Positions 1 through 64,000 of a DNA stretch of 64,000 nt are shown one piece after another. The notes below the pieces were generated by a model that saw only the letters and a program-made list of their open reading frames with translations, made no database searches and was not told where the DNA came from. A program made the translations under genes and the position numbers. The stretch's first letter is position 1. Each line of letters starts with the position of its first letter. Source of the DNA: Bacteroidota bacterium (GTDB lineage: Bacteria > Bacteroidota > Ignavibacteria > UBA10030); the NCBI GenBank assembly GCA_021813905.1, contig JAKAJH010000007.1:1-64000 (forward strand). The letters run 5' to 3'.

Positions 1-10
1 TCTGGTGGCG

Positions 11-1114
11 CTAGCGGACGCTGGGGGCATGTGGTTCGCCGGTTCCCGTGGGTTCTGACATCGCGTGGCGACGGGCCAGTGCTTCTTCGACGATCATTCG
101 GAGCGTTTGGGGGAATGAGAATCCCGCCTTCTCCGCGGACTCCATGAACGACACGCCTTCCGTGAGGTCCGGGTTTGGATTCACCTCCAGCACATATGCT
201 CGGCCGTTGGGGGAGAGGCGCACATCGATGCGCGCGTAGTCGCGGCATCCGGTGATGCGGTACGCCTCGAGGCACATTTGCTCCACCTTCTTGCGGATTG
301 TCGCGGACAATCTGGCGGGGCAGACCGCGTGGACGCGGTGGAATACGATGTCGAGGGGATCCCATTTTGCCGCATAACTGATGATGCGGGGATATCCGCG
401 CGGCAAGGCGGAGAAGTCAAACTCTATCATGGGCAACACGACGGGAGGGCCATTTCCGAGGATCGAGACGTGAAGTTCTCGGCCGTCGATGTATTCCTCC
501 ACCAGAATGGGAGGCGCGAATCGCGCGAAGGCCCAGTCGATCCGCCGGCGAAGTTGCCGGTCGTTGTACACGACGGAGCCGCCCTCGACGCCCGACGAAG
601 CATCTTCGCGGCCCGGCTTGACGATGAGCGGAAAGCGCAGACCGTGGTCCCGGTCCTGGCGGGAGGTCTGGAGCAGCCGGGCTCGCGGTGTCGGGACGCC
701 ATGAGCCGTCAAAAGCTTCTTGGTCAGACCTTTCCGTTGGCAGACGGCCAGACCGAACGGCGGAGCGCCGGTGTACGGGATGCGGAACAGTTCATACACC
801 CCGGCGACATCCATCTCCCGTTCCGGGTTGTTGTGAAAGTGTTCGACAAGATTGAAGATCACGTCGGGCGGCCGGTGTGCCAGCGTGTGCAGGAGGCGCG
901 GAAGGTTTTCCTCGACGTTCACCAGGCGGACGCGAAATCCTTCGGCTCGGAGGGCTTTTGCCAGGGCCTCATATTCCTCCATGCTTGTGGCCACATGGAT
1001 GTCGTATTCCGGTTTGAACCCGAGTGTGGAGGGATCGATATCGCGGAGCTTCTCGTATTCGTCCTCTCCGGTCAGGTTGAAGAGGATCGCGACTGTGGGC
1101 TGTTTACGGGGCAT
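11..1114 (-). CDS. D-alanine--D-alanine ligase-like ATP-grasp protein
   Basis: ORF 11..1255 with likely internal start MPRKQPTVAIL; ATP-grasp features 'PLIVKPGREDASSGVEGGSVVYN' and 'ARIDVRLSPNGRAYVLEVNPNPDL'. Confidence 0.85.
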   Translation of the reverse strand: MPRKQPTVAILFNLTGEDEYEKLRDIDPSTLGFKPEYDIHVATSMEEYEALAKALRAEGFRVRLVNVEENLPRLLHTLAHRPPDVIFNLVEHFHNNPEREMDVAGVYELFRIPYTGAPPFGLAVCQRKGLTKKLLTAHGVPTPRARLLQTSRQDRDHGLRFPLIVKPGREDASSGVEGGSVVYNDRQLRRRIDWAFARFAPPILVEEYIDGRELHVSILGNGPPVVLPMIEFDFSALPRGYPRIISYAAKWDPLDIVFHRVHAVCPARLSATIRKKVEQMCLEAYRITGCRDYARIDVRLSPNGRAYVLEVNPNPDLTEGVSFMESAEKAGFSFPQTLRMIVEEALARRHAMSEPTGTGEPHAPSVR

Positions 1115-1233
1115 GGGGTGTTCTTCCTGCCGAATATCCGGAACATTCGGACGATTGGCAAGGCGATGCGGTTTGCTATTGGATCGAAGAATGGGTAGTT
1201 TCTGTCCCACTTCACGGGACCGATCTTCTTGCC

Positions 1234-2115
1234 ATGAGCTTCTATCCACAGCCAAACGAGTGGACGTGCGGGCCGTTTGCCCTCAAGAACGCGCTGATCA
1301 TCCACGGAATCATGGTGGACGAGAAGGAGATCTCGCGCATCGCCGGCACGCACTGGTGGAGCGGAACGGACGAGATCCAGCTTGCGAAAGCAGCGCGGGC
1401 GTTCGGTTGCGACCTGCAGATGGTGCGCAAGTACCAGGCGGAACGCGCACGCCGCGTGCTCACCTCATTCCTGCGGCAGGGAATCCCCACGCTGCTGTGT
1501 GTTCAGGAATGGAGCCACTGGATCGCGGTTGTGAAGGAGGAGAAGGGAAAGTTTATCCTGCTTGACAGCGTCGATCCCGCCGTTCTGACCATCTCGTCGT
1601 GGAGCACGCTGCGAAATACCTGGGTCTATCACCAGCAGGATCCGTACGACGATGAATCGGTGCACACGATCTACGATCTGCATCCGGTGATTCCGCGCGT
1701 TCGGATCAAGACGCGGGCGAACATGTCACTGGCGCGGGCGCGGTACCTGCGTCACAAGAACAATCGGAATTTTGCGCGTCTGTGGGACGAGTACCTGGAG
1801 GATCTGCTCTCGATCTGCAAAGCGCGCACGCCGCTGTCCGAGAATGTGTTCTCGCTGGGGGAATTTCTGCGACGGCACGAAGCGATGATTCTGGATCAGG
1901 TGGAGTTCTGGCACGGGCGCGTCGATCGCCGGGCCGCGCGGAAGATCCTGGAGAACATGCACCTCGTGGCCGACACCTACGGCCTGGTGGTCCACCAGGA
2001 AGATGAAAAGCGCGCCATCGCGGGTCTGACCGCGATCCTCATGCTCTGGGCGGCGGGGAAGTACGGCGTGGATCCGGTGTATGAAGCGGCTCCGGTCAAG
2101 CGCCGCCGACGGTAG
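1234..2115 (+). CDS. C39-like cysteine peptidase domain protein
   Basis: 'PNEWTCGPFALKNALIIHG' Cys motif and 'EWSHWIAVV...FILLDSVDP' His/Asp motif typical of C39-like papain folds; charged helical C-terminus. Confidence 0.7.
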   Translation: MSFYPQPNEWTCGPFALKNALIIHGIMVDEKEISRIAGTHWWSGTDEIQLAKAARAFGCDLQMVRKYQAERARRVLTSFLRQGIPTLLCVQEWSHWIAVVKEEKGKFILLDSVDPAVLTISSWSTLRNTWVYHQQDPYDDESVHTIYDLHPVIPRVRIKTRANMSLARARYLRHKNNRNFARLWDEYLEDLLSICKARTPLSENVFSLGEFLRRHEAMILDQVEFWHGRVDRRAARKILENMHLVADTYGLVVHQEDEKRAIAGLTAILMLWAAGKYGVDPVYEAAPVKRRRR

Positions 2116-2124
2116 GCACGCCGG

Positions 2125-3942
2125 TCAGCCGATCGCGGGCGCGAGGTCGAAGAGGCCGGCGAGTTCTTCCTCAAGATCGCGCAACTCTTCCGCCATCCGC
2201 TGCCGGTATTCCTCCGTGAGCTTCGCAATCTGCGGTATGAGCGAACGGTAGTACGCGATCCCCGCCAGCAGGTTCTCCCGAAACGCCTCGTATTCCTTCT
2301 GCTCCTTTGCCGTCAGCGCATCCAGACGTTTCATCAGCTCGCCGCGGAGGTAGGCCACGGACAGTCTCAGCTCGTTGACGAAGACGTGCGACCGATCCAC
2401 GCCCCGAAGCAGATCGATCCGTCCGTAGATGTGACTGAGCATTTCTTCGAGTGACGCGGTTCGGGTGAAGTAGGCGAGGTTCGGGCCCGGGCAGACGGCG
2501 ACCGCCAGCGGGAGGCGTTCTTCTTCCGGGTGGTCGTCATTGATCAGGGCGGCGGCGGCCAGGTCCTCGCAAAGACATGCCTTTTGCGTAATGGCCGCAA
2601 TGCGGCGGTCCCGTTCTTCGTCGGAGAGGCCCAGGTCGACGATCTGCCGGATCTTGTGCGCCTGATACTGTCGCGAGGCCGTGCAGATGGGCTCGGCGGT
2701 GAATTCGGTGTTGGAGACGAGAAACTTCTTCGTGCACGGACTTCCCGGTCGTGCGTCGGAGACGCGTCGTTGAATGAGCTCTTCGCTGCCGCTTCCGCGC
2801 AGATTGTTGAACGGAACGCCGAGCGGTGAGGCGTCACTCAGGTAGAAGTCTTCCGCGGATGCGCGGGCCAGCTGTTCGCGGGTTGCATCGTCCACATTGG
2901 TCGCCTCGGGCACCAGGAGGAACGGCGATCCCCAGCCGGTACCGTCCACCCCGTAGTGTTCGCGCAGGAACGCGTCTTCGTCCGCCGTGCCGATACCGCC
3001 CTGGACGGTGAGGCGCTGCGGGAGGGGCTGCGCCGGAACGGGAAGTTGGCGGCTCCGGAGGGCGTCCGTATACAGCGAGTGGAGTTCCTCGCGAAGCGGA
3101 TCGCGATGGGTCCGGAATTCCTCGAGGATCGGTCCGAGCAGGTCGCCGCCGGACACGAACGCATGTCCGCCGCAATTCAGCCCCGATTCGATCCGGAATT
3201 CGGATGTCCACACGCCTTTGCGGGCGAGCAGTTTCCCCTGAATGAGCGCGGAACGGTAGTCGCTGACCTTGAGCACAACGCGGTTCTTGATGACGCCGTC
3301 GGCGTCGGGCAGAAATTCCGGACGGCTGGCGATGTAAGAGAAAAGCCGCTGATTGAGTCCGGCGGAGAGGATCACGGATGAGCGCAGCTCGCTTTCCGCG
3401 AATCCCCGGAGAGCCGCCAGCGCATCGGAGAACTCGGGCGGCAACGGCTGCTTGTGCCGGTCCGTATTCTGTTTGTCCAGCTTTGTCATGATGTTGACGT
3501 CGATTTCGCCCGGGACGATCCGCTCGCGGAGCTGTTCCTGCAGGCGACGGCGTTCGGCGGTGTCGGGCGTCTCCGTCATGCGGCGATACAGTTTCTTGAG
3601 GGGTGAGGAGTCGGCGAGCATCTCGAAGTACTTCGTGAGATCGCCGCCGGCCTCGAAGGCGGAAGTCTTCAGCGCCGCCAGCTGCGTGCGAACGATGCGA
3701 TGGACGAGATTGAGATACGCCGTGATCCGCCGTGCGCGCGCATCGTGCTCGTGCGGACCGATGGGGACGTACGGCTCGCGGTGCAGCCCGGCGTACTGGC
3801 GCCGCATGTGTTCGATGAGCACGTCGTCGACGATCGAGATGACGGACGAAATGCCGAAGCGGGCGACGCGGACGGGTGTGTCGATCGAGAACGCCAGTCC
3901 AAGGACGGGAATGTGGAACGTATGGGGTGACGCCGAACTCAT
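2125..3942 (-). CDS. Conserved hypothetical protein with nitronate-monooxygenase-like FMN barrel motif
   Basis: 605 aa ORF; 'VQGGIGTADEDAFLREHYGVDGTGWGSPFLLVPEATN' resembles the NMO phosphate-binding/GxPF region; conserved-looking cysteines (LNCGG, PCTKK, ICTAS, CLCED). Confidence 0.5.
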   Translation of the reverse strand: MSSASPHTFHIPVLGLAFSIDTPVRVARFGISSVISIVDDVLIEHMRRQYAGLHREPYVPIGPHEHDARARRITAYLNLVHRIVRTQLAALKTSAFEAGGDLTKYFEMLADSSPLKKLYRRMTETPDTAERRRLQEQLRERIVPGEIDVNIMTKLDKQNTDRHKQPLPPEFSDALAALRGFAESELRSSVILSAGLNQRLFSYIASRPEFLPDADGVIKNRVVLKVSDYRSALIQGKLLARKGVWTSEFRIESGLNCGGHAFVSGGDLLGPILEEFRTHRDPLREELHSLYTDALRSRQLPVPAQPLPQRLTVQGGIGTADEDAFLREHYGVDGTGWGSPFLLVPEATNVDDATREQLARASAEDFYLSDASPLGVPFNNLRGSGSEELIQRRVSDARPGSPCTKKFLVSNTEFTAEPICTASRQYQAHKIRQIVDLGLSDEERDRRIAAITQKACLCEDLAAAALINDDHPEEERLPLAVAVCPGPNLAYFTRTASLEEMLSHIYGRIDLLRGVDRSHVFVNELRLSVAYLRGELMKRLDALTAKEQKEYEAFRENLLAGIAYYRSLIPQIAKLTEEYRQRMAEELRDLEEELAGLFDLAPAIG

Positions 3943-4428
3943 GTCGCACTCTCGATGAATGGAATAATGTCGGTTGACGCGGACAGTCGCTTCGCCGGTT
4001 GTGCCGTCGGCGATGGAGCGTCAGAGGAACCGGGCGAATTCTCACGACGGAACAGCTGCAGTCGTCGCGGAGTGATGGAGGCAGGGTGAAGATGAACAGA
4101 CCCAGGCTTCGTGGCTCCCGGGTCCTTGCAGTCGCGCACGAATCACCCATCTGCACAAACCATTCTCTTCTATAGAGTAGCGAATTCCGAGGGGAATGTC
4201 AATAAAACTGGCTCGGCGTGCGGGTGTTGAGAGAAGGACGGAGTGCGGAAGTCCCACGCGCTTCGCGAATGTGACGAAACGGGGGTGACGCCGGCGAGTT
4301 GTCGGCCAATAGAGGGTGAAAATCAGGCGAGAGAAGAGGCGGGTGTCTCGCGTGGCAGGGCACGGGAAAGATTCGTACTCGGGAATCCTGAGTGCGTGCC
4401 GGAGGACGACGGCGGGAATCATGATCCA

Positions 4429-4456
4429 TTGTGAAAGACAGTTTTGTGAGTACATT
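4429..4456 (+). promoter_or_regulatory. Sigma70-like promoter upstream of GH2 (TTGTGA-N16-TACATT)
   Basis: Hexamer-like pair about 70 bp before the start codon; similar to other putative promoters in the window. Confidence 0.35.
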
Positions 4457-4526
4457 TCCCCCCGGGGGAAGCCGCGTCTTACCGGAAGTTCTGCTTTCAC
4501 AGAATGCTCTCTTGCGATGAGGAGAT

Positions 4527-6983
4527 ATGAGGCGGATTGAGCTGGGCGGTCAATGGCAGTTTCGTGTCGCGGCACGGCGGGCAAATGGTGCGCACGCGGA
4601 TGTGTCACACTGGATGAGTGCCGTCGTTCCGGGAACGGTTCATACCGATCTGATGGCGGCGGGCATTATCCCCGACCCGTTCGTTCGGCGGAACGAGCTT
4701 GACGCGCAGTGGGTGGAGCACGAGTCCTGGATCTACCGACGTGTCTTCGAGCTCGAGGAAGATTTCCTGCGGGAAGACAGGATCCAGCTTGTCGCCGAAG
4801 GCCTTGATACGTACGCGCATATCACGATCAACCGAAGAGCTGTGGGCGAGACGGACAACATGTTCATTGCCCACCGGTTTGATGTGAAGAGATTTCTCAA
4901 GATCGGCCAAAACGTGATCGAGATCCGTTTTGATTCGCCGGTTGCACGCTCGAAGGCGCTCGAGCAGAAGCACGGTGCGCTTACCGCCGCACCGGAGCCG
5001 CATCGTGTCTATGTGCGCAAGGCCCAGTACTCATTCGGCTGGGACTGGGGCCCGAAGCTGACGACCTCCGGCATCTGGCGTCCGATCAGGCTGGAAGCGT
5101 TCTCCGCATGTCGCGTCGCAGACGTCCGCGTACGAACTGTGCGCATTGCGGATGACGCCGCCGAGGTTCGGATCGATGTTGCCCTTCAGAAATCAACGTC
5201 GCGTCCCGTCTCGCTCGACATCCGGATCACAGGACCAGGATGCGACGTTTCGAAAACGATAAAGGGAACAGGTGCCGCGGCGTCCCTTCGTGTCCGGCTT
5301 CCGCATGCGCAGCTCTGGTGGCCGAACGGGTACGGCGAGCAGCCGCTGTACCGCGCGGATGTTCGTGCGTCCGTCGGCGGATCGGAATGCGATGCCGCGG
5401 GAACGAGCTTCGGCATCCGGAGTGTTCGTCTGGTGCAGGAGCGGGACGCCGAAGGCCGCTCATTCATCATCGAAGTCAACGGAGTCCCGATTTTCTGTAA
5501 GGGCTCCGACTGGATCCCGTCGGATTCATTCCTCCCGCGGATCACGGACGGGACGTACGAGCGGCTGCTCACGGCAGCCCGCGATGCGCACATGAACATG
5601 ATCCGCATCTGGGGCGGCGGCATCTATGAGGACGATCGTTTCTATGAGCTCTGCGACCGGCTCGGATTGCTTGTGTGGCAGGACTTCATGTTCGCCTGCG
5701 GTGAATATCCCCAGTACGCGGAATTTTTCCGCAGCGTCCGCGCGGAGGCGGAAGCGGTGGTCGTTCGGCTGCGCAACCATCCCTCGCTTGCGGTCTGGTG
5801 CGGGAACAACGAGTGTGAATGGCTCTTCTGCAACGACAATCCCGGCAAAACGCCGAATGATATGACCGGGGCGCCGATCTTTCGCGACGTCCTGTCCGCC
5901 GTGTGCCGGGAGCTGGACGGCACACGCCCGTACTGGCGCAGCTCGCCGTTCGGACGGGGATTCCCGAATGCGGAATCGAACGGCAATCATCATCAGTGGA
6001 CTGTCTGGAGCGCCTGGAAAGACTATCCCGCCTACGAACAGGACCATGCGCGCTTTGTGACGGAATTCGGCTTTCAGGCGCCGGCGAACCGGCGCACGTA
6101 CGAGGAAGTGTTCGCGCCGGAGGATTTGTCCCCCCACAGCCCCGTGATGGAGCATCACAACAGACAGGTGGAGGGACCGGAACGGCTCGCGCGCTTCCAG
6201 GCCGCGCATTTCCCGCTGACAGACGATTTCGATCGCTTCATCTTTCAGGGGCAGATGGTGCAGGCGGAGGCGCTGAAGACGGCGATGGAGCACTGGCGCC
6301 GTCGTAAGTTCCGCACGGCCGGAGCGCTGTTCTGGCAGCTCAACGACTGCTGGCCGGTCAGCAGCTGGTCTGTCATCGACAGCGCGCTGCGTCCGAAGCC
6401 GGCGTACTTCTACGCTCGACGGTTCTTCGCGCCCGTCCTGGTGTCGTTCAAACGCACGGCGCACGGCGTGGAGGTGTGGGGCGTGAACGATCGTCTCTCA
6501 CCGGTGCGGGCGAAACTCGTTGTTTGCGCCCTGACCTTCGACGGTCACGAACTTTGGCGGGCGGAGAAGAACGTCGTTCTCAAAGCGAACGCATCCGCGC
6601 AACTCTTGTCCATTGATCCGTCGACCGTCAGTGGCTTTGATTCCGCTTCGTGCTATCTGTACACGCAGCTGCGTGGAGTGAACGGAGCAGAAAGTGAGAA
6701 TCGTTTGTATTTTTCCGAGCCGAAGCACCTGCAGTTGCCCAAGGCGAAGATCACGGTCGCATTTGAGCAGATCACCGGCGGCTTCACGGTCGCCCTCCGG
6801 GCAAATGCGCATGTCCGGGCTTTGTGGCTGCAAGTCGAAGGCGCAGACGGCCAATGGTTGGACAATTGCGTGGACCTGGAAGCGGGGGAATCGCGACGGA
6901 TCCGCTTCGAGACGCATCTGGATGAGACGCGGGTGCGATCCGCGTTTCGCATGCGCGCGATCTCACCCCTCGTCAATCACTGA
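4527..6983 (+). CDS. Beta-mannosidase (GH2 family)
   Basis: 'MRRIELGGQWQF...VPGTVHTDLMAAGIIPDPF', 'WIYRRVFEL', 'RIWGGGIYEDDRFYELCDRLGLLVWQDFMFAC', 'WCGNNE' and 'FQLND'-like GH2 mannosidase signatures. Confidence 0.92.
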   Translation: MRRIELGGQWQFRVAARRANGAHADVSHWMSAVVPGTVHTDLMAAGIIPDPFVRRNELDAQWVEHESWIYRRVFELEEDFLREDRIQLVAEGLDTYAHITINRRAVGETDNMFIAHRFDVKRFLKIGQNVIEIRFDSPVARSKALEQKHGALTAAPEPHRVYVRKAQYSFGWDWGPKLTTSGIWRPIRLEAFSACRVADVRVRTVRIADDAAEVRIDVALQKSTSRPVSLDIRITGPGCDVSKTIKGTGAAASLRVRLPHAQLWWPNGYGEQPLYRADVRASVGGSECDAAGTSFGIRSVRLVQERDAEGRSFIIEVNGVPIFCKGSDWIPSDSFLPRITDGTYERLLTAARDAHMNMIRIWGGGIYEDDRFYELCDRLGLLVWQDFMFACGEYPQYAEFFRSVRAEAEAVVVRLRNHPSLAVWCGNNECEWLFCNDNPGKTPNDMTGAPIFRDVLSAVCRELDGTRPYWRSSPFGRGFPNAESNGNHHQWTVWSAWKDYPAYEQDHARFVTEFGFQAPANRRTYEEVFAPEDLSPHSPVMEHHNRQVEGPERLARFQAAHFPLTDDFDRFIFQGQMVQAEALKTAMEHWRRRKFRTAGALFWQLNDCWPVSSWSVIDSALRPKPAYFYARRFFAPVLVSFKRTAHGVEVWGVNDRLSPVRAKLVVCALTFDGHELWRAEKNVVLKANASAQLLSIDPSTVSGFDSASCYLYTQLRGVNGAESENRLYFSEPKHLQLPKAKITVAFEQITGGFTVALRANAHVRALWLQVEGADGQWLDNCVDLEAGESRRIRFETHLDETRVRSAFRMRAISPLVNH

Positions 6984-7017
6984 ATGGTCTCCTGATCAGG
7001 GCGATGAAAGGATTGGA

Positions 7018-7986
7018 ATGAAGACGAGAGCACTGGGAACGAACGGACCGGAATTGACGGTGATCGGATTCGGCGCCTGGGCGATTGGCGGACCCTGGCT
7101 GTTCGGCTGGGGACCGGTCGATGATGCGAAGTCGGTCAAAGCCATTCAGAGCGCGATTGATCTGGGGATCAACTGGATCGACACGGCTGCGGTGTACGGA
7201 CTGGGCCACTCCGAAGAGATCGTTGCGCGGGCGCTCGACGGCGTGCGTGGACGTGTGTTCGTGGCGACGAAGTGCGGGCTGGTGTGGGACGACAAGGGAA
7301 ACGTGAAGAACGATCTTCACCCGGACAGCATCCGCCGCGAGGTTCACGCGAGCCTGAAACGTTTGCAGGTGGACACGATCGATCTGTATCAGTTTCACTG
7401 GCCCGATCCCGCGGTTCCGGTGGAGGACTCATGGGAGGCGATGTTGAAGCTTCAGCAGGAGGGAAAGGTCCGGTATGCCGGCGTGAGCAATTTCGATGTC
7501 CCGCTGCTGGAGCGTTGCGGCGCGCCGGGGCCGGTGCAGTCGCTTCAGCCGCCCTTCAGTCTGCTCAATCCTGCCGTGGCGGATTCGATCCTGCCATACT
7601 GCCGGAACAACGGCATCGGCGTGGTTGCGTACAGCCCCATGCAGTCGGGTCTGCTGAGCGGCACGTTCGATCTTGCGAAGCTCGCGCCGGACGACTGGCG
7701 GCGGAGGAACCAGATGTTCCGTGAACCGCGCTTCACCCGTGCAACGGCGATGGTGTCAGCGCTGAACGAAATGGCGAAATCATACCATGCGACGGTGGGC
7801 CAGCTGGCGATCGCGTGGGTGCTCAGGAATCCTGCGACCACGGCGGCCATCGTCGGCGGTCGGACGCCGGAGCAGGTGAAGGAGACGGCCGGTGCCGCGG
7901 ACATCAATCTCTCGGACGCTGATGTGGCACAACTGACACGGCTGTCGGAGGAATTTGCGCAATTCTCCGCGACGGCGGGGAGTTGA
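7018..7986 (+). CDS. Aldo/keto reductase
   Basis: 'LGTNGPELTVIGFGAWAIGG', 'DLGINWIDTAAVYGLGHSEEIVARAL', 'IDLYQFHWPDP'; start ATG at 7018 inside ORF 6694..7986. Confidence 0.9.
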   Translation: MKTRALGTNGPELTVIGFGAWAIGGPWLFGWGPVDDAKSVKAIQSAIDLGINWIDTAAVYGLGHSEEIVARALDGVRGRVFVATKCGLVWDDKGNVKNDLHPDSIRREVHASLKRLQVDTIDLYQFHWPDPAVPVEDSWEAMLKLQQEGKVRYAGVSNFDVPLLERCGAPGPVQSLQPPFSLLNPAVADSILPYCRNNGIGVVAYSPMQSGLLSGTFDLAKLAPDDWRRRNQMFREPRFTRATAMVSALNEMAKSYHATVGQLAIAWVLRNPATTAAIVGGRTPEQVKETAGAADINLSDADVAQLTRLSEEFAQFSATAGS

Positions 7987-8058
7987 AGTGAATGAAGTGT
8001 TGCAGAAGATGGAATAGCGGCGGATATTGGGATCGATCTGCTGACCGATCACAACGCC

Positions 8059-9255
8059 ATGTCTGACTCAACTCGCCGATCATCCTCGAAGTCGCTCCGG
8101 TTGCTGCTGTGCACCGCTGGTCTCCTCGTACCGGCGGTGCTGGCCGCGCAGGTCCTGCCGTTGCCGGATCGTCCCGCCGATGCTCTGAGTGGACGTCAGA
8201 TCATGCAGGCGCTCTGGTCCCTTTCACGGGCGAGCCGGGAGGATCGGGTGTTCACGGAAGTGATGCGAGGCAATGTCCCCGAGTTCATGCGCCATCTCGT
8301 CCCGGTCACCTCATCAGCGTCCATTGGCGGCGTGATGAAGTCCGTGACCTACTACGTCACGCCGGAATATCTCAGCCTCGGATCTGATGAGAACTACTTC
8401 CTGATGCCGATGTCGGCGCCGCTCGCGCAGCGCATCGCCGATGCCCTGCAATGCACGCTCCCGACGCGCAAGATGGTGAATGATATCTACGCCGCGGCCG
8501 GGCTCAAGCTCGCTCCCATGACGATCCCGCCGAGCGCCGCCATGATCACGGTCCCGGTCTTCGCGACGCACGATTCGCTGGTGCACGCGCAGTGCGATCC
8601 GGTGCGGATGACGTATCCATTCGGCACGCTCGTCGGGGGAACGCATAAAGATGTGGTCATCTCCAACAAGATCCGCACCAGTCTCAAGACGAATGTGCCG
8701 AAGCCGGTGGTCATTTACGGTTGGCACAAACTGGATGGCACCGTGTGGCAACCGCTCTACAATGGCCACGAAGAAACCTACGCGGATTATAGTCATGGCA
8801 TTCGCCTCGTGCAGGAGGCCGTCACGTATGGCGGAGCACCCACGACCGTCTCATCGATCTTGGAAGACACCGCGCTTTACATTCTGCTGAGTGATGAGGG
8901 CGTTATCCCGATCCCGCGTTACGGAGATGCTCCGACGGATGTTGAGCGATCTGTCGCGGCTGTGCCGGGTGATTACGGCCTTGCTCAGAATTTCCCGAAT
9001 CCCTTCAATCCCCGGACCACGATCCGTTTCGCGTTGCCATCGGTCGCGGAGGTTCGACTGACGGTGTTCGATCTTCTTGGACGGGAGGTGGTCACGCTCG
9101 CGGAAGGGGAGATGAGCGCTGGAGGTCACGTCATCGCATTTGACGGGGAGGGATTAGCCAGCGGGCCGTACTTCTGCCAATTGCGCTATGTGTGCCGGGC
9201 CGACGCGCACGCAACTCCGGTGGTGCAAACCCGAAAAATGGTGCTTGCCCGATAA
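8059..9255 (+). CDS. Secreted protein with T9SS-type C-terminal sorting domain
   Basis: N-terminal signal peptide and 'YGLAQNFPNPFNPRTTIRFALPSVAEVRLTVFDLLGREVVTL' tail. Confidence 0.75.
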   Translation: MSDSTRRSSSKSLRLLLCTAGLLVPAVLAAQVLPLPDRPADALSGRQIMQALWSLSRASREDRVFTEVMRGNVPEFMRHLVPVTSSASIGGVMKSVTYYVTPEYLSLGSDENYFLMPMSAPLAQRIADALQCTLPTRKMVNDIYAAAGLKLAPMTIPPSAAMITVPVFATHDSLVHAQCDPVRMTYPFGTLVGGTHKDVVISNKIRTSLKTNVPKPVVIYGWHKLDGTVWQPLYNGHEETYADYSHGIRLVQEAVTYGGAPTTVSSILEDTALYILLSDEGVIPIPRYGDAPTDVERSVAAVPGDYGLAQNFPNPFNPRTTIRFALPSVAEVRLTVFDLLGREVVTLAEGEMSAGGHVIAFDGEGLASGPYFCQLRYVCRADAHATPVVQTRKMVLAR

Positions 9256-9324
9256 GAGCGTGAATTCCGGATTATTGCCGGGAAATCACTGCAGCAGCCG
9301 CGTATTACGCTCACGAAATGTGCG

Positions 9325-9341
9325 ACGCACCTAAGGTGCGT
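9325..9341. repeat. Perfect 17-nt palindrome ACGCACCT-A-AGGTGCGT
   Basis: Direct reading: 8-bp perfect arms with a 1-nt centre in an intergenic region. Confidence 0.7.
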
Positions 9342-9511
9342 GGGATGATCGGGAATGCCCGACTGGCTCGACTGACGAGCTGTGAAGTTCCCTCGGTTGC
9401 TCGAAGAAAAATCTTTCTCCGTCTCTGCCACGGAAACCTTCAGATCCCGCACTCTGCCAGCCGCTTTGGGGCACGGCACACCGATGTCTGCCTGACACTG
9501 GACGGGATTCC

Positions 9512-9540
9512 TTGACAGTTGTCGCGGGCTTCTCCATATT
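9512..9540 (+). promoter_or_regulatory. Sigma70-like promoter TTGACA-N17-CATATT
   Basis: Consensus -35, 17-nt spacer, upstream of DUF3332 gene. Confidence 0.5.
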
Positions 9541-9614
9541 CAAGAGGGGAGAGCAGCCACAGTCCGGTCGCGGCGTCTGCCGCGATATTCATTCACCACA
9601 TCAATGGAGGCGTT

Positions 9615-10154
9615 ATGAACAAGAGTCAGTGGTTCCGGTGGACCTCTGTGCTGGTTCTCGCCGCAATGCTGGTGACGGCAGTAGGATGCTACGGATCCTT
9701 CGAACTGGTGAAGAAGGTCCACAAGTTCAACGGGACGCTGGGGAACAAGTATGTGAACGAGCTTGGGTTCCTCGCCATGAACATCGTTCCGGTGTACGAA
9801 GTTGCCGCATTCATCGATGCGGTGATCCTCAACTCCATTGAGTTCTGGACCGGAAAGAATCCGTCCTCCGCGTCCAACGAGACCGTGGTGCCTCTCAATG
9901 GGACGATATCGCTCACACTCCGCGGATCCGACGGCACCATCCTCCTGACAGCCCGTACAGACGCCGGAGTCAGCCGGTACGTCTTTGAAAAGACACCGGA
10001 TGGGACTGTGGTCAAGGATGTGGACGGAAACGAGCTTGCCCGTTGCACCATGACGGAAACCGGGGGCATGCGGATCTTTGACAGCAGCGACAAACTCATC
10101 GCCGAATGCCCCGCCGATCAGGTCCAACGCCTTGCGTTGGTCGGCGCGAAGTAG
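9615..10154 (+). CDS. DUF3332-family lipoprotein
   Basis: 'MNKSQWFRWTSVLVLAAMLVTAVGCYGSFELVKKVHKFNGTLGNKYVNELGFLAMNIVPVYEVAAFIDAVILNSIEFWTGKNP'; SD GGAGG upstream. Confidence 0.8.
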   Translation: MNKSQWFRWTSVLVLAAMLVTAVGCYGSFELVKKVHKFNGTLGNKYVNELGFLAMNIVPVYEVAAFIDAVILNSIEFWTGKNPSSASNETVVPLNGTISLTLRGSDGTILLTARTDAGVSRYVFEKTPDGTVVKDVDGNELARCTMTETGGMRIFDSSDKLIAECPADQVQRLALVGAK

Positions 10155-10185
10155 CCGCGACATTCACGATTAAATCCACCTTTAC

Positions 10186-10224
10186 GCGGAAGGGGCAGGT
10201 ACGCTCGGTACGTGCCCTTTCCGC
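10186..10224 (+). terminator. Long stem-loop downstream of DUF3332 gene
   Basis: GCGGAAGGGGCAGGTAC-gctcg-GTACGTGCCCTTTCCGC. Confidence 0.6.
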
Positions 10225-10399
10225 CGTTCTAACCGAATAGACCGCCCCGGATCTGCCCCCGACCGTCCGCCCCGAATCGATCCTTCATCTCTTCATGGGA
10301 GTGGTGTGCATCTCCTTGGAGGCCCGATGTGACGAACATGGCGGCGTCAGCACGCAACGGCCTTCGGTCTTGCGTGTCCAATCGCGCAGCGGGTACATG

Positions 10400-10825
10400 T
10401 CATCCGGCGAGCAGTCCAGCCATCCGGTCCAGCATCTCGTTCCATCCCTGTCCCATACCCTCACGTTCCTGGAACGCTGCCGGCACAGCATGATGGATCG
10501 TGAGATGCGTTGATCCTTTGAGGTCTTCGAAGATGACGGTCACCTGGGTCTCTCGAGGGTGCGCCGCACTCATCCCGTGGTGTGTCGGGGGGACGGGTCG
10601 GCCCGCCGCATCCGCAAACATATCTGTGTAGACGATCCGTTCGGGTGCGACGATCTCCCGATAGATTCCGAGTCCCCAGACGCTCCCTCCATCGGGAAGT
10701 CTCATGCAGTAGTGGAACCGTCCGCCGATCCGCACATCGACCGTGCAGGCAGGCGTGCTGCAGCCATCCGGAGCCCACCATTGCATCAGCTGGAGACCCT
10801 TGTGATTGAAATTCGTCCGTATCAT
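10400..10825 (-). pseudogene. SRPBCC/AHSA1-like protein, apparently N-terminally truncated
   Basis: 'LMQWWAPDGCSTPACTVDVRIGGRFHYCMRLPDGGSVWGLGIYREIVAPERIVYTDMF...GMGQGWNEMLDRMAGLLA'; lacks the usual N-terminal 'xFDAPRELVWxAWTDPEH' part. Confidence 0.6.
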
Positions 10826-11103
10826 CCGCGATCATCCGATCTCTACCGAGGAAACCTTGGAAGCTGGACACTCTTTTCGTCGGACCGCGCGACCATTCTC
10901 CCGGGTAGCCGATCTGTCGTCGCCGGTGATGTTCCGTTGAACCGTCTCCCGAAGACCCCGGACGATGGACGGGGCTTCCCATTCCACGCGCCACGCATCG
11001 CATCCGACCATCGTCATTCGGGATCAGGCGGCGGAAAGAACGGGGCCGCTGGGGCAAACCCGTGGCGCAATTCCGGCGGTCAGAGCAATCCCCAGGGGGT
11101 TGC

Positions 11104-11132
11104 TTGATTGTTGAGCCCTCGGCGGGTACATT
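11104..11132 (+). promoter_or_regulatory. Sigma70-like promoter TTGATT-N17-TACATT
   Basis: 17-nt spacing, upstream of SBP gene. Confidence 0.4.
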
Positions 11133-11169
11133 GTCGCTGTCCGGACCTTCCGGCAACACTTGCACCCCG

Positions 11170-12480
11170 ATGCATCGACGCGAACTTCGCACACTCATTC
11201 CACTCGCACTGACGGTTCTGATCGTCACCATCGGCGTCATTACCTGGCCGTCCGTCCGGCACATTCCATCGCCGGCGGAGCCGACGCGGGTCTACTTCGC
11301 GGATCACATCTCACCGGCACACCAACTGGCCATCGAGGAGTTTAACCGGGAACACCGGGGTCGGATCGAAGTGATTCCGGTCGATCTCCCGTTTGACAAG
11401 TTCAGCACGAACGAGCGCAAGGAGCTTCTGGCGCGCTCCCTTCGAAGCAAGAGCGACAAGGTGGACGTCTTCGCGGTCGACGTGATCTGGGTCCCCCGCT
11501 TTGCACGATGGGCGGAGCCGCTCGACTCCGCATTCCCGCGGGAGCAGCGTTCGGGTCTGCTTTCCTACGCCCTCCGCTCCTGCATCGTCGACGGCCGCAT
11601 GCTCGCCGCACCGATGTACATCGACATTGGGATGATGTACTATCGAAGAGACATCATCGAACGGCTTCCGGACGGCGCGGCGGTTGAGCAGAGGATCCAA
11701 TCGTCGTTGACGTGGGACGAAATGACGACGCTCCGTCGCCGGCTTGGTTATGGTCATCGTCCCTTCTATATTTTTCAGGCGAAGGACTACGAGGGCCTGG
11801 TGTGCAATCTCCTCGAACTTGCGGTTGGCCGCGATCCGAGGTATCTGACCGGACACACGCTCCCGGTGACGGCACAGCCGATGCAGGATGCGCTGGGCAT
11901 GCTCGTGCACTTTGTGCGGACAGGGTTCAGTCCGCAGAATGTTGTGGAGTGTGACGAGAATCTCAGTTATACCGTGATGCTTGACGACAACGCCGTCTTC
12001 GTGCGCGGCTGGCCGAATTTCATCGAAAATTTTCGCCGGTTCTACCCTGACACGGTCAAGCTGAATGCGATCGGACGGGCGCCGTTGCCGCACTTCGCGG
12101 GCGAGCCCCCCACCTCGGTCTTCGGCGGCTGGGATCTCATGGTCTCAAAGTCGTCATCGAAAAAAGAGGAGGCGAAGGAGTTCATCCGGTTCCTCCAGTC
12201 TCCGCGCATTCAGCGGCTGATGTTCGAGAACGGCGGTTATATTCCCATCCTCAATTCCGTGTACGCGGACAGCGCCTACCTGAGCGCCCATACGGAACTC
12301 CGGTTCTACCGGACCCTGGTGGATCGCGGGTTTCATCGCCCCGCCTTTGTGGACTACACGAAGGCGTCGGATATTCTTTCGTATTTTGCCCGCCGTGCGA
12401 TTACGGGCGAACTCCCGGTCCGCGACGCCCTGAAGAAGGCGGACGCGATGATCCGGGCAGACGAGGTGCTGATCAAATGA
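11170..12480 (+). CDS. Extracellular solute-binding protein (ABC sugar family 1-like)
   Basis: 'AHQLAIEEFNREHRGRIEVIPVDLPFDKFSTNERKELLARSLRSKSDKVDVFAVDVIWVPRFARWAEPLD' and 'GGWDLMVSKSSSKKEEAKEFIRFLQSP'. Confidence 0.82.
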   Translation: MHRRELRTLIPLALTVLIVTIGVITWPSVRHIPSPAEPTRVYFADHISPAHQLAIEEFNREHRGRIEVIPVDLPFDKFSTNERKELLARSLRSKSDKVDVFAVDVIWVPRFARWAEPLDSAFPREQRSGLLSYALRSCIVDGRMLAAPMYIDIGMMYYRRDIIERLPDGAAVEQRIQSSLTWDEMTTLRRRLGYGHRPFYIFQAKDYEGLVCNLLELAVGRDPRYLTGHTLPVTAQPMQDALGMLVHFVRTGFSPQNVVECDENLSYTVMLDDNAVFVRGWPNFIENFRRFYPDTVKLNAIGRAPLPHFAGEPPTSVFGGWDLMVSKSSSKKEEAKEFIRFLQSPRIQRLMFENGGYIPILNSVYADSAYLSAHTELRFYRTLVDRGFHRPAFVDYTKASDILSYFARRAITGELPVRDALKKADAMIRADEVLIK

Positions 12481-13976
12481 ATCCGTTCCGACTCCGTCTT
12501 CCCCCCCGGATCCGGGAACGGTACCAGAAGTATCACCTGGAGATCCGGCACCTCACGGTCGTCGTCCTCGTGCTGATCCTGTTTCAGTTCGCGATGCTCT
12601 TCATGAACCGCGCGTCGCTCCACACGGTGTTCACCCGATCGCAGGAATGGTACCAGCAGGACGCGGCGGAGCGAATTGCCAATCTGACGGCGACATCGTT
12701 CGAGATGCTGCTCGAGTCTAAAGGGCTGCGCCGGGGGCTCTCGGAGAACGAGTCCCGCCGGATCATACAGGATTTCAACATCATTTTCAGTCAGCAGCTG
12801 CTGGACAAGAACGTCCAGGCCCTGTGCATCCTGATCCCCCGCGGCGACTCGGTGATTGTGATCGATGACGGCCAGCAGCTGTTTGAATACTTCCTGGGAG
12901 ATCCGGCCCGTGTGCGAAGTGCAGGCGCGCGCTATCCGGAGGCGCTCCGGCTGTTTCGCCGGTTCGCGGATTCGCTGCGGTCGTCGGAGCAGACGTTCAC
13001 CGTGGTCGAGCAACAACAGACATTTCATGTCTTCACGCCGTTCGTGCCGTACGGCGAGCTCGTTGGTGCGGAGTACATGAAGGCCGCGCCGGATCTGTCA
13101 TTCCTGACCGGGGAAATGTCGGCCAATTACGATCAGACGGCGCTGGTGTATTCGGGATTGATCATCGTCGGTCTGCTGGCCATGTTCTACATCTCTTCCC
13201 GAACGCTTCGCGAACGGAACTCCGCGCAGCGACAGCTCTTCGAAGAGCAAACGAAGCATCTCGCCGACCAGATCACGCGCCAGAAGGAAACGATGTTCGC
13301 CAAGCGCATCTATCATGCGCACCACAAGGCGGAGAAGATCGGCGGATTCATCAAAGAGGATCTGCGGCAGCTCACCCCGGAGACCATGGTGCCCGTGCGC
13401 GACCGGATCAACAAGTACGCCAGTTTCGTCGCGCGGGTGATCTATGACATGAAGTGGTACGATCCGCCGATCCACACGATCCGCGGCCCGCTCTTCAGCA
13501 CGGATATTAATGAGATCCTCCGATTCATCGTGGACAACATCTTCCGTCGGGTGACCGGCGGCCAGCACGCCGCGGAGTTTGTTATGGATCTCGACCCGGC
13601 GGTGCCGCGCGTGGCCATCAACGAGTTCGTCATCTGGGAAGCCGTGGAACCGATCATCCAGAACAGTGTCGACCATGCGGGCGTTGCGCACAACGTCATC
13701 ACCGTGCAGACGCGGTATCTGCCTGATCAGAACGTATCGCAGATCGTGATCACCGACACCGGACGGGGGATTCCAGCCGAGCTGCTGGAGCGTGATGCGC
13801 AGGGCGTGCAGAAGCTGTTCCTGGAACATGTGACGTCCGGCGAGACCGGCAAGGAGCACACCGGCTACGGCTGCTACATTGCCCATGAGCTGGCGACGCA
13901 ACGGTTCGGATGGAAGCTGGAGGCAGAGAACCGCCCGGGCGGTGGTGCCCGGTTCACGTTTATCGTCCCCCATTGA
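12477..13976 (+). CDS. Sensor histidine kinase-like protein (membrane sensor plus HATPase)
   Basis: Two TM segments; N box 'EPIIQNSVDHAG', G1 'ITDTGRGIPAEL', G2 'GYGCYIAHELA'; ATGA overlap with the SBP gene. Confidence 0.75.
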   Translation: MNPFRLRLPPRIRERYQKYHLEIRHLTVVVLVLILFQFAMLFMNRASLHTVFTRSQEWYQQDAAERIANLTATSFEMLLESKGLRRGLSENESRRIIQDFNIIFSQQLLDKNVQALCILIPRGDSVIVIDDGQQLFEYFLGDPARVRSAGARYPEALRLFRRFADSLRSSEQTFTVVEQQQTFHVFTPFVPYGELVGAEYMKAAPDLSFLTGEMSANYDQTALVYSGLIIVGLLAMFYISSRTLRERNSAQRQLFEEQTKHLADQITRQKETMFAKRIYHAHHKAEKIGGFIKEDLRQLTPETMVPVRDRINKYASFVARVIYDMKWYDPPIHTIRGPLFSTDINEILRFIVDNIFRRVTGGQHAAEFVMDLDPAVPRVAINEFVIWEAVEPIIQNSVDHAGVAHNVITVQTRYLPDQNVSQIVITDTGRGIPAELLERDAQGVQKLFLEHVTSGETGKEHTGYGCYIAHELATQRFGWKLEAENRPGGGARFTFIVPH

Positions 13977-13986
13977 GAACCCGCCC

Positions 13987-15459
13987 GTGACCGGAACGAA
14001 TCTCTTTATCGGAGAAACCATTCACCTGCTCGTCGTGGAGGACGAGGAGTACGACGTGCGGCGTCTGCGCAGCACGATCAAGCCGTTCGAGCGGCAGATC
14101 CGGATCACGGCGGTCGTCTCGAACGGGGATGAAGCGCTGAAGATCCTCACCGAACGCCGTCATCAGATCGACATCGTCGTGATGGATCTTCAGATCGCCG
14201 GCGGGATCATGGGCGAGGCGCTGATCCGGGCCATCCGGCAGATCGCGCCGACGGTGCAGATCATCGTCATGACGAAGATGACGATCAACATCACCGATTT
14301 CGATTTCGCCAACAAGCTTTTGCGCGCCGGCGCCTTCTGGTACTGCACGAAGTATCCCGCTGACATCGAAGAGTACATCTATCAGCCGACGGATTTCATC
14401 CTGAGTCTTGTCAACGCCTCTCAGCGCCGGATGCTGGAACGGGAACGGTCGCAATCGCAGCGCAAGTTGTTGCGGCACGTCGAAGAGAAGCTTGCCCAGA
14501 CGCGCATTCTCGGCGTCTCGGAGCAGATCCAGAATCTTCGGGCGCAGGTGAAGCAGCTGAGCGTCAGCGACGCCACGGTGCTCGTGACCGGAGCGTCCGG
14601 AACGGGGAAGGATTTGGTGGCGCAGCAGCTCCATTACGAGAGCCGTCGCAAGCTGGAGAACTTTGTTGTCATCAATTGCGGCAGCATTCCGGACGATCTG
14701 ATCGAGAGCGAGTTGTTCGGGTACGAGAAGGGCGCGTTCACGGGGGCGCAGGAACGCAAGATGGGCCTCTTCGAAGCAGCGAACCACGGGACGCTGTTCC
14801 TCGATGAGATCGCGGAATTGCCGCTTCCGGCGCAGGTGAAACTTCTCCGCGTGATCCAGGAAGGGGAGATCGAGAAGATCGGCCGCACGGAGCAGGTCAA
14901 GGTGGACGTGCGCATCATCGCGGCGACGAACCGGATCCTTCAAAAGGAGGTGGCGGCCGGCCGATTCCGGGAGGACCTGTTCTACCGGCTGAATGTCGTG
15001 CCGCTCTACGTTCCCCCGCTCAAGGACCGGCCGGAGGATATCCCGGTTCTGTGGGAGCATTTTCTCCGGCAGATGAGCTCCGATATGCAGAAGCCCGCGC
15101 CGGAAACCCAGGAATCCGCGTTCACCACTCTGACCCAGTATCCATGGCCGGGGAACGTGCGGGAAATGAAGAATGTCGTGCAGCGATTGCTGCTGCGTGA
15201 CGATAATCCCATAACGGCTGAGGTGATTCAGGAAGTGCTGCTCTTCCTCGGAACCCCGGCAGCCCCTCGGAGCGATGCGGTGTTCTTTCGCGAAAGCGGC
15301 ACCGGCGTCAGCTTGCGCGAGATGGAAGACGAGTTTCGCAAGAAGTACTTCCAGTACATTCGAAAGAGTTCCTCGTCCGATGCCGAAGCTGCGCGTCGTC
15401 TTGGCCTGGCGCCCCCGAATTACTATCGCATGTGCAAACAGCTTGGCTTGAAGGACTGA
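13987..15459 (+). CDS. Sigma-54-dependent response regulator (NtrC family)
   Basis: Receiver 'HLLVVEDEEYD...IDIVVMDLQIAG'; AAA+ 'VLVTGASGTGKDLVAQQLHYES', 'KGAFTGAQERKMGLFEAANHGTLFLDEIAELPL'; C-terminal HTH. GTG start at 13987 inferred. Confidence 0.9.
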   Translation: MTGTNLFIGETIHLLVVEDEEYDVRRLRSTIKPFERQIRITAVVSNGDEALKILTERRHQIDIVVMDLQIAGGIMGEALIRAIRQIAPTVQIIVMTKMTINITDFDFANKLLRAGAFWYCTKYPADIEEYIYQPTDFILSLVNASQRRMLERERSQSQRKLLRHVEEKLAQTRILGVSEQIQNLRAQVKQLSVSDATVLVTGASGTGKDLVAQQLHYESRRKLENFVVINCGSIPDDLIESELFGYEKGAFTGAQERKMGLFEAANHGTLFLDEIAELPLPAQVKLLRVIQEGEIEKIGRTEQVKVDVRIIAATNRILQKEVAAGRFREDLFYRLNVVPLYVPPLKDRPEDIPVLWEHFLRQMSSDMQKPAPETQESAFTTLTQYPWPGNVREMKNVVQRLLLRDDNPITAEVIQEVLLFLGTPAAPRSDAVFFRESGTGVSLREMEDEFRKKYFQYIRKSSSSDAEAARRLGLAPPNYYRMCKQLGLKD

Positions 15460-15602
15460 CTGAGTCCCACCGTTCCATCGCACCGCTTCCTCCCGTCTCT
15501 ATGCACCCCTTCGCTCCTAACTATGAGAAAGGATGGGTTATTGATTTGATAATTTTCAATTCTTCCGATAAGCATACCGCGCCAAAATCCTCCTAAAATT
15601 CG

Positions 15603-15617
15603 TGGCACAACGCTTGA
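15603..15617 (+). promoter_or_regulatory. Putative sigma-54 (-24/-12) promoter TGGCACAACGCTTGA
   Basis: TGGCAC-N5-TTG with correct GG/-12 spacing; only the final -12 C is replaced by A; located after the sigma-54 activator and before the 15718 gene. Confidence 0.55.
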
Positions 15618-15717
15618 GCATATTCCCGCGCTGAGTTTTGAATCACCCCGGACCGAAGGTCCCGTTTTGCTTTTCAACACATCCTCGCTGTACACACCAA
15701 ATAAAGGAGTCCTATCT

Positions 15718-18252
15718 ATGCGAAGGGTACTCTTTCTCTTGGTTGTTCTGGCGGCGGTCTCGTTGACCGCGTTGGGGCAATCGAACAATCCAGTGCCGAT
15801 CAACCTGTTCAACGTCGAGCGCGATTCGACGACATGGATCGCGAACGAGGGCGGCACGACACTGACCATTGCCATGGACACAGTGGACAAGGTAGAGGGT
15901 CGGGGAGCGTGGCGAGTGCATGCGAACCTCGCCTCATTGCATCAATGGGGGACCTACGCGCAATTCGGGTATTCGCTGCCCGATTCTGTTGCGCCGTGGG
16001 ACTGGAGCCTGAGCGACACGATCAGCCTCTGGCTCAAGGTCAACATGCCGGCGAGCGTTCCGGCGAACATCGTGCTCCGTCTGCAGATTGCGGATCGGCC
16101 GAATCCCAGCGATTCGAAGGAAGAGTACATCTATGACAATCCGACAATCCTTCGCAATGCATCGGGCTGGATCAACCTGAAGGTTCCCCTTATTGAGCGG
16201 GTGTCGGATGGAACGACCGTGCCGGATACCACCGGCTTTGTGGTGACGCCGTCGGGATGGGGTGGAATGACCTGGAACGATCATGTGTTGAACCGCGACA
16301 AAATCGTCGAATGGAATATCGGCATCATCACGTCAGGCTGGGATCCGGCGGCGAACCTTCCGGCCGATTCTGTTGATGTCACGTTTGACAATTACATCCG
16401 GACCGGCATGCGCGCGATCCCGATGGTGATCTTCAACGGAAAAGTGCTGCAGTCCAATGTGGTGAACACGGGGACGTCTCCGTGGTCGTGGGGTGCGTCA
16501 AGTGCGTCCATCGAAACGGGTGCGGGCACGTCGCCGAAGCTGAATGCCATCAAATGGGTACAGGGCGACGAATGGGGGAACGGCTGGACGGGATGGGGCG
16601 TAGATGTTGCTCCGGCATTCAACCTCGCCGGCGGCTGGGTCGTGGACAGCATGAAGTTCAAGATCAAGGCGGACACCGGCACAGGCAACCTGCGTGTCCA
16701 GATCGAGTCTGCGACCGGCAAACGCGGAACGGTATTTGCCCCGATCACGGACAATACATGGCACGACTACGCGTTCAAGCTGAGCGATATGACCGTCCAG
16801 GACGGTGCGCCGGCGTTCGATTCCTCCGCGATCACGAAGTTCGGCATCATGGCCGAAGGGACCGGTAAGGCGGGGAAAGTACTCTACATTACCGACATCT
16901 GGACCGGCAATCCGGTGTTCGATCTCGTTCCGCCTGACTCCGCGACGGGCCTCGCCGCGATCGGCAGCAACTACTCGAACCTGTTCAGCTGGAATCCCGT
17001 GACGAACAAGTCCGGAATCACGTACAACGTATTCTACGCCACGCATCCGTGGACGGATCCGACGGATCCGACGGTGATGGATCTTCCGCCGTACAATCTG
17101 ACATCGCCGAATGCGATCCACGCGCTGCGTTCACCGAACACGGATCAGAATGTTACGTACTACTACGGCGTCATCGCAAAAGACGGTTCCGGCAATGTGA
17201 GCCCGGCAGCGGTGATGTCGACGCCCGTGACCACGCTGGCCAAAGGCGTGCCGACGATCTCTCTGACACCGCCGACCAGCATCCTGGCCAATGAAAGTCT
17301 CACCGAGTGGAAGGCCGCCAACATCCGTCCGTTCCTGGTGTCGATGGACTCCGGCACGGCACACGCGAAGCCGAACGCCAGCTCGCTGGCGGGCGACGCG
17401 GACTGCTCCGCCAGAGTGTATGTGGCGGTGGATAACACGTATCTGTATGTCGCCTTCGACGTCACGGATGATCATGTGGTGGTCGATACCGCCTCCTCGG
17501 CGAACGACTGGGAGCAGGATTCGCCTGACATGTTCATCGGTCTGTATGACTGGCAGGGCAAGTTCCACGGCGGCCTGAACTCGACGGACGTTCATTTCCG
17601 GTTTTCGCAGAACCGCCTGAAGATCGACAACGGCGGCAAGATTCTCATGTGGGCGACTCCGGGTGGCGGAGCGCAGAATCCGGACTACATCTGGCTGACC
17701 AAGAGCCTGACGCCGGGTTATGTGGTCAAGGCGCGCATTTCCTGGGCCTCGATTGCAGCGGCGATGGGCACGTCGGCGTTCGTGCCGGCGAACGGCATGC
17801 ACATTCCGATCGACTTCGAGTTCAATGATCGTGATGATGCGACCAAGCCGTCCGATTCCCGCAAGGGCGAACTGTGCTACTCGATCAACAACAACGACAA
17901 TTCGTACCAGAACATGTACAACTGGACGGACACGTGGATCGGCAACCTGGTCCTCAGTGTGGACCAGGTGTCGGATGTTCCGCGTGCGTATGAACTGTCG
18001 CAGAACTATCCGAACCCCTTCAATCCGTCGACGCAGATCCGCTACAGCATCCAGAAGGCGGGCGATGTGTCGCTGAAGATCTACGACATGCTGGGTCGCG
18101 AGGTTGTCTCGCTGGTCGATACGTACCAGCCGGCCGGCTCGTATGTCGTGACCGTGGACGCGGCGTCCCGGAGCCTGTCGAGCGGTGTGTATCTCTACCG
18201 CTTGCAGTCCGGTTCGTTCGTTGCCGCGCATAAAATGCTGCTTCTGAAGTAA
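15718..18252 (+). CDS. Secreted carbohydrate-binding protein (CBM9-like) with T9SS-type sorting domain
   Basis: Signal peptide; CBM9-like 'ARVYVAVDNTYLYVAFDVTDDHVV...DSPDMFIGLYDWQGKF'; tail 'YELSQNYPNPFNPSTQIRYSI'. Confidence 0.75.
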   Translation: MRRVLFLLVVLAAVSLTALGQSNNPVPINLFNVERDSTTWIANEGGTTLTIAMDTVDKVEGRGAWRVHANLASLHQWGTYAQFGYSLPDSVAPWDWSLSDTISLWLKVNMPASVPANIVLRLQIADRPNPSDSKEEYIYDNPTILRNASGWINLKVPLIERVSDGTTVPDTTGFVVTPSGWGGMTWNDHVLNRDKIVEWNIGIITSGWDPAANLPADSVDVTFDNYIRTGMRAIPMVIFNGKVLQSNVVNTGTSPWSWGASSASIETGAGTSPKLNAIKWVQGDEWGNGWTGWGVDVAPAFNLAGGWVVDSMKFKIKADTGTGNLRVQIESATGKRGTVFAPITDNTWHDYAFKLSDMTVQDGAPAFDSSAITKFGIMAEGTGKAGKVLYITDIWTGNPVFDLVPPDSATGLAAIGSNYSNLFSWNPVTNKSGITYNVFYATHPWTDPTDPTVMDLPPYNLTSPNAIHALRSPNTDQNVTYYYGVIAKDGSGNVSPAAVMSTPVTTLAKGVPTISLTPPTSILANESLTEWKAANIRPFLVSMDSGTAHAKPNASSLAGDADCSARVYVAVDNTYLYVAFDVTDDHVVVDTASSANDWEQDSPDMFIGLYDWQGKFHGGLNSTDVHFRFSQNRLKIDNGGKILMWATPGGGAQNPDYIWLTKSLTPGYVVKARISWASIAAAMGTSAFVPANGMHIPIDFEFNDRDDATKPSDSRKGELCYSINNNDNSYQNMYNWTDTWIGNLVLSVDQVSDVPRAYELSQNYPNPFNPSTQIRYSIQKAGDVSLKIYDMLGREVVSLVDTYQPAGSYVVTVDAASRSLSSGVYLYRLQSGSFVAAHKMLLLK

Positions 18253-18263
18253 CCAACCGTCGG

Positions 18264-18293
18264 GGTGGGGTGCACGGATGCGTGTGCCCCACC
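18264..18293 (+). terminator. Stem-loop GGTGGGGTGCAC-ggatgc-GTGTGCCCCACC followed by T-rich tract
   Basis: Direct reading downstream of stop codon 18252. Confidence 0.6.
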
Positions 18294-18301
18294 TCCTTGT
18301 T

Positions 18302-18322
18302 GTTCGCGAGCAAGTCGCGAAC
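18302..18322 (+). repeat. Perfect inverted repeat GTTCGCGA-gcaag-TCGCGAAC
   Basis: 8-bp perfect stem, 5-nt loop in the 5' leader of the TonB receptor gene. Confidence 0.65.
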
Positions 18323-18351
18323 GGCACTTACTTCTATCAGGCGTTGTGACC

Positions 18352-21075
18352 ATGAGAATGTTCTTCCGATCCATCACCCGAGGTCTGCTGATTCTGTCCC
18401 TCGGCCTCCTGCCGGTCTTCGCGTGGGCGGGGCAGACAGGAAAAATCGCCGGCCGCGTTACGGACGCGTCCACCCATGAGCCCTTGATCGGGGCTTCCGT
18501 GATCCTCCGCGGAACGACCATCGGCACTACGACCGACACGGACGGGTTCTACACGATCAATAATATCCCGCCGGATGTGTACGCCGTGACCGTGAGCTTC
18601 GTCGGCTACCGCAAGACGGTGGTCGAGAACGTACAGGTCCGGATCGATCTGACGACACAGGTCGACGTGGCGATGCAGCCGGAGGCAGTCGAGGCGAGCG
18701 AAGTGGTCATCGTGGCGCAGCGTCCGTTGGTGCAGAAGGACCTGACCTCTTCGTCTGTCACCGTCTCCAGCGACGAGCTCAAGCGTATTCCGACCGAGAA
18801 CGTCTTTCAGGTCGTGAATCTGCAGGCGGGAGTGGTCGGCGGTCATTTCCGCGGCGGCCGATCGGACGAAGTGGCCTATCTGGTGGATGGTGTCGCCGTC
18901 AATGATCCATACAACGGCGCTATGGCCATGCAGGTGGATAACAATTCGATCCGCGAGATGGAAGTGATCAGCGGCACCTTCAACGCGGAATACGGTCAGG
19001 CAATGTCCGGCATCGTGAACATCGTGACGCCGGAGGGCTCATCGACATTCCACGGCGGTGTGTCGGTCTATACCGGCGGGTACATGACCGGTCATACCGA
19101 CCTCTTCCCGAACGTCGGGAGCATCAGTCAGATGCGGACCCGAAACGTGCAGGGGAACCTGAGCGGATATGTCCCGGGAGTTTCGTTCCTGAATTTCTTC
19201 GTGTCGGGTCGCTATTATGCCGACGACGGCTATCTGTTCGGCAAGCGCGTGTACAACATCACTGATCGCACCTATCCATTGATCGCGGCGGACGGACTTC
19301 CGGTGTACGATCAGGCCGGCAACCCGACTTACGTCATCACGGCGACCGGGGACGGCGCGTACGTGCCGATGAACCCATCCCACCGGACATCGTTTGACGG
19401 CAAGCTATCCGCGTCGTTCGGGACGTTCAAGGCCAGCTACAGCGCGATGTGGGATGACAACTGGAATAAGTATTACGACCATGGCTATGCGTGGGCGCCC
19501 GACGGCATCATGAACCACTATCGGCAGGACTGGATTCACTCCCTCCAGCTGACCCATACGCCATCGGCGAATACGTATCAGACATTGAAGCTGGGCTACA
19601 ACTGGTTCAACTACAAAGGATATCTCTATGCGGATCCGTTCGATCCGCGTTACGTGGATCCCAGTCTGGGAACGCCGCAGTCGGGGTACACATTCAACAC
19701 CGGCGGGAACCAGACGGGCCGGTACGACCGCTACACCCGGTCCATGATCGCCCAGTGGGCGCTCAACTCGCAGATCACGCGCCGGCACAAGGTGGGCGTC
19801 GGCGTCGAGGTTCGTCAGCACGAACTTTACAGCCATGGCATGTCCATGATCAACGTGAACACGACGGTGCCGGACACGACGCAGCCGGGAAATCCCCTGC
19901 TGTTTGTGGTCGGGTATCCGCAGCCGGGTGCGCCGGGAAACCAGTTCTACCTCAAATGTCCGATCGAAGCATCTGCCTACGTGCAGGACAAGATCGAATA
20001 CGACATGATGATCATCAACGCCGGCGTTCGGGTGGACTACTTCGACGCGAATTCCTCCTATCCCACGGACCTGCGCAACCCGACGAAAAATCCGTTGTTC
20101 CCCGGCGCCGACGTTTGGAAGAAGGCGACGGCCAAAGTGCAGGTAAGTCCGCGGCTCGGCGTTTCGTTCCCCATCACGGATCAGGGGATCATTCACTTCT
20201 CATACGGCCATTTCTTCCAGATCCCGAGCTTTGACAATCTCTATACGAACTCCGATTACCTGGTGACCCCCAGCAGCACACTGTCGAACCTTGCCGGCAA
20301 TCCGGACCTCGATGCGCAGCGCACCGTCATGTACGAGGTGGGTCTCCAGCAGGTGATCCTGACGAATATCGGACTGAACTTCACGGTGTATTATCGTGAT
20401 ATCCGAAATCTGCTGGGCATGGAGATCCTTCGTACCTACGAAGGATATCAGTATGCCCGCTTCGTAAATCGCGACTACGGGAATGTGAAGGGATTTGTGC
20501 TCTCCCTGGACAGGCAGTTCTCCGACTTCTTCGGCATCCGGATGGACTACACCTACCAGCTGGCCTCAGGGAACACGTCCGATCCGCGTGAAGTGTACTA
20601 TAATAACCAGACGAACCCGCCGACGGAATCGAACCGCACGGTTGTTCCGCTGAACTGGGACCAGCGTTCGACCCTGAACATTTCCGTTACCGTTGGCCAG
20701 CCGCAGGACTGGAATATCGGACTGATCACGCAGCTCGGATCGGGATTCCCCTATACCGAGGACATCCGCGTCTCGAACGGTCTTCGCTTCCAGAACGGCG
20801 GCGTGAAGCCGTCGACGTTCAACATGGATCTGCGCGCGGAAAAGACCTTCTCGGTGAGTGGCGTGCACCTGACGGCATTCGCGCTGGTGTACAATCTCCT
20901 CGACACAAGGAACGAACTGAACGTGGATGCGGCGAGCGGACGCGCGAACATCGACCTGTACACGTATCTCGCCGGTCGCGTGATCGGTTTGAATACGATC
21001 GACGAGTATGTGAAGAATCCTGCGAATATCTCAACCCCCCGACAGGTGCGGGTGGGCTTGAGTCTTGACTTCTAG
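18352..21075 (+). CDS. TonB-dependent receptor with carboxypeptidase-regulatory-like N-terminal domain
   Basis: 'GKIAGRVTDASTHEPLIGASVILRGTTIGTTTDTDGFYTINNIPPDVYAVTVSFVGYRKTVVENV' and plug 'GGRSDEVAYLVDGVAVNDPYNG...INGTFNAEYGQAMSGIVNIVT'-like sequence. Confidence 0.92.
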   Translation: MRMFFRSITRGLLILSLGLLPVFAWAGQTGKIAGRVTDASTHEPLIGASVILRGTTIGTTTDTDGFYTINNIPPDVYAVTVSFVGYRKTVVENVQVRIDLTTQVDVAMQPEAVEASEVVIVAQRPLVQKDLTSSSVTVSSDELKRIPTENVFQVVNLQAGVVGGHFRGGRSDEVAYLVDGVAVNDPYNGAMAMQVDNNSIREMEVISGTFNAEYGQAMSGIVNIVTPEGSSTFHGGVSVYTGGYMTGHTDLFPNVGSISQMRTRNVQGNLSGYVPGVSFLNFFVSGRYYADDGYLFGKRVYNITDRTYPLIAADGLPVYDQAGNPTYVITATGDGAYVPMNPSHRTSFDGKLSASFGTFKASYSAMWDDNWNKYYDHGYAWAPDGIMNHYRQDWIHSLQLTHTPSANTYQTLKLGYNWFNYKGYLYADPFDPRYVDPSLGTPQSGYTFNTGGNQTGRYDRYTRSMIAQWALNSQITRRHKVGVGVEVRQHELYSHGMSMINVNTTVPDTTQPGNPLLFVVGYPQPGAPGNQFYLKCPIEASAYVQDKIEYDMMIINAGVRVDYFDANSSYPTDLRNPTKNPLFPGADVWKKATAKVQVSPRLGVSFPITDQGIIHFSYGHFFQIPSFDNLYTNSDYLVTPSSTLSNLAGNPDLDAQRTVMYEVGLQQVILTNIGLNFTVYYRDIRNLLGMEILRTYEGYQYARFVNRDYGNVKGFVLSLDRQFSDFFGIRMDYTYQLASGNTSDPREVYYNNQTNPPTESNRTVVPLNWDQRSTLNISVTVGQPQDWNIGLITQLGSGFPYTEDIRVSNGLRFQNGGVKPSTFNMDLRAEKTFSVSGVHLTAFALVYNLLDTRNELNVDAASGRANIDLYTYLAGRVIGLNTIDEYVKNPANISTPRQVRVGLSLDF

Positions 21076-21100
21076 AACCGTTTCAAGATCGGACATATCC

Positions 21101-24100
21101 ATGATGCGTCGAATTTTCATTTGGGCCGCGATTCTGGCGGCGGGTACGACCGGAGCGCTCGGACAACCGCAGCTGATCTTCAACACGCAGGCGGTCAACT
21201 TCGGCAACGTGCGCGTGGGCGAGATGTCGCATGTGAACGAGGCGATCATCCTCTTCACGAATACGGGAACCGATACCCTGCGCATAACCGCAATTACGTT
21301 CACCGGAGCGCATTTCACGTCCAATCAGACCACGATGGTGATCCCGCCGCGGCAATTCGCCGGCGATCCTGTCGGGTCAGTGCTCGATACGCTCCATTTC
21401 TTCCCGACGGTGCCCGGACCGGATTCGGCCTGGATGGTCGTCACGAGCAACAGCCCGCACTCGCCGGATTCGCTCCAGGTCATCGGATTCGGATTGCAGG
21501 GCAACATCGTCGATGCCCGCACGCAGGCCTATCGCGACGATCCGTACGGTGATGAACTGTATCGTCGGCAGGGAATCATGGACGGGAACCGCGTCGTGAC
21601 GCTGTTCCGCAATGACGGCGAAGTCGGCGACTGGCCCAATCAGCCGTCGGCAGTCTGGCCGAAAGGAACAAACCACTCGTACCTGGACGGCGTTGCGCTC
21701 CTCATCGGGGCCAAGATCACCGCCCCGGGGAACGGACAGACGATCACCCCCATCATGTCAGCGTATCGGGAGGAGGTTTCGACCGATCCGGTCACGGGGA
21801 AACAATGGGTGCTTCAGCCTGTCCCCGGCTACCTCAACGCATCGCCGCCTCCCGGCACCGAGCCACGGCCGGCGGTGAATGTGGACACGACGACATTTCC
21901 TCCGACGTGGCCGGTCGCCCTCGGATTGACCCCCGCATGGAACGGATTCTGGTACGGGTACTTCGGCCGTGGCGTGACCAATTCCGACTTCGAGACGTTC
22001 TTCGTCCTTGATGATTCGAAGGACAAGGAGTTCACGCTTCCCCCGTACAAGTATTTCCCGATCGCCTCGGACTCCAATCGCGCCGGTCTGGGTATTCGCC
22101 TCGAGGTTCGCGGATTTCAATGGTCGCATGTGCTCGCGGAAGATATCATCTTCTGGCACTACGATATCGTGAACATCTCCGACCACGATTACGATACCAC
22201 CTGTTTCGGATTCTACTCCGATCCCGGCATCGGCGGCACGAACAACTCCGGCAACAGCGCGCTGTTCTCGCGAAGCAAGGTCGGCGGCCAGTCGCTGGAT
22301 ATGGCTTACGCGTGGTGCACGAGCGGGTTGGGCGTCCCGGGCAACTACAAGACCGGCTATCTGGGATATGCATATCTCGAGAGTCCGGGAAATCCGTACG
22401 ACGGGATCGATAACGATCTGGACGGTATGGTCGACGAGCGGCGGGACAACAACATCGATGACGACCATGACTGGGTTCCGTACAGCGATCTGAATCACAA
22501 CGGGAAATGGGATCCGGGTGAGCCGCTGAATGACGACGTCGGCCGTGACGGCGTCGGCCCCACCGATCCGCAGTATACCGGACCGGATGAAGGTGAAGGC
22601 GACGGAATCCCGACGCACGGCGAGCCGGACTTCGACGAGACCGACATCCACGAATCCGATATGATCGGCCTGAGCGCGGTCTCCATTTATATCCTGGCCG
22701 ACAAGGGCCCGACCGGCGGATGGCCCAAGAATGATAATGTGATGTGGGGGAAGATGAACAACGGCTTCAAGGATACGACCATCCAGAATACCAACATCAG
22801 CATGGTCTTCTCGTCGGGACCGTTCCCCTGGAAGCAGACGAAGCGCGAACGATTCTCGATGGCGCTGGCTTTCGGCGATGACCTTCCGGGATTGATCTTC
22901 AACAAGGAGACTGTCCAGGAAGTGTACAACGCGAACTACAACTTCTCCAAACCACCATACAAGCCGCGCGTGACGGCGGTGCCGGGTGACAAACGGGTGT
23001 TCCTGTACTGGGACAACATCGCTGAATCGTCCGTGGACCGGTTCCTGGGTTTCGAGGATTCGACAAAGACCCAGTATAAGAAGAGCTTTGAAGGATACAC
23101 GATCTATCGCAGCGGCGAGCCGTTCTTCGAAGACGATCTGAAGATAACTGATTCGCAGGGCACGCCGCGCTACTGGAAGCCGATCGCCCAATTCGATCTC
23201 GTGGACAGCATCGCGGGTCCTGATCCTGTTGGGATCAATGGCGCCCATTTCTGGCGCGGAGCGAATACAGGTCTCGAACATTCATTCATCGACACGACCG
23301 TTACCAACGGCGTGACGTACTACTATGCCGTCTGCTCGTACTCGAAGGGCGATCCGAACCGCGGCACGAGAGGACTGCAGCCAACCGAGTGCGCCAAAGT
23401 CATCTCCACCGATAACGTGGGGAACGTGAAGTTCGTCGATATGAACTGCGCGGTGGTGATCCCGCAGAAGCCGGCGCTGGGCTACGAGGCGCCGCGTGCG
23501 GTCTCGGGGCTTGACCATGTGGCCGGAGGCATCGGTACCGGACGGCTTCAGCTGACAGTGCTGAATCCCACACAGATCCAGGACGGCGATCAGTACTCCG
23601 TGGCGTTCACCTCCACTGCGCTGACGGCACCGTACCGAACAAAGTCGTACGATATTCTCCGGACACGCAACGGAGCCACGGATACCCTCTGGAAGGGAAT
23701 CGACACCTCCGCCATCGGCGCCACCAAGTCGTCGCCGCCGTTCGACGGCATGATCGTTTCGGTGCTGAACGATACGGCTGTCACCGTGAATGACACAGGC
23801 ACCGGCTGGGTCGTCGGCACCAGCAACGTCCGCATGCGGGCCGCCATCGACAATTCCATCGCCTCCCGCAACGTCGCCTGGCCGGCCGATTATGAAATCC
23901 GGTTCACCGACACACCGGCGGACACGACGCTGTTTGATCTTCCGCCCACTTATCCGATGATGCCGCTGAACTTCACGATCACCAACACGACGTCCGGTCA
24001 GCGCGTGAAGTGCATCGTGTTCGACACGGATAATTCGGGATCGCTGACGCTCGGCGATACTATCCGCATCATCGACGGATTTGTGAACCTCAGCAATTTC

Positions 24101-24580
24101 AAGATCGCCTACAAGCTCACGTACGGTCAGCCGTTCGGCACGGTCCAGTACCCGCAGGCGGGAGACCGGTTCGTGATCAGGACCAACCGGCCGTTCCTGA
24201 CGGGGGATCACTTCGACTTCATGATGCGCGCCTCCTCGGTCAACGCCGCGAACGCCCGCGACCAGTTGAGCCGGATCACGGTGGTCCCGAACCCGTACAT
24301 CTCGACTGCCTCCTGGGAGCCGCGGACCCTGTACACCACCGGTCGCGGGGAACGCCTGATCCAGTTCACGAAGCTGCCGGCGCAGTGCACTATCCGGATC
24401 TACACGATCACCGGCGCGCTGGTGAAGACGCTCGTGAAGGATTCGTCCCCGACGAACGGTGCGTTGTCGTGGAATCTGGTGTCGGACGACGGCATGGATA
24501 TCGCCTACGGTCTGTACATCTTCCATGTGGACGCGCCGGGGATCGGTGAGTACATCGGCAAATTCGCGGTTGTGAAGTGA
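21101..24580 (+). CDS. Large secreted protein (ASPM/choice-of-anchor-like N-terminus, FnIII-like region, C-terminal sorting-like tail)
   Basis: 'FNTQAVNFGNVRVGEMSHVNEAIILFTNTGTDTLRITAITF' N-terminal repeat domain; tail 'TRIYTITGALVKTL...YGLYIFHVDAPGIGEYIGKFAVVK'-like. Confidence 0.65.
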   Translation: MMRRIFIWAAILAAGTTGALGQPQLIFNTQAVNFGNVRVGEMSHVNEAIILFTNTGTDTLRITAITFTGAHFTSNQTTMVIPPRQFAGDPVGSVLDTLHFFPTVPGPDSAWMVVTSNSPHSPDSLQVIGFGLQGNIVDARTQAYRDDPYGDELYRRQGIMDGNRVVTLFRNDGEVGDWPNQPSAVWPKGTNHSYLDGVALLIGAKITAPGNGQTITPIMSAYREEVSTDPVTGKQWVLQPVPGYLNASPPPGTEPRPAVNVDTTTFPPTWPVALGLTPAWNGFWYGYFGRGVTNSDFETFFVLDDSKDKEFTLPPYKYFPIASDSNRAGLGIRLEVRGFQWSHVLAEDIIFWHYDIVNISDHDYDTTCFGFYSDPGIGGTNNSGNSALFSRSKVGGQSLDMAYAWCTSGLGVPGNYKTGYLGYAYLESPGNPYDGIDNDLDGMVDERRDNNIDDDHDWVPYSDLNHNGKWDPGEPLNDDVGRDGVGPTDPQYTGPDEGEGDGIPTHGEPDFDETDIHESDMIGLSAVSIYILADKGPTGGWPKNDNVMWGKMNNGFKDTTIQNTNISMVFSSGPFPWKQTKRERFSMALAFGDDLPGLIFNKETVQEVYNANYNFSKPPYKPRVTAVPGDKRVFLYWDNIAESSVDRFLGFEDSTKTQYKKSFEGYTIYRSGEPFFEDDLKITDSQGTPRYWKPIAQFDLVDSIAGPDPVGINGAHFWRGANTGLEHSFIDTTVTNGVTYYYAVCSYSKGDPNRGTRGLQPTECAKVISTDNVGNVKFVDMNCAVVIPQKPALGYEAPRAVSGLDHVAGGIGTGRLQLTVLNPTQIQDGDQYSVAFTSTALTAPYRTKSYDILRTRNGATDTLWKGIDTSAIGATKSSPPFDGMIVSVLNDTAVTVNDTGTGWVVGTSNVRMRAAIDNSIASRNVAWPADYEIRFTDTPADTTLFDLPPTYPMMPLNFTITNTTSGQRVKCIVFDTDNSGSLTLGDTIRIIDGFVNLSNFKIAYKLTYGQPFGTVQYPQAGDRFVIRTNRPFLTGDHFDFMMRASSVNAANARDQLSRITVVPNPYISTASWEPRTLYTTGRGERLIQFTKLPAQCTIRIYTITGALVKTLVKDSSPTNGALSWNLVSDDGMDIAYGLYIFHVDAPGIGEYIGKFAVVK

Positions 24581-24588
24581 GGAACTCC

Positions 24589-25614
24589 ATGACACCACGC
24601 ATTTCTGTTCTGGCAGTGCTGCTGGCCGTGTCAATTTCGACCGCCGCGGCCCAATCGTCGAACGTGTCGAAGCGCGGCACGACCGCCGCTCCGTTCCTGA
24701 AGATCCCCCAGGGCGCGCGAGCGCTCGGCATGGGCGGAGCATTCGTTGCGTCGGCCGAGGGGCCGTCCGCGATGTACTGGAATCCGGCGGGCATCACCGA
24801 GGTGCCGGGCGTTCAGGTGCTCGTCGAACACACGAACTGGATCGCAGACATCCAGTACGAGTACCTCGGTGCCACCGTGGGGCTGGGGACAATGGGCGCG
24901 GTCGGCGTCAACGTGACGGTCTCGAACATCGGTGACATGAAGGTGACCACCGTCGACCAGCAGGACGGCACCGGTGAAGTGTTCGGCGTGACGGATCTCG
25001 CCGTCGGGCTCTCCTACGGGCTGAAACTGACCGACAATTTCGCGATCGGCTTCAACCCGAAGGTCATCTATCAGAAGATCTGGAAGATGAGCGCGACCGG
25101 CTTCGGGATCGACCTGGGCATCAAGTACCGGACGCCGTTCAAAGGAATCGTGCTCGGCATGGCGGTCACCAATTTCGGTTCGAAGATGCAGATGACCGGC
25201 GAGAACGGCCTCGTGCTGTACGATCCCGATCCCACGTCATCCGGGAATAACGGACATATCCCGGCGTATCTCTCGACGAACGAATGGGAACTCCCCCTGA
25301 ACTTCACCGTCGGCCTGGCGTACGATGTGCCCATCGGCTCCCTCGGCCGTCTGACCATCGCGGCGGATGCGATGCATCCCAACGACAACTACGAGAGCGT
25401 GAATGCCGGCGGAGAGTACGTGTTCCAGGATTTCCTGTACCTCCGCGCCGGCATGAAGTCCATCTTCCAGACGCAGTCGGAGGAAGGCCTGACCTTCGGC
25501 GTGGGGATCAAACAGTTCGTGCTCGGGAATGTCGAGTTCTCGGTCGATTACGCGTATCAGGATTTTTCCCGACTGAAGAATGTCCAGAAATTCTCCCTGG
25601 GCATCGGTTTCTGA
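24589..25614 (+). CDS. PorV/PorQ family outer membrane beta-barrel protein
   Basis: 'FLKIPQGARALGMGGAFVASAEGPSAMYWNPAGITEVPGVQVLVEHTNWIADIQYEYLG'. Confidence 0.88.
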   Translation: MTPRISVLAVLLAVSISTAAAQSSNVSKRGTTAAPFLKIPQGARALGMGGAFVASAEGPSAMYWNPAGITEVPGVQVLVEHTNWIADIQYEYLGATVGLGTMGAVGVNVTVSNIGDMKVTTVDQQDGTGEVFGVTDLAVGLSYGLKLTDNFAIGFNPKVIYQKIWKMSATGFGIDLGIKYRTPFKGIVLGMAVTNFGSKMQMTGENGLVLYDPDPTSSGNNGHIPAYLSTNEWELPLNFTVGLAYDVPIGSLGRLTIAADAMHPNDNYESVNAGGEYVFQDFLYLRAGMKSIFQTQSEEGLTFGVGIKQFVLGNVEFSVDYAYQDFSRLKNVQKFSLGIGF

Positions 25615-25621
25615 GCGACGC

Positions 25622-26950
25622 ATGAGTAATCGTCGGCACTGGACAGGACACCGGATCGGTATCGCCGCGGGACTGGTGTTGTCTGCGGTGCTGTCAGCGC
25701 CGGCGCAGGTACCGGTTCCGCCGACCGGCTGCTACCACGCCGCGTTCGCACCGAACGATCCGGCACACGGAGTGTACGGTCGCGCCGAGTTCGTGCGGCT
25801 GTCGGGCAAGTCGCTCGCCATTGAAATGTTCTACACCGGCTGGCCCACGAACAAAGTGCCGGATTTCCCCTCGGCCACCTGCGACACGATCGTGAAGTAC
25901 GGCAGCATTCCGCATATCACGTGGGAACCATGGACGGGGAGTTCCTCGGATGCCCTGAGCGCGATCCTGTCCGGATCGTGGGACGCGTACCTGATCGGAT
26001 ATGCGCAGCAGACGAAGCAGTGGGGAAAGCCGCTGTTCATCCGTGTCGGCCATGAAATGAACGGCAACTGGTATCCTTGGTGCGGAGCGCTCAATGGCGG
26101 CGCGACGCTGACCGGCTTCGGCGATCCGGCGAAGGCCGACGGGCCCGAGCGATTCATCGCGGCGTTCCGGCACATCCGCCACATATTCGATTCGGTGGGG
26201 GTGACGAACGTTTCATGGATCTGGGCACCGAACAACTTCTCGACGCCGGCTGATGCCTGGAACGCACCGGAAGCGTACTATCCCGGTGATGACGTGGTGG
26301 ACTGGATCGGTTTTGACGGCTACAACTGGGGGACATCCCAGACGTGGTCCGGTTGGGCTAGCTTCTACAATACGTTTCAGGATATCTATAACCGTTTCGC
26401 GTCATCGACGAAGCCATTCATGATCGCCGAATTCGCCTCGGCGGAGGTGGGAGGCGACAAAGGGCAGTGGATCCGTGAGGCGTTCCTCTATACCAAGGGT
26501 CTGTTTACGAAGATCAAGGCGCTGACCTGGTTCAATATCAATAAGGAGACGGACTGGCGCATCAACTCCGGCACTGCGACACTGACAGGCTATGCGCAGG
26601 CCGTCTCCGACAGCTACTTCCTCGGCGCAGTGCCGACTACGGCGGTGGCCTCGGCGGTGCAGGCGCCCGCGGTGGAAACCGTCTTTCTCCCGCCCTCGCC
26701 GAATCCGACGAACGGCGCTGTGACGTGCACGATTTCAATCCCCGCAGCCGTCACGGGTTCGTTGCGGATCTATAATCTTCTGGGCCAGGAGGTCCGGCTG
26801 CTGGCGCAGGGAGCGTGGGAACGCGGGATTCATCGGTGGACCTGGGATACGCGTGATGCCGCCAATGGCGCGGTCCCTTCCGGCGTGTATCTGGCCGTCT
26901 GTCTTGCCGGACGACAACGATTCGTTCAGAAAATTCTCATCACGAAGTAA
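25622..26950 (+). CDS. GH26 family glycoside hydrolase (beta-mannanase-like) with sorting-like tail
   Basis: 'IPHITWEPW...KPLFIRVGHEMNGNWYPWCG...NVSWIWAPNNF...KPFMIAEFASAE'; tail 'GSLRIYNLLGQEVRLL'. Confidence 0.88.
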   Translation: MSNRRHWTGHRIGIAAGLVLSAVLSAPAQVPVPPTGCYHAAFAPNDPAHGVYGRAEFVRLSGKSLAIEMFYTGWPTNKVPDFPSATCDTIVKYGSIPHITWEPWTGSSSDALSAILSGSWDAYLIGYAQQTKQWGKPLFIRVGHEMNGNWYPWCGALNGGATLTGFGDPAKADGPERFIAAFRHIRHIFDSVGVTNVSWIWAPNNFSTPADAWNAPEAYYPGDDVVDWIGFDGYNWGTSQTWSGWASFYNTFQDIYNRFASSTKPFMIAEFASAEVGGDKGQWIREAFLYTKGLFTKIKALTWFNINKETDWRINSGTATLTGYAQAVSDSYFLGAVPTTAVASAVQAPAVETVFLPPSPNPTNGAVTCTISIPAAVTGSLRIYNLLGQEVRLLAQGAWERGIHRWTWDTRDAANGAVPSGVYLAVCLAGRQRFVQKILITK

Positions 26951-26961
26951 TCATCTCTCCT

Positions 26962-29223
26962 ATGTCTATGAAAACTCTCTCCATTCGCACGATCCTGGCG
27001 GCCGTTCTCGTGGTTGTCGCCGGCACGGCCCTGAGCGCCTCTCCCGTCTCCAAGGAACGCATGAAGCAGATCGACAAGAAGATCGACGTGCTTCTGCGCA
27101 AGATGACGATCGAAGAAAAAGTCGGGCAGATGACCCAGGTGACTATCGATCTGGTCTCCGTGGGTCCGGACGGCCGGCACGAGCCGCATGCCATCGATCC
27201 GGCGAAGCTCGAGGAGGCGGTGCTCAAATATCACGTTGGTTCCATTCTGAATGTCGGACCGGCCGGGTATCCGGTGGAGCACTGGCGCGAGGTCGTCACG
27301 CAGATCCAGGATTGTGCGAAGAAGTCACGCCTCGGCATACCGGTTCTCTACGGGATCGATGCCATCCATGGGGCCACCTATACGGGCGGTTCGACCTTGT
27401 TCCCGCAGCCGATCGGTATCGCCGCGACCTGGAACACGGAACTCGCCAAAGGCGTGGGGGATGTGACTGCCCTCGAGATCCGGGCCTCGGGCATCCCGTG
27501 GAATTTCTCGCCGAATCTCGACCTCGGCCGTCAGCCGCTCTGGCCGCGCATGTGGGAAAGCTACGGCGAAGACGTCAACCTGGCGATCGCGATCTCCGAG
27601 GCGTATATCGACGGCATGATGGGCGAGGATATGAGCGCTCCCGCGAAAGTCGCGCCCTGCGTGAAGCATTATGCCGGTTACGGGTATCCGTTCAACGGCA
27701 AGGACCGCACACCGGCGTGGATCGACGAGCGGATGATGCGGCAGTACTTCCTGCCGCCGTTTGAAGCGGCGGTGCGGGCCGGCGTTCCCACGGTGATGGC
27801 GAATTCTTCGGAGGTCAACGGAATCCCGGGCCATGCCAATTATCATCTTCTCACCGAAGTGCTGAAGAACGAATGGGGTTTCCAGGGCTTCGTCGACTCG
27901 GACTGGCGGGACATCGAAAACCTCCACACGCGGGACCATGTGGCGGCCACGCCGAAGGAAGCCGTGCGAATGGCCGTGATGGCCGGCGTCGATATGAGCA
28001 TGGTGCCCCTGGATTACAGTTTCTATGATCTGCTGCTGCAGCTCGTCAAAGAGAACGCCGTTCCGGTCTCGCGCATCGATGACGCGGTCCGCCGCATCCT
28101 GCGCGTGAAGTATCTGGTCGGCATCTTCGATGCGCCGTATCCCGACGCCTCGCTTGCTTCGAAATTCGCGACGCCGGAAAATACGGAGTTCAACCGCACC
28201 GTTGCCCGGGAATCAATCACGCTCCTGAAGAACAACGCATCGCTCCTGCCGCTGAAGAAGAACGCCCGCGTCCTCGTCACAGGGCCGACCGCCAACCTGC
28301 TCTCCTCCCTCAACGGCGGGTGGACGATCACCTGGCAGGGGAACGAGGAAGATCGCTATCCGAAGAACAAGCCGACCATCCTGAAGGCGATTCAGGAGGC
28401 GATCGGCGACGGACTGGTGGTGTACCGGCCGGGGACGACGTTCGACGCGGCGCTGGACGTCAAGTCCGCGGTGGCGGCCGCGGAGACCGCGGATGTGGTC
28501 ATCGCCTGCCTCGGCGAGAAGGCATACTGTGAAACGCCGGGAAACATCAACGACCTCACCCTCGACGACGCACAGCTGACGCTGGTCGAGGAACTGGCGA
28601 AAGCGCACAAGCCGATCGTGCTGGTACTGGCGGAAGGGCGCCCGCGTCTGATCCACCGCGTCGTCGGGAAAGCCGACGCGATCCTCCTGGCGTATCTGCC
28701 CGGAATGGAAGGTGGGCATGCGATCGCCGATATCCTGTTCGGCGACGCCGTGCCGTCCGGAAAGCTGCCGTTCAGCTATCCGAAATATCCCAACGCGATC
28801 ACGATGTACGATCACAAACCGATCGAAGCGGCCGATGTCAACGCGTACGATCCGGAATTTCCGTTCGGCGACGGATTGAGCTATACGACGTTCGCGTATT
28901 CGGATCTGTCGCTGAGCTCGAAGACACTGCCGCGCGATGGGTCGATTACAGCCACGGTCCATGTGAAGAATACCGGTTCCCGGCCGGGCAAGGAGGTCGT
29001 GCAGTTGTACGGCCGTCAGCTCTATCGCACGATCAGCCCGCCGACGCGGGAGCTCAAGGCATTCCAAAAAGTCGCGATCCAGCCCGGCGAGACGGTCACG
29101 GTGAGCTTCACGCTCACGCCGAAGGATTTCGATTTCGTCGGACTGAAGGACACGCGGGTGATCGAGCCGGGCGCATGCGAGCTTTTCGTCGGTCCGCTGT
29201 CGGAAGGTTTTGAACTGAAGTAA
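26962..29223 (+). CDS. GH3 family beta-glucosidase
   Basis: 'MTIEEKVGQMTQVT', 'GIPVLYGIDAIHGATYTGGSTLFPQPIGIAATWN', 'GFVDSDWRDIENL', C-terminal FnIII-like domain. Confidence 0.92.
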   Translation: MSMKTLSIRTILAAVLVVVAGTALSASPVSKERMKQIDKKIDVLLRKMTIEEKVGQMTQVTIDLVSVGPDGRHEPHAIDPAKLEEAVLKYHVGSILNVGPAGYPVEHWREVVTQIQDCAKKSRLGIPVLYGIDAIHGATYTGGSTLFPQPIGIAATWNTELAKGVGDVTALEIRASGIPWNFSPNLDLGRQPLWPRMWESYGEDVNLAIAISEAYIDGMMGEDMSAPAKVAPCVKHYAGYGYPFNGKDRTPAWIDERMMRQYFLPPFEAAVRAGVPTVMANSSEVNGIPGHANYHLLTEVLKNEWGFQGFVDSDWRDIENLHTRDHVAATPKEAVRMAVMAGVDMSMVPLDYSFYDLLLQLVKENAVPVSRIDDAVRRILRVKYLVGIFDAPYPDASLASKFATPENTEFNRTVARESITLLKNNASLLPLKKNARVLVTGPTANLLSSLNGGWTITWQGNEEDRYPKNKPTILKAIQEAIGDGLVVYRPGTTFDAALDVKSAVAAAETADVVIACLGEKAYCETPGNINDLTLDDAQLTLVEELAKAHKPIVLVLAEGRPRLIHRVVGKADAILLAYLPGMEGGHAIADILFGDAVPSGKLPFSYPKYPNAITMYDHKPIEAADVNAYDPEFPFGDGLSYTTFAYSDLSLSSKTLPRDGSITATVHVKNTGSRPGKEVVQLYGRQLYRTISPPTRELKAFQKVAIQPGETVTVSFTLTPKDFDFVGLKDTRVIEPGACELFVGPLSEGFELK

Positions 29224-29311
29224 TGCAACCGCTGCATCGCCGTCCGGGTTCCGACGCACGCGTGCGCACCAACGGGCTCGGATGGCGGGCGGGAAGGAGA
29301 TACGGCGTTCC

Positions 29312-31363
29312 ATGCATCCGGAGACCGCTCAATCGGTGCGGCATCGGGGCCGGCAGGCGGTCGCGGGAATCCGCATTTGCATCCCGCTGTTGACCCTCAT
29401 TGCTGTCGCCTCTCTTGCGGCTCAAACCGTTCTCGTCGATCAGATCGGCTACCGTCCGAACGGGTCGAAGATCGTCCGTTCGACCACGGCGGCGGACAGC
29501 TTCGAGGTGATCGACAATTCCAGCGGATCACCATGCTTTGCGGGTGCGCTGATTCCCGGCGTCGCCAACGATCCGGCGACCGGACTCACGCTGTGGAGCG
29601 GCGATTTCAGCGGCGTGACGGCTCCCGGAACGTACACCATCCGACTCAGGACCGGGGCGCTCTCCCCGGCATTTCGCATTGCGGACACCGTCTTCCGGCC
29701 GCTTGCGCGCGCGGCGCTCAAGGCGTTCTACCTGCAGCGGTGCGGCATGACACTCTCGATGGCGAATGCCGGTTTCTTCATGCACCAGGCCTGCCATCTC
29801 TCCGATGCTGCGTTCCATCCAACCGCGGAATCGTCCGGCGTTGTGATCGCGACCGGCGGCTGGCACGATGCGGGCGACTTCGGCAAGTACGTGGTCAACG
29901 CCGGCGTGACGGTCGGGACGCTGCTGCTGGCGTACGAGATGTTCCCGCAGTTCTTTGCCGGAGACGATGTCGGCATCCCGGAGAGCGGGAACGGCGTACC
30001 GGATCTCCTCGACGAAACCCGGTACGAGCTTGCGTGGATTCTCCGTATGCAGTCGTCCGGCGGTGGATTCTTCACGAAGCTGACCCATCTGCAGTTCGAA
30101 GGATTCGTCATGCCGGACGCGGATACCGGCACGCGATACATCTACCAGATCTCATCCACCGCGACGGGGGATGCGGTGGCAATGCTCGCGCGTGCAGCGC
30201 GGATCTACCGGGCGTTCGACACGACGTTTGCCGCGACCTGCCTCTCGGCGGCCCGCAAAGGGTGGACGTATCTTCAGGCGCACCCGTCGATCGTTCCGGA
30301 CGGCGGCTTCCGCAATCCGACGGATACCGGAACGGGCGAGTATGGCGACGGGGATGACCGGGATGAGCGGCTCTGGGCGGCGTCGGAGCTTTACGCGACG
30401 ACCGGGGAGAACGCATACCGGGATTACTACTATCTGCATTTCTCCGACCGCGGCCTTTTTGAAGCGGCACCGTCCTGGCCGAATGTCACCGCGCTGGCGC
30501 ATGCGACGTATCTGACCGCGCCGATCGGCGGTCAGGATCCGGCGATCGCCCAGTCGCTGCGGAACTCCCTGCAGGCGTTCTGCCAGGAGCAGGTGGCACG
30601 GCATGCCGCCAGCGGACTCGGCGTCACGCTGGTGCCGGGAGAGTTCGTCTGGGGGAGCAATTCCTGCGCCCTGAACAATGCGGTGATCCTCATTCTCGGC
30701 GGGGAAGTGTTCGGAACGAGCGCCTACCGGCGGGTGGCGGCCGACCAGCTGCATTACGTCCTCGGCGTGAATCTGTTCGGCGGATCCTACGTCACGGGGA
30801 CGGGCACGCGGAACCCGCGCTATCCGCATCATCGGCCGTCGGCATGCGATCGCGTCGCTGATCCGGTGCCGGGTCTCCTTGTGGGTGGTCCGAACCAGTA
30901 TCTGAACGATCCGGTACTCGCGGCGAAATTCACGCCGCAGACACCCCCTGCCGCCTGCTACGCTGACGACCAGGGAAGCTACGCGTCGAATGAAGTGGCC
31001 ATCAACTGGAATGCGCCGCTCGTCTTCGTTGCCGGGTATCTGGCCGCAACATCGCAGTCGCTTTCGGTCGGAGACGATGGCGGCCGTCTTCCGGAGGCAC
31101 CGGCGCTGGATCAGAATTACCCCAATCCGTTCAATCCGGCGACGCATATCCGTTTTCGGATGCGAGAGTCCGGTCCCGTGCGCGTGGAAGTGATGGACCT
31201 GCTCGGACGCACTGTCGCGACGCTGGTGGATGGATACCGGAGACCGGGTGAGTATGATGTGGTGTTCGACGCGCGCACAGTCGGTGCAAGCAGCGGCGTC
31301 TATTTCTACCGGCTGACCACCGGAGAGATGAGTGAATCGCGCCGGCTGGTTCTCGTGCGATAG
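29312..31363 (+). CDS. GH9 family endoglucanase with T9SS-type sorting domain
   Basis: 'VLVDQIGYRPNGSKIV', 'GGWHDAGDFGKYVVNAGVTVGTLLLAYE', 'PHHRPSACD'; tail 'LDQNYPNPFNPATHIRFRM'. Confidence 0.92.
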   Translation: MHPETAQSVRHRGRQAVAGIRICIPLLTLIAVASLAAQTVLVDQIGYRPNGSKIVRSTTAADSFEVIDNSSGSPCFAGALIPGVANDPATGLTLWSGDFSGVTAPGTYTIRLRTGALSPAFRIADTVFRPLARAALKAFYLQRCGMTLSMANAGFFMHQACHLSDAAFHPTAESSGVVIATGGWHDAGDFGKYVVNAGVTVGTLLLAYEMFPQFFAGDDVGIPESGNGVPDLLDETRYELAWILRMQSSGGGFFTKLTHLQFEGFVMPDADTGTRYIYQISSTATGDAVAMLARAARIYRAFDTTFAATCLSAARKGWTYLQAHPSIVPDGGFRNPTDTGTGEYGDGDDRDERLWAASELYATTGENAYRDYYYLHFSDRGLFEAAPSWPNVTALAHATYLTAPIGGQDPAIAQSLRNSLQAFCQEQVARHAASGLGVTLVPGEFVWGSNSCALNNAVILILGGEVFGTSAYRRVAADQLHYVLGVNLFGGSYVTGTGTRNPRYPHHRPSACDRVADPVPGLLVGGPNQYLNDPVLAAKFTPQTPPAACYADDQGSYASNEVAINWNAPLVFVAGYLAATSQSLSVGDDGGRLPEAPALDQNYPNPFNPATHIRFRMRESGPVRVEVMDLLGRTVATLVDGYRRPGEYDVVFDARTVGASSGVYFYRLTTGEMSESRRLVLVR

Positions 31364-31405
31364 GAAGGAAACACGCGGTGCGAACGTCTGGAGAGAGAAA
31401 GAATA

Positions 31406-32413
31406 ATGGCACGGATTGAAGTCACGCTCGGCGTCGACCTCGGCGGGACCACCACGAGCATCGGTTTTGTCGACCGGAGAGGTCGCGTGATGGCAGAGAC
31501 GACGCTCCCGACATCGCCGCATCAGCCGGCTGCGAAGTTCTTCGAGCGGCTGTACATCGCCGCAGCGGCGCTGCTGAAGTCTACCCCGGGCATCGAACTG
31601 ATCGGGATCGGGATCGGTGCGCCGAACGCTAACTACTTCCGCGGCACCATCGAGGCGCCTCCCAATCTCAGCTGGGATCATGTGGACGTCATTCAGGAGG
31701 TGGGCCGCTTCACCGAGGTGCCGGTCTCCGTGACGAATGACGCGAACGCCGCCGCGCTCGGTGAAATGCTCTTCGGGGCGGCGCAGGGAATGCGGGATTT
31801 CATCGTCATCACCCTCGGCACAGGGTTGGGAAGCGGTATCGTGGTCAATGGATCGCTCGTGTACGGCGCGGAAGGATTCGCCGGAGAACTGGGACATACG
31901 ATCGTGGAGCCGGACGGACGGGAATGCGGCTGCGGCCGGAGAGGATGCCTCGAGACATACGCCTCTGCGAACGGGATCCGCCGCACCGTGCACCAGCTGA
32001 TCTGTGACACGCTGTTGCCCAGCGAGCTGCGCCGCTTGCCGTACGAGTCCCTCACCTCGCGCATTATCTACGAAGCGGCAAGCCGGGGCGACCGGATCGC
32101 CCTCCGGGCGTTCGAAGACGTCGGTCGCATCCTCGGGATCAAGCTTGCCGATGCGGTGGCCCACACGCAGCCGGAAGCGATTATCCTGTTCGGCGGGCTC
32201 GCAGCGGCCGGCGATCTGATCCTCATCCCGACACGCCGGTCCATGGAAGAACACCTGCTGGGCGTGTTCCGGAACAAGGTCAAGCTCCTGCCGTCCGGTC
32301 TGCCGGATGGGAACACCGCCGTTCTCGGCGCGGCCGCGCTCATCTGGAACGATATTGAGCGGCGCAATTCCGAAGGTGTGCAGGTGCACGCGAGTGCGGG
32401 CGGACGCCGGTGA
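31406..32413 (+). CDS. ROK family sugar kinase
   Basis: 'LGVDLGGTTTSIGFVD', 'ITLGTGLGSGIVVNGSLVYGAEGFAGELGHTIVEPDGRECGCGRRGCLETYAS'. Confidence 0.93.
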   Translation: MARIEVTLGVDLGGTTTSIGFVDRRGRVMAETTLPTSPHQPAAKFFERLYIAAAALLKSTPGIELIGIGIGAPNANYFRGTIEAPPNLSWDHVDVIQEVGRFTEVPVSVTNDANAAALGEMLFGAAQGMRDFIVITLGTGLGSGIVVNGSLVYGAEGFAGELGHTIVEPDGRECGCGRRGCLETYASANGIRRTVHQLICDTLLPSELRRLPYESLTSRIIYEAASRGDRIALRAFEDVGRILGIKLADAVAHTQPEAIILFGGLAAAGDLILIPTRRSMEEHLLGVFRNKVKLLPSGLPDGNTAVLGAAALIWNDIERRNSEGVQVHASAGGRR

Positions 32414-32453
32414 CGAGAGCGGTCTCTGAGATGTTTTCACCGTATCTTGTTCG

Positions 32454-34379
32454 GTGAGCCGTGAAGGGACGGACGAAACTGTGAACAGACAAGTGCGAAC
32501 GGCTGTGAGACGAACTGCCCATGCCCGGAGAACAGCGCGGAATTGCTCTCGCGCGATCATCGGATTCCTGCTGACCTCTGCAACGTTGCTGTACGGGCAG
32601 ATGCCGCGCTCATTGCCGCAGGATACGGTCGCCACCGTGGGCACGGCGGTGATCACGGCCGCCGATCTCCTGCGACGCATGGAACTGATGCCGTATCCGG
32701 ATCTTGCGCACGGGGGCGATCCGGAAGAGGTGAAACGCCGTTCGCTGTATGCCATGCTCGCCGAGCGAGTGCTTGCCAATGAGGCGAAGCGCGAGCGGCT
32801 GCCGGAAGATGCCACCACGCAGCGCATGCGGCACGAACTGGAGAACCTCTTCGTCCGCGACGAGCTGTTCAAGAGGGAAATCGAGCAAAAGGCGATTCCC
32901 GCCGAAAGCGATGTGTATCAGGCGGTCCGCCGGTTCGAACAGGAACTGACGGTGGAGTGCTTCCTCACCCGGACGGGAGACGATGCGACGGCCCTGGTAC
33001 GTGCATTGCGCAAGCGGACGCCGCCTGCACGACGCGATTCGATCATCGGATCGCTGGCGACCGAGCGCGATACGATCCTCATTCATTTCGATGGTCCCGA
33101 CTCCGCCTTTGAACGCGCCGCATACGGGATCGGTGCGTCGGGTGTCTCCGCGCCGGTACACTCCGAACAACTCGGCTGGGCCGTGCTGGTGCTGTTGGAC
33201 GTGCGCCCCTCTTCGATGGCTCAAAAGATGAATGTGGTCGAACGCCGGGACCATGTGGTGCAGATTCTCAAGCGGCGGATCGAGATGCAGATGCAGGATG
33301 CCTACGCGCGACAAGTGCTTGCCACGCGGACGGCGCGGGGGGACACCGCGGTGTTCAACCTCTTCGCGGATTCATTGATTGCCCTGTGGCGGACGGATCC
33401 GGAGCATTTCCATCGGGACGGCGGCTATGTCGTCACCGCGGACATGGCCGATCTTCTGCTTGAGGAGCTTGCCGATCAGCTGGATCGCCCGCTTGTGCGT
33501 ATCGACGATGGCGACGTGACTCTCGGACAGTTTCTGGAAATGATGCGCTACGAAAACTTCGTCTGTTCAGCGTACGAAGGATGGCAGGCGAAGCTGGAGT
33601 TGAATGAAGAGGTGCGCCATGTGGTGGGGCGCGAGCTCCTGGCACGGGAAGGGCGACGCCAGAATCTGCAGTTCTCGACGGCGGTGCAGAACGAGTTGAG
33701 CGAATGGACCGACTACTGGGCGGCACGGCAACTTCTCTATCGCGTCCGTGACTCCGTGCGCGTGACGGACGATGAAATCGTCTCCCACCTTGTCCGGAAT
33801 TCGGCCTCGTTCGGCGGATCGTATGAGGTCAACGTGCGCGAGATCCTGTGCAAGGATCTTGCGACAGCCTCCGTGGTACTGTCCGCGCTGAACAGTGGAA
33901 AGACACCGGCGGAACTGGCTCCGCAGTATTCTCTTCGAGCGGAATGGGCGTCCCGCGGCGGAGAGTCGGGCTACTTCCCGGTGCGTGAGCACCCGGAACT
34001 GGGCTTCCGTGCGCTCATGGCTCCGCCGGGTGTGCTTCAGGGACCGTTCAAGCTGGACGGCGGATACTCGATCTTCACCGTGCTCGGCACGCGCCGGACG
34101 AAGAGCGCACTCACCGATTTTGCCACGCTCCGCCGGAACGTGGAACAGCGGCTTCTGGAGGAACGAAAGCGCGATGCGCTGAATCGGTTCATTGCCGCAT
34201 GCGCCCGGGAGCAGCAGGTCTCGGTCGATGACGCGGCGCTCCGGAAGATTCATCCGACGATGATCCCGATGTTCACCCGCCGTTACATGGGCTTCGGCGG
34301 GATCATGTCCGGCGCACCCATCCTCATGCACCAATGGGATTGGTACCAGGACTTCCAGAAAGCCAATCCTCTTCCCTAA
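32454..34379 (+). CDS. SurA/PpiC-like peptidyl-prolyl isomerase
   Basis: Signal segment, SurA-like helical N-domain, parvulin-like 'VREILCKDLATASVVLSALNSGKTPAELAPQYSLRAEWASRGGESGYFPVRE'. Confidence 0.75.
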   Translation: MSREGTDETVNRQVRTAVRRTAHARRTARNCSRAIIGFLLTSATLLYGQMPRSLPQDTVATVGTAVITAADLLRRMELMPYPDLAHGGDPEEVKRRSLYAMLAERVLANEAKRERLPEDATTQRMRHELENLFVRDELFKREIEQKAIPAESDVYQAVRRFEQELTVECFLTRTGDDATALVRALRKRTPPARRDSIIGSLATERDTILIHFDGPDSAFERAAYGIGASGVSAPVHSEQLGWAVLVLLDVRPSSMAQKMNVVERRDHVVQILKRRIEMQMQDAYARQVLATRTARGDTAVFNLFADSLIALWRTDPEHFHRDGGYVVTADMADLLLEELADQLDRPLVRIDDGDVTLGQFLEMMRYENFVCSAYEGWQAKLELNEEVRHVVGRELLAREGRRQNLQFSTAVQNELSEWTDYWAARQLLYRVRDSVRVTDDEIVSHLVRNSASFGGSYEVNVREILCKDLATASVVLSALNSGKTPAELAPQYSLRAEWASRGGESGYFPVREHPELGFRALMAPPGVLQGPFKLDGGYSIFTVLGTRRTKSALTDFATLRRNVEQRLLEERKRDALNRFIAACAREQQVSVDDAALRKIHPTMIPMFTRRYMGFGGIMSGAPILMHQWDWYQDFQKANPLP

Positions 34380-34391
34380 CGGACCTTCTTT

Positions 34392-36893
34392 ATGAACCGC
34401 TCGATCGTTGCTGCGACGTGTGCGCTGTCCCTCCTCCTTCCCGTTCTGATGCCGGCGCAGGAAGCGGTGTACAAGGATTCGTCGGCACCCCTCGATGCGC
34501 GGGTAACGGACCTTCTGCCCCGTCTCACGCTGGAAGAGAAGATCGACCTGCTTGGCGGCACAGGCTTCGCGACGAAGCCGATCCCGCGGCTGGGCATTCC
34601 GGAGCTGCGGATGACGGACGGGCCGCTCGGTGTCCGGTGGGGCCGGTCCACGGCCTTCCCGGCAGGCATCTGCATGGCCTCGACGTGGGATACGACGCTG
34701 GTGAATTCGATCGGCGCGGCGATCGGCCGCGAGGTCAAGGGGCATGATCGCCACGTCATCCTCGGTCCGTGCGTGAACATCGCGCGGATTCCGCAGGGAG
34801 GAAGGAATTTCGAAAGCTACGGAGAGGATCCGTACCTGGCCGCCCGGATGGCCGTCTCATACATTCGCGGCGTTCAGAGCGAAGGCGTCGCCGCCACGGT
34901 GAAGCATTTCGCCTGCAACAATCAGGAATATGAGCGCATGTTCGTGGATGTCCATGTTGGCGAACGCGCGCTTCAGGAGATCTATCTCCCCGCGTTCAAG
35001 GCCGCGGTTCAGGAGGCGAACGTTCTGTGCGTGATGAATGCCTACAATAAAGTGAACGGCCATTTCGCCAGCGAGAACGATGACCTGCTCATCCACCGGC
35101 TGAAGCACGATTGGGGATTCCCGGGGCTCGTCATGTCAGATTGGGGCGCGGTGCACAGCACGATCCCGACGGCGAACGGCGGCATGGACCTCGAGATGCC
35201 GTTCGGGAAATATCTGAAGGCGAAGACGCTTCTGCCGGCCGTTCAGTCCGGAACCGTGAGTGAAGAGACGATCGATGCGAAGGTCCGGCGGATCCTCCGC
35301 ACGGAATTCGCCCTTGGTCTCTTTGAGCATCCCTCCCTGAAGGATGAGCGTCTCATTGGTACTCCGGAGAATCGCGAGGCCGCCTATCGTGCGGCGCTGG
35401 AAGGCGCGGTTCTGCTGAAGAACGCCGACGGTGCGCTTCCGCTCACCATAAATCGTCTGCATTCCATCGCGGTGATCGGTCCGGATGCCGCTGTCTGCCG
35501 GACAGGCGGAGGCGGAAGCTCGATGGTCGATCCGATCAGCGCCCCCAGCCCGCTGGAAATTCTCAAAGAGCGTTTTGGGAAGATGCTCACGATCACCTAT
35601 GCTGCCGGAATTCATCTGGACGGCGAAGCGGTGCCGATCGGTTCCGACTATCTTCTGACTCCGGACGGCAGGCACGGACTGAAGGGAGAGTACTTCAGCA
35701 ACATGGATTTGCAGGGGGCGCCGGCGTTCGTGCGGACCGATCCGCAGGTGAATTTCGATTTCAATACGGAGAGTCCGAAGGAGGGCTTTCCACAGTTCAA
35801 TTATTCGGTGCGATGGACCGGAACGCTTCGTCCGGAAAAGTCGGGGAAGTACGTCATCGACCTCAGCGCGGACGACGGCATGCGGCTCTGGGTGGACGAC
35901 CGGCAGGTGATCGATGACTGGAGTGATCACGCGGTGGAATCCCGCGAGGCCACGCTGGACCTCGAAAGCGGGAAGTCATATCAGATCCGGATCGAATACT
36001 ATCAGCGGGGCGGCGGAGCGGCGATCCGGTTCGGCTGGACGCTGCCGGGCCCTGACCCGATGGCGGCGGCGATCGAAGCGGCAAAGAACTCTGATATGGT
36101 GTTGCTCTTCGTCGGGACATCCGGCGCGTATGAATCGGAAGGATTCGACCGCGAGGATCTTACGCTGCCGAAGAATCAGGACGCGCTCATCCGGGACATC
36201 GCCCGCATCAACAAGAACACCATCGTCGTGCTGACGTGCGGTTCTCCGGTGCTCATGGACGGATGGATCGGCGACGTGAAAGCGGTTCTGCTGACATGGT
36301 TCGGCGGACAGGAAATGGGCAGGGCCATCGCTGACCTCCTGACCGGAGTTGCGGCGCCGTCCGGGAAGCTTCCGGTCACCTTCCCGCATCGGTGGGAAGA
36401 CTGCTCGGCCTACGGATCATACCACACGCGCGACAGTGTGACCGAGTACACGGATGGAAACCTCGTCGGGTATCGGTTCGCGGATGCGAAGCACATCGAG
36501 CCACTCTTTCCGTTCGGGTATGGACTTTCGTACACGAACTTCGAGTATGACGATGTGAAAGTGGAATGTGCCGGAAGTGTGGCAGATCCAGTTGCGACGG
36601 TGTCGTTCCGCGTTCGGAACACCGGTGCCGTCCGGGGCGCCGAAGTAGCGCAAGTCTATGTGCATCAAGTGAATGCGGCGGATGGCCGTCCCGTGAAGGA
36701 GCTCAAGGCGTTCCGACGGATCGATCTCGCTCCCGGTGAGCCGACTGTGGTATCTGTCACGCTCGGTCGTGATGCGTTTGCGACATTTGATGTGGCGTCG
36801 GGCACCTGGGTGGTGCCGGCGGGAGCGTACGAGATTCAGATCGGCAGCTCGTCGCGCGACATCCGGCTGACAGCACCGGTCACACTGAAGTGA
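34392..36893 (+). CDS. GH3 family glycoside hydrolase with PA14 domain
   Basis: 'LTLEEKIDLLGGTGFATKPIPRLGIPELRMTDGPLGVRWG', 'MSDWGAVHST', PA14 'LKGEYFSNMDLQGAPAFVRTDPQVNFDF...GKYVIDLSADDGMRLWVDDRQVID'. Confidence 0.93.
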   Translation: MNRSIVAATCALSLLLPVLMPAQEAVYKDSSAPLDARVTDLLPRLTLEEKIDLLGGTGFATKPIPRLGIPELRMTDGPLGVRWGRSTAFPAGICMASTWDTTLVNSIGAAIGREVKGHDRHVILGPCVNIARIPQGGRNFESYGEDPYLAARMAVSYIRGVQSEGVAATVKHFACNNQEYERMFVDVHVGERALQEIYLPAFKAAVQEANVLCVMNAYNKVNGHFASENDDLLIHRLKHDWGFPGLVMSDWGAVHSTIPTANGGMDLEMPFGKYLKAKTLLPAVQSGTVSEETIDAKVRRILRTEFALGLFEHPSLKDERLIGTPENREAAYRAALEGAVLLKNADGALPLTINRLHSIAVIGPDAAVCRTGGGGSSMVDPISAPSPLEILKERFGKMLTITYAAGIHLDGEAVPIGSDYLLTPDGRHGLKGEYFSNMDLQGAPAFVRTDPQVNFDFNTESPKEGFPQFNYSVRWTGTLRPEKSGKYVIDLSADDGMRLWVDDRQVIDDWSDHAVESREATLDLESGKSYQIRIEYYQRGGGAAIRFGWTLPGPDPMAAAIEAAKNSDMVLLFVGTSGAYESEGFDREDLTLPKNQDALIRDIARINKNTIVVLTCGSPVLMDGWIGDVKAVLLTWFGGQEMGRAIADLLTGVAAPSGKLPVTFPHRWEDCSAYGSYHTRDSVTEYTDGNLVGYRFADAKHIEPLFPFGYGLSYTNFEYDDVKVECAGSVADPVATVSFRVRNTGAVRGAEVAQVYVHQVNAADGRPVKELKAFRRIDLAPGEPTVVSVTLGRDAFATFDVASGTWVVPAGAYEIQIGSSSRDIRLTAPVTLK

Positions 36894-38140
36894 TGAAAAG
36901 AAACACAACAATGGCTGCAAAGATCGGCGTCGGCGTGACGCTTCTGGTGATGGCGCTCGCCGGCACTGCCCCGGGACAGACCGGCGGTTTCGTGTCGGTA
37001 CGCGGACCGGAAATCGTTGCGCCGGACGGAACGCCTCTGCTGCTCCGTGGCATCAATCTCGGCAACTGGCTCGTGCCGGAAGGGTACATGTTCAAGTTCG
37101 AGTCCGCCACGTCGCCGCGCATGATCAACGACGTCATCGCGGAGCTGATCGGCGAGGATGCGGCAGAAGATTTCTGGAATGAGTATCGCGATGCGTACAT
37201 CACCCGCGACGACATCCGGTACATCCGGGAGCTGGGACTGAATTCCGTCCGGATCCCGTTCCATTGGAAGCTGTTCTCGGTGCGCGATTCGGACGGGGTG
37301 CTGGAAGGACCCGGCGTCCGTCTGATGGACCGCGTCATCCGCTGGTGCCGCGACGAACATCTGTGGGCGATCCTGGACATGCACTGCGCTCCGGGCGGTC
37401 AGACCGGCGACAATATCGACGACAGCCGTGGATATCCGTTCCTGTTCGAGAGTCCCCGCAGCCAGGAACGCGTGACGAAGCTCTGGACCGCCATCGCGGC
37501 GCGATACCGGAATGAGCCGACCGTGATCGGATACGATTTGCTCAACGAACCGATCGCGACCTATTTCGACTCGACGGCGTTGAATCCGCTGCTCGAGCCC
37601 GTGTACCGCCGTATCACAGCGGGCATCCGTTCGGTCGACACGAACCACCTCGTGTTTCTCGGCGGCGCGCAATGGGACGGGAATTTCCGGGTGTTCGGTC
37701 CGCCGTTCGATTCGAAGCTGGTCTACACGTTCCATCGGTACTGGTGCGATACCACGCAGGCGATGATCCGGGAGTTCGTCGATTTCCGGACGCGCTACAA
37801 CGTACCGCTGTGGATGGGGGAATCGGGTGAGAACACGGATGCGTGGATCGATGCGTGGCGCCGGCTGCAGGAGCGGAATGACATCGGCTGGTGCTTCTGG
37901 CCGTACAAGAAGATGGACGCGTCGCGAAACCTCGTGACCTTTCCCCGCCCGGAAGGTTGGGATGTGCTTGTGAAGTATGCGAACAGCAACCGCTCGAGCT
38001 ATGCCGGCATTCGTTCCGCACGGCCCGATGCGACGGTAGTGCGCGAGGCGCTACGGCAGTTCCTGCAGCTGTGCCGGTTCTCTTCCTGCCGGCTGAACCC
38101 GGGGTATGCCCGCAGTCTCGGGCTGAGCGTTCCCCGCTGA
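36893..38140 (+). CDS. GH5 family glycoside hydrolase (no sorting tail)
   Basis: 'LLLRGINLGNWLVPEGYMF', 'GYDLLNEPIA', 'VPLWMGESGEN'; overlaps stop of upstream GH3 gene. Confidence 0.88.
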   Translation: MKRNTTMAAKIGVGVTLLVMALAGTAPGQTGGFVSVRGPEIVAPDGTPLLLRGINLGNWLVPEGYMFKFESATSPRMINDVIAELIGEDAAEDFWNEYRDAYITRDDIRYIRELGLNSVRIPFHWKLFSVRDSDGVLEGPGVRLMDRVIRWCRDEHLWAILDMHCAPGGQTGDNIDDSRGYPFLFESPRSQERVTKLWTAIAARYRNEPTVIGYDLLNEPIATYFDSTALNPLLEPVYRRITAGIRSVDTNHLVFLGGAQWDGNFRVFGPPFDSKLVYTFHRYWCDTTQAMIREFVDFRTRYNVPLWMGESGENTDAWIDAWRRLQERNDIGWCFWPYKKMDASRNLVTFPRPEGWDVLVKYANSNRSSYAGIRSARPDATVVREALRQFLQLCRFSSCRLNPGYARSLGLSVPR

Positions 38141-38185
38141 TCCGCCGCAGGCGCGGGTCATTCTCCAGAAACCAAAAGGTCGAAG

Positions 38186-40168
38186 ATGCGGAAGTGGCAC
38201 TCTCTCGGATTGATGCTGTCGTTATCGTGCGCGGTCGCGGTCGGACAGGGATTTCTTCACGTGTCGGGCACGAAGATCGTGGACGGCTCTTCCAATGAAG
38301 TGCAGCTCCGTGGCCTCGGCCTCGGCGGCTGGCTCGTTCCGGAAGGCTATATGCTGCAGACCGCGTCCTTCGCCAATTCGCCGACGGCGATCCAGAACAA
38401 GATCGCCGCGCTGGTCGGGAGTACGAACGCCGCGCAATTCTGGCAGAAGTACCGGACGAACTTCGTGCAGAAGCGCGACATCGACCGGATCGCGTCGTGG
38501 GGATTCAATTCCATCCGCCTGCCGATGCATTACGCGCTGCTGAATCCCAAGGATCAGCCCGGCGTGTATCTGGAAAGCGGATTCGCGATCATCGACAGCC
38601 TGCTCAGCTGGTGCGAGGCCGACCATCTCTACCTCATCCTGGACCTCCACTGTGCCATCGGGGGACAGAACAAAGACAACATCAGCGACTACAGCGGCTA
38701 TCCGTCACTGTGGGAAAGCACGGACTATCAGCAGCGCACGGTGGATCTCTGGAAGACCATCGCGGCCCGGTACGCCACGCGGCAATGGATCGGCGGGTAC
38801 GATCTGCTGAACGAGACGGCGTTCGATCTCGGATCGGGCAACGTGCCGCTGCGGAACCTGTTCATTGCCATCACGAACGCCATCCGGCAGGTGGATACTT
38901 CGCATATCATCTTCGCCGAGGGGAACTGGTACGCCACCGACTTCAGCGGCCTGACGCCGGCGTGGGACTCGAACCTCGTCTACAGCTTCCACAAGTACTG
39001 GAATTCGAACGCGACGAGTGCCATTCAGTACCTCCTCGATATGCGCGCCAGCGCAAACCGGCCGCTCTGGCTCGGCGAGTCGGGTGAGAACTCGAACGCA
39101 TGGTTTACCGACTGTATCAAGCTGATGGAATCGAACAAGATCGGCTGGGCCTGGTGGCCGTTCAAGAAAGTGGAATCCGTTGCCGGCCCCCTGTCTGTGG
39201 CGAAGCCGGGCGAGTACGACTACCTGCTCCGCTACTGGCGGGGAGAAGTGACCGCCCCGACCGTCGACGAAGCCATGATCGGGCTCAACGCGCTTGCGGA
39301 GAACCTGGCGCTGGACCGCTGCGTGTATCATCCGGATGTCATCGATGCCCTCATGCGTCAGCCGTACACGGATGCCCTCAAGCCGTTTACGACCAACACC
39401 GTTCCGGGCACCGTCTTCGCGAGCAATTACGACATGGGTCCGGTGGGGATCGCCTATCACGATGCGGATTACCAGAACATCTCGGGACCCGGCGGAGCAT
39501 CAGGGAATCAGGGCGGGATGTACCGGAACGACGGCGTCGATATCGAGCGATGTTCGGATTTCCCGTCGAACGGCTATGACGTGGGGTGGACGAACAACGG
39601 CGAGGACCTGACATTTACCATCGCTGTGCAGACCGCGGGCACGTACGCGCTGAGCGCGCGCGTCGCCGCGCCTTCGGCGGGCGGCTATCTGCTGCTTCGG
39701 ATCGATGGCAATATCGTCAACGGGTATGTCGGTGTCCCCGCCTCCGGCGGCTGGCAATCGTGGCAGACGGTGGCGTGCGGCAACGTCAATCTGACCGCGG
39801 GCACGCACACATTCACCGTCGGAATTCCGATCGCCGGTTACAACATCAGTTACGTACAATTCTCTGCGACTACCGCGGTTGCTGGGGACAACGCGATCCC
39901 GGCCGTCCTTTCGCTCGGTCAGAACTATCCCAATCCCTTCAATCCTTCGACCGGACTGCAATTCACTGTCCCGTCGAACGGGCAGGCGAGCGTCAAGGTC
40001 TACACGCTTCTGGGCGCGGAAGCAGCGACGCTCTTTGATGGCCCGGCGATCGCCGGACAGGTATATCAGATCAATTTCAACGGCGCACACTTCGCAAGCG
40101 GCATCTACCTCGCCCGGTTGCGATTCGGTGATCGGGAGATCGTCCGGCGCATGATGCTGGTGAAGTGA
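38186..40168 (+). CDS. GH5 family glycoside hydrolase with CBM6-like module and T9SS-type sorting domain
   Basis: 'LRGLGLGGWLVPEGYML', 'GYDLLNETAF', 'RPLWLGESGEN', CBM6-like region, 'LGQNYPNPFNPSTGLQFTV'. Confidence 0.9.
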   Translation: MRKWHSLGLMLSLSCAVAVGQGFLHVSGTKIVDGSSNEVQLRGLGLGGWLVPEGYMLQTASFANSPTAIQNKIAALVGSTNAAQFWQKYRTNFVQKRDIDRIASWGFNSIRLPMHYALLNPKDQPGVYLESGFAIIDSLLSWCEADHLYLILDLHCAIGGQNKDNISDYSGYPSLWESTDYQQRTVDLWKTIAARYATRQWIGGYDLLNETAFDLGSGNVPLRNLFIAITNAIRQVDTSHIIFAEGNWYATDFSGLTPAWDSNLVYSFHKYWNSNATSAIQYLLDMRASANRPLWLGESGENSNAWFTDCIKLMESNKIGWAWWPFKKVESVAGPLSVAKPGEYDYLLRYWRGEVTAPTVDEAMIGLNALAENLALDRCVYHPDVIDALMRQPYTDALKPFTTNTVPGTVFASNYDMGPVGIAYHDADYQNISGPGGASGNQGGMYRNDGVDIERCSDFPSNGYDVGWTNNGEDLTFTIAVQTAGTYALSARVAAPSAGGYLLLRIDGNIVNGYVGVPASGGWQSWQTVACGNVNLTAGTHTFTVGIPIAGYNISYVQFSATTAVAGDNAIPAVLSLGQNYPNPFNPSTGLQFTVPSNGQASVKVYTLLGAEAATLFDGPAIAGQVYQINFNGAHFASGIYLARLRFGDREIVRRMMLVK

Positions 40169-40169
40169 A

Positions 40170-43100
40170 ATGAGAACTGCAGACCGACAGAGGGGAAACC
40201 GATCTCGGATCGCCGTGGTCGCCGTTCTTCCGGTACTCGTGTTGCTGTCTCCCGGCCGGCTCGGGGCACAGTCCCTGGAGGAGCGTGTCACCTCATTGCT
40301 CCGTCAGATGACGCTTGAAGAAAAAATCCTCCAGCTTCATCAGGAAGGAGGATTCAACACCGCCGATAATCTGCGGCTGGGCATCCCCGGATTCATCATG
40401 GCAGACGGTCCGCACGGAGTGCGGGACGGTCTGGCGACCAGCTTCCCGGTCGGCATCGGCATGGCTGCAACATGGGATACCAGCATTGCGCGACTCGTCG
40501 GGATCGGGATGGGCGAGGAATTTCGTGCGAAGGGGAAGCATCAGGCGCTCGGACCGTGCCTCGACATCGACCGCGATCCGCGCAACGGCCGGAGCCCGGA
40601 GTCGGGCGGAGAAGATCCCTATCTCTGCGGTCAGATCACGGCCGCACTCGTGCAGGGGATCCAGTCGACTCCCTGTATCGCCACGATCAAGCATTACAAC
40701 GCGAACCATCGCGAAGACGGCCGGATGAGCAACAATATCACGGCGAGCCAACGGGTGTTGCACGATGAAGCCGGACTCGCGTTCCGGACAGCGGTGCAGC
40801 AGGGGGGTGCGCTATCAGTGATGAACGCCTACACGCTCATCAACAGCCAGAAGTGTGCGGAGAACTTCAACCTCCTGACGATGATCCTGAAGATGCAATG
40901 GGGATTCCCGTACTACGTGGTGTCCGACTGGGGATCGATCTGGGATGCGGGACGGGCGATTCGCGCCGGCTGCGATGTCTGCATGGGCTCAACGATCTAC
41001 GAGACGAGCCTTCCGTCGCTGGTCGCCAGCGGCGCGGTGTCTGAGGCGTTGATCGACGAAGCCGTCCGCCGGGTCCTGCGCACGAAGCTCGTTGCCGGCA
41101 TGCTTGATTATCAGCCCCCGGGCGATGCTTCCACTCTGAACAGTGTCGCCCACCAGCAATTGTGTCTCAACGCGGGACGGAAATCGATCGTTCTCCTGCG
41201 GAACCAGGGCTCGATTCTCCCGCTGAACAGCGCAAGCATCGGGAACATCGCGCTGATCGGTCCGAATGCCGCCGTGGCGCAGACCGACGGCGCCGGAAGC
41301 AGCTGGGTGTCGCCCTTCTATTCCATCAGTCCGAAGGCCGGGATCGAAGAAAAGGTCGGGACGGGACGCGTCATGTATGCCAAAGGGTGCGACATCAACA
41401 GCGCAGACACCAGCGGATTCGTCTCCGCGCGTGCGGCGGCAGCGCTGTCGGACGTTGTGGTCTACTGCGGGGGTCTCGATGCGAGCCAGGAAGGGGAAGG
41501 ATTCGATCGCGTCGGGGGATCGATCCAATTGCCGGGAAAGCAGCAGGATCTCATCAACGCCCTTGCTGCCGTCAATCCCAACGTCATCGTGGTGCTCTTC
41601 AGCGGAGGGGTCTGCGGCATTGAGCGTTGCGCCGGAAGCATCCACGCACTCGTGCAGGCGTTCTATCCAGGTCAGGAGGGCGGACGGGCGGTTGCCGATG
41701 TCCTTTTTGGTGATTACAATCCTGCGGGGCGACTTCCGGTCACGATGCCGGTGAACGATGCGCAGCTTCCCCCGTGGCTCATGAACGACAATTTCGACAC
41801 CGGATACGGTCGCGGCTACCGGTGGTTTGAACGGAACGGGTACACACCGCAATTCCCGTTCGGCTTTGGACTCAGCTATACGACGTTCTCATACGATCGT
41901 ATCGCTGTCGCTCCGGCGACGATCCAGCCGGGCGAGCTGGTGACCGTGAGCGTGGACGTGAGAAATACCGGTGCGAGAGCCGGAGAAGAAGTGGTGCAGC
42001 TCTATCTGAGCGACAGCAGCGCGTCGCCGTCGGAACCGCTTAAGCAGCTGAAAGGATTTCGACGTGTCGCGCTCCAGCCCGGCGAAACGAAGACGGTGAC
42101 GTTCACGCTGACCGCGGACGAAGAGTATGCGTATGATGAAACGTCCGCTTCCTATCAGGTTCGCCCCGGCATGTACGTCGTCCGCGTCGGCGGCTCGTCG
42201 GCCGATCTGCCCCTGGCGGGGACATTCAGCGTCCTCGACGGCCAGAAGAAACCCGATCTGCTCGTCGCGAACGTGCGCGTGGTGCCGCCGTATCCGTTCC
42301 CGGGACAGCCGGTCGTGTTTCTCGCCTCGGTACGGAACCTCGGTTCGGCTGCCGTGCAGCCGGGAGTAAGCATTCCTGTCTCATTCCGTGTGAACGGGGA
42401 GGTCGTCAGCTGGTCGAACACGTTCTCCTCGGGCATTCCCGCCGGCGGTATGGCGCTGATCTCATCGGACGGCGGACCGACGGGCTCTGCGACTTGGACA
42501 CCGTCGGTCACCGGCGCATTTCAGGTGACGGCCACCGTCGATCCGGATCAGGTGATCGATGAAGCGGTGGAATCCAACAATGCCCGAACCATCATCTCGT
42601 CGACGGTCGCCCGCCCGGCGGACAACCTCGCGTTGAACAAGCCGGTGAGCGCCTCGTCGGTGGAGAAGGCGGGTCTGGAAGCCGTAAACGCGGTGGATGG
42701 CAACCTCAGCACCCGCTGGAGCAGTGCATTCAGCGATCCCCAGTCAATCACGGTCGACCTGGAACATTCCTGCACGGTGGACGACGTGACGCTGTACTGG
42801 GAATCGGCGTATGCGCGCGACTATCTGGTCCAGCGCTCGTCAGATTCGTATTCCTGGACGGACATCGTCCACGAAACCAACGGGAACGGCGGGATCGTCA
42901 AGATCCCGGTGCAGGCCGAAGCGCGGTACATCCGGATGATCGGGCAGCAGCGCGCCACGTCGTGGGGATATTCGCTCTACGAACTCCAGGTGCACGGGAC
43001 ATCCGCGACGAACGTTCCGGGCGACGTGGCCCGGGCGGCGTCCTTCACCCTGGCGCCGAATTACCCGAATCCGTTCAATCCCTCGACGACGATCGGGTTC

Positions 43101-43304
43101 TCCGTTGACAAGACGGGACAAGCATCGGTTCAGGTGTTCGATCTTCTCGGCCGGAAGGTGGCCACGCTGTTCAACGGCGCGGCGGTCGCCGGGCGAACGT
43201 ACCGGCTGATGTTTGACGCACAGAATCTGGCCGCCGGCATTTACGTGGTTCGGCTCGATGCCGGTTCCCAGCAGGCGATGCGACGCATGGTGCTTGTGAA
43301 GTAG
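40170..43304 (+). CDS. GH3 glycoside hydrolase with CARDB-like and F5/8C-like modules and T9SS-type sorting domain
   Basis: 'MTLEEKILQLHQEGGF', 'VVSDWGSIWDAGRAI', 'KPDLLVANVRVVPPYPFPGQPVVFLASVRNLG', 'RWSSAFSDPQSITVDLEHSCTVDDVTLYWE', 'LAPNYPNPFNPSTTIGFSV'. Confidence 0.9.
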   Translation: MRTADRQRGNRSRIAVVAVLPVLVLLSPGRLGAQSLEERVTSLLRQMTLEEKILQLHQEGGFNTADNLRLGIPGFIMADGPHGVRDGLATSFPVGIGMAATWDTSIARLVGIGMGEEFRAKGKHQALGPCLDIDRDPRNGRSPESGGEDPYLCGQITAALVQGIQSTPCIATIKHYNANHREDGRMSNNITASQRVLHDEAGLAFRTAVQQGGALSVMNAYTLINSQKCAENFNLLTMILKMQWGFPYYVVSDWGSIWDAGRAIRAGCDVCMGSTIYETSLPSLVASGAVSEALIDEAVRRVLRTKLVAGMLDYQPPGDASTLNSVAHQQLCLNAGRKSIVLLRNQGSILPLNSASIGNIALIGPNAAVAQTDGAGSSWVSPFYSISPKAGIEEKVGTGRVMYAKGCDINSADTSGFVSARAAAALSDVVVYCGGLDASQEGEGFDRVGGSIQLPGKQQDLINALAAVNPNVIVVLFSGGVCGIERCAGSIHALVQAFYPGQEGGRAVADVLFGDYNPAGRLPVTMPVNDAQLPPWLMNDNFDTGYGRGYRWFERNGYTPQFPFGFGLSYTTFSYDRIAVAPATIQPGELVTVSVDVRNTGARAGEEVVQLYLSDSSASPSEPLKQLKGFRRVALQPGETKTVTFTLTADEEYAYDETSASYQVRPGMYVVRVGGSSADLPLAGTFSVLDGQKKPDLLVANVRVVPPYPFPGQPVVFLASVRNLGSAAVQPGVSIPVSFRVNGEVVSWSNTFSSGIPAGGMALISSDGGPTGSATWTPSVTGAFQVTATVDPDQVIDEAVESNNARTIISSTVARPADNLALNKPVSASSVEKAGLEAVNAVDGNLSTRWSSAFSDPQSITVDLEHSCTVDDVTLYWESAYARDYLVQRSSDSYSWTDIVHETNGNGGIVKIPVQAEARYIRMIGQQRATSWGYSLYELQVHGTSATNVPGDVARAASFTLAPNYPNPFNPSTTIGFSVDKTGQASVQVFDLLGRKVATLFNGAAVAGRTYRLMFDAQNLAAGIYVVRLDAGSQQAMRRMVLVK

Positions 43305-43327
43305 CAGCAGAAGGTGATGTATCTCCG

Positions 43328-44179
43328 ATGAACCATGATGAACCCCGAATCAAAGGATCGGCCGTGAAGAACGTCCTGATGATGATCACGCTGTCCGTCC
43401 TTCCGTGGCTCCAGGGCTGCGGAAAGGATACCACTGCGGTCGCTGCGGTTGCACCTGCGGATTCGGTCCCGAACCGTCCCGGCTGGACGCTCGTCTGGAA
43501 CGATGAGTTCACAGGCCCGCGCATCGACACCGCAAAATGGCAACACGAAGTCAACGGCTATGGCGGTGGAAATAATGAACTCCAGTACTACACCGCTGAT
43601 TCGGCGAACTCGTATATCGAAAACGGCATGCTGGTGATCCAGGCTCTCCGGCAGGACTACCTCGGCAAGCTATACACCTCGGCCCGACTGAATACGCGTG
43701 GAAAAGGAGACTGGACCTATGGCCGGATCGAGGCGCGGGCCAAACTGCCGGAAGGCAAAGGCATGTGGCCGGCGATCTGGATGATGCCGACCTATTCGGA
43801 CTACGGCGGCTGGCCGGCGAGCGGAGAGATCGACATCATGGAGTGTCTCGGGCAGCAGCCGAATAAGGTCTACGGCACGATCCACTTCGGATCTTCGGTT
43901 GCGAACCACCAGCAAATGGGAGGCAGCTACCTGCTTCCCTCCGGCGCCTTCTCGGAATCATTCCACGTCTTCGCCGTCGAGTGGGATCCGGATACCATCC
44001 GCTGGTATGTGGATGAAATTCAGTACTTTACGGCGGCAAAGGGAACTCCCTTCGACCGCGAATTCTTCTGTATCCTGAACGTGGCGGTCGGCGGCAACTG
44101 GCCCGGCAGCCCCGATGAGTTCACGGTCTTTCCGCAGAAAATGCTCGTCGACTATGTGCGGGTTTACCGTCGCTCGTAG
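43328..44179 (+). CDS. GH16 family beta-glucanase, lipoprotein
   Basis: Lipobox 'LPWLQGCGKD'; 'WTLVWNDEFTGPRIDTAKW', catalytic 'GEIDIMECLG'. Confidence 0.92.
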   Translation: MNHDEPRIKGSAVKNVLMMITLSVLPWLQGCGKDTTAVAAVAPADSVPNRPGWTLVWNDEFTGPRIDTAKWQHEVNGYGGGNNELQYYTADSANSYIENGMLVIQALRQDYLGKLYTSARLNTRGKGDWTYGRIEARAKLPEGKGMWPAIWMMPTYSDYGGWPASGEIDIMECLGQQPNKVYGTIHFGSSVANHQQMGGSYLLPSGAFSESFHVFAVEWDPDTIRWYVDEIQYFTAAKGTPFDREFFCILNVAVGGNWPGSPDEFTVFPQKMLVDYVRVYRRS

Positions 44180-44230
44180 TGTGTATCATCACATCCCTGT
44201 TCCACCACTGATCGCAGGAGACACATCCGC

Positions 44231-45892
44231 ATGGTAACGATCAATCTGGGCGTCATCGACTGGCTGGTGATCGCCACATACTTCGCCTTCGTGATCGGGC
44301 TCGGGTTCTACCTGAAGCGATTCACGAAGAGCGAGGAAGACTTCTTCCTCGCCGGACGCAAAAACAGCTCGTGGGTGGCCGGACTCGCATTCCTGTCGGC
44401 CAACCTCGGCGCACTCGAGCTGCTCGGCATGACCGGCAATACGTTCAAGTACGGCATGTATGTCGCGCACTTCTACTGGATCGGCGCTATTCCCGCCATG
44501 CTGTTCCTGGGCGTGTACATGATGCCCTTCTATTACAGCAGCAGGATCAAATCCGTTCCCGGCTACCTCAAGCTTCGCTTCGATGAGCGCACCCGCGTGC
44601 TGAACGGCATCGCCTTCGCCGTCATGACCCTGCTTGTCTCCGGCATCAATCTGTATGCGATGGCTCTGGTGCTGCACACATTCCTCGGCTGGCACTGGGA
44701 TGCCAGCATGTGGGCCTCCGCGGCGACGGTCGCCGTCTACGTGACGATGAGCGGCTTGATGTCGGCGATCTTCACGGAGATCATCCAGTTCTTCCTCATC
44801 TGGTTCGGACTCTTCCTCGTGTCGATCATGGGCGTCATCGAGATCGGCAGTGTCAAGGAGGTCTTTGCGCGCATTCCGGAAGCGTACAACACGCTCTGGT
44901 CCACGTCGGCAGATCCCTCCCAGAACGGCATGCTCATCACCTGGGGCGGCATCGTTCTGGGCCTCGGCTTCGTGCTGTCGTTCGGCTACTGGACGACCGA
45001 CTTTCTCGTGGTCCAACGGGCCTTCTCCGCGAAGGACCTCCGCTCGGCGCGCATGACGCCGATCCTGGCGTCGTTCTTCAAGATGGCGGTGCCGTTTATC
45101 GTCATCATCGCCGGACTGGTGGCCCTCGTGCTCGCGAAGGATCCCAACAGCGGATTTGCCCTGCTGCAGGACGGCGGCCAGATCAATTACGATTCGGCCT
45201 TGCCGATGCTCATCGCCCGATACTATCCGCAGGGACTGGTCGGGCTGGGCGTCACAGCGCTGCTCGCCGGCTTCATGGCGGGCCAGGCGGGTAATATCAG
45301 CGCGTTCAACACCGTGTGGACGTATGATATCTACAAATCGGTGATCAACAAGAATGCATCGGACACGCATCTGCTCTGGATGGGTCGCGTAGCGACGATC
45401 GGCGGAATTCTGCTGAGCATCGTGACGGCGTACTGGGCCAAGAGCTTCCCGAGCATCATGGACTACATGCAGGCGATCTTCTCGTGGGTGAACGCCCCGC
45501 TGTTCGCCACGATGCTGCTGGGCATGTTTGTCTGGTGGATCACGCCGGCGGGCGCGTTCTGGGGTCTGCTGGCGGGCATGGGCTCGTCCGTCGTCATGTT
45601 CCTGGCGTCCAAGTTCAACTGGGTGAGTTCCAGCGCCATCGCAATGTCGCCGCAGGCGAGCGATATGGCGGTGAACTTCTGGCGCGCCTGGTGGGCGTGG
45701 GCCATCTGCTTCGGCACGACGGTGCTCATCAGCCTTTCCACCAAACCGAAGCCGCAGGAGGAGTTGCGCGGCCTTGTCATCGGACTCACGCCGGAGGCGG
45801 ACACGGCCAACGTACCGTTCACGAAGAGGCCGGAGTTCTTTGCCCTCATTTCGTTGATTGTCCTTGTCCTCTTGAACGTCTACTTCTGGTGA
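44231..45892 (+). CDS. Sodium:solute symporter (SSS family)
   Basis: 'YFAFVIGLGFYLKRFTKSEEDFFLAGRKNSSWVAGLAFLSANLGALELLGMTGN'; multiple TM segments. Confidence 0.92.
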   Translation: MVTINLGVIDWLVIATYFAFVIGLGFYLKRFTKSEEDFFLAGRKNSSWVAGLAFLSANLGALELLGMTGNTFKYGMYVAHFYWIGAIPAMLFLGVYMMPFYYSSRIKSVPGYLKLRFDERTRVLNGIAFAVMTLLVSGINLYAMALVLHTFLGWHWDASMWASAATVAVYVTMSGLMSAIFTEIIQFFLIWFGLFLVSIMGVIEIGSVKEVFARIPEAYNTLWSTSADPSQNGMLITWGGIVLGLGFVLSFGYWTTDFLVVQRAFSAKDLRSARMTPILASFFKMAVPFIVIIAGLVALVLAKDPNSGFALLQDGGQINYDSALPMLIARYYPQGLVGLGVTALLAGFMAGQAGNISAFNTVWTYDIYKSVINKNASDTHLLWMGRVATIGGILLSIVTAYWAKSFPSIMDYMQAIFSWVNAPLFATMLLGMFVWWITPAGAFWGLLAGMGSSVVMFLASKFNWVSSSAIAMSPQASDMAVNFWRAWWAWAICFGTTVLISLSTKPKPQEELRGLVIGLTPEADTANVPFTKRPEFFALISLIVLVLLNVYFW

Positions 45893-45906
45893 GAAGGAGA
45901 GCGCGC

Positions 45907-46125
45907 ATGTCAACCGAAACTGTGAAGATGAAATCGATCTGGTATGTCGTCGGATTGCTGCTGCTGATAATCGGCGGGCTCGTGCTGCTGGGCGGGATCC
46001 TCAACCTCATCTCGCCGCCGGAGCACAAGACCGTGCTTGCCAACCTGCGCCCCGATCTTTGGTGGGGCGGGATCATCGTGGTGTTCGGCGGGATCCTGTT
46101 CTTTTCGCACAGGAATTCGCACTGA
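45907..46125 (+). CDS. Small two-TM membrane protein adjacent to symporter
   Basis: 72 aa 'MSTETVKMKSIWYVVGLLLLIIGGLVLLGGILNLISPPEHKTVLANLRPDLWWGGIIVVFGGILFFSHRNSH', SD-like GAAGGAG upstream. Confidence 0.7.
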   Translation: MSTETVKMKSIWYVVGLLLLIIGGLVLLGGILNLISPPEHKTVLANLRPDLWWGGIIVVFGGILFFSHRNSH

Positions 46126-46186
46126 TCACCATCCCCGGCCTGGTGCCGGGCTCCCGGAGCATCGGGATCGTCAACCGTCGAATGAG

Positions 46187-46214
46187 AAGCCCCGGAGATG
46201 TTCTGCCGGGGCTT
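46187..46214 (+). terminator. Stem-loop AAGCCCCGG-N10-CCGGGGCTT
   Basis: Perfect 9-bp stem after the symporter/small protein unit. Confidence 0.7.
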
Positions 46215-46246
46215 CATCGTCTCCGGGTCTCGATTCGAGCGTCGGC

Positions 46247-46275
46247 TTGACACTGTGCCGTGATTCTCCCACATT
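46247..46275 (+). promoter_or_regulatory. Sigma70-like promoter TTGACA-N17-CACATT
   Basis: Consensus -35, 17-nt spacer. Confidence 0.4.
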
Positions 46276-46312
46276 CAATGGAAATGAAGCTTCCCCGGAA
46301 GAGACGAACCCG

Positions 46313-47551
46313 ATGACGAAACGGCGCAAACATCGGACGCAGCAGGCGAAAGAGCTGCCGCGGAGATCCCGTCTGCGGTGGCGCTGGATCGCATCGGTTG
46401 CGGTCGTTGCGGCGGCGGCACTCGTGTACGTCATCGCGCATCGGTCGTCCGGCGTCGCGGCACCACCGTCCGCGCCGGATCGCACGGCATCGTCTGACAT
46501 TTCAGGCTGGCCGGCACGGGCTCTCGCCGTCAGCCGTACGTTCCGCGCGGTTTACACGCCGTGCTGGGAGGGTGCGTACGGGGCCATCGGTGACGCGTAC
46601 CTCTTTGCGGCGACCGGCGATTCCGGCCTGTACCGCTTTCATCTGCAGGAGCACGATCTCCGCGCCCTGTGTGAGGGGACCTGGGTGGACGACGCCGCAT
46701 GGGTCTGCCTTGCGGAACTGAAATGGTGGGAGATGACGGGAAAGCGCCGGATGGATCTGGTGATGGATGCGGCACGTCGCTATCAGAGCGCACGGAGCGA
46801 AGGACGACTCTCCGACATCGAGGGGTTCTGGACGTGGTACAACTGGCCTCCGGCGGCCCGGGTGAACGAACGCGTCTTCACAAACAGCAATATGGATCAG
46901 ATGGCGACTGTCGCGTGCGGCCTGTTCCTCGCGACGGGAGACCGGCGCTATTTGAACGATGCATTGCTCGTGTGGGAGGGTGACGGGAAGACTCCCGGCA
47001 TCCGCCAGAAGTGGTACCGCGGCAATGGCCGATGGGAAGGACGCCCCGGCGCGGCGGCGTTCGGGAAAGAACTTCCCTGGGACGGAGCGGGCTGCGCGTC
47101 CATCGCTGCCGCCCTGTATCGGGCAACAGGTCGGACTGCCTTCAAGGACATTGCGGTGGCGACTGTTCATCGGATTCTCGATCCGGCCACGGGCTGGGTT
47201 AGTCCGGATGACTTCTATCAGTTGAGGATGGACGGAAACGGCGCGTTCGTCAACTTTCTGTTTGACGCCTACGCGATTGCGCCACGCGAGCTTGCAGAAG
47301 TGCCGCAGAAAGTGGAACGGATGCTTGAGCACGTCTGGACGAATCACCACGGCATGGCGACCGTGACGCTGCATCGACTCTCCGACAACGGCATCCGGAA
47401 CGGCTGGAATCCGTTCGGTGGAGAGGATGGCTACGGCGTCGATGAGGTCGGTACCGTCCACGCGCAGGGAGAAGCGGCACGCGCGTTCGGAGTGTTTGTG
47501 TACTACGCCGGTCAGCCACCGGCGATTACCACGATCGGGAGCGGAAAATGA
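46313..47551 (+). CDS. GH76-like (alpha/alpha toroid) membrane-anchored protein
   Basis: N-terminal TM; 'WVDDAAWVCLAELKWWEMTGKRRMDLVMDAARRYQ', 'TNSNMDQMATVACGLFLATGDRRYLNDALLVWEG'. Confidence 0.55.
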   Translation: MTKRRKHRTQQAKELPRRSRLRWRWIASVAVVAAAALVYVIAHRSSGVAAPPSAPDRTASSDISGWPARALAVSRTFRAVYTPCWEGAYGAIGDAYLFAATGDSGLYRFHLQEHDLRALCEGTWVDDAAWVCLAELKWWEMTGKRRMDLVMDAARRYQSARSEGRLSDIEGFWTWYNWPPAARVNERVFTNSNMDQMATVACGLFLATGDRRYLNDALLVWEGDGKTPGIRQKWYRGNGRWEGRPGAAAFGKELPWDGAGCASIAAALYRATGRTAFKDIAVATVHRILDPATGWVSPDDFYQLRMDGNGAFVNFLFDAYAIAPRELAEVPQKVERMLEHVWTNHHGMATVTLHRLSDNGIRNGWNPFGGEDGYGVDEVGTVHAQGEAARAFGVFVYYAGQPPAITTIGSGK

Positions 47552-48171
47552 CCGACACAGATCACTGGTATGACGGAGCGTTCTTCGACCGGTTCATCGC
47601 GCCGAATCAGGATGACATCTTCGCCGCGATCCGAAAGGCGGTTCGCCCCGGCGGCACCGTACTGGATGTCGGATGCGGCACGGGGCGCATGGCGTTCCAG
47701 CTTGCCGGTCACGCCCGACTCGTACACGCGATCGATCCGTCGATCAGGAACATCCGGCGAGCCGAGCTGGTGTGGAAACGACGGGGGAGCCCGGGAGGGA
47801 TCATCTTCACCCATGGCTCGGCGGCAGATATCCGCGTTGTTGAGACAGAGCCGTACGACCACGCGGTGCTCTCGTACGTGATTCATGAAGTCGATGAACG
47901 CGCACGTGTTGCGCTGCTGAAGACCGTTGCCGCGCGGAGCCGCCGCCTCATTCTGGCGGACTATCGCGTGCCCAGGGTGCGAGGGTGGTTCAACATGCTG
48001 ACGGAGGCGGTGGAATTCGCCGCAGGGCCGGATCACTATCGGGGATTCCGGTCCTTCGTCCGGAACGGAGGCCTGAACGATCTGGCTCGCGCATCCGGCC
48101 TTGAGGTGCTGGAAGAACTTCCCGACGGGCCGCGCACCACGCAGATCCTCGTGCTGAAGGGGGGCGCATAG
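47548..48171 (+). CDS. Class I SAM-dependent methyltransferase
   Basis: 'GGTVLDVGCGTGRMAFQLAGHARLVHAIDPS'. Confidence 0.88.
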   Translation: MTDTDHWYDGAFFDRFIAPNQDDIFAAIRKAVRPGGTVLDVGCGTGRMAFQLAGHARLVHAIDPSIRNIRRAELVWKRRGSPGGIIFTHGSAADIRVVETEPYDHAVLSYVIHEVDERARVALLKTVAARSRRLILADYRVPRVRGWFNMLTEAVEFAAGPDHYRGFRSFVRNGGLNDLARASGLEVLEELPDGPRTTQILVLKGGA

Positions 48172-48229
48172 AGACCGGTTCGCACCGTCCGATCCACCTT
48201 CCCGCGTTCCCATCCGTAGCGGGACGTTC

Positions 48230-48258
48230 TTGTTTCTCCCGTCCAAAGGTGCTAAGTT
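48230..48258 (+). promoter_or_regulatory. Weak sigma70-like promoter TTGTTT-N17-TAAGTT
   Basis: 17-nt spacing between hexamer-like elements. Confidence 0.25.
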
Positions 48259-48365
48259 GAACGGTCCGCAACGGCACCGAAGCGGATTCCCGATCTGATC
48301 GCAACAACATCGGCCGGGCTGCGATAGCACACGGATGCCTGCAGCCCGCCTCCGGGCACGTGCAC

Positions 48366-49163
48366 ATGGCCGGTCCTGTCTCACGAATCCTTCTCATCAC
48401 TCAGCATCCCGACCTGATCCGGGACCTCGCTTCTCCTCCGGCTTCACTGCGCTGGCGTGTCCACGTTGCGCCCGATGTCGTCGCAGCCGCGCGCGTGCTG
48501 AACGGCAAGCGTCCCCGCGCGCTCGTGCTGGATATCCAGCAGGTCGTCTCCCGGCCCGGGCGCCGCATCTCGTCGCTGAAGCGCGCGTTTCCCGGCGTTC
48601 CGATCCTCCTCCTGACGATCGCGGATCCCGCCAACGGCGAACCGTTCGGCGTTTCCTTTGGAGCGGAGAAATGCGTTGTTCTGCCCGCCGCCCGCGCACA
48701 GCTCTTTCGGGAGATCCGGTCTCTTCTCTCTTCCTCGCGTCGGACAGCGCCTCGTCCTTCGCGTGAGCGTTCTGCTCCCGCACTCACCGATCACGAGATC
48801 GAGCTGCTGCGCATGTTCGTTCGCACGATGCTGGCGGGCCAGGCACCCGGTCGCACCGATCCGACAGAGCTGTCGTTCGGGAATCTCCATGCGGACTTCA
48901 TCCGTCAGGAGCTGTCAGTGAACGGCATGCCCGTTCCGACCAGTGCCCTCGAATTGCGGCTGCTCCGGTATCTCGCGGCACACGCCGGAGAGGCCGTCTC
49001 GCGCGAGCAGCTGCTCAACGATGTCTGGGGGTACGAATCCGCGCCGCAGACACGCTCCGTCGACAACTACGTTCTTCAGCTGCGCAAGAAGATTGAAGAA
49101 GATCCTGCCGCTCCGGTCCATCTGCTGACGCTCCGGGGCGCAGGGTATCGGTTCGAGCTGTGA
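48366..49163 (+). CDS. Winged-helix (OmpR/PhoB C-terminal type) regulator with atypical receiver domain
   Basis: C-terminus 'LELRLLRYLAAHAGEAVSREQLLNDVWGYESAPQTRSVDNYVLQLRKKIEEDPAAPVHLLTLRGAGYRFEL'. Confidence 0.85.
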   Translation: MAGPVSRILLITQHPDLIRDLASPPASLRWRVHVAPDVVAAARVLNGKRPRALVLDIQQVVSRPGRRISSLKRAFPGVPILLLTIADPANGEPFGVSFGAEKCVVLPAARAQLFREIRSLLSSSRRTAPRPSRERSAPALTDHEIELLRMFVRTMLAGQAPGRTDPTELSFGNLHADFIRQELSVNGMPVPTSALELRLLRYLAAHAGEAVSREQLLNDVWGYESAPQTRSVDNYVLQLRKKIEEDPAAPVHLLTLRGAGYRFEL

Positions 49164-49348
49164 GCCCCGGGCTTTTGACGTAGTTTTGACACAAGGGGGC
49201 GTGCCACTCTGCATCCGTTTCCGTAGGATAGCAACAGATGGGTTCATGATCGTTGCTGCATCCTTTCAGGGAGGTTCTGTGAAACGGTCCGATCCGCATT
49301 TCCTGTTCCGTGTTTCCCGCGCCCGGTGGCGTCGCCGGAGTCCAGCCG

Positions 49349-49783
49349 ATGGAACAATCGTCTGACAGTGAAGAACTCCGGTTCCTCGCGAAGTCCGGGG
49401 AAGAAGCACTTGCGCGGGAGGACATTGCGCGCGTTGCCGCCGCTGCCGGATTCGAGCCGGAGCGGATCGAGGAGATCCGGACTGCTGTCAACGAGGCCTG
49501 CCTGAATGCGCTCGAGCATTCGGACAGCCGGAGCTTCACGGTCTGGTACTCGGTTCACAGAACAGCATTGATCGTTGAAGTCCGGAACAGCGGACAACCG
49601 TTTCGGATGCCGGAGTCGACGCCCGATCTGGCCGCGAAGATGGAAGGCGAGCAGCCCCCGCGGGGCTGGGGCCTGTATCTGATGCGGAGGCTGTGCAACC
49701 GTCTCAGCATGTCGCACAAAGGGGGGATCAATGTGATCCACATGGAATTCGACGTGCACCCAGCACACTCACACCGTACGTAG
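49349..49783 (+). CDS. Anti-sigma factor / serine kinase ATPase (RsbW-type HATPase_c_2)
   Basis: 'IEEIRTAVNEACLNALEHSDSRSF...LIVEVRNSGQPF...GWGLYLMRRLCNRLSM'. Confidence 0.85.
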   Translation: MEQSSDSEELRFLAKSGEEALAREDIARVAAAAGFEPERIEEIRTAVNEACLNALEHSDSRSFTVWYSVHRTALIVEVRNSGQPFRMPESTPDLAAKMEGEQPPRGWGLYLMRRLCNRLSMSHKGGINVIHMEFDVHPAHSHRT

Positions 49784-49801
49784 TCGGTCAAGGAGCCCGC
49801 G

Positions 49802-50152
49802 ATGGAACCCGTATTCGACCTGCAGACACACATCGAAGGAGCATTGGCACTCCTGACGTTTCAGGGAGAGCTCACCGGATCCGCCGAGGACGCGCTGACG
49901 CAGGCATATCAGAAGCTCGCGCTGGCGCGCGCGACGAACATTCTTCTGCAGTTTCACGAGAAGGACTATCTCAACAGCGCCGGCATCGCCCTTCTGATTG
50001 CGCTCGTGTCACAGGCGCGGAAGGAGAAGCGGCAGGTCGGCGTGTTCGGGCTCTCAAACCACTTTCAGAAGATCTTCGACATGATCGGATTGACCGATTA
50101 CCTGACAATTTACCAGGGTGAAGCGGAAGCGCGGAGACTTGTCAGCGCGTGA
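49802..50152 (+). CDS. STAS-domain anti-anti-sigma factor
   Basis: 'ALALLTFQGELTGSAEDALTQAY...ILLQFHEKDYLNSAGIALLIALVSQARK...QVGVFGLSNHFQKIFDMIGLTDYLTIY'. Confidence 0.9.
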   Translation: MEPVFDLQTHIEGALALLTFQGELTGSAEDALTQAYQKLALARATNILLQFHEKDYLNSAGIALLIALVSQARKEKRQVGVFGLSNHFQKIFDMIGLTDYLTIYQGEAEARRLVSA

Positions 50153-50185
50153 GCCGTGAACGTGGTTCAACATCGCGAGGAACCT

Positions 50186-52594
50186 ATGAAACGTTTCGGA
50201 TTCGCACTTGCCATCCTCCTGCTTGGGGGCGCTGTCGTCGGCTGGGTCCTCGGCGCCTTCGCGACCGGCGACACACAGCACACCGGCCAGATGCTCGCCC
50301 TGATTCTCCTCAACCTGCTGATCGGGCTTGCGCTCTCGTTCGGCGTATTCGCCCTCGCGGTGCGGGCTCTTCAGAGTCGACTGAAGCCTGTGACGAAGCA
50401 CGTGCGTCGCGCGGGGATCATCGCAGCGGTCATGGTCGGACTCTTCTTCGGCGCGCTCGTGAATATCAGGCTCGGCCAGACCGAGCGCCTGATGTTCGGT
50501 GATCTGTCACGCTCTTCCCACCTTCTTGTTTCGAACGCCGGCGACTGGCTGGCCTCGATCGCGTTCTGGTTCACATGGGTCACGGTGGCCTATCTGCTTC
50601 CGCTGATGTATGAGGAATGGATCGGCCGGCGGTCGCGGGTCGTCGCAGCAACCGTCACCGTCAAGGAGCGCATCTTTCTCGTCGTGAAGCTCGCGTTTGG
50701 CGCGGTGGTCGTCTGGCTTCTGACGGCGGCCACGATGACCGGCGACTGGGTGGGATACCCGCAATATGCGACTGAGACCGTCGGTACCCGGGAAATCGGA
50801 AATGTGCGCGATGACTCGATCGCGATCATCGGAATCGACATCGGTGCGATGAGCCATGCCCGGTATCTGGAAGGGATTCGGCTTGTCGGGGAGGAATTGG
50901 ACAGGCAGGGGGTCGCCGTGAAGCTGGTGGTGCTGCCGAAGGACCTCGAACGATCATCGCGCGTGGCCGGACTTCTGGAGCAGATCGCACGGCAGGGGAA
51001 TGTCGTCTTCGCGGTCCCGCCGATGATGACCGAGGGCATGAGGCCGATCGATGAGCGCTGGCACTGGGTACAGGATCCGACGCAGAATGAAACCCCGTTC
51101 GTGTGGGGGGTTGCCAGCGCGGTGCCCGGCACGCTCTCGGGCTGGAGTTGGGCGATGCGGTTCTATCCGCATGCATACACGGATTACAAACGGGGGGACA
51201 TTGTCCCGGACGCCGCCCTCCGGGTTGTCAGCCTCTTCCGCGGAGGCGCCGACTCGAGCATCGGAGTGGTCGAGGGTCACCGGTTCGTTTTTGGGAAGTA
51301 TGTGACGGGATTGTTCGAGGATGGGTCTGCGCCTGTCGTGAGACGACTTGCGCCCTGGAAGGTGTCGGGGGGTGAAGCGTCGTGGAGGGCCGAGGACGAC
51401 ACAATCTGGTACTCCATCGGAAATCAGCTCGTCACCACTCTCAGCGATCTCCACACGAATTTCTTCAGAGGGAAGATCGTCGTTCTTGACCCCGGCGGTT
51501 CTCCCGGCTTCGAGGACAAAGGAGAATCATATGGAGCGACCGCAGCGGTGATCGTTCACCAGATCCTGAACGATGTTTCGCTGACCCCCCTCGACAGTTG
51601 GACCCCGTGGGTCGTGCTCCTGGTCCAGCTGATCGCGATCGCGCTGATGGTCTTCATCCAGCCGGTCATCGCCGCGATCATCATCTTCCTGATGGTGATC
51701 GGACAGGCGTTTCTGTATCCCTGGCTCGTCGAGCACACCGGGTATGTGCTGAATGTGATGCCGCCGATCCTCACGGCGTTCTGGTCGGCATTCGTTCTGC
51801 TGTTCATCCGAGTGTTCCATGAACGCCGCCGGGCGGAGATCCGTGAGAAGAAGCGTGTCGAGGATGAGTTGAAAGCGGCGCATGATATGCAAATGGGTCT
51901 GATGCCGACGGCTGATCCCGTCGTGCGGGGATTTCAAATTTCCGGTCTGTGCCATCCGGCGCATGAGGTGGGAGGAGACTTCTTCGACTACGTCTGGCTG
52001 GATGAGCGCAGGACGCGGCTGGGGATCGCCATCGCGGACGTCAGCGGCAAAGCCATGAAGGCGGCGATCACGGCCGTGCTGACAAGCGGCATGGTGTATC
52101 GCGAGGCGGGCGCCAAGGAAACGCCGAAGACCATCCTGCGCAAGATCAACCGGCCGATGTATCTTAAGACCGACCGGCGGATGTTTACCGCCATGACGTT
52201 TGCCGTGCTCGACATCCCGAAGCGGGTGTTGCGGCTCTCGAATGCGGGTCAGGCATTCCCCGTTCTGATCCGAAAGGGCAACGTGGAACTGCTCCGCGTC
52301 GAGGGAGAACGTCTGCCGCTGGGTGTGCAGGAAGAAACGCAGTACCAGGAGCGCTCCATCAGGCTGCGTACAGGCGATTGCGTGATTCTGTACACGGACG
52401 GCATCACGGAAGCCATGAACCCCAACGGAGAAATGTTCGGCCTCGACCGGTTCTTCGATCTTCTGAAGACGCTGGATGCCGGCCTTTCCTCCAAAGGCGT
52501 CCTTGATACGCTGTTCGGTCGCGTCAGGGAGTATGCCGGCGATGCCGCGCAATATGATGATATGACGGTGGTGGTGCTGAAGGTCTTGAAATAG
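50186..52594 (+). CDS. Membrane SpoIIE/RsbU-type PP2C phosphatase with CHASE2-like sensor
   Basis: N-terminal TMs, CHASE2-like extracytoplasmic region, TM triplet, 'AAHDMQMGLMPTADPVVRGFQISGLCHPAHEVGGDFFDYVWLDERRTRLGIAIADVSGKAMKAA' and 'VILYTDGITEAMNPNGEMFG'. Confidence 0.88.
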   Translation: MKRFGFALAILLLGGAVVGWVLGAFATGDTQHTGQMLALILLNLLIGLALSFGVFALAVRALQSRLKPVTKHVRRAGIIAAVMVGLFFGALVNIRLGQTERLMFGDLSRSSHLLVSNAGDWLASIAFWFTWVTVAYLLPLMYEEWIGRRSRVVAATVTVKERIFLVVKLAFGAVVVWLLTAATMTGDWVGYPQYATETVGTREIGNVRDDSIAIIGIDIGAMSHARYLEGIRLVGEELDRQGVAVKLVVLPKDLERSSRVAGLLEQIARQGNVVFAVPPMMTEGMRPIDERWHWVQDPTQNETPFVWGVASAVPGTLSGWSWAMRFYPHAYTDYKRGDIVPDAALRVVSLFRGGADSSIGVVEGHRFVFGKYVTGLFEDGSAPVVRRLAPWKVSGGEASWRAEDDTIWYSIGNQLVTTLSDLHTNFFRGKIVVLDPGGSPGFEDKGESYGATAAVIVHQILNDVSLTPLDSWTPWVVLLVQLIAIALMVFIQPVIAAIIIFLMVIGQAFLYPWLVEHTGYVLNVMPPILTAFWSAFVLLFIRVFHERRRAEIREKKRVEDELKAAHDMQMGLMPTADPVVRGFQISGLCHPAHEVGGDFFDYVWLDERRTRLGIAIADVSGKAMKAAITAVLTSGMVYREAGAKETPKTILRKINRPMYLKTDRRMFTAMTFAVLDIPKRVLRLSNAGQAFPVLIRKGNVELLRVEGERLPLGVQEETQYQERSIRLRTGDCVILYTDGITEAMNPNGEMFGLDRFFDLLKTLDAGLSSKGVLDTLFGRVREYAGDAAQYDDMTVVVLKVLK

Positions 52595-52672
52595 TATCAG
52601 ACCTGACCGATCTGTTCAAATGCCCCGCCGCATACGCGGGACGCGTTCTCACCCGTCTTTGCGGGACACCGG

Positions 52673-53749
<1,077 letters not shown>

Positions 53750-53846
53750 TCAGTTGAACGGAATTCTTGCGGTTCGGATCTCTGCCGTCGAACATGGGCG
53801 GGATCTCCCATGGGCCGCTTTGAGGTACAGAGCGGAGGCGTTGGTC

Positions 53847-56252
53847 CTACTGCTGCCCTACAGACACGACAAAATCTCTTCCCTCCCACCGGCGAGCATC
53901 TGTCCACGAGAACGTGAATCGGATTGTCGTCCCCGCGGGAAGGCTCTTGGTAGGGAGTTCGGCCGTGTGGAGACCGAAACCGGTGTCGAGCGTTGGCACG
54001 TCATGCGCGGTGTGCCAATTGTCGGAACTCCAGCGGACGGTCGCCGCGGCAAGGACCTCGATGCGCAGGATCTTATCCTCCGGAATGGAGGTACACTTCA
54101 AATTGAAACGCCACACGGCAAAGGGCAAATGTGCCTTCCGCGGTGCGTACCGTTCGGCCGCCGCAGCGGGCATGTCGTACACTTTCCCGTCCTTCAGGGA
54201 TCGGAGCAGCTTGACGTACTCCGCATGCGCCCACGCCAGCGGCATCGCGGAGCCCGACGGTCGTCCGAAGGAAAGCTCGCGCGCCGGGATATCAGCCGCA
54301 TCCCAGACCTGTTCCGGGAACAGTCCGCCCGAGCCGGCAAATGATTCGAAGGCCTTCAGCAGCCGCTTGGCTTCCGCACGATGTCCGGCGGCGAGTTCAT
54401 AATGTGCCCGCTCACCGGTCAGAAGCGGCCACGCTCTGCCGATCCCCGTCCCGTCGAACGGTGATCCATCCTCGTGTTCCCCGTAGCCGTCGTCGTTGTA
54501 GCGACGCCAGACGGGCCCCGTTGGGGTTTCAACCTTCAGAAGGGCATCGATCACTCGTACCGTATTGACGATGCGCGGATCATCGGGAGCGCGGAGGCCG
54601 AAGCGCACAAGGGCAAGGGCGTCCGGACTGACGATCTTGGCCGCCGGCTCCAGAGACTGCCCCGGCGGACGGTTCTTGATGGGGACATAACCGTTTGCCG
54701 GCGACGATGCTTCACCCACGTCCGGAGGAGCGATGCGGACATAATAACCCTCCACGCCGACCTGCTTCGCGAGGGATGTGTTGGTGACGTATGTCCACCG
54801 TTCGATGCTTGCATTCCAGAAATCCGCGGTGTCGCGGAGGTAGGCGCCGAGCGAAGCGTCATGATTGATCTCCGCCAGAGACGCAGCGGCAAGCATCGCG
54901 GAGACTTCCACCGCGAGCGTGAACGGAGAATAGCCGGGGTCCTCTTCCCACCGGTCTTCCTGCGTCACCGGTCCGTTCAGCAGGAGGTAGCACGCGGCCT
55001 TCCGGAGCATGGGCCAGAACGCGGAGAGTTCCTCGCGGTTCAATGCCTGTTCCCGGTATGCCAGATCCGCGAGCAGAATGGGAAATGCCGTCTCATCGGT
55101 CTGGACTGCGCTCCAGTAGGGAGAGCCGTCGAGCCACATATTCTGCGCCCAGTGGCCGTCCGGAGCCTGTGTGGATCTGAGATAGTCGAGGACCCGCTTC
55201 GCGTCCTCCGTCGCACCGGCGGCAAGCAACGCCCCGGCACTTTCCACAAGATCGCGCGGCCACACGAGATGGTAGCCGCCCAGGTCGTCGTCTCCTTTCG
55301 CGAATCCCCAGGGGATCGAGAGCCCCGCAATGATTCCTCCCGGGTGTGTCTTCGATTCGCACGAACGGAGAACCATCATGCTTCGGCGATACAGCGTGTC
55401 GCTTTCGGCGAGGTCCGTGCCGAGAGCCGTGAGGCCGCTCTGCCACTGCCGCCACGAATCTCCGTACGCCGACATTGCCGGCGGCACGCCGGCGCGCAGT
55501 CCCGCCAGCGCCTGTTCCGCTGCGCGGGAAGAGTCGCTTCCGAATCCCAAGGAGAGTACGCACTCGCTCCCTTCGGGTGGCAGCGGTATCTCACCGACGA
55601 CCGCGACGTTTCCGTTCTCTGCCCGGTCGTATTCCCACGTCATGCGGAAGTTGCGGGAGAGATCCTGCCAGCCATCGGAGGTTCCGACGAAACCGACAGA
55701 TCGCTTCACAAAACCGGAGGAGCAGGCGAGAGCCAACGCACTGCCGTCCCGTTCCGCGAAGAGCAGAGGGACGCCATCATACTCGCCGGTCCAGGCGGTG
55801 TTCCCCGCCCCGAAATTGTTCAGATGAGGTGCGAGCAGGACGTACAGATGGTAGTCTTGAGGCGGACCTTGAAGCGCCTCGAAGCGAATCCGCTGCAGGA
55901 CGGCGTTGTGGAACGGGTCCGCAAGGATGGTCTTCTCCAGCCGGTAGCGGTTCCGCAGACATGTGTTGAGCAGGCGGTAGACGGGGACGCCGGGTTCGCC
56001 GGGGAGCAGTTCGGTTTGGATGTCACGTTTCTCTTCCGAGAAAAAGTCGTGGCCGTTGGTGATGAGAAGTTCCATGTCCCGGATACATGCATGGTCAACG
56101 TCGGGATAGTAGACTTCGTTCAAGACCCCGTGGCTGTGGGTGAACCACACGCGACTTGTCGGCTGGATGGCTGTTCCGATGCCGTTCTTCGCGCTCGATG
56201 TCCAACGGGCAGCGATGCCGGGCGAGCCGGGAGCGGATCTTCCCTCATTCAT
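53847..56252 (-). CDS. GH15 family glucoamylase-like protein
   Basis: 'YPDVDHACIRDMELLITNGHDFFSEEKRD', 'GFAKGDDDLGGYHLVWPRDLVESAGALLAAG', 'GIGRAWPLLTGERAHYELAAGH'. Confidence 0.92.
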   Translation of the reverse strand: MNEGRSAPGSPGIAARWTSSAKNGIGTAIQPTSRVWFTHSHGVLNEVYYPDVDHACIRDMELLITNGHDFFSEEKRDIQTELLPGEPGVPVYRLLNTCLRNRYRLEKTILADPFHNAVLQRIRFEALQGPPQDYHLYVLLAPHLNNFGAGNTAWTGEYDGVPLLFAERDGSALALACSSGFVKRSVGFVGTSDGWQDLSRNFRMTWEYDRAENGNVAVVGEIPLPPEGSECVLSLGFGSDSSRAAEQALAGLRAGVPPAMSAYGDSWRQWQSGLTALGTDLAESDTLYRRSMMVLRSCESKTHPGGIIAGLSIPWGFAKGDDDLGGYHLVWPRDLVESAGALLAAGATEDAKRVLDYLRSTQAPDGHWAQNMWLDGSPYWSAVQTDETAFPILLADLAYREQALNREELSAFWPMLRKAACYLLLNGPVTQEDRWEEDPGYSPFTLAVEVSAMLAAASLAEINHDASLGAYLRDTADFWNASIERWTYVTNTSLAKQVGVEGYYVRIAPPDVGEASSPANGYVPIKNRPPGQSLEPAAKIVSPDALALVRFGLRAPDDPRIVNTVRVIDALLKVETPTGPVWRRYNDDGYGEHEDGSPFDGTGIGRAWPLLTGERAHYELAAGHRAEAKRLLKAFESFAGSGGLFPEQVWDAADIPARELSFGRPSGSAMPLAWAHAEYVKLLRSLKDGKVYDMPAAAAERYAPRKAHLPFAVWRFNLKCTSIPEDKILRIEVLAAATVRWSSDNWHTAHDVPTLDTGFGLHTAELPTKSLPAGTTIRFTFSWTDARRWEGRDFVVSVGQQ

Positions 56253-56274
56253 GATGAAACATCCTCATCTGTTT

Positions 56275-57384
56275 TCAGAAGGTTGACCATTCCACGACGG
56301 CCTTGATCTCATCCGTGGGATGGACACCGAAGGCACGGGCGAAATCAGCCGCAGGATAGCGGTGGGTGATCAGCCGGGGCAGGTGACCGCTCCAGCGAAG
56401 GTCTGCCATCGTCAGGTCGCGCACGGCCATGCCGAAATGATCACGCGAAGCATTGACGCTTCCGACGATCACCTGGTTCCGCAGGACGAGCTTGCGCATC
56501 AGGGCCGCGCCGGAGATCTGCATCGGACGGTCTCCTCCCGGGATGCCGGTCAGCACGTAGACGCCGTTCGTGGCGAGCGCGTCGAGCAGGTCGAAATCGA
56601 GTGACGCGATCCCTGCCGCCTCCAGGATGAGATCCATCGGGCCGATGATGTCGTCCACTTTGTCTGCGGGGATTGTCCTGCCATCCACATACCGGCCGCC
56701 GATGGCAGCGAGCCACTGGGGCCGCGCCGTCGTCTTGTCTACGACGTCCAGGCCGTACACCTCGGCGCCCCGGAGGGCGAGGACCGTCGCTCCCAGCAGA
56801 CCGATCGGACCCAATCCGGCGATCAGGCAGCGCTTGCCGAAGAGCCAGTCCGGTGTCGCGAGCGCGTCCGGCAGCCGGCTGGTCTGTATGCGCACCGCTT
56901 CGTCGATCGCCTTTTCCACGACAGAGGTGGGCTCAGTCAATACGCCGACGGGTTCTAATCCGGCCGGGAGACGAACGACGAACTGTTCATCGTCGATGAC
57001 GTATTCCGTCTCATATCCGTCCCGTCCCCAGATCCCTCGCTCGGTGAATTCGCCGGTCTGGCACATGTCGGATCTGTTCATGAGACAGGGGAGACATTTC
57101 CCGCACCCACGGCGAACGGTGAACACGGCGAGGTCACCCGGCTTGACACGAGTGACGTTCTTTCCGACGTCGATGACCGTACCAAGCATCTCGTGCCCCA
57201 TGATGAGATCGGTGGTGTTGGCGGGCGGGTGCGAACGTCCGCCCGACGCCTCTTCGCGGTCCGTGCCGCAGATGCCCACGCGGAGGATTCTGACTTTGAC
57301 ATCAGTCGGCGTCTTCAGGGAAGGCTCCTGACGGTCAACAAGATGGACGTTGGTGGTCCCGCTCTCGACAGCAATCGCTTTCAT
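56275..57384 (-). CDS. Zinc-dependent alcohol dehydrogenase family, glucose 1-dehydrogenase-like
   Basis: 'VGICGTDREEASGG', 'LIMGHEMLGTVIDVGKNVTRVKPGDLAVFTVRRGCGKCLPC', 'GLGPIGLLGATVLALRGAEVYGLDV'. Confidence 0.85.
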   Translation of the reverse strand: MKAIAVESGTTNVHLVDRQEPSLKTPTDVKVRILRVGICGTDREEASGGRSHPPANTTDLIMGHEMLGTVIDVGKNVTRVKPGDLAVFTVRRGCGKCLPCLMNRSDMCQTGEFTERGIWGRDGYETEYVIDDEQFVVRLPAGLEPVGVLTEPTSVVEKAIDEAVRIQTSRLPDALATPDWLFGKRCLIAGLGPIGLLGATVLALRGAEVYGLDVVDKTTARPQWLAAIGGRYVDGRTIPADKVDDIIGPMDLILEAAGIASLDFDLLDALATNGVYVLTGIPGGDRPMQISGAALMRKLVLRNQVIVGSVNASRDHFGMAVRDLTMADLRWSGHLPRLITHRYPAADFARAFGVHPTDEIKAVVEWSTF

Positions 57385-57416
57385 GAGGGAATCTCCGTAT
57401 TCATGGCTGATGAATC

Positions 57417-58703
57417 CTACGGTTGACGGTTCTTCCGAAGGATGCCGATCAGAATGAGAATTCCGAGGGTGATGCCCGCAACGCCCATAGCCGGGACCGC
57501 CGTGTATCCCCATTGGGACGCCAGCCATCCGCCAAGGGCCGAGCCCACGACTCCCGCAATCGCGGTGGTTGCGTTGAATAGTCCCAATGCCTCGCCTTCC
57601 CCGGATCGCGCGAGTCGTACGGTCACCGCGGTTCCCGTGACACTGAGGAGAGACCACGCCAGTACAATGAAGAGAAATCCGGCAACCGCGGGAAGGGTCT
57701 TGTCAGCGATTCCGGCAGAGCCAAGCACGGACAGTCCCGCGAACGCCACCCAGCGAACGCCGAGGCCTGCTTCCAGCACGCGGAGCGGCCCGTGACGGTC
57801 GGACCACTTCCCTGCGGGGGCGTACAGCGCCAGACCGAGTGCCGCAGCGACCGCAAACGCGGTGGAGGAAAGAGAAGCGGAGACGCCGTAGGCCTGGCGC
57901 ATCAGCACCGGGTACAGCGAGAAGAAGCCCGCGGCACCGGCAAAGCTCAGGAACCAGGCGACGAGAAATCCCCCGAAACGAGAGAAGATCGGTTCGAGGA
58001 TCTGCTCCAGCGAGCTGCTCCCGAGATGATGATGAAATCGTTGAGGCGATCCGGCAGACAGCTCGGTGTGACGTGGAGGGTGTACGAGGATCGGACGGGG
58101 AGTGATCTGCGTGAGTGAGCGGGGACGCACGACGCTGGCCGGCAGCACGCCCAGCAACGTCACCCCGCCAGCCGCCAGAAAACTGAGTGTCATGTTGATC
58201 TGACTGATGATCCCGGCCAGAAGCAATCCGCCGACTTGCCCGACGCCGTAAAATGTCTGGAGCCATCCGATGCGTTTGTCCCACTCTTCACGAGGATGCG
58301 CTTCGACGATGAGCATGTTGCCGACCGTGGCGGCAGCCGCGGCTCCTGCTCCCTGGGCAAGGGCAAGCGGTAATCGGACGGAGAGAGAGGTCGAAAAGGG
58401 GAACACCGCGAATCCGATTGCGGTGGTAACTAAGCCTCCGATGAGGATCAGCCGGTAGCAGTGTCTCCGGTCGGCGAGTCCGCCCCAGAGCGGCGCGAGC
58501 AACCCGCCCAGATTGAACACCGCCATCACCAGTCCTACGCTTGTCAGATCGCCTTGGCGACCGACGGCGAGCGGAAGGAGTATAGGTGCCAGGCCGGCCG
58601 CTGAAACCCCGAGCAAGCCGTACGAGAAGTACCAGGGTTCAGTGTAGAATCGCCAGGATGTCCTCACCTGCGGGGAATCGAGGTCATGTGATTGTTCCGT
58701 CAA
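57417..58703 (-). CDS. MFS transporter
   Basis: Twelve-TM-like hydrophobicity, 'LGGLLAPLWGGLADRRHCYRLILIGGL'. Confidence 0.88.
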   Translation of the reverse strand: MTEQSHDLDSPQVRTSWRFYTEPWYFSYGLLGVSAAGLAPILLPLAVGRQGDLTSVGLVMAVFNLGGLLAPLWGGLADRRHCYRLILIGGLVTTAIGFAVFPFSTSLSVRLPLALAQGAGAAAAATVGNMLIVEAHPREEWDKRIGWLQTFYGVGQVGGLLLAGIISQINMTLSFLAAGGVTLLGVLPASVVRPRSLTQITPRPILVHPPRHTELSAGSPQRFHHHLGSSSLEQILEPIFSRFGGFLVAWFLSFAGAAGFFSLYPVLMRQAYGVSASLSSTAFAVAAALGLALYAPAGKWSDRHGPLRVLEAGLGVRWVAFAGLSVLGSAGIADKTLPAVAGFLFIVLAWSLLSVTGTAVTVRLARSGEGEALGLFNATTAIAGVVGSALGGWLASQWGYTAVPAMGVAGITLGILILIGILRKNRQP

Positions 58704-58897
58704 AGGACGAAAGACTTGCCCGAGAGTCCTGTGGAAAGGTCATGCTATTTACTTTAAAACGCACTCTCAAAGAGGATAAGTTCCGCAGGGAGCCCTTCTG
58801 CAGGTCGAATTGGGGCTCAAAATGGCGGAAGAGCAGTGCAACCTTCGGGGTCAGTATCCGTGCACGGAGATTTTCTCTTGCTCGGAGAACGGAGATC

Positions 58898-59059
58898 TCA
58901 TGAACCAGAGCCCTTTCTCCGCCATGGTATCATACCTCCCTGGTCGTTCGGCAAGCCGATGCCGGAGAAATGTTCTTTGATTCTCTTCTCGAGAGCCTGA
59001 GTGGAGTCACAATAGAGGTGTGTCGATCGAAGACGAAGGATGGAGAACCAGGAACGCAT
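58898..59059 (-). pseudogene. Decayed GIY-YIG nuclease remnant (unit B)
   Basis: 'MRSWFSILRLRSTHLYCDSTQALEKRIKEHFSGIGLPNDQGG' aligns to 'MPAWFYILRLQSQVPYCGYTKDRVRRYREHFAGLGGRTTKLD' of unit A, then diverges and truncates. Confidence 0.6.
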
Positions 59060-59082
59060 ATCCCCCTCAGAAAGCAAAAACA

Positions 59083-59105
59083 CCCACCGGAGTGATTTCA
59101 GTGGG
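59083..59105 (-). terminator. Terminator-like hairpin of unit B
   Basis: Minus strand CCCAC-N13-GTGGG followed by TGTTTTTGC. Confidence 0.45.
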
Positions 59106-59246
59106 AGAATCTTGTGGGCCTCTCGACTCGGCCCGCGCAAGAACTACGGGGCTCGCTCGGGACTCTTCGACTCGCACTTTGAAGCGGCAGAGCCTTGAGC
59201 GATCCCCGGTGCGTCCCGAAAAGGGAACACCCCAATGCTGTGGCAA

Positions 59247-59280
59247 CGGGGCGTGTCGAAGGGCTCCGCGAGTAGGACTC
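59247..59280. repeat. Copy of the tRNA-Asn 3' tail plus flank (unit B boundary)
   Basis: cggggcgTgtcgaagggctccgcgagtaggactc; 33/34 identical to 59781..59814. Confidence 0.9.
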
Positions 59281-59342
59281 CCCGCCCGACTTCGTCGTGC
59301 GGGAGTCCCCTCCCATCTTCATTGGATGGTCACTTCATCCGT

Positions 59343-59627
59343 TCATCGCTTACATCGCTTCGACAAACGCCTCAGCTCGACGAGGTCGCCGCGGATCAGA
59401 GCCTCCTTCTTTGCGCGAACCCATCTCTTGACCTGTTTCTCTCTCTGTAGGGCTTCTCGATACGTATTGAACTCCTCTTCATGAACGACCGCCACCGGAG
59501 GATCGAGTTTCGTCGTGCGACCTCCCAGGCCGGCGAAGTGTTCTCTGTATCGTCGGACTCTATCCTTGGTATATCCACAGTAAGGAACCTGCGATTGAAG
59601 CCGAAGGATGTAAAACCAGGCTGGCAT
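59343..59627 (-). CDS. GIY-YIG nuclease family protein (unit A)
   Basis: 'MPAWFYILRLQSQVPYCGYTKDRVRRYREHFAGLGGRTTKLDPPVAVVHEEEFNTYREALQREKQVKRWVRAKKEALIRG'; SD GGGGGAGGGA upstream. Confidence 0.88.
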   Translation of the reverse strand: MPAWFYILRLQSQVPYCGYTKDRVRRYREHFAGLGGRTTKLDPPVAVVHEEEFNTYREALQREKQVKRWVRAKKEALIRGDLVELRRLSKRCKR

Positions 59628-59651
59628 GAGTCCCTCCCCCATAAACGAAGA

Positions 59652-59683
59652 ATCCCCCACGTCTGAGAGACAGAGCGGGGGAT
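59652..59683 (-). terminator. Terminator-like hairpin of unit A
   Basis: Minus strand ATCCCCC...GGGGGAT followed by TCTTCGTTT, between tRNA tail and GIY-YIG start. Confidence 0.55.
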
Positions 59684-59780
59684 GCTGAGTGTTGATGCGC
59701 CTTTCGACTCGCCTCTCGGTGGGGCGGAGCCCTGAGCGAGCCCCGCAGCCAAGAAACGACTTCGCCCAGCTATTCATCAG

Positions 59781-59814
59781 CGGGGCGAGTCGAAGGGCTC
59801 CGCGAGTAGGACTC
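59781..59814. repeat. tRNA-Asn 3' tail plus flank (unit A boundary)
   Basis: cggggcgAgtcgaagggctccgcgagtaggactc; 33/34 identical to 59247..59280. Confidence 0.9.
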
Positions 59815-59869
59815 GAACCTACAACCCTGCGGTTAACAGCCGCATGCTCTACCATTGAGCTATCGCGGA
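59798..59869 (-). tRNA. tRNA-Asn(GTT)
   Basis: Minus strand TCCGCGATAGCTCAATGGTAGAGCATGCGGCTGTTAACCGCAGGGTTGTAGGTTCGAGTCCTACTCGCGGAG; 7-bp acceptor stem, anticodon loop CTGTTAA, GGTTCGAGTCC T arm. Confidence 0.95.
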
Positions 59870-59976
59870 ATGATGTGAAAGACCGACAAATATTCACAAC
59901 GAAAGCTCACGAACCTGTGAGCTTTCATCTTCAATATAAAAGCAATTGCCTCAAAAGTCAAGAGAAACGGCCTTCG

Positions 59977-60005
59977 TTGATTTTCCACCGACATCGGGGT
60001 ATATT
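59977..60005 (+). promoter_or_regulatory. Sigma70-like promoter TTGATT-N17-TATATT
   Basis: 17-nt spacer, 42 bp upstream of ybaB start. Confidence 0.5.
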
Positions 60006-60047
60006 GACTTCGTACACCGGTCACCGACGAAAAATTGAGGAGCATGT

Positions 60048-60392
60048 ATGTTCAAAGGCGGCATGCCAAATATGCAGAACATGATGAAGCAGGTCCAGAA
60101 GATGCAGGAGAAGATGGCTCAAGTGCAGGAGGAGCTGGAACAGAAAACCGTGACGGCGGATGCGGGCGGCGGAATGGTCAAAGTGACCGCGAACGGAAAA
60201 CAACATGTCCTCAAAATCGAGATTGAAAAAGAAGTGGTGAATCCCGACGACAAGGCGATGCTCGAAGACCTGGTCCTCGCTGCGGTCAATCAGGCGCTCG
60301 ACAAGTCCAGCGCGATGGCGCAGGAGGAGATGCAGAATGCCACCGGCGGCATGCTCCCCAATATCCCCGGTATGAAACTTCCCGGATTCTGA
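60048..60392 (+). CDS. ybaB: YbaB/EbfC nucleoid-associated protein
   Basis: '[54 protein letters not shown]'; adjacent to recR. Confidence 0.95.
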
Positions 60393-60402
60393 CTTCTCGC
60401 GC

Positions 60403-61002
60403 ATGTTGTACACCTCCGAATCGATCGAACAACTCGCTGCCGCCTTCGGCCAGCTCCCCGGCATCGGGCGCAAGACCGCCCATCGCCTGGCGCTTCACAT
60501 CCTGAAACTCCCGCGCGAAGATGTCGATGTCCTGGCGCGTGCGCTGGTTGATGTCAAAGAAAAAGTGCGATACTGCTCGGTGTGCGCCAACATCACCGAG
60601 AACGATCCGTGCGCCATCTGCGCCAGTCCCAAACGCGACCGGTCGGTGATCTGCGTCGTTGAGGAACCGAACGACGTGATGGCCATCGAGAAGACCAACG
60701 AATACCGGGGCCTCTATCACGTCCTCGGCGGGGCGCTCTCGCCGCTGGACGGCATCGGACCGGAAGATCTTCGCATTACGGAACTTCTGCGCCGCCTGGA
60801 AACCCAACCCACGGACGAGATCATCCTTGCGCTGAATCCGAATGTCGAAGGAGAGGCCACGACGCTCTATCTTACAAGACTCCTCAAGCCCGTCGGCATT
60901 CGTCTGACGCGGATCGCGCGCGGACTGCCGGTCGGCTCGGATCTCGAGTTCGCCGACGAAGCCACGCTCTCCCGTGCCATCGAAGGACGGATCGCTCTGT
61001 AA
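60403..61002 (+). CDS. recR: Recombination protein RecR
   Basis: '[24 protein letters not shown]', zinc finger '[16 protein letters not shown]', '[16 protein letters not shown]'. Confidence 0.97.
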
Positions 61003-61006
61003 TCCG

Positions 61007-61609
61007 ATGCGGATCGGGCGCCACACACTCCTGCTGGTGATGATGGCAGGCGCTGCCGCGCTGACCGGATGCGGCATCTTTGATACGCGCAATCCGGAAC
61101 CGCCCACGCAGGTCAGTTCCAGCTACGTCCCGCCGACGGATCCGTCCATCGTCTTCCAGAACATGGTCAGCGCGTTCCATGATCTGAACACCGTCAATTA
61201 TGTGCGGTCGTTCTCCGATACGTCGGGCGGAGGCGCCTCCTTCCGGTTCGAGCCGAGCGCGCAGTCGGGGGCAAAGTACGCGGCCGTGTTTGCGGCATGG
61301 AACCGTCAGTCGGAACAGCAGTACTTTGAAGCGATGAAATCGCAGCTCCTTTCCGGCGGAGTGATGACGCTGCAATTTACATCCCTCACGGCCCAGCGGG
61401 TCAGCGCTGATTCCGCCCAGTACGAAGCGACCTACAGCCTCGTCGTGCCGCATGCCGTAACCGGCGTCGCTACAACGGCGAGCGGCCGCGCGCAGTTCTG
61501 GCTCGCACCCGACCAGGCACGACTGTGGTCGATCACATCATGGGTGGATCTCGCGCAGAATCCGGACGACTTCACGTGGAGCGATTTCAAGGGCATCTTC
61601 GGCCAGTGA
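61007..61609 (+). CDS. Hypothetical lipoprotein
   Basis: Lipobox 'AAALTGCGIF'. Confidence 0.7.
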   Translation: MRIGRHTLLLVMMAGAAALTGCGIFDTRNPEPPTQVSSSYVPPTDPSIVFQNMVSAFHDLNTVNYVRSFSDTSGGGASFRFEPSAQSGAKYAAVFAAWNRQSEQQYFEAMKSQLLSGGVMTLQFTSLTAQRVSADSAQYEATYSLVVPHAVTGVATTASGRAQFWLAPDQARLWSITSWVDLAQNPDDFTWSDFKGIFGQ

Positions 61610-62112
61610 CGCGGGCGATTGCGCTTGCGGCGGCGCTCTTCGCGGGTGCGTGCAATCCGTTCGCGCCGGCGTTGGATGAGTCGCTCGATGCCGGTGCGTC
61701 GGTGCTCGGTGACCAGACCACGGTCGACGGCGTGTTTCAGAATATGAAGTACGCGTACACCTTCCGGGATACGACGATCTACGGGCGGCTCCTCGACGGC
61801 AACTACACGTTCCTCTATCGCGACTACGATCGCGGTGTCGATGTGTCGTGGGGGAGGGATGAGGAAATGCGGGCAACGAACGGACTCTTCCAGAATGTCC
61901 AGCGCCTGGATCTCGTATGGAACAACGTGATTGCGCAGTCGAGCGACTCGGCGAACACGCTTGTGCAGGTGAGTCGGAACTTCAATCTGACTGTCACCTT
62001 CACGCCCACCGACATCATCCGGGTGGACGGCTATGTGACGCTCTCGATCGTGCGCGACGAGACCGATCGCCCCTGGCGCATTGTCCAGTGGCGCGATGAA
62101 TCGAATTTCTGA
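61606..62112 (+). CDS. Hypothetical lipoprotein, paired with upstream lipoprotein
   Basis: GTG start overlapping upstream stop (GTGA); 'LAAALFAGACNPFAP' lipobox. Confidence 0.65.
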   Translation: MTRAIALAAALFAGACNPFAPALDESLDAGASVLGDQTTVDGVFQNMKYAYTFRDTTIYGRLLDGNYTFLYRDYDRGVDVSWGRDEEMRATNGLFQNVQRLDLVWNNVIAQSSDSANTLVQVSRNFNLTVTFTPTDIIRVDGYVTLSIVRDETDRPWRIVQWRDESNF

Positions 62113-62120
62113 GGAGCGGC

Positions 62121-62975
62121 ATGGCAATGGTGGTCTGTTACCAGGGTGAACCGGGATCGTTCAGCGAAGAAGCGGCGCGTCATTGCTTCGGCCGGTCAGC
62201 GAAGCTGGTGCCGTGCGAGAATTTTCGCGCGGTGTTCCGGACGGTGAGCCGCCGGCAGGCGACCGCGGGGATTGTGCCGATCGAGAATACCGTGCTCGGC
62301 AGCATCCACCAGACCTACGACCTTCTGCTGGAACATCATCTCGCGATCATCGGCGAGACGCAGCTCCGCATCCGGCTGAATCTGCTGGCGCTGCCCGGGA
62401 CTCGTCCGCGCGATATCCGGAAGATCTACTCGCAGCCCCAGGCGCTCGGGCAGTGCGAAGACTTCCTGCGGTCGCTTGGGGACGTCGAAGTGCATGCGTT
62501 CCACGACACGGCGGCGGCAGCGCGGATGATCCGTGAAGAACGCATGCACGATGCCGCGGCGATCGCCAGCGCCCGGGCGGGACGACGGCACCGGTTGGCT
62601 GTGCTCCGTGCGGACGTGGAATCCCATCGGCAGAACTACACCCGCTTTATCGTGATCGGTCGCCGGGCGGTGCGCGCAGTCCGCAATCCCCGGACCTCCG
62701 TCGTCTTTGCCGCGCGGGATCTCCCGGGGGCGCTGTTCAAAGCCCTGGCCGTCTTCTCATTACGGGACATCAACTTGCGGAAGATCGAATCGCGACCGCT
62801 CATCGGCCGGCCGTGGCAATACCTGTTCTACCTCGACGTCGACGGCTCGCCGGATGAGGCACGCGTCACACAGGCGTTGGAACATTTGCGGGAACTGAGT
62901 ATCTTTGTCCGGGTTCTGGGCACGTACGAACGCGCTTTGACACCGACCGACCGCATGGCACGAGGGAGGCGCTGA
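62121..62975 (+). CDS. pheA: Prephenate dehydratase
   Basis: 'VCYQGEPGSFSEEAA', 'GIVPIENTVLGSIHQTYDLLLEHHLAIIGE', 'IYSQPQALGQCEDFL', C-terminal ACT 'LPGALFKALAVFSLRDINLRKIESRP'. Confidence 0.95.
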   Translation: MAMVVCYQGEPGSFSEEAARHCFGRSAKLVPCENFRAVFRTVSRRQATAGIVPIENTVLGSIHQTYDLLLEHHLAIIGETQLRIRLNLLALPGTRPRDIRKIYSQPQALGQCEDFLRSLGDVEVHAFHDTAAAARMIREERMHDAAAIASARAGRRHRLAVLRADVESHRQNYTRFIVIGRRAVRAVRNPRTSVVFAARDLPGALFKALAVFSLRDINLRKIESRPLIGRPWQYLFYLDVDGSPDEARVTQALEHLRELSIFVRVLGTYERALTPTDRMARGRR

Positions 62976-62980
62976 GATCC

Positions 62981-63859
62981 ATGCAGATCCGCTACATTCT
63001 GAAAGAAGGATTCTCCGGCTTCGACCGTGCGAAGCTCTCCATGTTCGCCTCGGTCTTCACCGTCACCGCATCCCTGCTGCTGCTCAGTCTCTTCTCCATT
63101 CTGCTGATCAACGCCAACAGTGTCGTGGAATCGTTGCGCCAGAAGGTGGAGATGGAGGCGTTCCTGGACGACCAGATCACCGCCGGTCAGCTCGCTGACA
63201 CGCGCGCCCGGATCGAAGGTCTCGAGGGCGTGCGTGAGGTCCGGTACGTCTCCAAAGAAGAAGCCGCCGCGATCTTCAAGGAGGAGTTCGGTGAGGACAT
63301 CAACACGGTCCTGAATTTCAATCCGCTCCCCGCATCGTTCAAGATCGCCCTCAAGGACGGTTACCGCACATCCGTAAAGGCCGCGATGATCTACAACGAG
63401 GTGAAGGCGATCAAGGGAGTCGATGATATCATCTATCGGAAGCAGCTCCTGGAGATGATCGATCACCGGGCGATGATGTTCCTCTGGGTCGCGTTCGGCA
63501 TCGGCGTCTTCATCATGCTCTCGTCCATCGTGCTGGTCGCCAACACGATCCGCCTCGCCATCTACGCGAAGCGCAAGATCATTCAGACGATGAAGCTCAT
63601 CGGCGCTACGCGCGGGTTCATCCGGACGCCGTTCCTGCTGGAAGGATTCATCCAGGGGCTTCTCGGCGGACTGATCGCCGCGGGGATCATCTTTGCGGTA
63701 TTCCGGTTGCTCGAGGGCTGGCTGTCGATGCAGCTCTCCGATTTTGTCCGCGTGCAGCCGTGGTGGTACGCCGTCATCGTCGGCACGGGAAGCGTTCTGG
63801 GATTGCTGGGCAGCATGATCTCGATCCGCCGGTTCATTGGCGAGAGCGTGGCGAACTAG
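62981..63859 (+). CDS. ftsX: Cell division protein FtsX-like permease
   Basis: 'VEAFLDDQITAGQL'-like extracytoplasmic domain, 'MIDHRAMMFLWVAFGIGVFIMLSSIVLVANTIRLAIYAKRKIIQTMKLIGATRGFIRTPFLLEG'. Confidence 0.92.
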   Translation: MQIRYILKEGFSGFDRAKLSMFASVFTVTASLLLLSLFSILLINANSVVESLRQKVEMEAFLDDQITAGQLADTRARIEGLEGVREVRYVSKEEAAAIFKEEFGEDINTVLNFNPLPASFKIALKDGYRTSVKAAMIYNEVKAIKGVDDIIYRKQLLEMIDHRAMMFLWVAFGIGVFIMLSSIVLVANTIRLAIYAKRKIIQTMKLIGATRGFIRTPFLLEGFIQGLLGGLIAAGIIFAVFRLLEGWLSMQLSDFVRVQPWWYAVIVGTGSVLGLLGSMISIRRFIGESVAN

Positions 63860-64000
63860 CCTGCACGCGTCATCGGGCGGCGGGAACGAATTTCGGTTGT
63901 GTGCAGTGCGCGCGGCGTGAAGCCCCGCAGCGCAAAGCGGCACGAAGGCGTGCCCGTCCGGGCACGGCTCCGGTTCAGGTTCCTGCCGTGAGTGGAGTCG

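Follow-up and report, generated by a model that had tools for sequence, protein, structure and literature searches.

Why should a bacterial chromosome carry, at its only tRNA-Asn gene, two successive copies of that gene's 3' tail, each followed by an ORF for a GIY-YIG nuclease? This question is raised by the minus strand of the window, by which we mean the whole 64,000-nucleotide stretch of DNA that was analysed. The sequence-only reading had proposed a minimal mobile element that inserted twice at the tRNA 3' end. We therefore examined the architecture of the locus, its counterparts in relatives, and the known systems that it resembles.

Architecture of the tRNA-Asn locus

The recognisable parts of the locus are the following.

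59795..59870, minus strand: intact tRNA-Asn(GTT) (ARAGORN; Rfam tRNA, 72.9 bits)
59781..59814, minus strand: tail copy 1, the tRNA 3' end from the T-loop (GAGTCC...GGAG) plus CCCTTCGACTCGCCCCG
59727..59800, minus strand: REP-like double hairpin, with an outer arm (GAGCCC/GGGCTC) that uses the tRNA 3' end and an inner stem CCCCGC/GCGGGG
59699..59713, minus strand: inverted half of the double-hairpin REP motif (GGCGAGTCGAAAGGC), forming an inverted repeat with 59784-59798
59652..59683, minus strand: terminator-like hairpin ATCCCCCGC..GTGGGGGAT located 5' of the unit 1 ORF, read from the sequence
59343..59627, minus strand: unit 1, intact GIY-YIG ORF of 94 aa, P0001 (Pfam GIY-YIG, E 1e-13)
59275..59308, minus strand: palindrome GGACTCCCGC..GCGGGGAGTCC, which breaks up the second tRNA copy at its T-loop (read from the sequence)
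59247..59280, minus strand: tail copy 2, a second tRNA-Asn 3' end
58898..59059, minus strand: unit 2, decayed and frame-broken GIY-YIG ORF (MRSWFSILRLRSTHLYC...)

The order along the minus strand is thus tRNA-Asn, palindromic spacer, hairpin, intact ORF, second tail copy, related spacer and decayed ORF, which the sequence-only reading had described accurately and with which ARAGORN and Pfam agree. The tail copies are, as it had reported, identical at 33 of 34 positions and spaced 534 bp apart. The tRNA-Asn(GTT) gene is the sole copy in the genome—the two other genome matches, 77-82% identical, are other isotypes—so any insertion must leave it functional. The T-loop interruption of the second tRNA copy is found at the same position in L127 and other loci, and the ORF of locus L136 is preceded by a hairpin similar to that at 59652..59683. 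The earlier claim that no integrase is present holds for the stretch between the att-like tails, which has no ORF of that size, and no HUH/Y1 transposase was found in the unit, where the GIY-YIG gene is the only recognised gene. There is no match to group I introns (RF00028) at the window unit, whose ORF has no surrounding intron, and an Rfam search of the window region detected no known RNA family in the spacer, the matches being to tRNAs only, bar sub-threshold noise.

P0001 belongs to the GIY-YIG superfamily (51.8 bits against PF01541, for a cut-off of 22.6) and consists of a single domain of 94 residues without a separate DNA-binding part. Its conserved residues are Y6, Y16, G18, R26, H30, E63 and K67, among which Y6, Y16, G18, R26 and E63 are invariant in 19 aligned sequences. 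In a single-sequence AlphaFold model (mean pLDDT 68), which is too weak for a fold search, the order of elements fits GIY-YIG. The gene is free-standing, outside any intron or intein, and linked to a tRNA, as expected of a SegB-type nuclease. No phage or plasmid vehicle was found, as the phage proteins matched by tblastn with P0001 or L029 were all distant (<60% identity) and a plasmid search gave no match. Incidentally, between 59343 and 59897 the GIY-YIG frame is open back through the whole tRNA-Asn gene and, counted from the first start, spans 184 codons; automatic annotation may therefore report a spuriously long protein.

How the two units relate to each other is informative. Outside the tail they agree at 184 of 339 aligned bases (54%) versus 33/34 within it, and assuming 35% divergence, the probability of such a tail is ~8e-6. 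The unit 2 ORF is closest to the G022 ORF L134 (24/35 residues) and shares only 17/35 residues with unit 1, while the unit 1 ORF groups with ORFs from G015 and G023, the support for this split being moderate (89/91 and 89/84). A simple recent tandem duplication of the window units is ruled out by the contrast between tail and remainder and by the grouping of the ORFs with different relatives. The same contrast, together with the resemblance of the ORFs to different sublineages, supports the two insertions in succession proposed earlier. Judged by sequence, the window fits two arrivals, and before the intact unit entered, the downstream tail would have been the functional tRNA end. Gene conversion may account for the near-identity of the two tails.

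tRNA linkage and partial tRNA copies in relatives

The earlier suggestion that further copies might exist turned out to be correct for relatives, which have many (up to 18 GIY-YIG matches per genome), but not for the window's own genome, where there is no other tRNA-linked unit and where the two additional short GIY-YIG ORFs, of which one is broken, both lie away from tRNAs. We surveyed 140 distinct small GIY-YIG domains from the order, taken by Pfam score and blind to tRNAs. A tRNA lies within 300 bp of 60 of these and within 700 bp of 10 more; units are not mainly found away from tRNAs. In each of the 70 loci whose fetched stretch contains a tRNA, the ORF and its nearest tRNA share a strand. 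The number of tRNAs declines with distance from the ORF, with 49 in the first 100 bp and 0 beyond 800 bp. By comparison, all 30 HNH loci sampled as controls in the same genomes lack a tRNA, and no rRNA or other RNA neighbours were found in 20 tRNA-free GIY-YIG loci. Relatives linked to tRNAs are also present in Omnitrophota and Patescibacteria.

The layout of these loci follows a rule: an intact upstream tRNA is matched by a copy of its 3' part on the downstream side of the ORF, and a downstream tRNA by a copy of its 5' part on the upstream side. With 14 nt of exact identity as the minimum, a partial copy of the tRNA of matching isotype was detected beyond the ORF in 67 of 93 cases. Pairing with other isotypes gave 9 of 1395, and the reverse strand 0 of 93. 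Units after other tRNAs, which the earlier reading had told us to look for, are therefore real, and because the matching-isotype layout recurs in dozens of relatives and is nearly absent with random isotype pairings, it is not due to chance. The rule proposed earlier, insertion at tRNA 3' ends, is too narrow: half of the elements precede the intact tRNA and have a piece of its 5' part instead. A palindrome, in many cases of the type TCCCGAC..GTCGGGA, splits half of the partial copies, and the breakpoints often lie in the D-, anticodon or T-loop. The hairpins at these breakpoints have a mean stem of 6.8 bp (4.1 in shuffles), and stems of at least 7 bp are seen in 33 of 67. Closed genomes have regular arrays in which 3-5 units, each 317-365 bp long, adjoin a single intact tRNA. 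In L236 five units of 365 bp come after tRNA-Met, in L238 three identical units of 323 bp precede tRNA-Ser, and L237 and L242 have comparable arrays at tRNA-Pro.

The ORFs also follow tRNA isotype. On the ORF tree, whose few columns make single branches uncertain, there are 30 changes of isotype, versus a minimum of 59 in 300 shuffles. Groups are visible for Asn, Asp, Pro, Ser, Leu/Cys, Arg and Ala, the tRNA-Asp clade taking in Desulfobacterota loci, and GIY-YIG genes are independently linked to about 12 isotypes. Upstream and downstream positions are mixed within isotype groups, which implies that one lineage can rebuild the tRNA from either side.

These findings bear on the possibility that duplication was passive, i.e., that a resident GIY-YIG gene was copied together with part of a tRNA by unequal recombination, the extra copies decaying and the gene having an unrelated cellular role. 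Regular, near-identical arrays are what RecA-mediated expansion is expected to produce—arrays could indeed grow by RecA acting between repeats, without the nuclease—and the purifying selection on the P0001 clade (dN/dS of 0.07-0.19 for pairs where it was computable) is compatible with a host function too. However, we consider this explanation unlikely since it does not account for ORF clades that follow isotype across families and phyla, for about 12 independent isotype linkages and occupancy that varies within genera (see below), or for window units of different sublineage that share a near-identical tail.

The orthologous tRNA-Asn site and its REP-like hairpins

A tRNA-Asn match was obtained in 31 family genomes, and in most of them the gene and the neighbouring ybaB-recR are divergently oriented, which allows occupancy of the site to be compared. 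The site is empty in L114 and L125, although orthology is less sure for these two because there is no ybaB within the stretch examined. Only a remnant is present in L113, L117 and L119, and L128 (G005) retains a 15-residue GIY-YIG remnant. The unit is upstream of the tRNA in L121 and downstream in the window, L111, L118, L122, L123 and others, and genera g9 and g10 each display several occupancy states. The empty-site check suggested by the sequence-only reading thus shows that architecture is not identical among relatives, and these differing states at an orthologous tRNA rule out a single old static duplication. For the window unit itself there is no strain-level before/after pair, as the sole congener is 55% complete and yielded no tRNA-Asn. 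As a side observation, L116 differs from L115, which is from the same genus, by ~190 bp between tRNA-Asn and the REP hairpin; this stretch, found in L116 only, ends in a second tRNA tail and resembles sequence downstream of the ORF.

The same tRNA is the target of another element. A group I intron (RF00028, 81-97 bits) is present in the tRNA-Asn(GUU) of nine family genomes (L130-L138), where it splits the gene between anticodon bases 35 and 36, and some of these introns enclose a small HNH-like ORF. In L130, L131, L133, L134 and L136, a GIY-YIG gene closely follows the intron-bearing tRNA, which may reflect collaborative homing.

The spacer, which had been described earlier as structured, is a REP-like double hairpin shared by the window (59727-59800) and L115, L122, L123, L126, L130, L131, L133, L134 and L136. 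Its loops are TTCGACTC and TCGCTCA, and the tRNA-Asn 3' end is its outer arm. Across these 10 tRNA-Asn loci, 98.8% of cells are paired with 38 double changes, a covariation reached in 0 of 500 shuffles. This double hairpin may end transcription or protect the tRNA end.

The P0001 subgroup at tRNA-Asn is well supported (99), and other members of its branch are found among REP-like palindromes away from tRNAs. From this placement in the tree, the window nuclease is best described as a putative REP-associated branch that has become fixed behind tRNA-Asn in the family, distinct from the main tRNA-associated branch. We also noticed a second GIY-YIG branch away from tRNAs (L012-L023, L027, L031, L032, L035-L037 and similar), which is surrounded by REP-like palindromes of the types CTTCGACAAGCTCAGG, GTCATTGCGAG and GTCATTCCCG and resembles a GIY-YIG counterpart of REP/RAYT systems. 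A genome-wide REP explanation was rejected, as the exact motif is nearly confined to the tRNA-Asn locus in the window's genome.

It could be argued from the REP-like spacer in the window, and from branch-mates of P0001 that sit among REP-like repeats without tRNAs, that the two associations are separate, REP-associated GIY-YIG genes filling intergenic space in a RAYT/REPIN-like manner and the window copy having landed behind tRNA-Asn by chance. We give this very little credence. The window sub-branch is behind tRNA-Asn in about a dozen genomes, the hairpin arms use the tRNA end and co-vary with it, the motif is rare elsewhere in the window's genome, and the tails are duplicated.

Known systems and a candidate homing-type element

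The statement in the sequence-only reading that no described element combines tRNA ends and GIY-YIG nucleases overlooked SegB of phages T4/T6, a free-standing GIY-YIG homing endonuclease (PMC13096335, PMC2988022), which by analogy is the closest known system. SegB is encoded among tRNA genes and cuts within them, preferring the motif RAWTSGAAC; it is needed for tRNA-Tyr and segB to be amplified in tandem, and the SegB-tRNA linkage is found in many phages (PMC13096335). The reverse complement of this motif, GTTCSAWTY, appears to resemble the T-loop, which is where the window tail begins. As in the window-type units, there is a GIY-YIG gene among tRNA genes, and tRNA and nuclease gene are amplified in tandem. 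Unlike SegB, the units described here are in bacterial chromosomes, encode about 94 aa corresponding to the catalytic domain only, and form isotype-specific clades. They also have a matched partial tRNA beyond the ORF with palindromes in its loops, and one intact tRNA is always rebuilt. A literature search to which most subscription papers were inaccessible found the phage work but did not turn up any description of comparable units in cellular genomes, of lineages specific to an isotype, or of tRNA copies broken by palindromes.

Other systems share some of these features. Group I introns, including in collaborative homing with free-standing endonucleases, likewise target the anticodon region of tRNAs, but the GIY-YIG units have no ribozyme and the tRNA is restored by sequence duplication rather than splicing. 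REP/REPIN sequences and RAYTs also combine palindromic repeats with a dedicated nuclease-type gene and are multi-copy in the genome; here, however, the nuclease is a GIY-YIG protein and not an HUH/Y1 tyrosine transposase, and the units are anchored to tRNAs and contain partial tRNA copies. Genomic islands at tRNA 3' ends similarly duplicate that end and restore the tRNA on insertion, whereas the present units are about 0.3-0.5 kb, lack an integrase, have breakpoints inside tRNA loops, and use 5' fragments as often as 3' fragments.

The co-orientation, isotype-matched copies, isotype clades, breakpoint palindromes, arrays and variable occupancy are direct observations, and the reading that we favour in their light, by analogy with SegB, is that the window probably contains two successive insertions of a selfish element of homing type directed at tRNA genes. 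Such an element would have three components: a gene for a GIY-YIG nuclease of one domain, a spacer with palindromes, and a partial duplicate of the host's tRNA gene. Its ORF has the orientation of the tRNA and would probably be expressed through transcription of the tRNA operon. The nuclease would cut within or beside its cognate tRNA gene, and recombination repair would copy the element in, a complete tRNA being rebuilt from the 5' or 3' part that the element carries. The displaced partial tRNA copy would remain beyond the ORF, where palindromes in its loops would block it from working as a tRNA or as a target, while the tRNA repeats flanking the ORF would permit tandem expansion. Whether these units further deserve to be viewed as a separate class of minimal bacterial element—about 0.3-0.5 kb made of a catalytic-domain nuclease gene and a palindrome-broken half of its own target tRNA, with one lineage per isotype, entering at tRNA loops and rebuilding from either side—is a more tentative proposal, to which we would not yet commit.

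The analogy with SegB also invites a different reading, in which nuclease and interrupted tRNA have been domesticated and serve the host, for example against phages or as an accordion that adjusts tRNA dosage, and are kept by selection. There is a precedent in SegB, where tRNA amplification acts against Septu and concerns phage T6 tRNA dosage (PMC13096335), and both the dN/dS of 0.07-0.19 and the co-orientation of ORF and tRNA would be in keeping with it. We nevertheless regard domestication as distinctly improbable. A PADLOC search gave no defence-family match for P0001 or L033 and negligible ones for L029 (partial hits, E about 0.004), the amplified units hold broken, non-functional tRNA copies, and the patchy occupancy and frequent decay look selfish.

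If the homing-type reading is true, it has several implications. First, tRNA-gene-directed GIY-YIG endonucleases would extend from phages to the chromosomes of bacteria in several phyla. Second, a parasite smaller than most genes would be living harmlessly inside an essential single-copy tRNA. Third, many unexplained short genes of the "GIY-YIG nuclease family" would be accounted for. The recurrence of the layout at many different tRNA genes points to a class of tiny selfish DNA, so far little studied, that enters tRNA genes and leaves them intact. The homing-type reading also poses the puzzle of how a 94-residue protein without a separate DNA-binding domain distinguishes tRNA isotypes. A last observation concerns L127, where three 105-bp tandem units follow tRNA-Asn (oriented positions 1490-1890), each with a tail, a terminator, tRNA positions 43-56 and a palindrome; these units have no ORF and are possibly a non-autonomous form.
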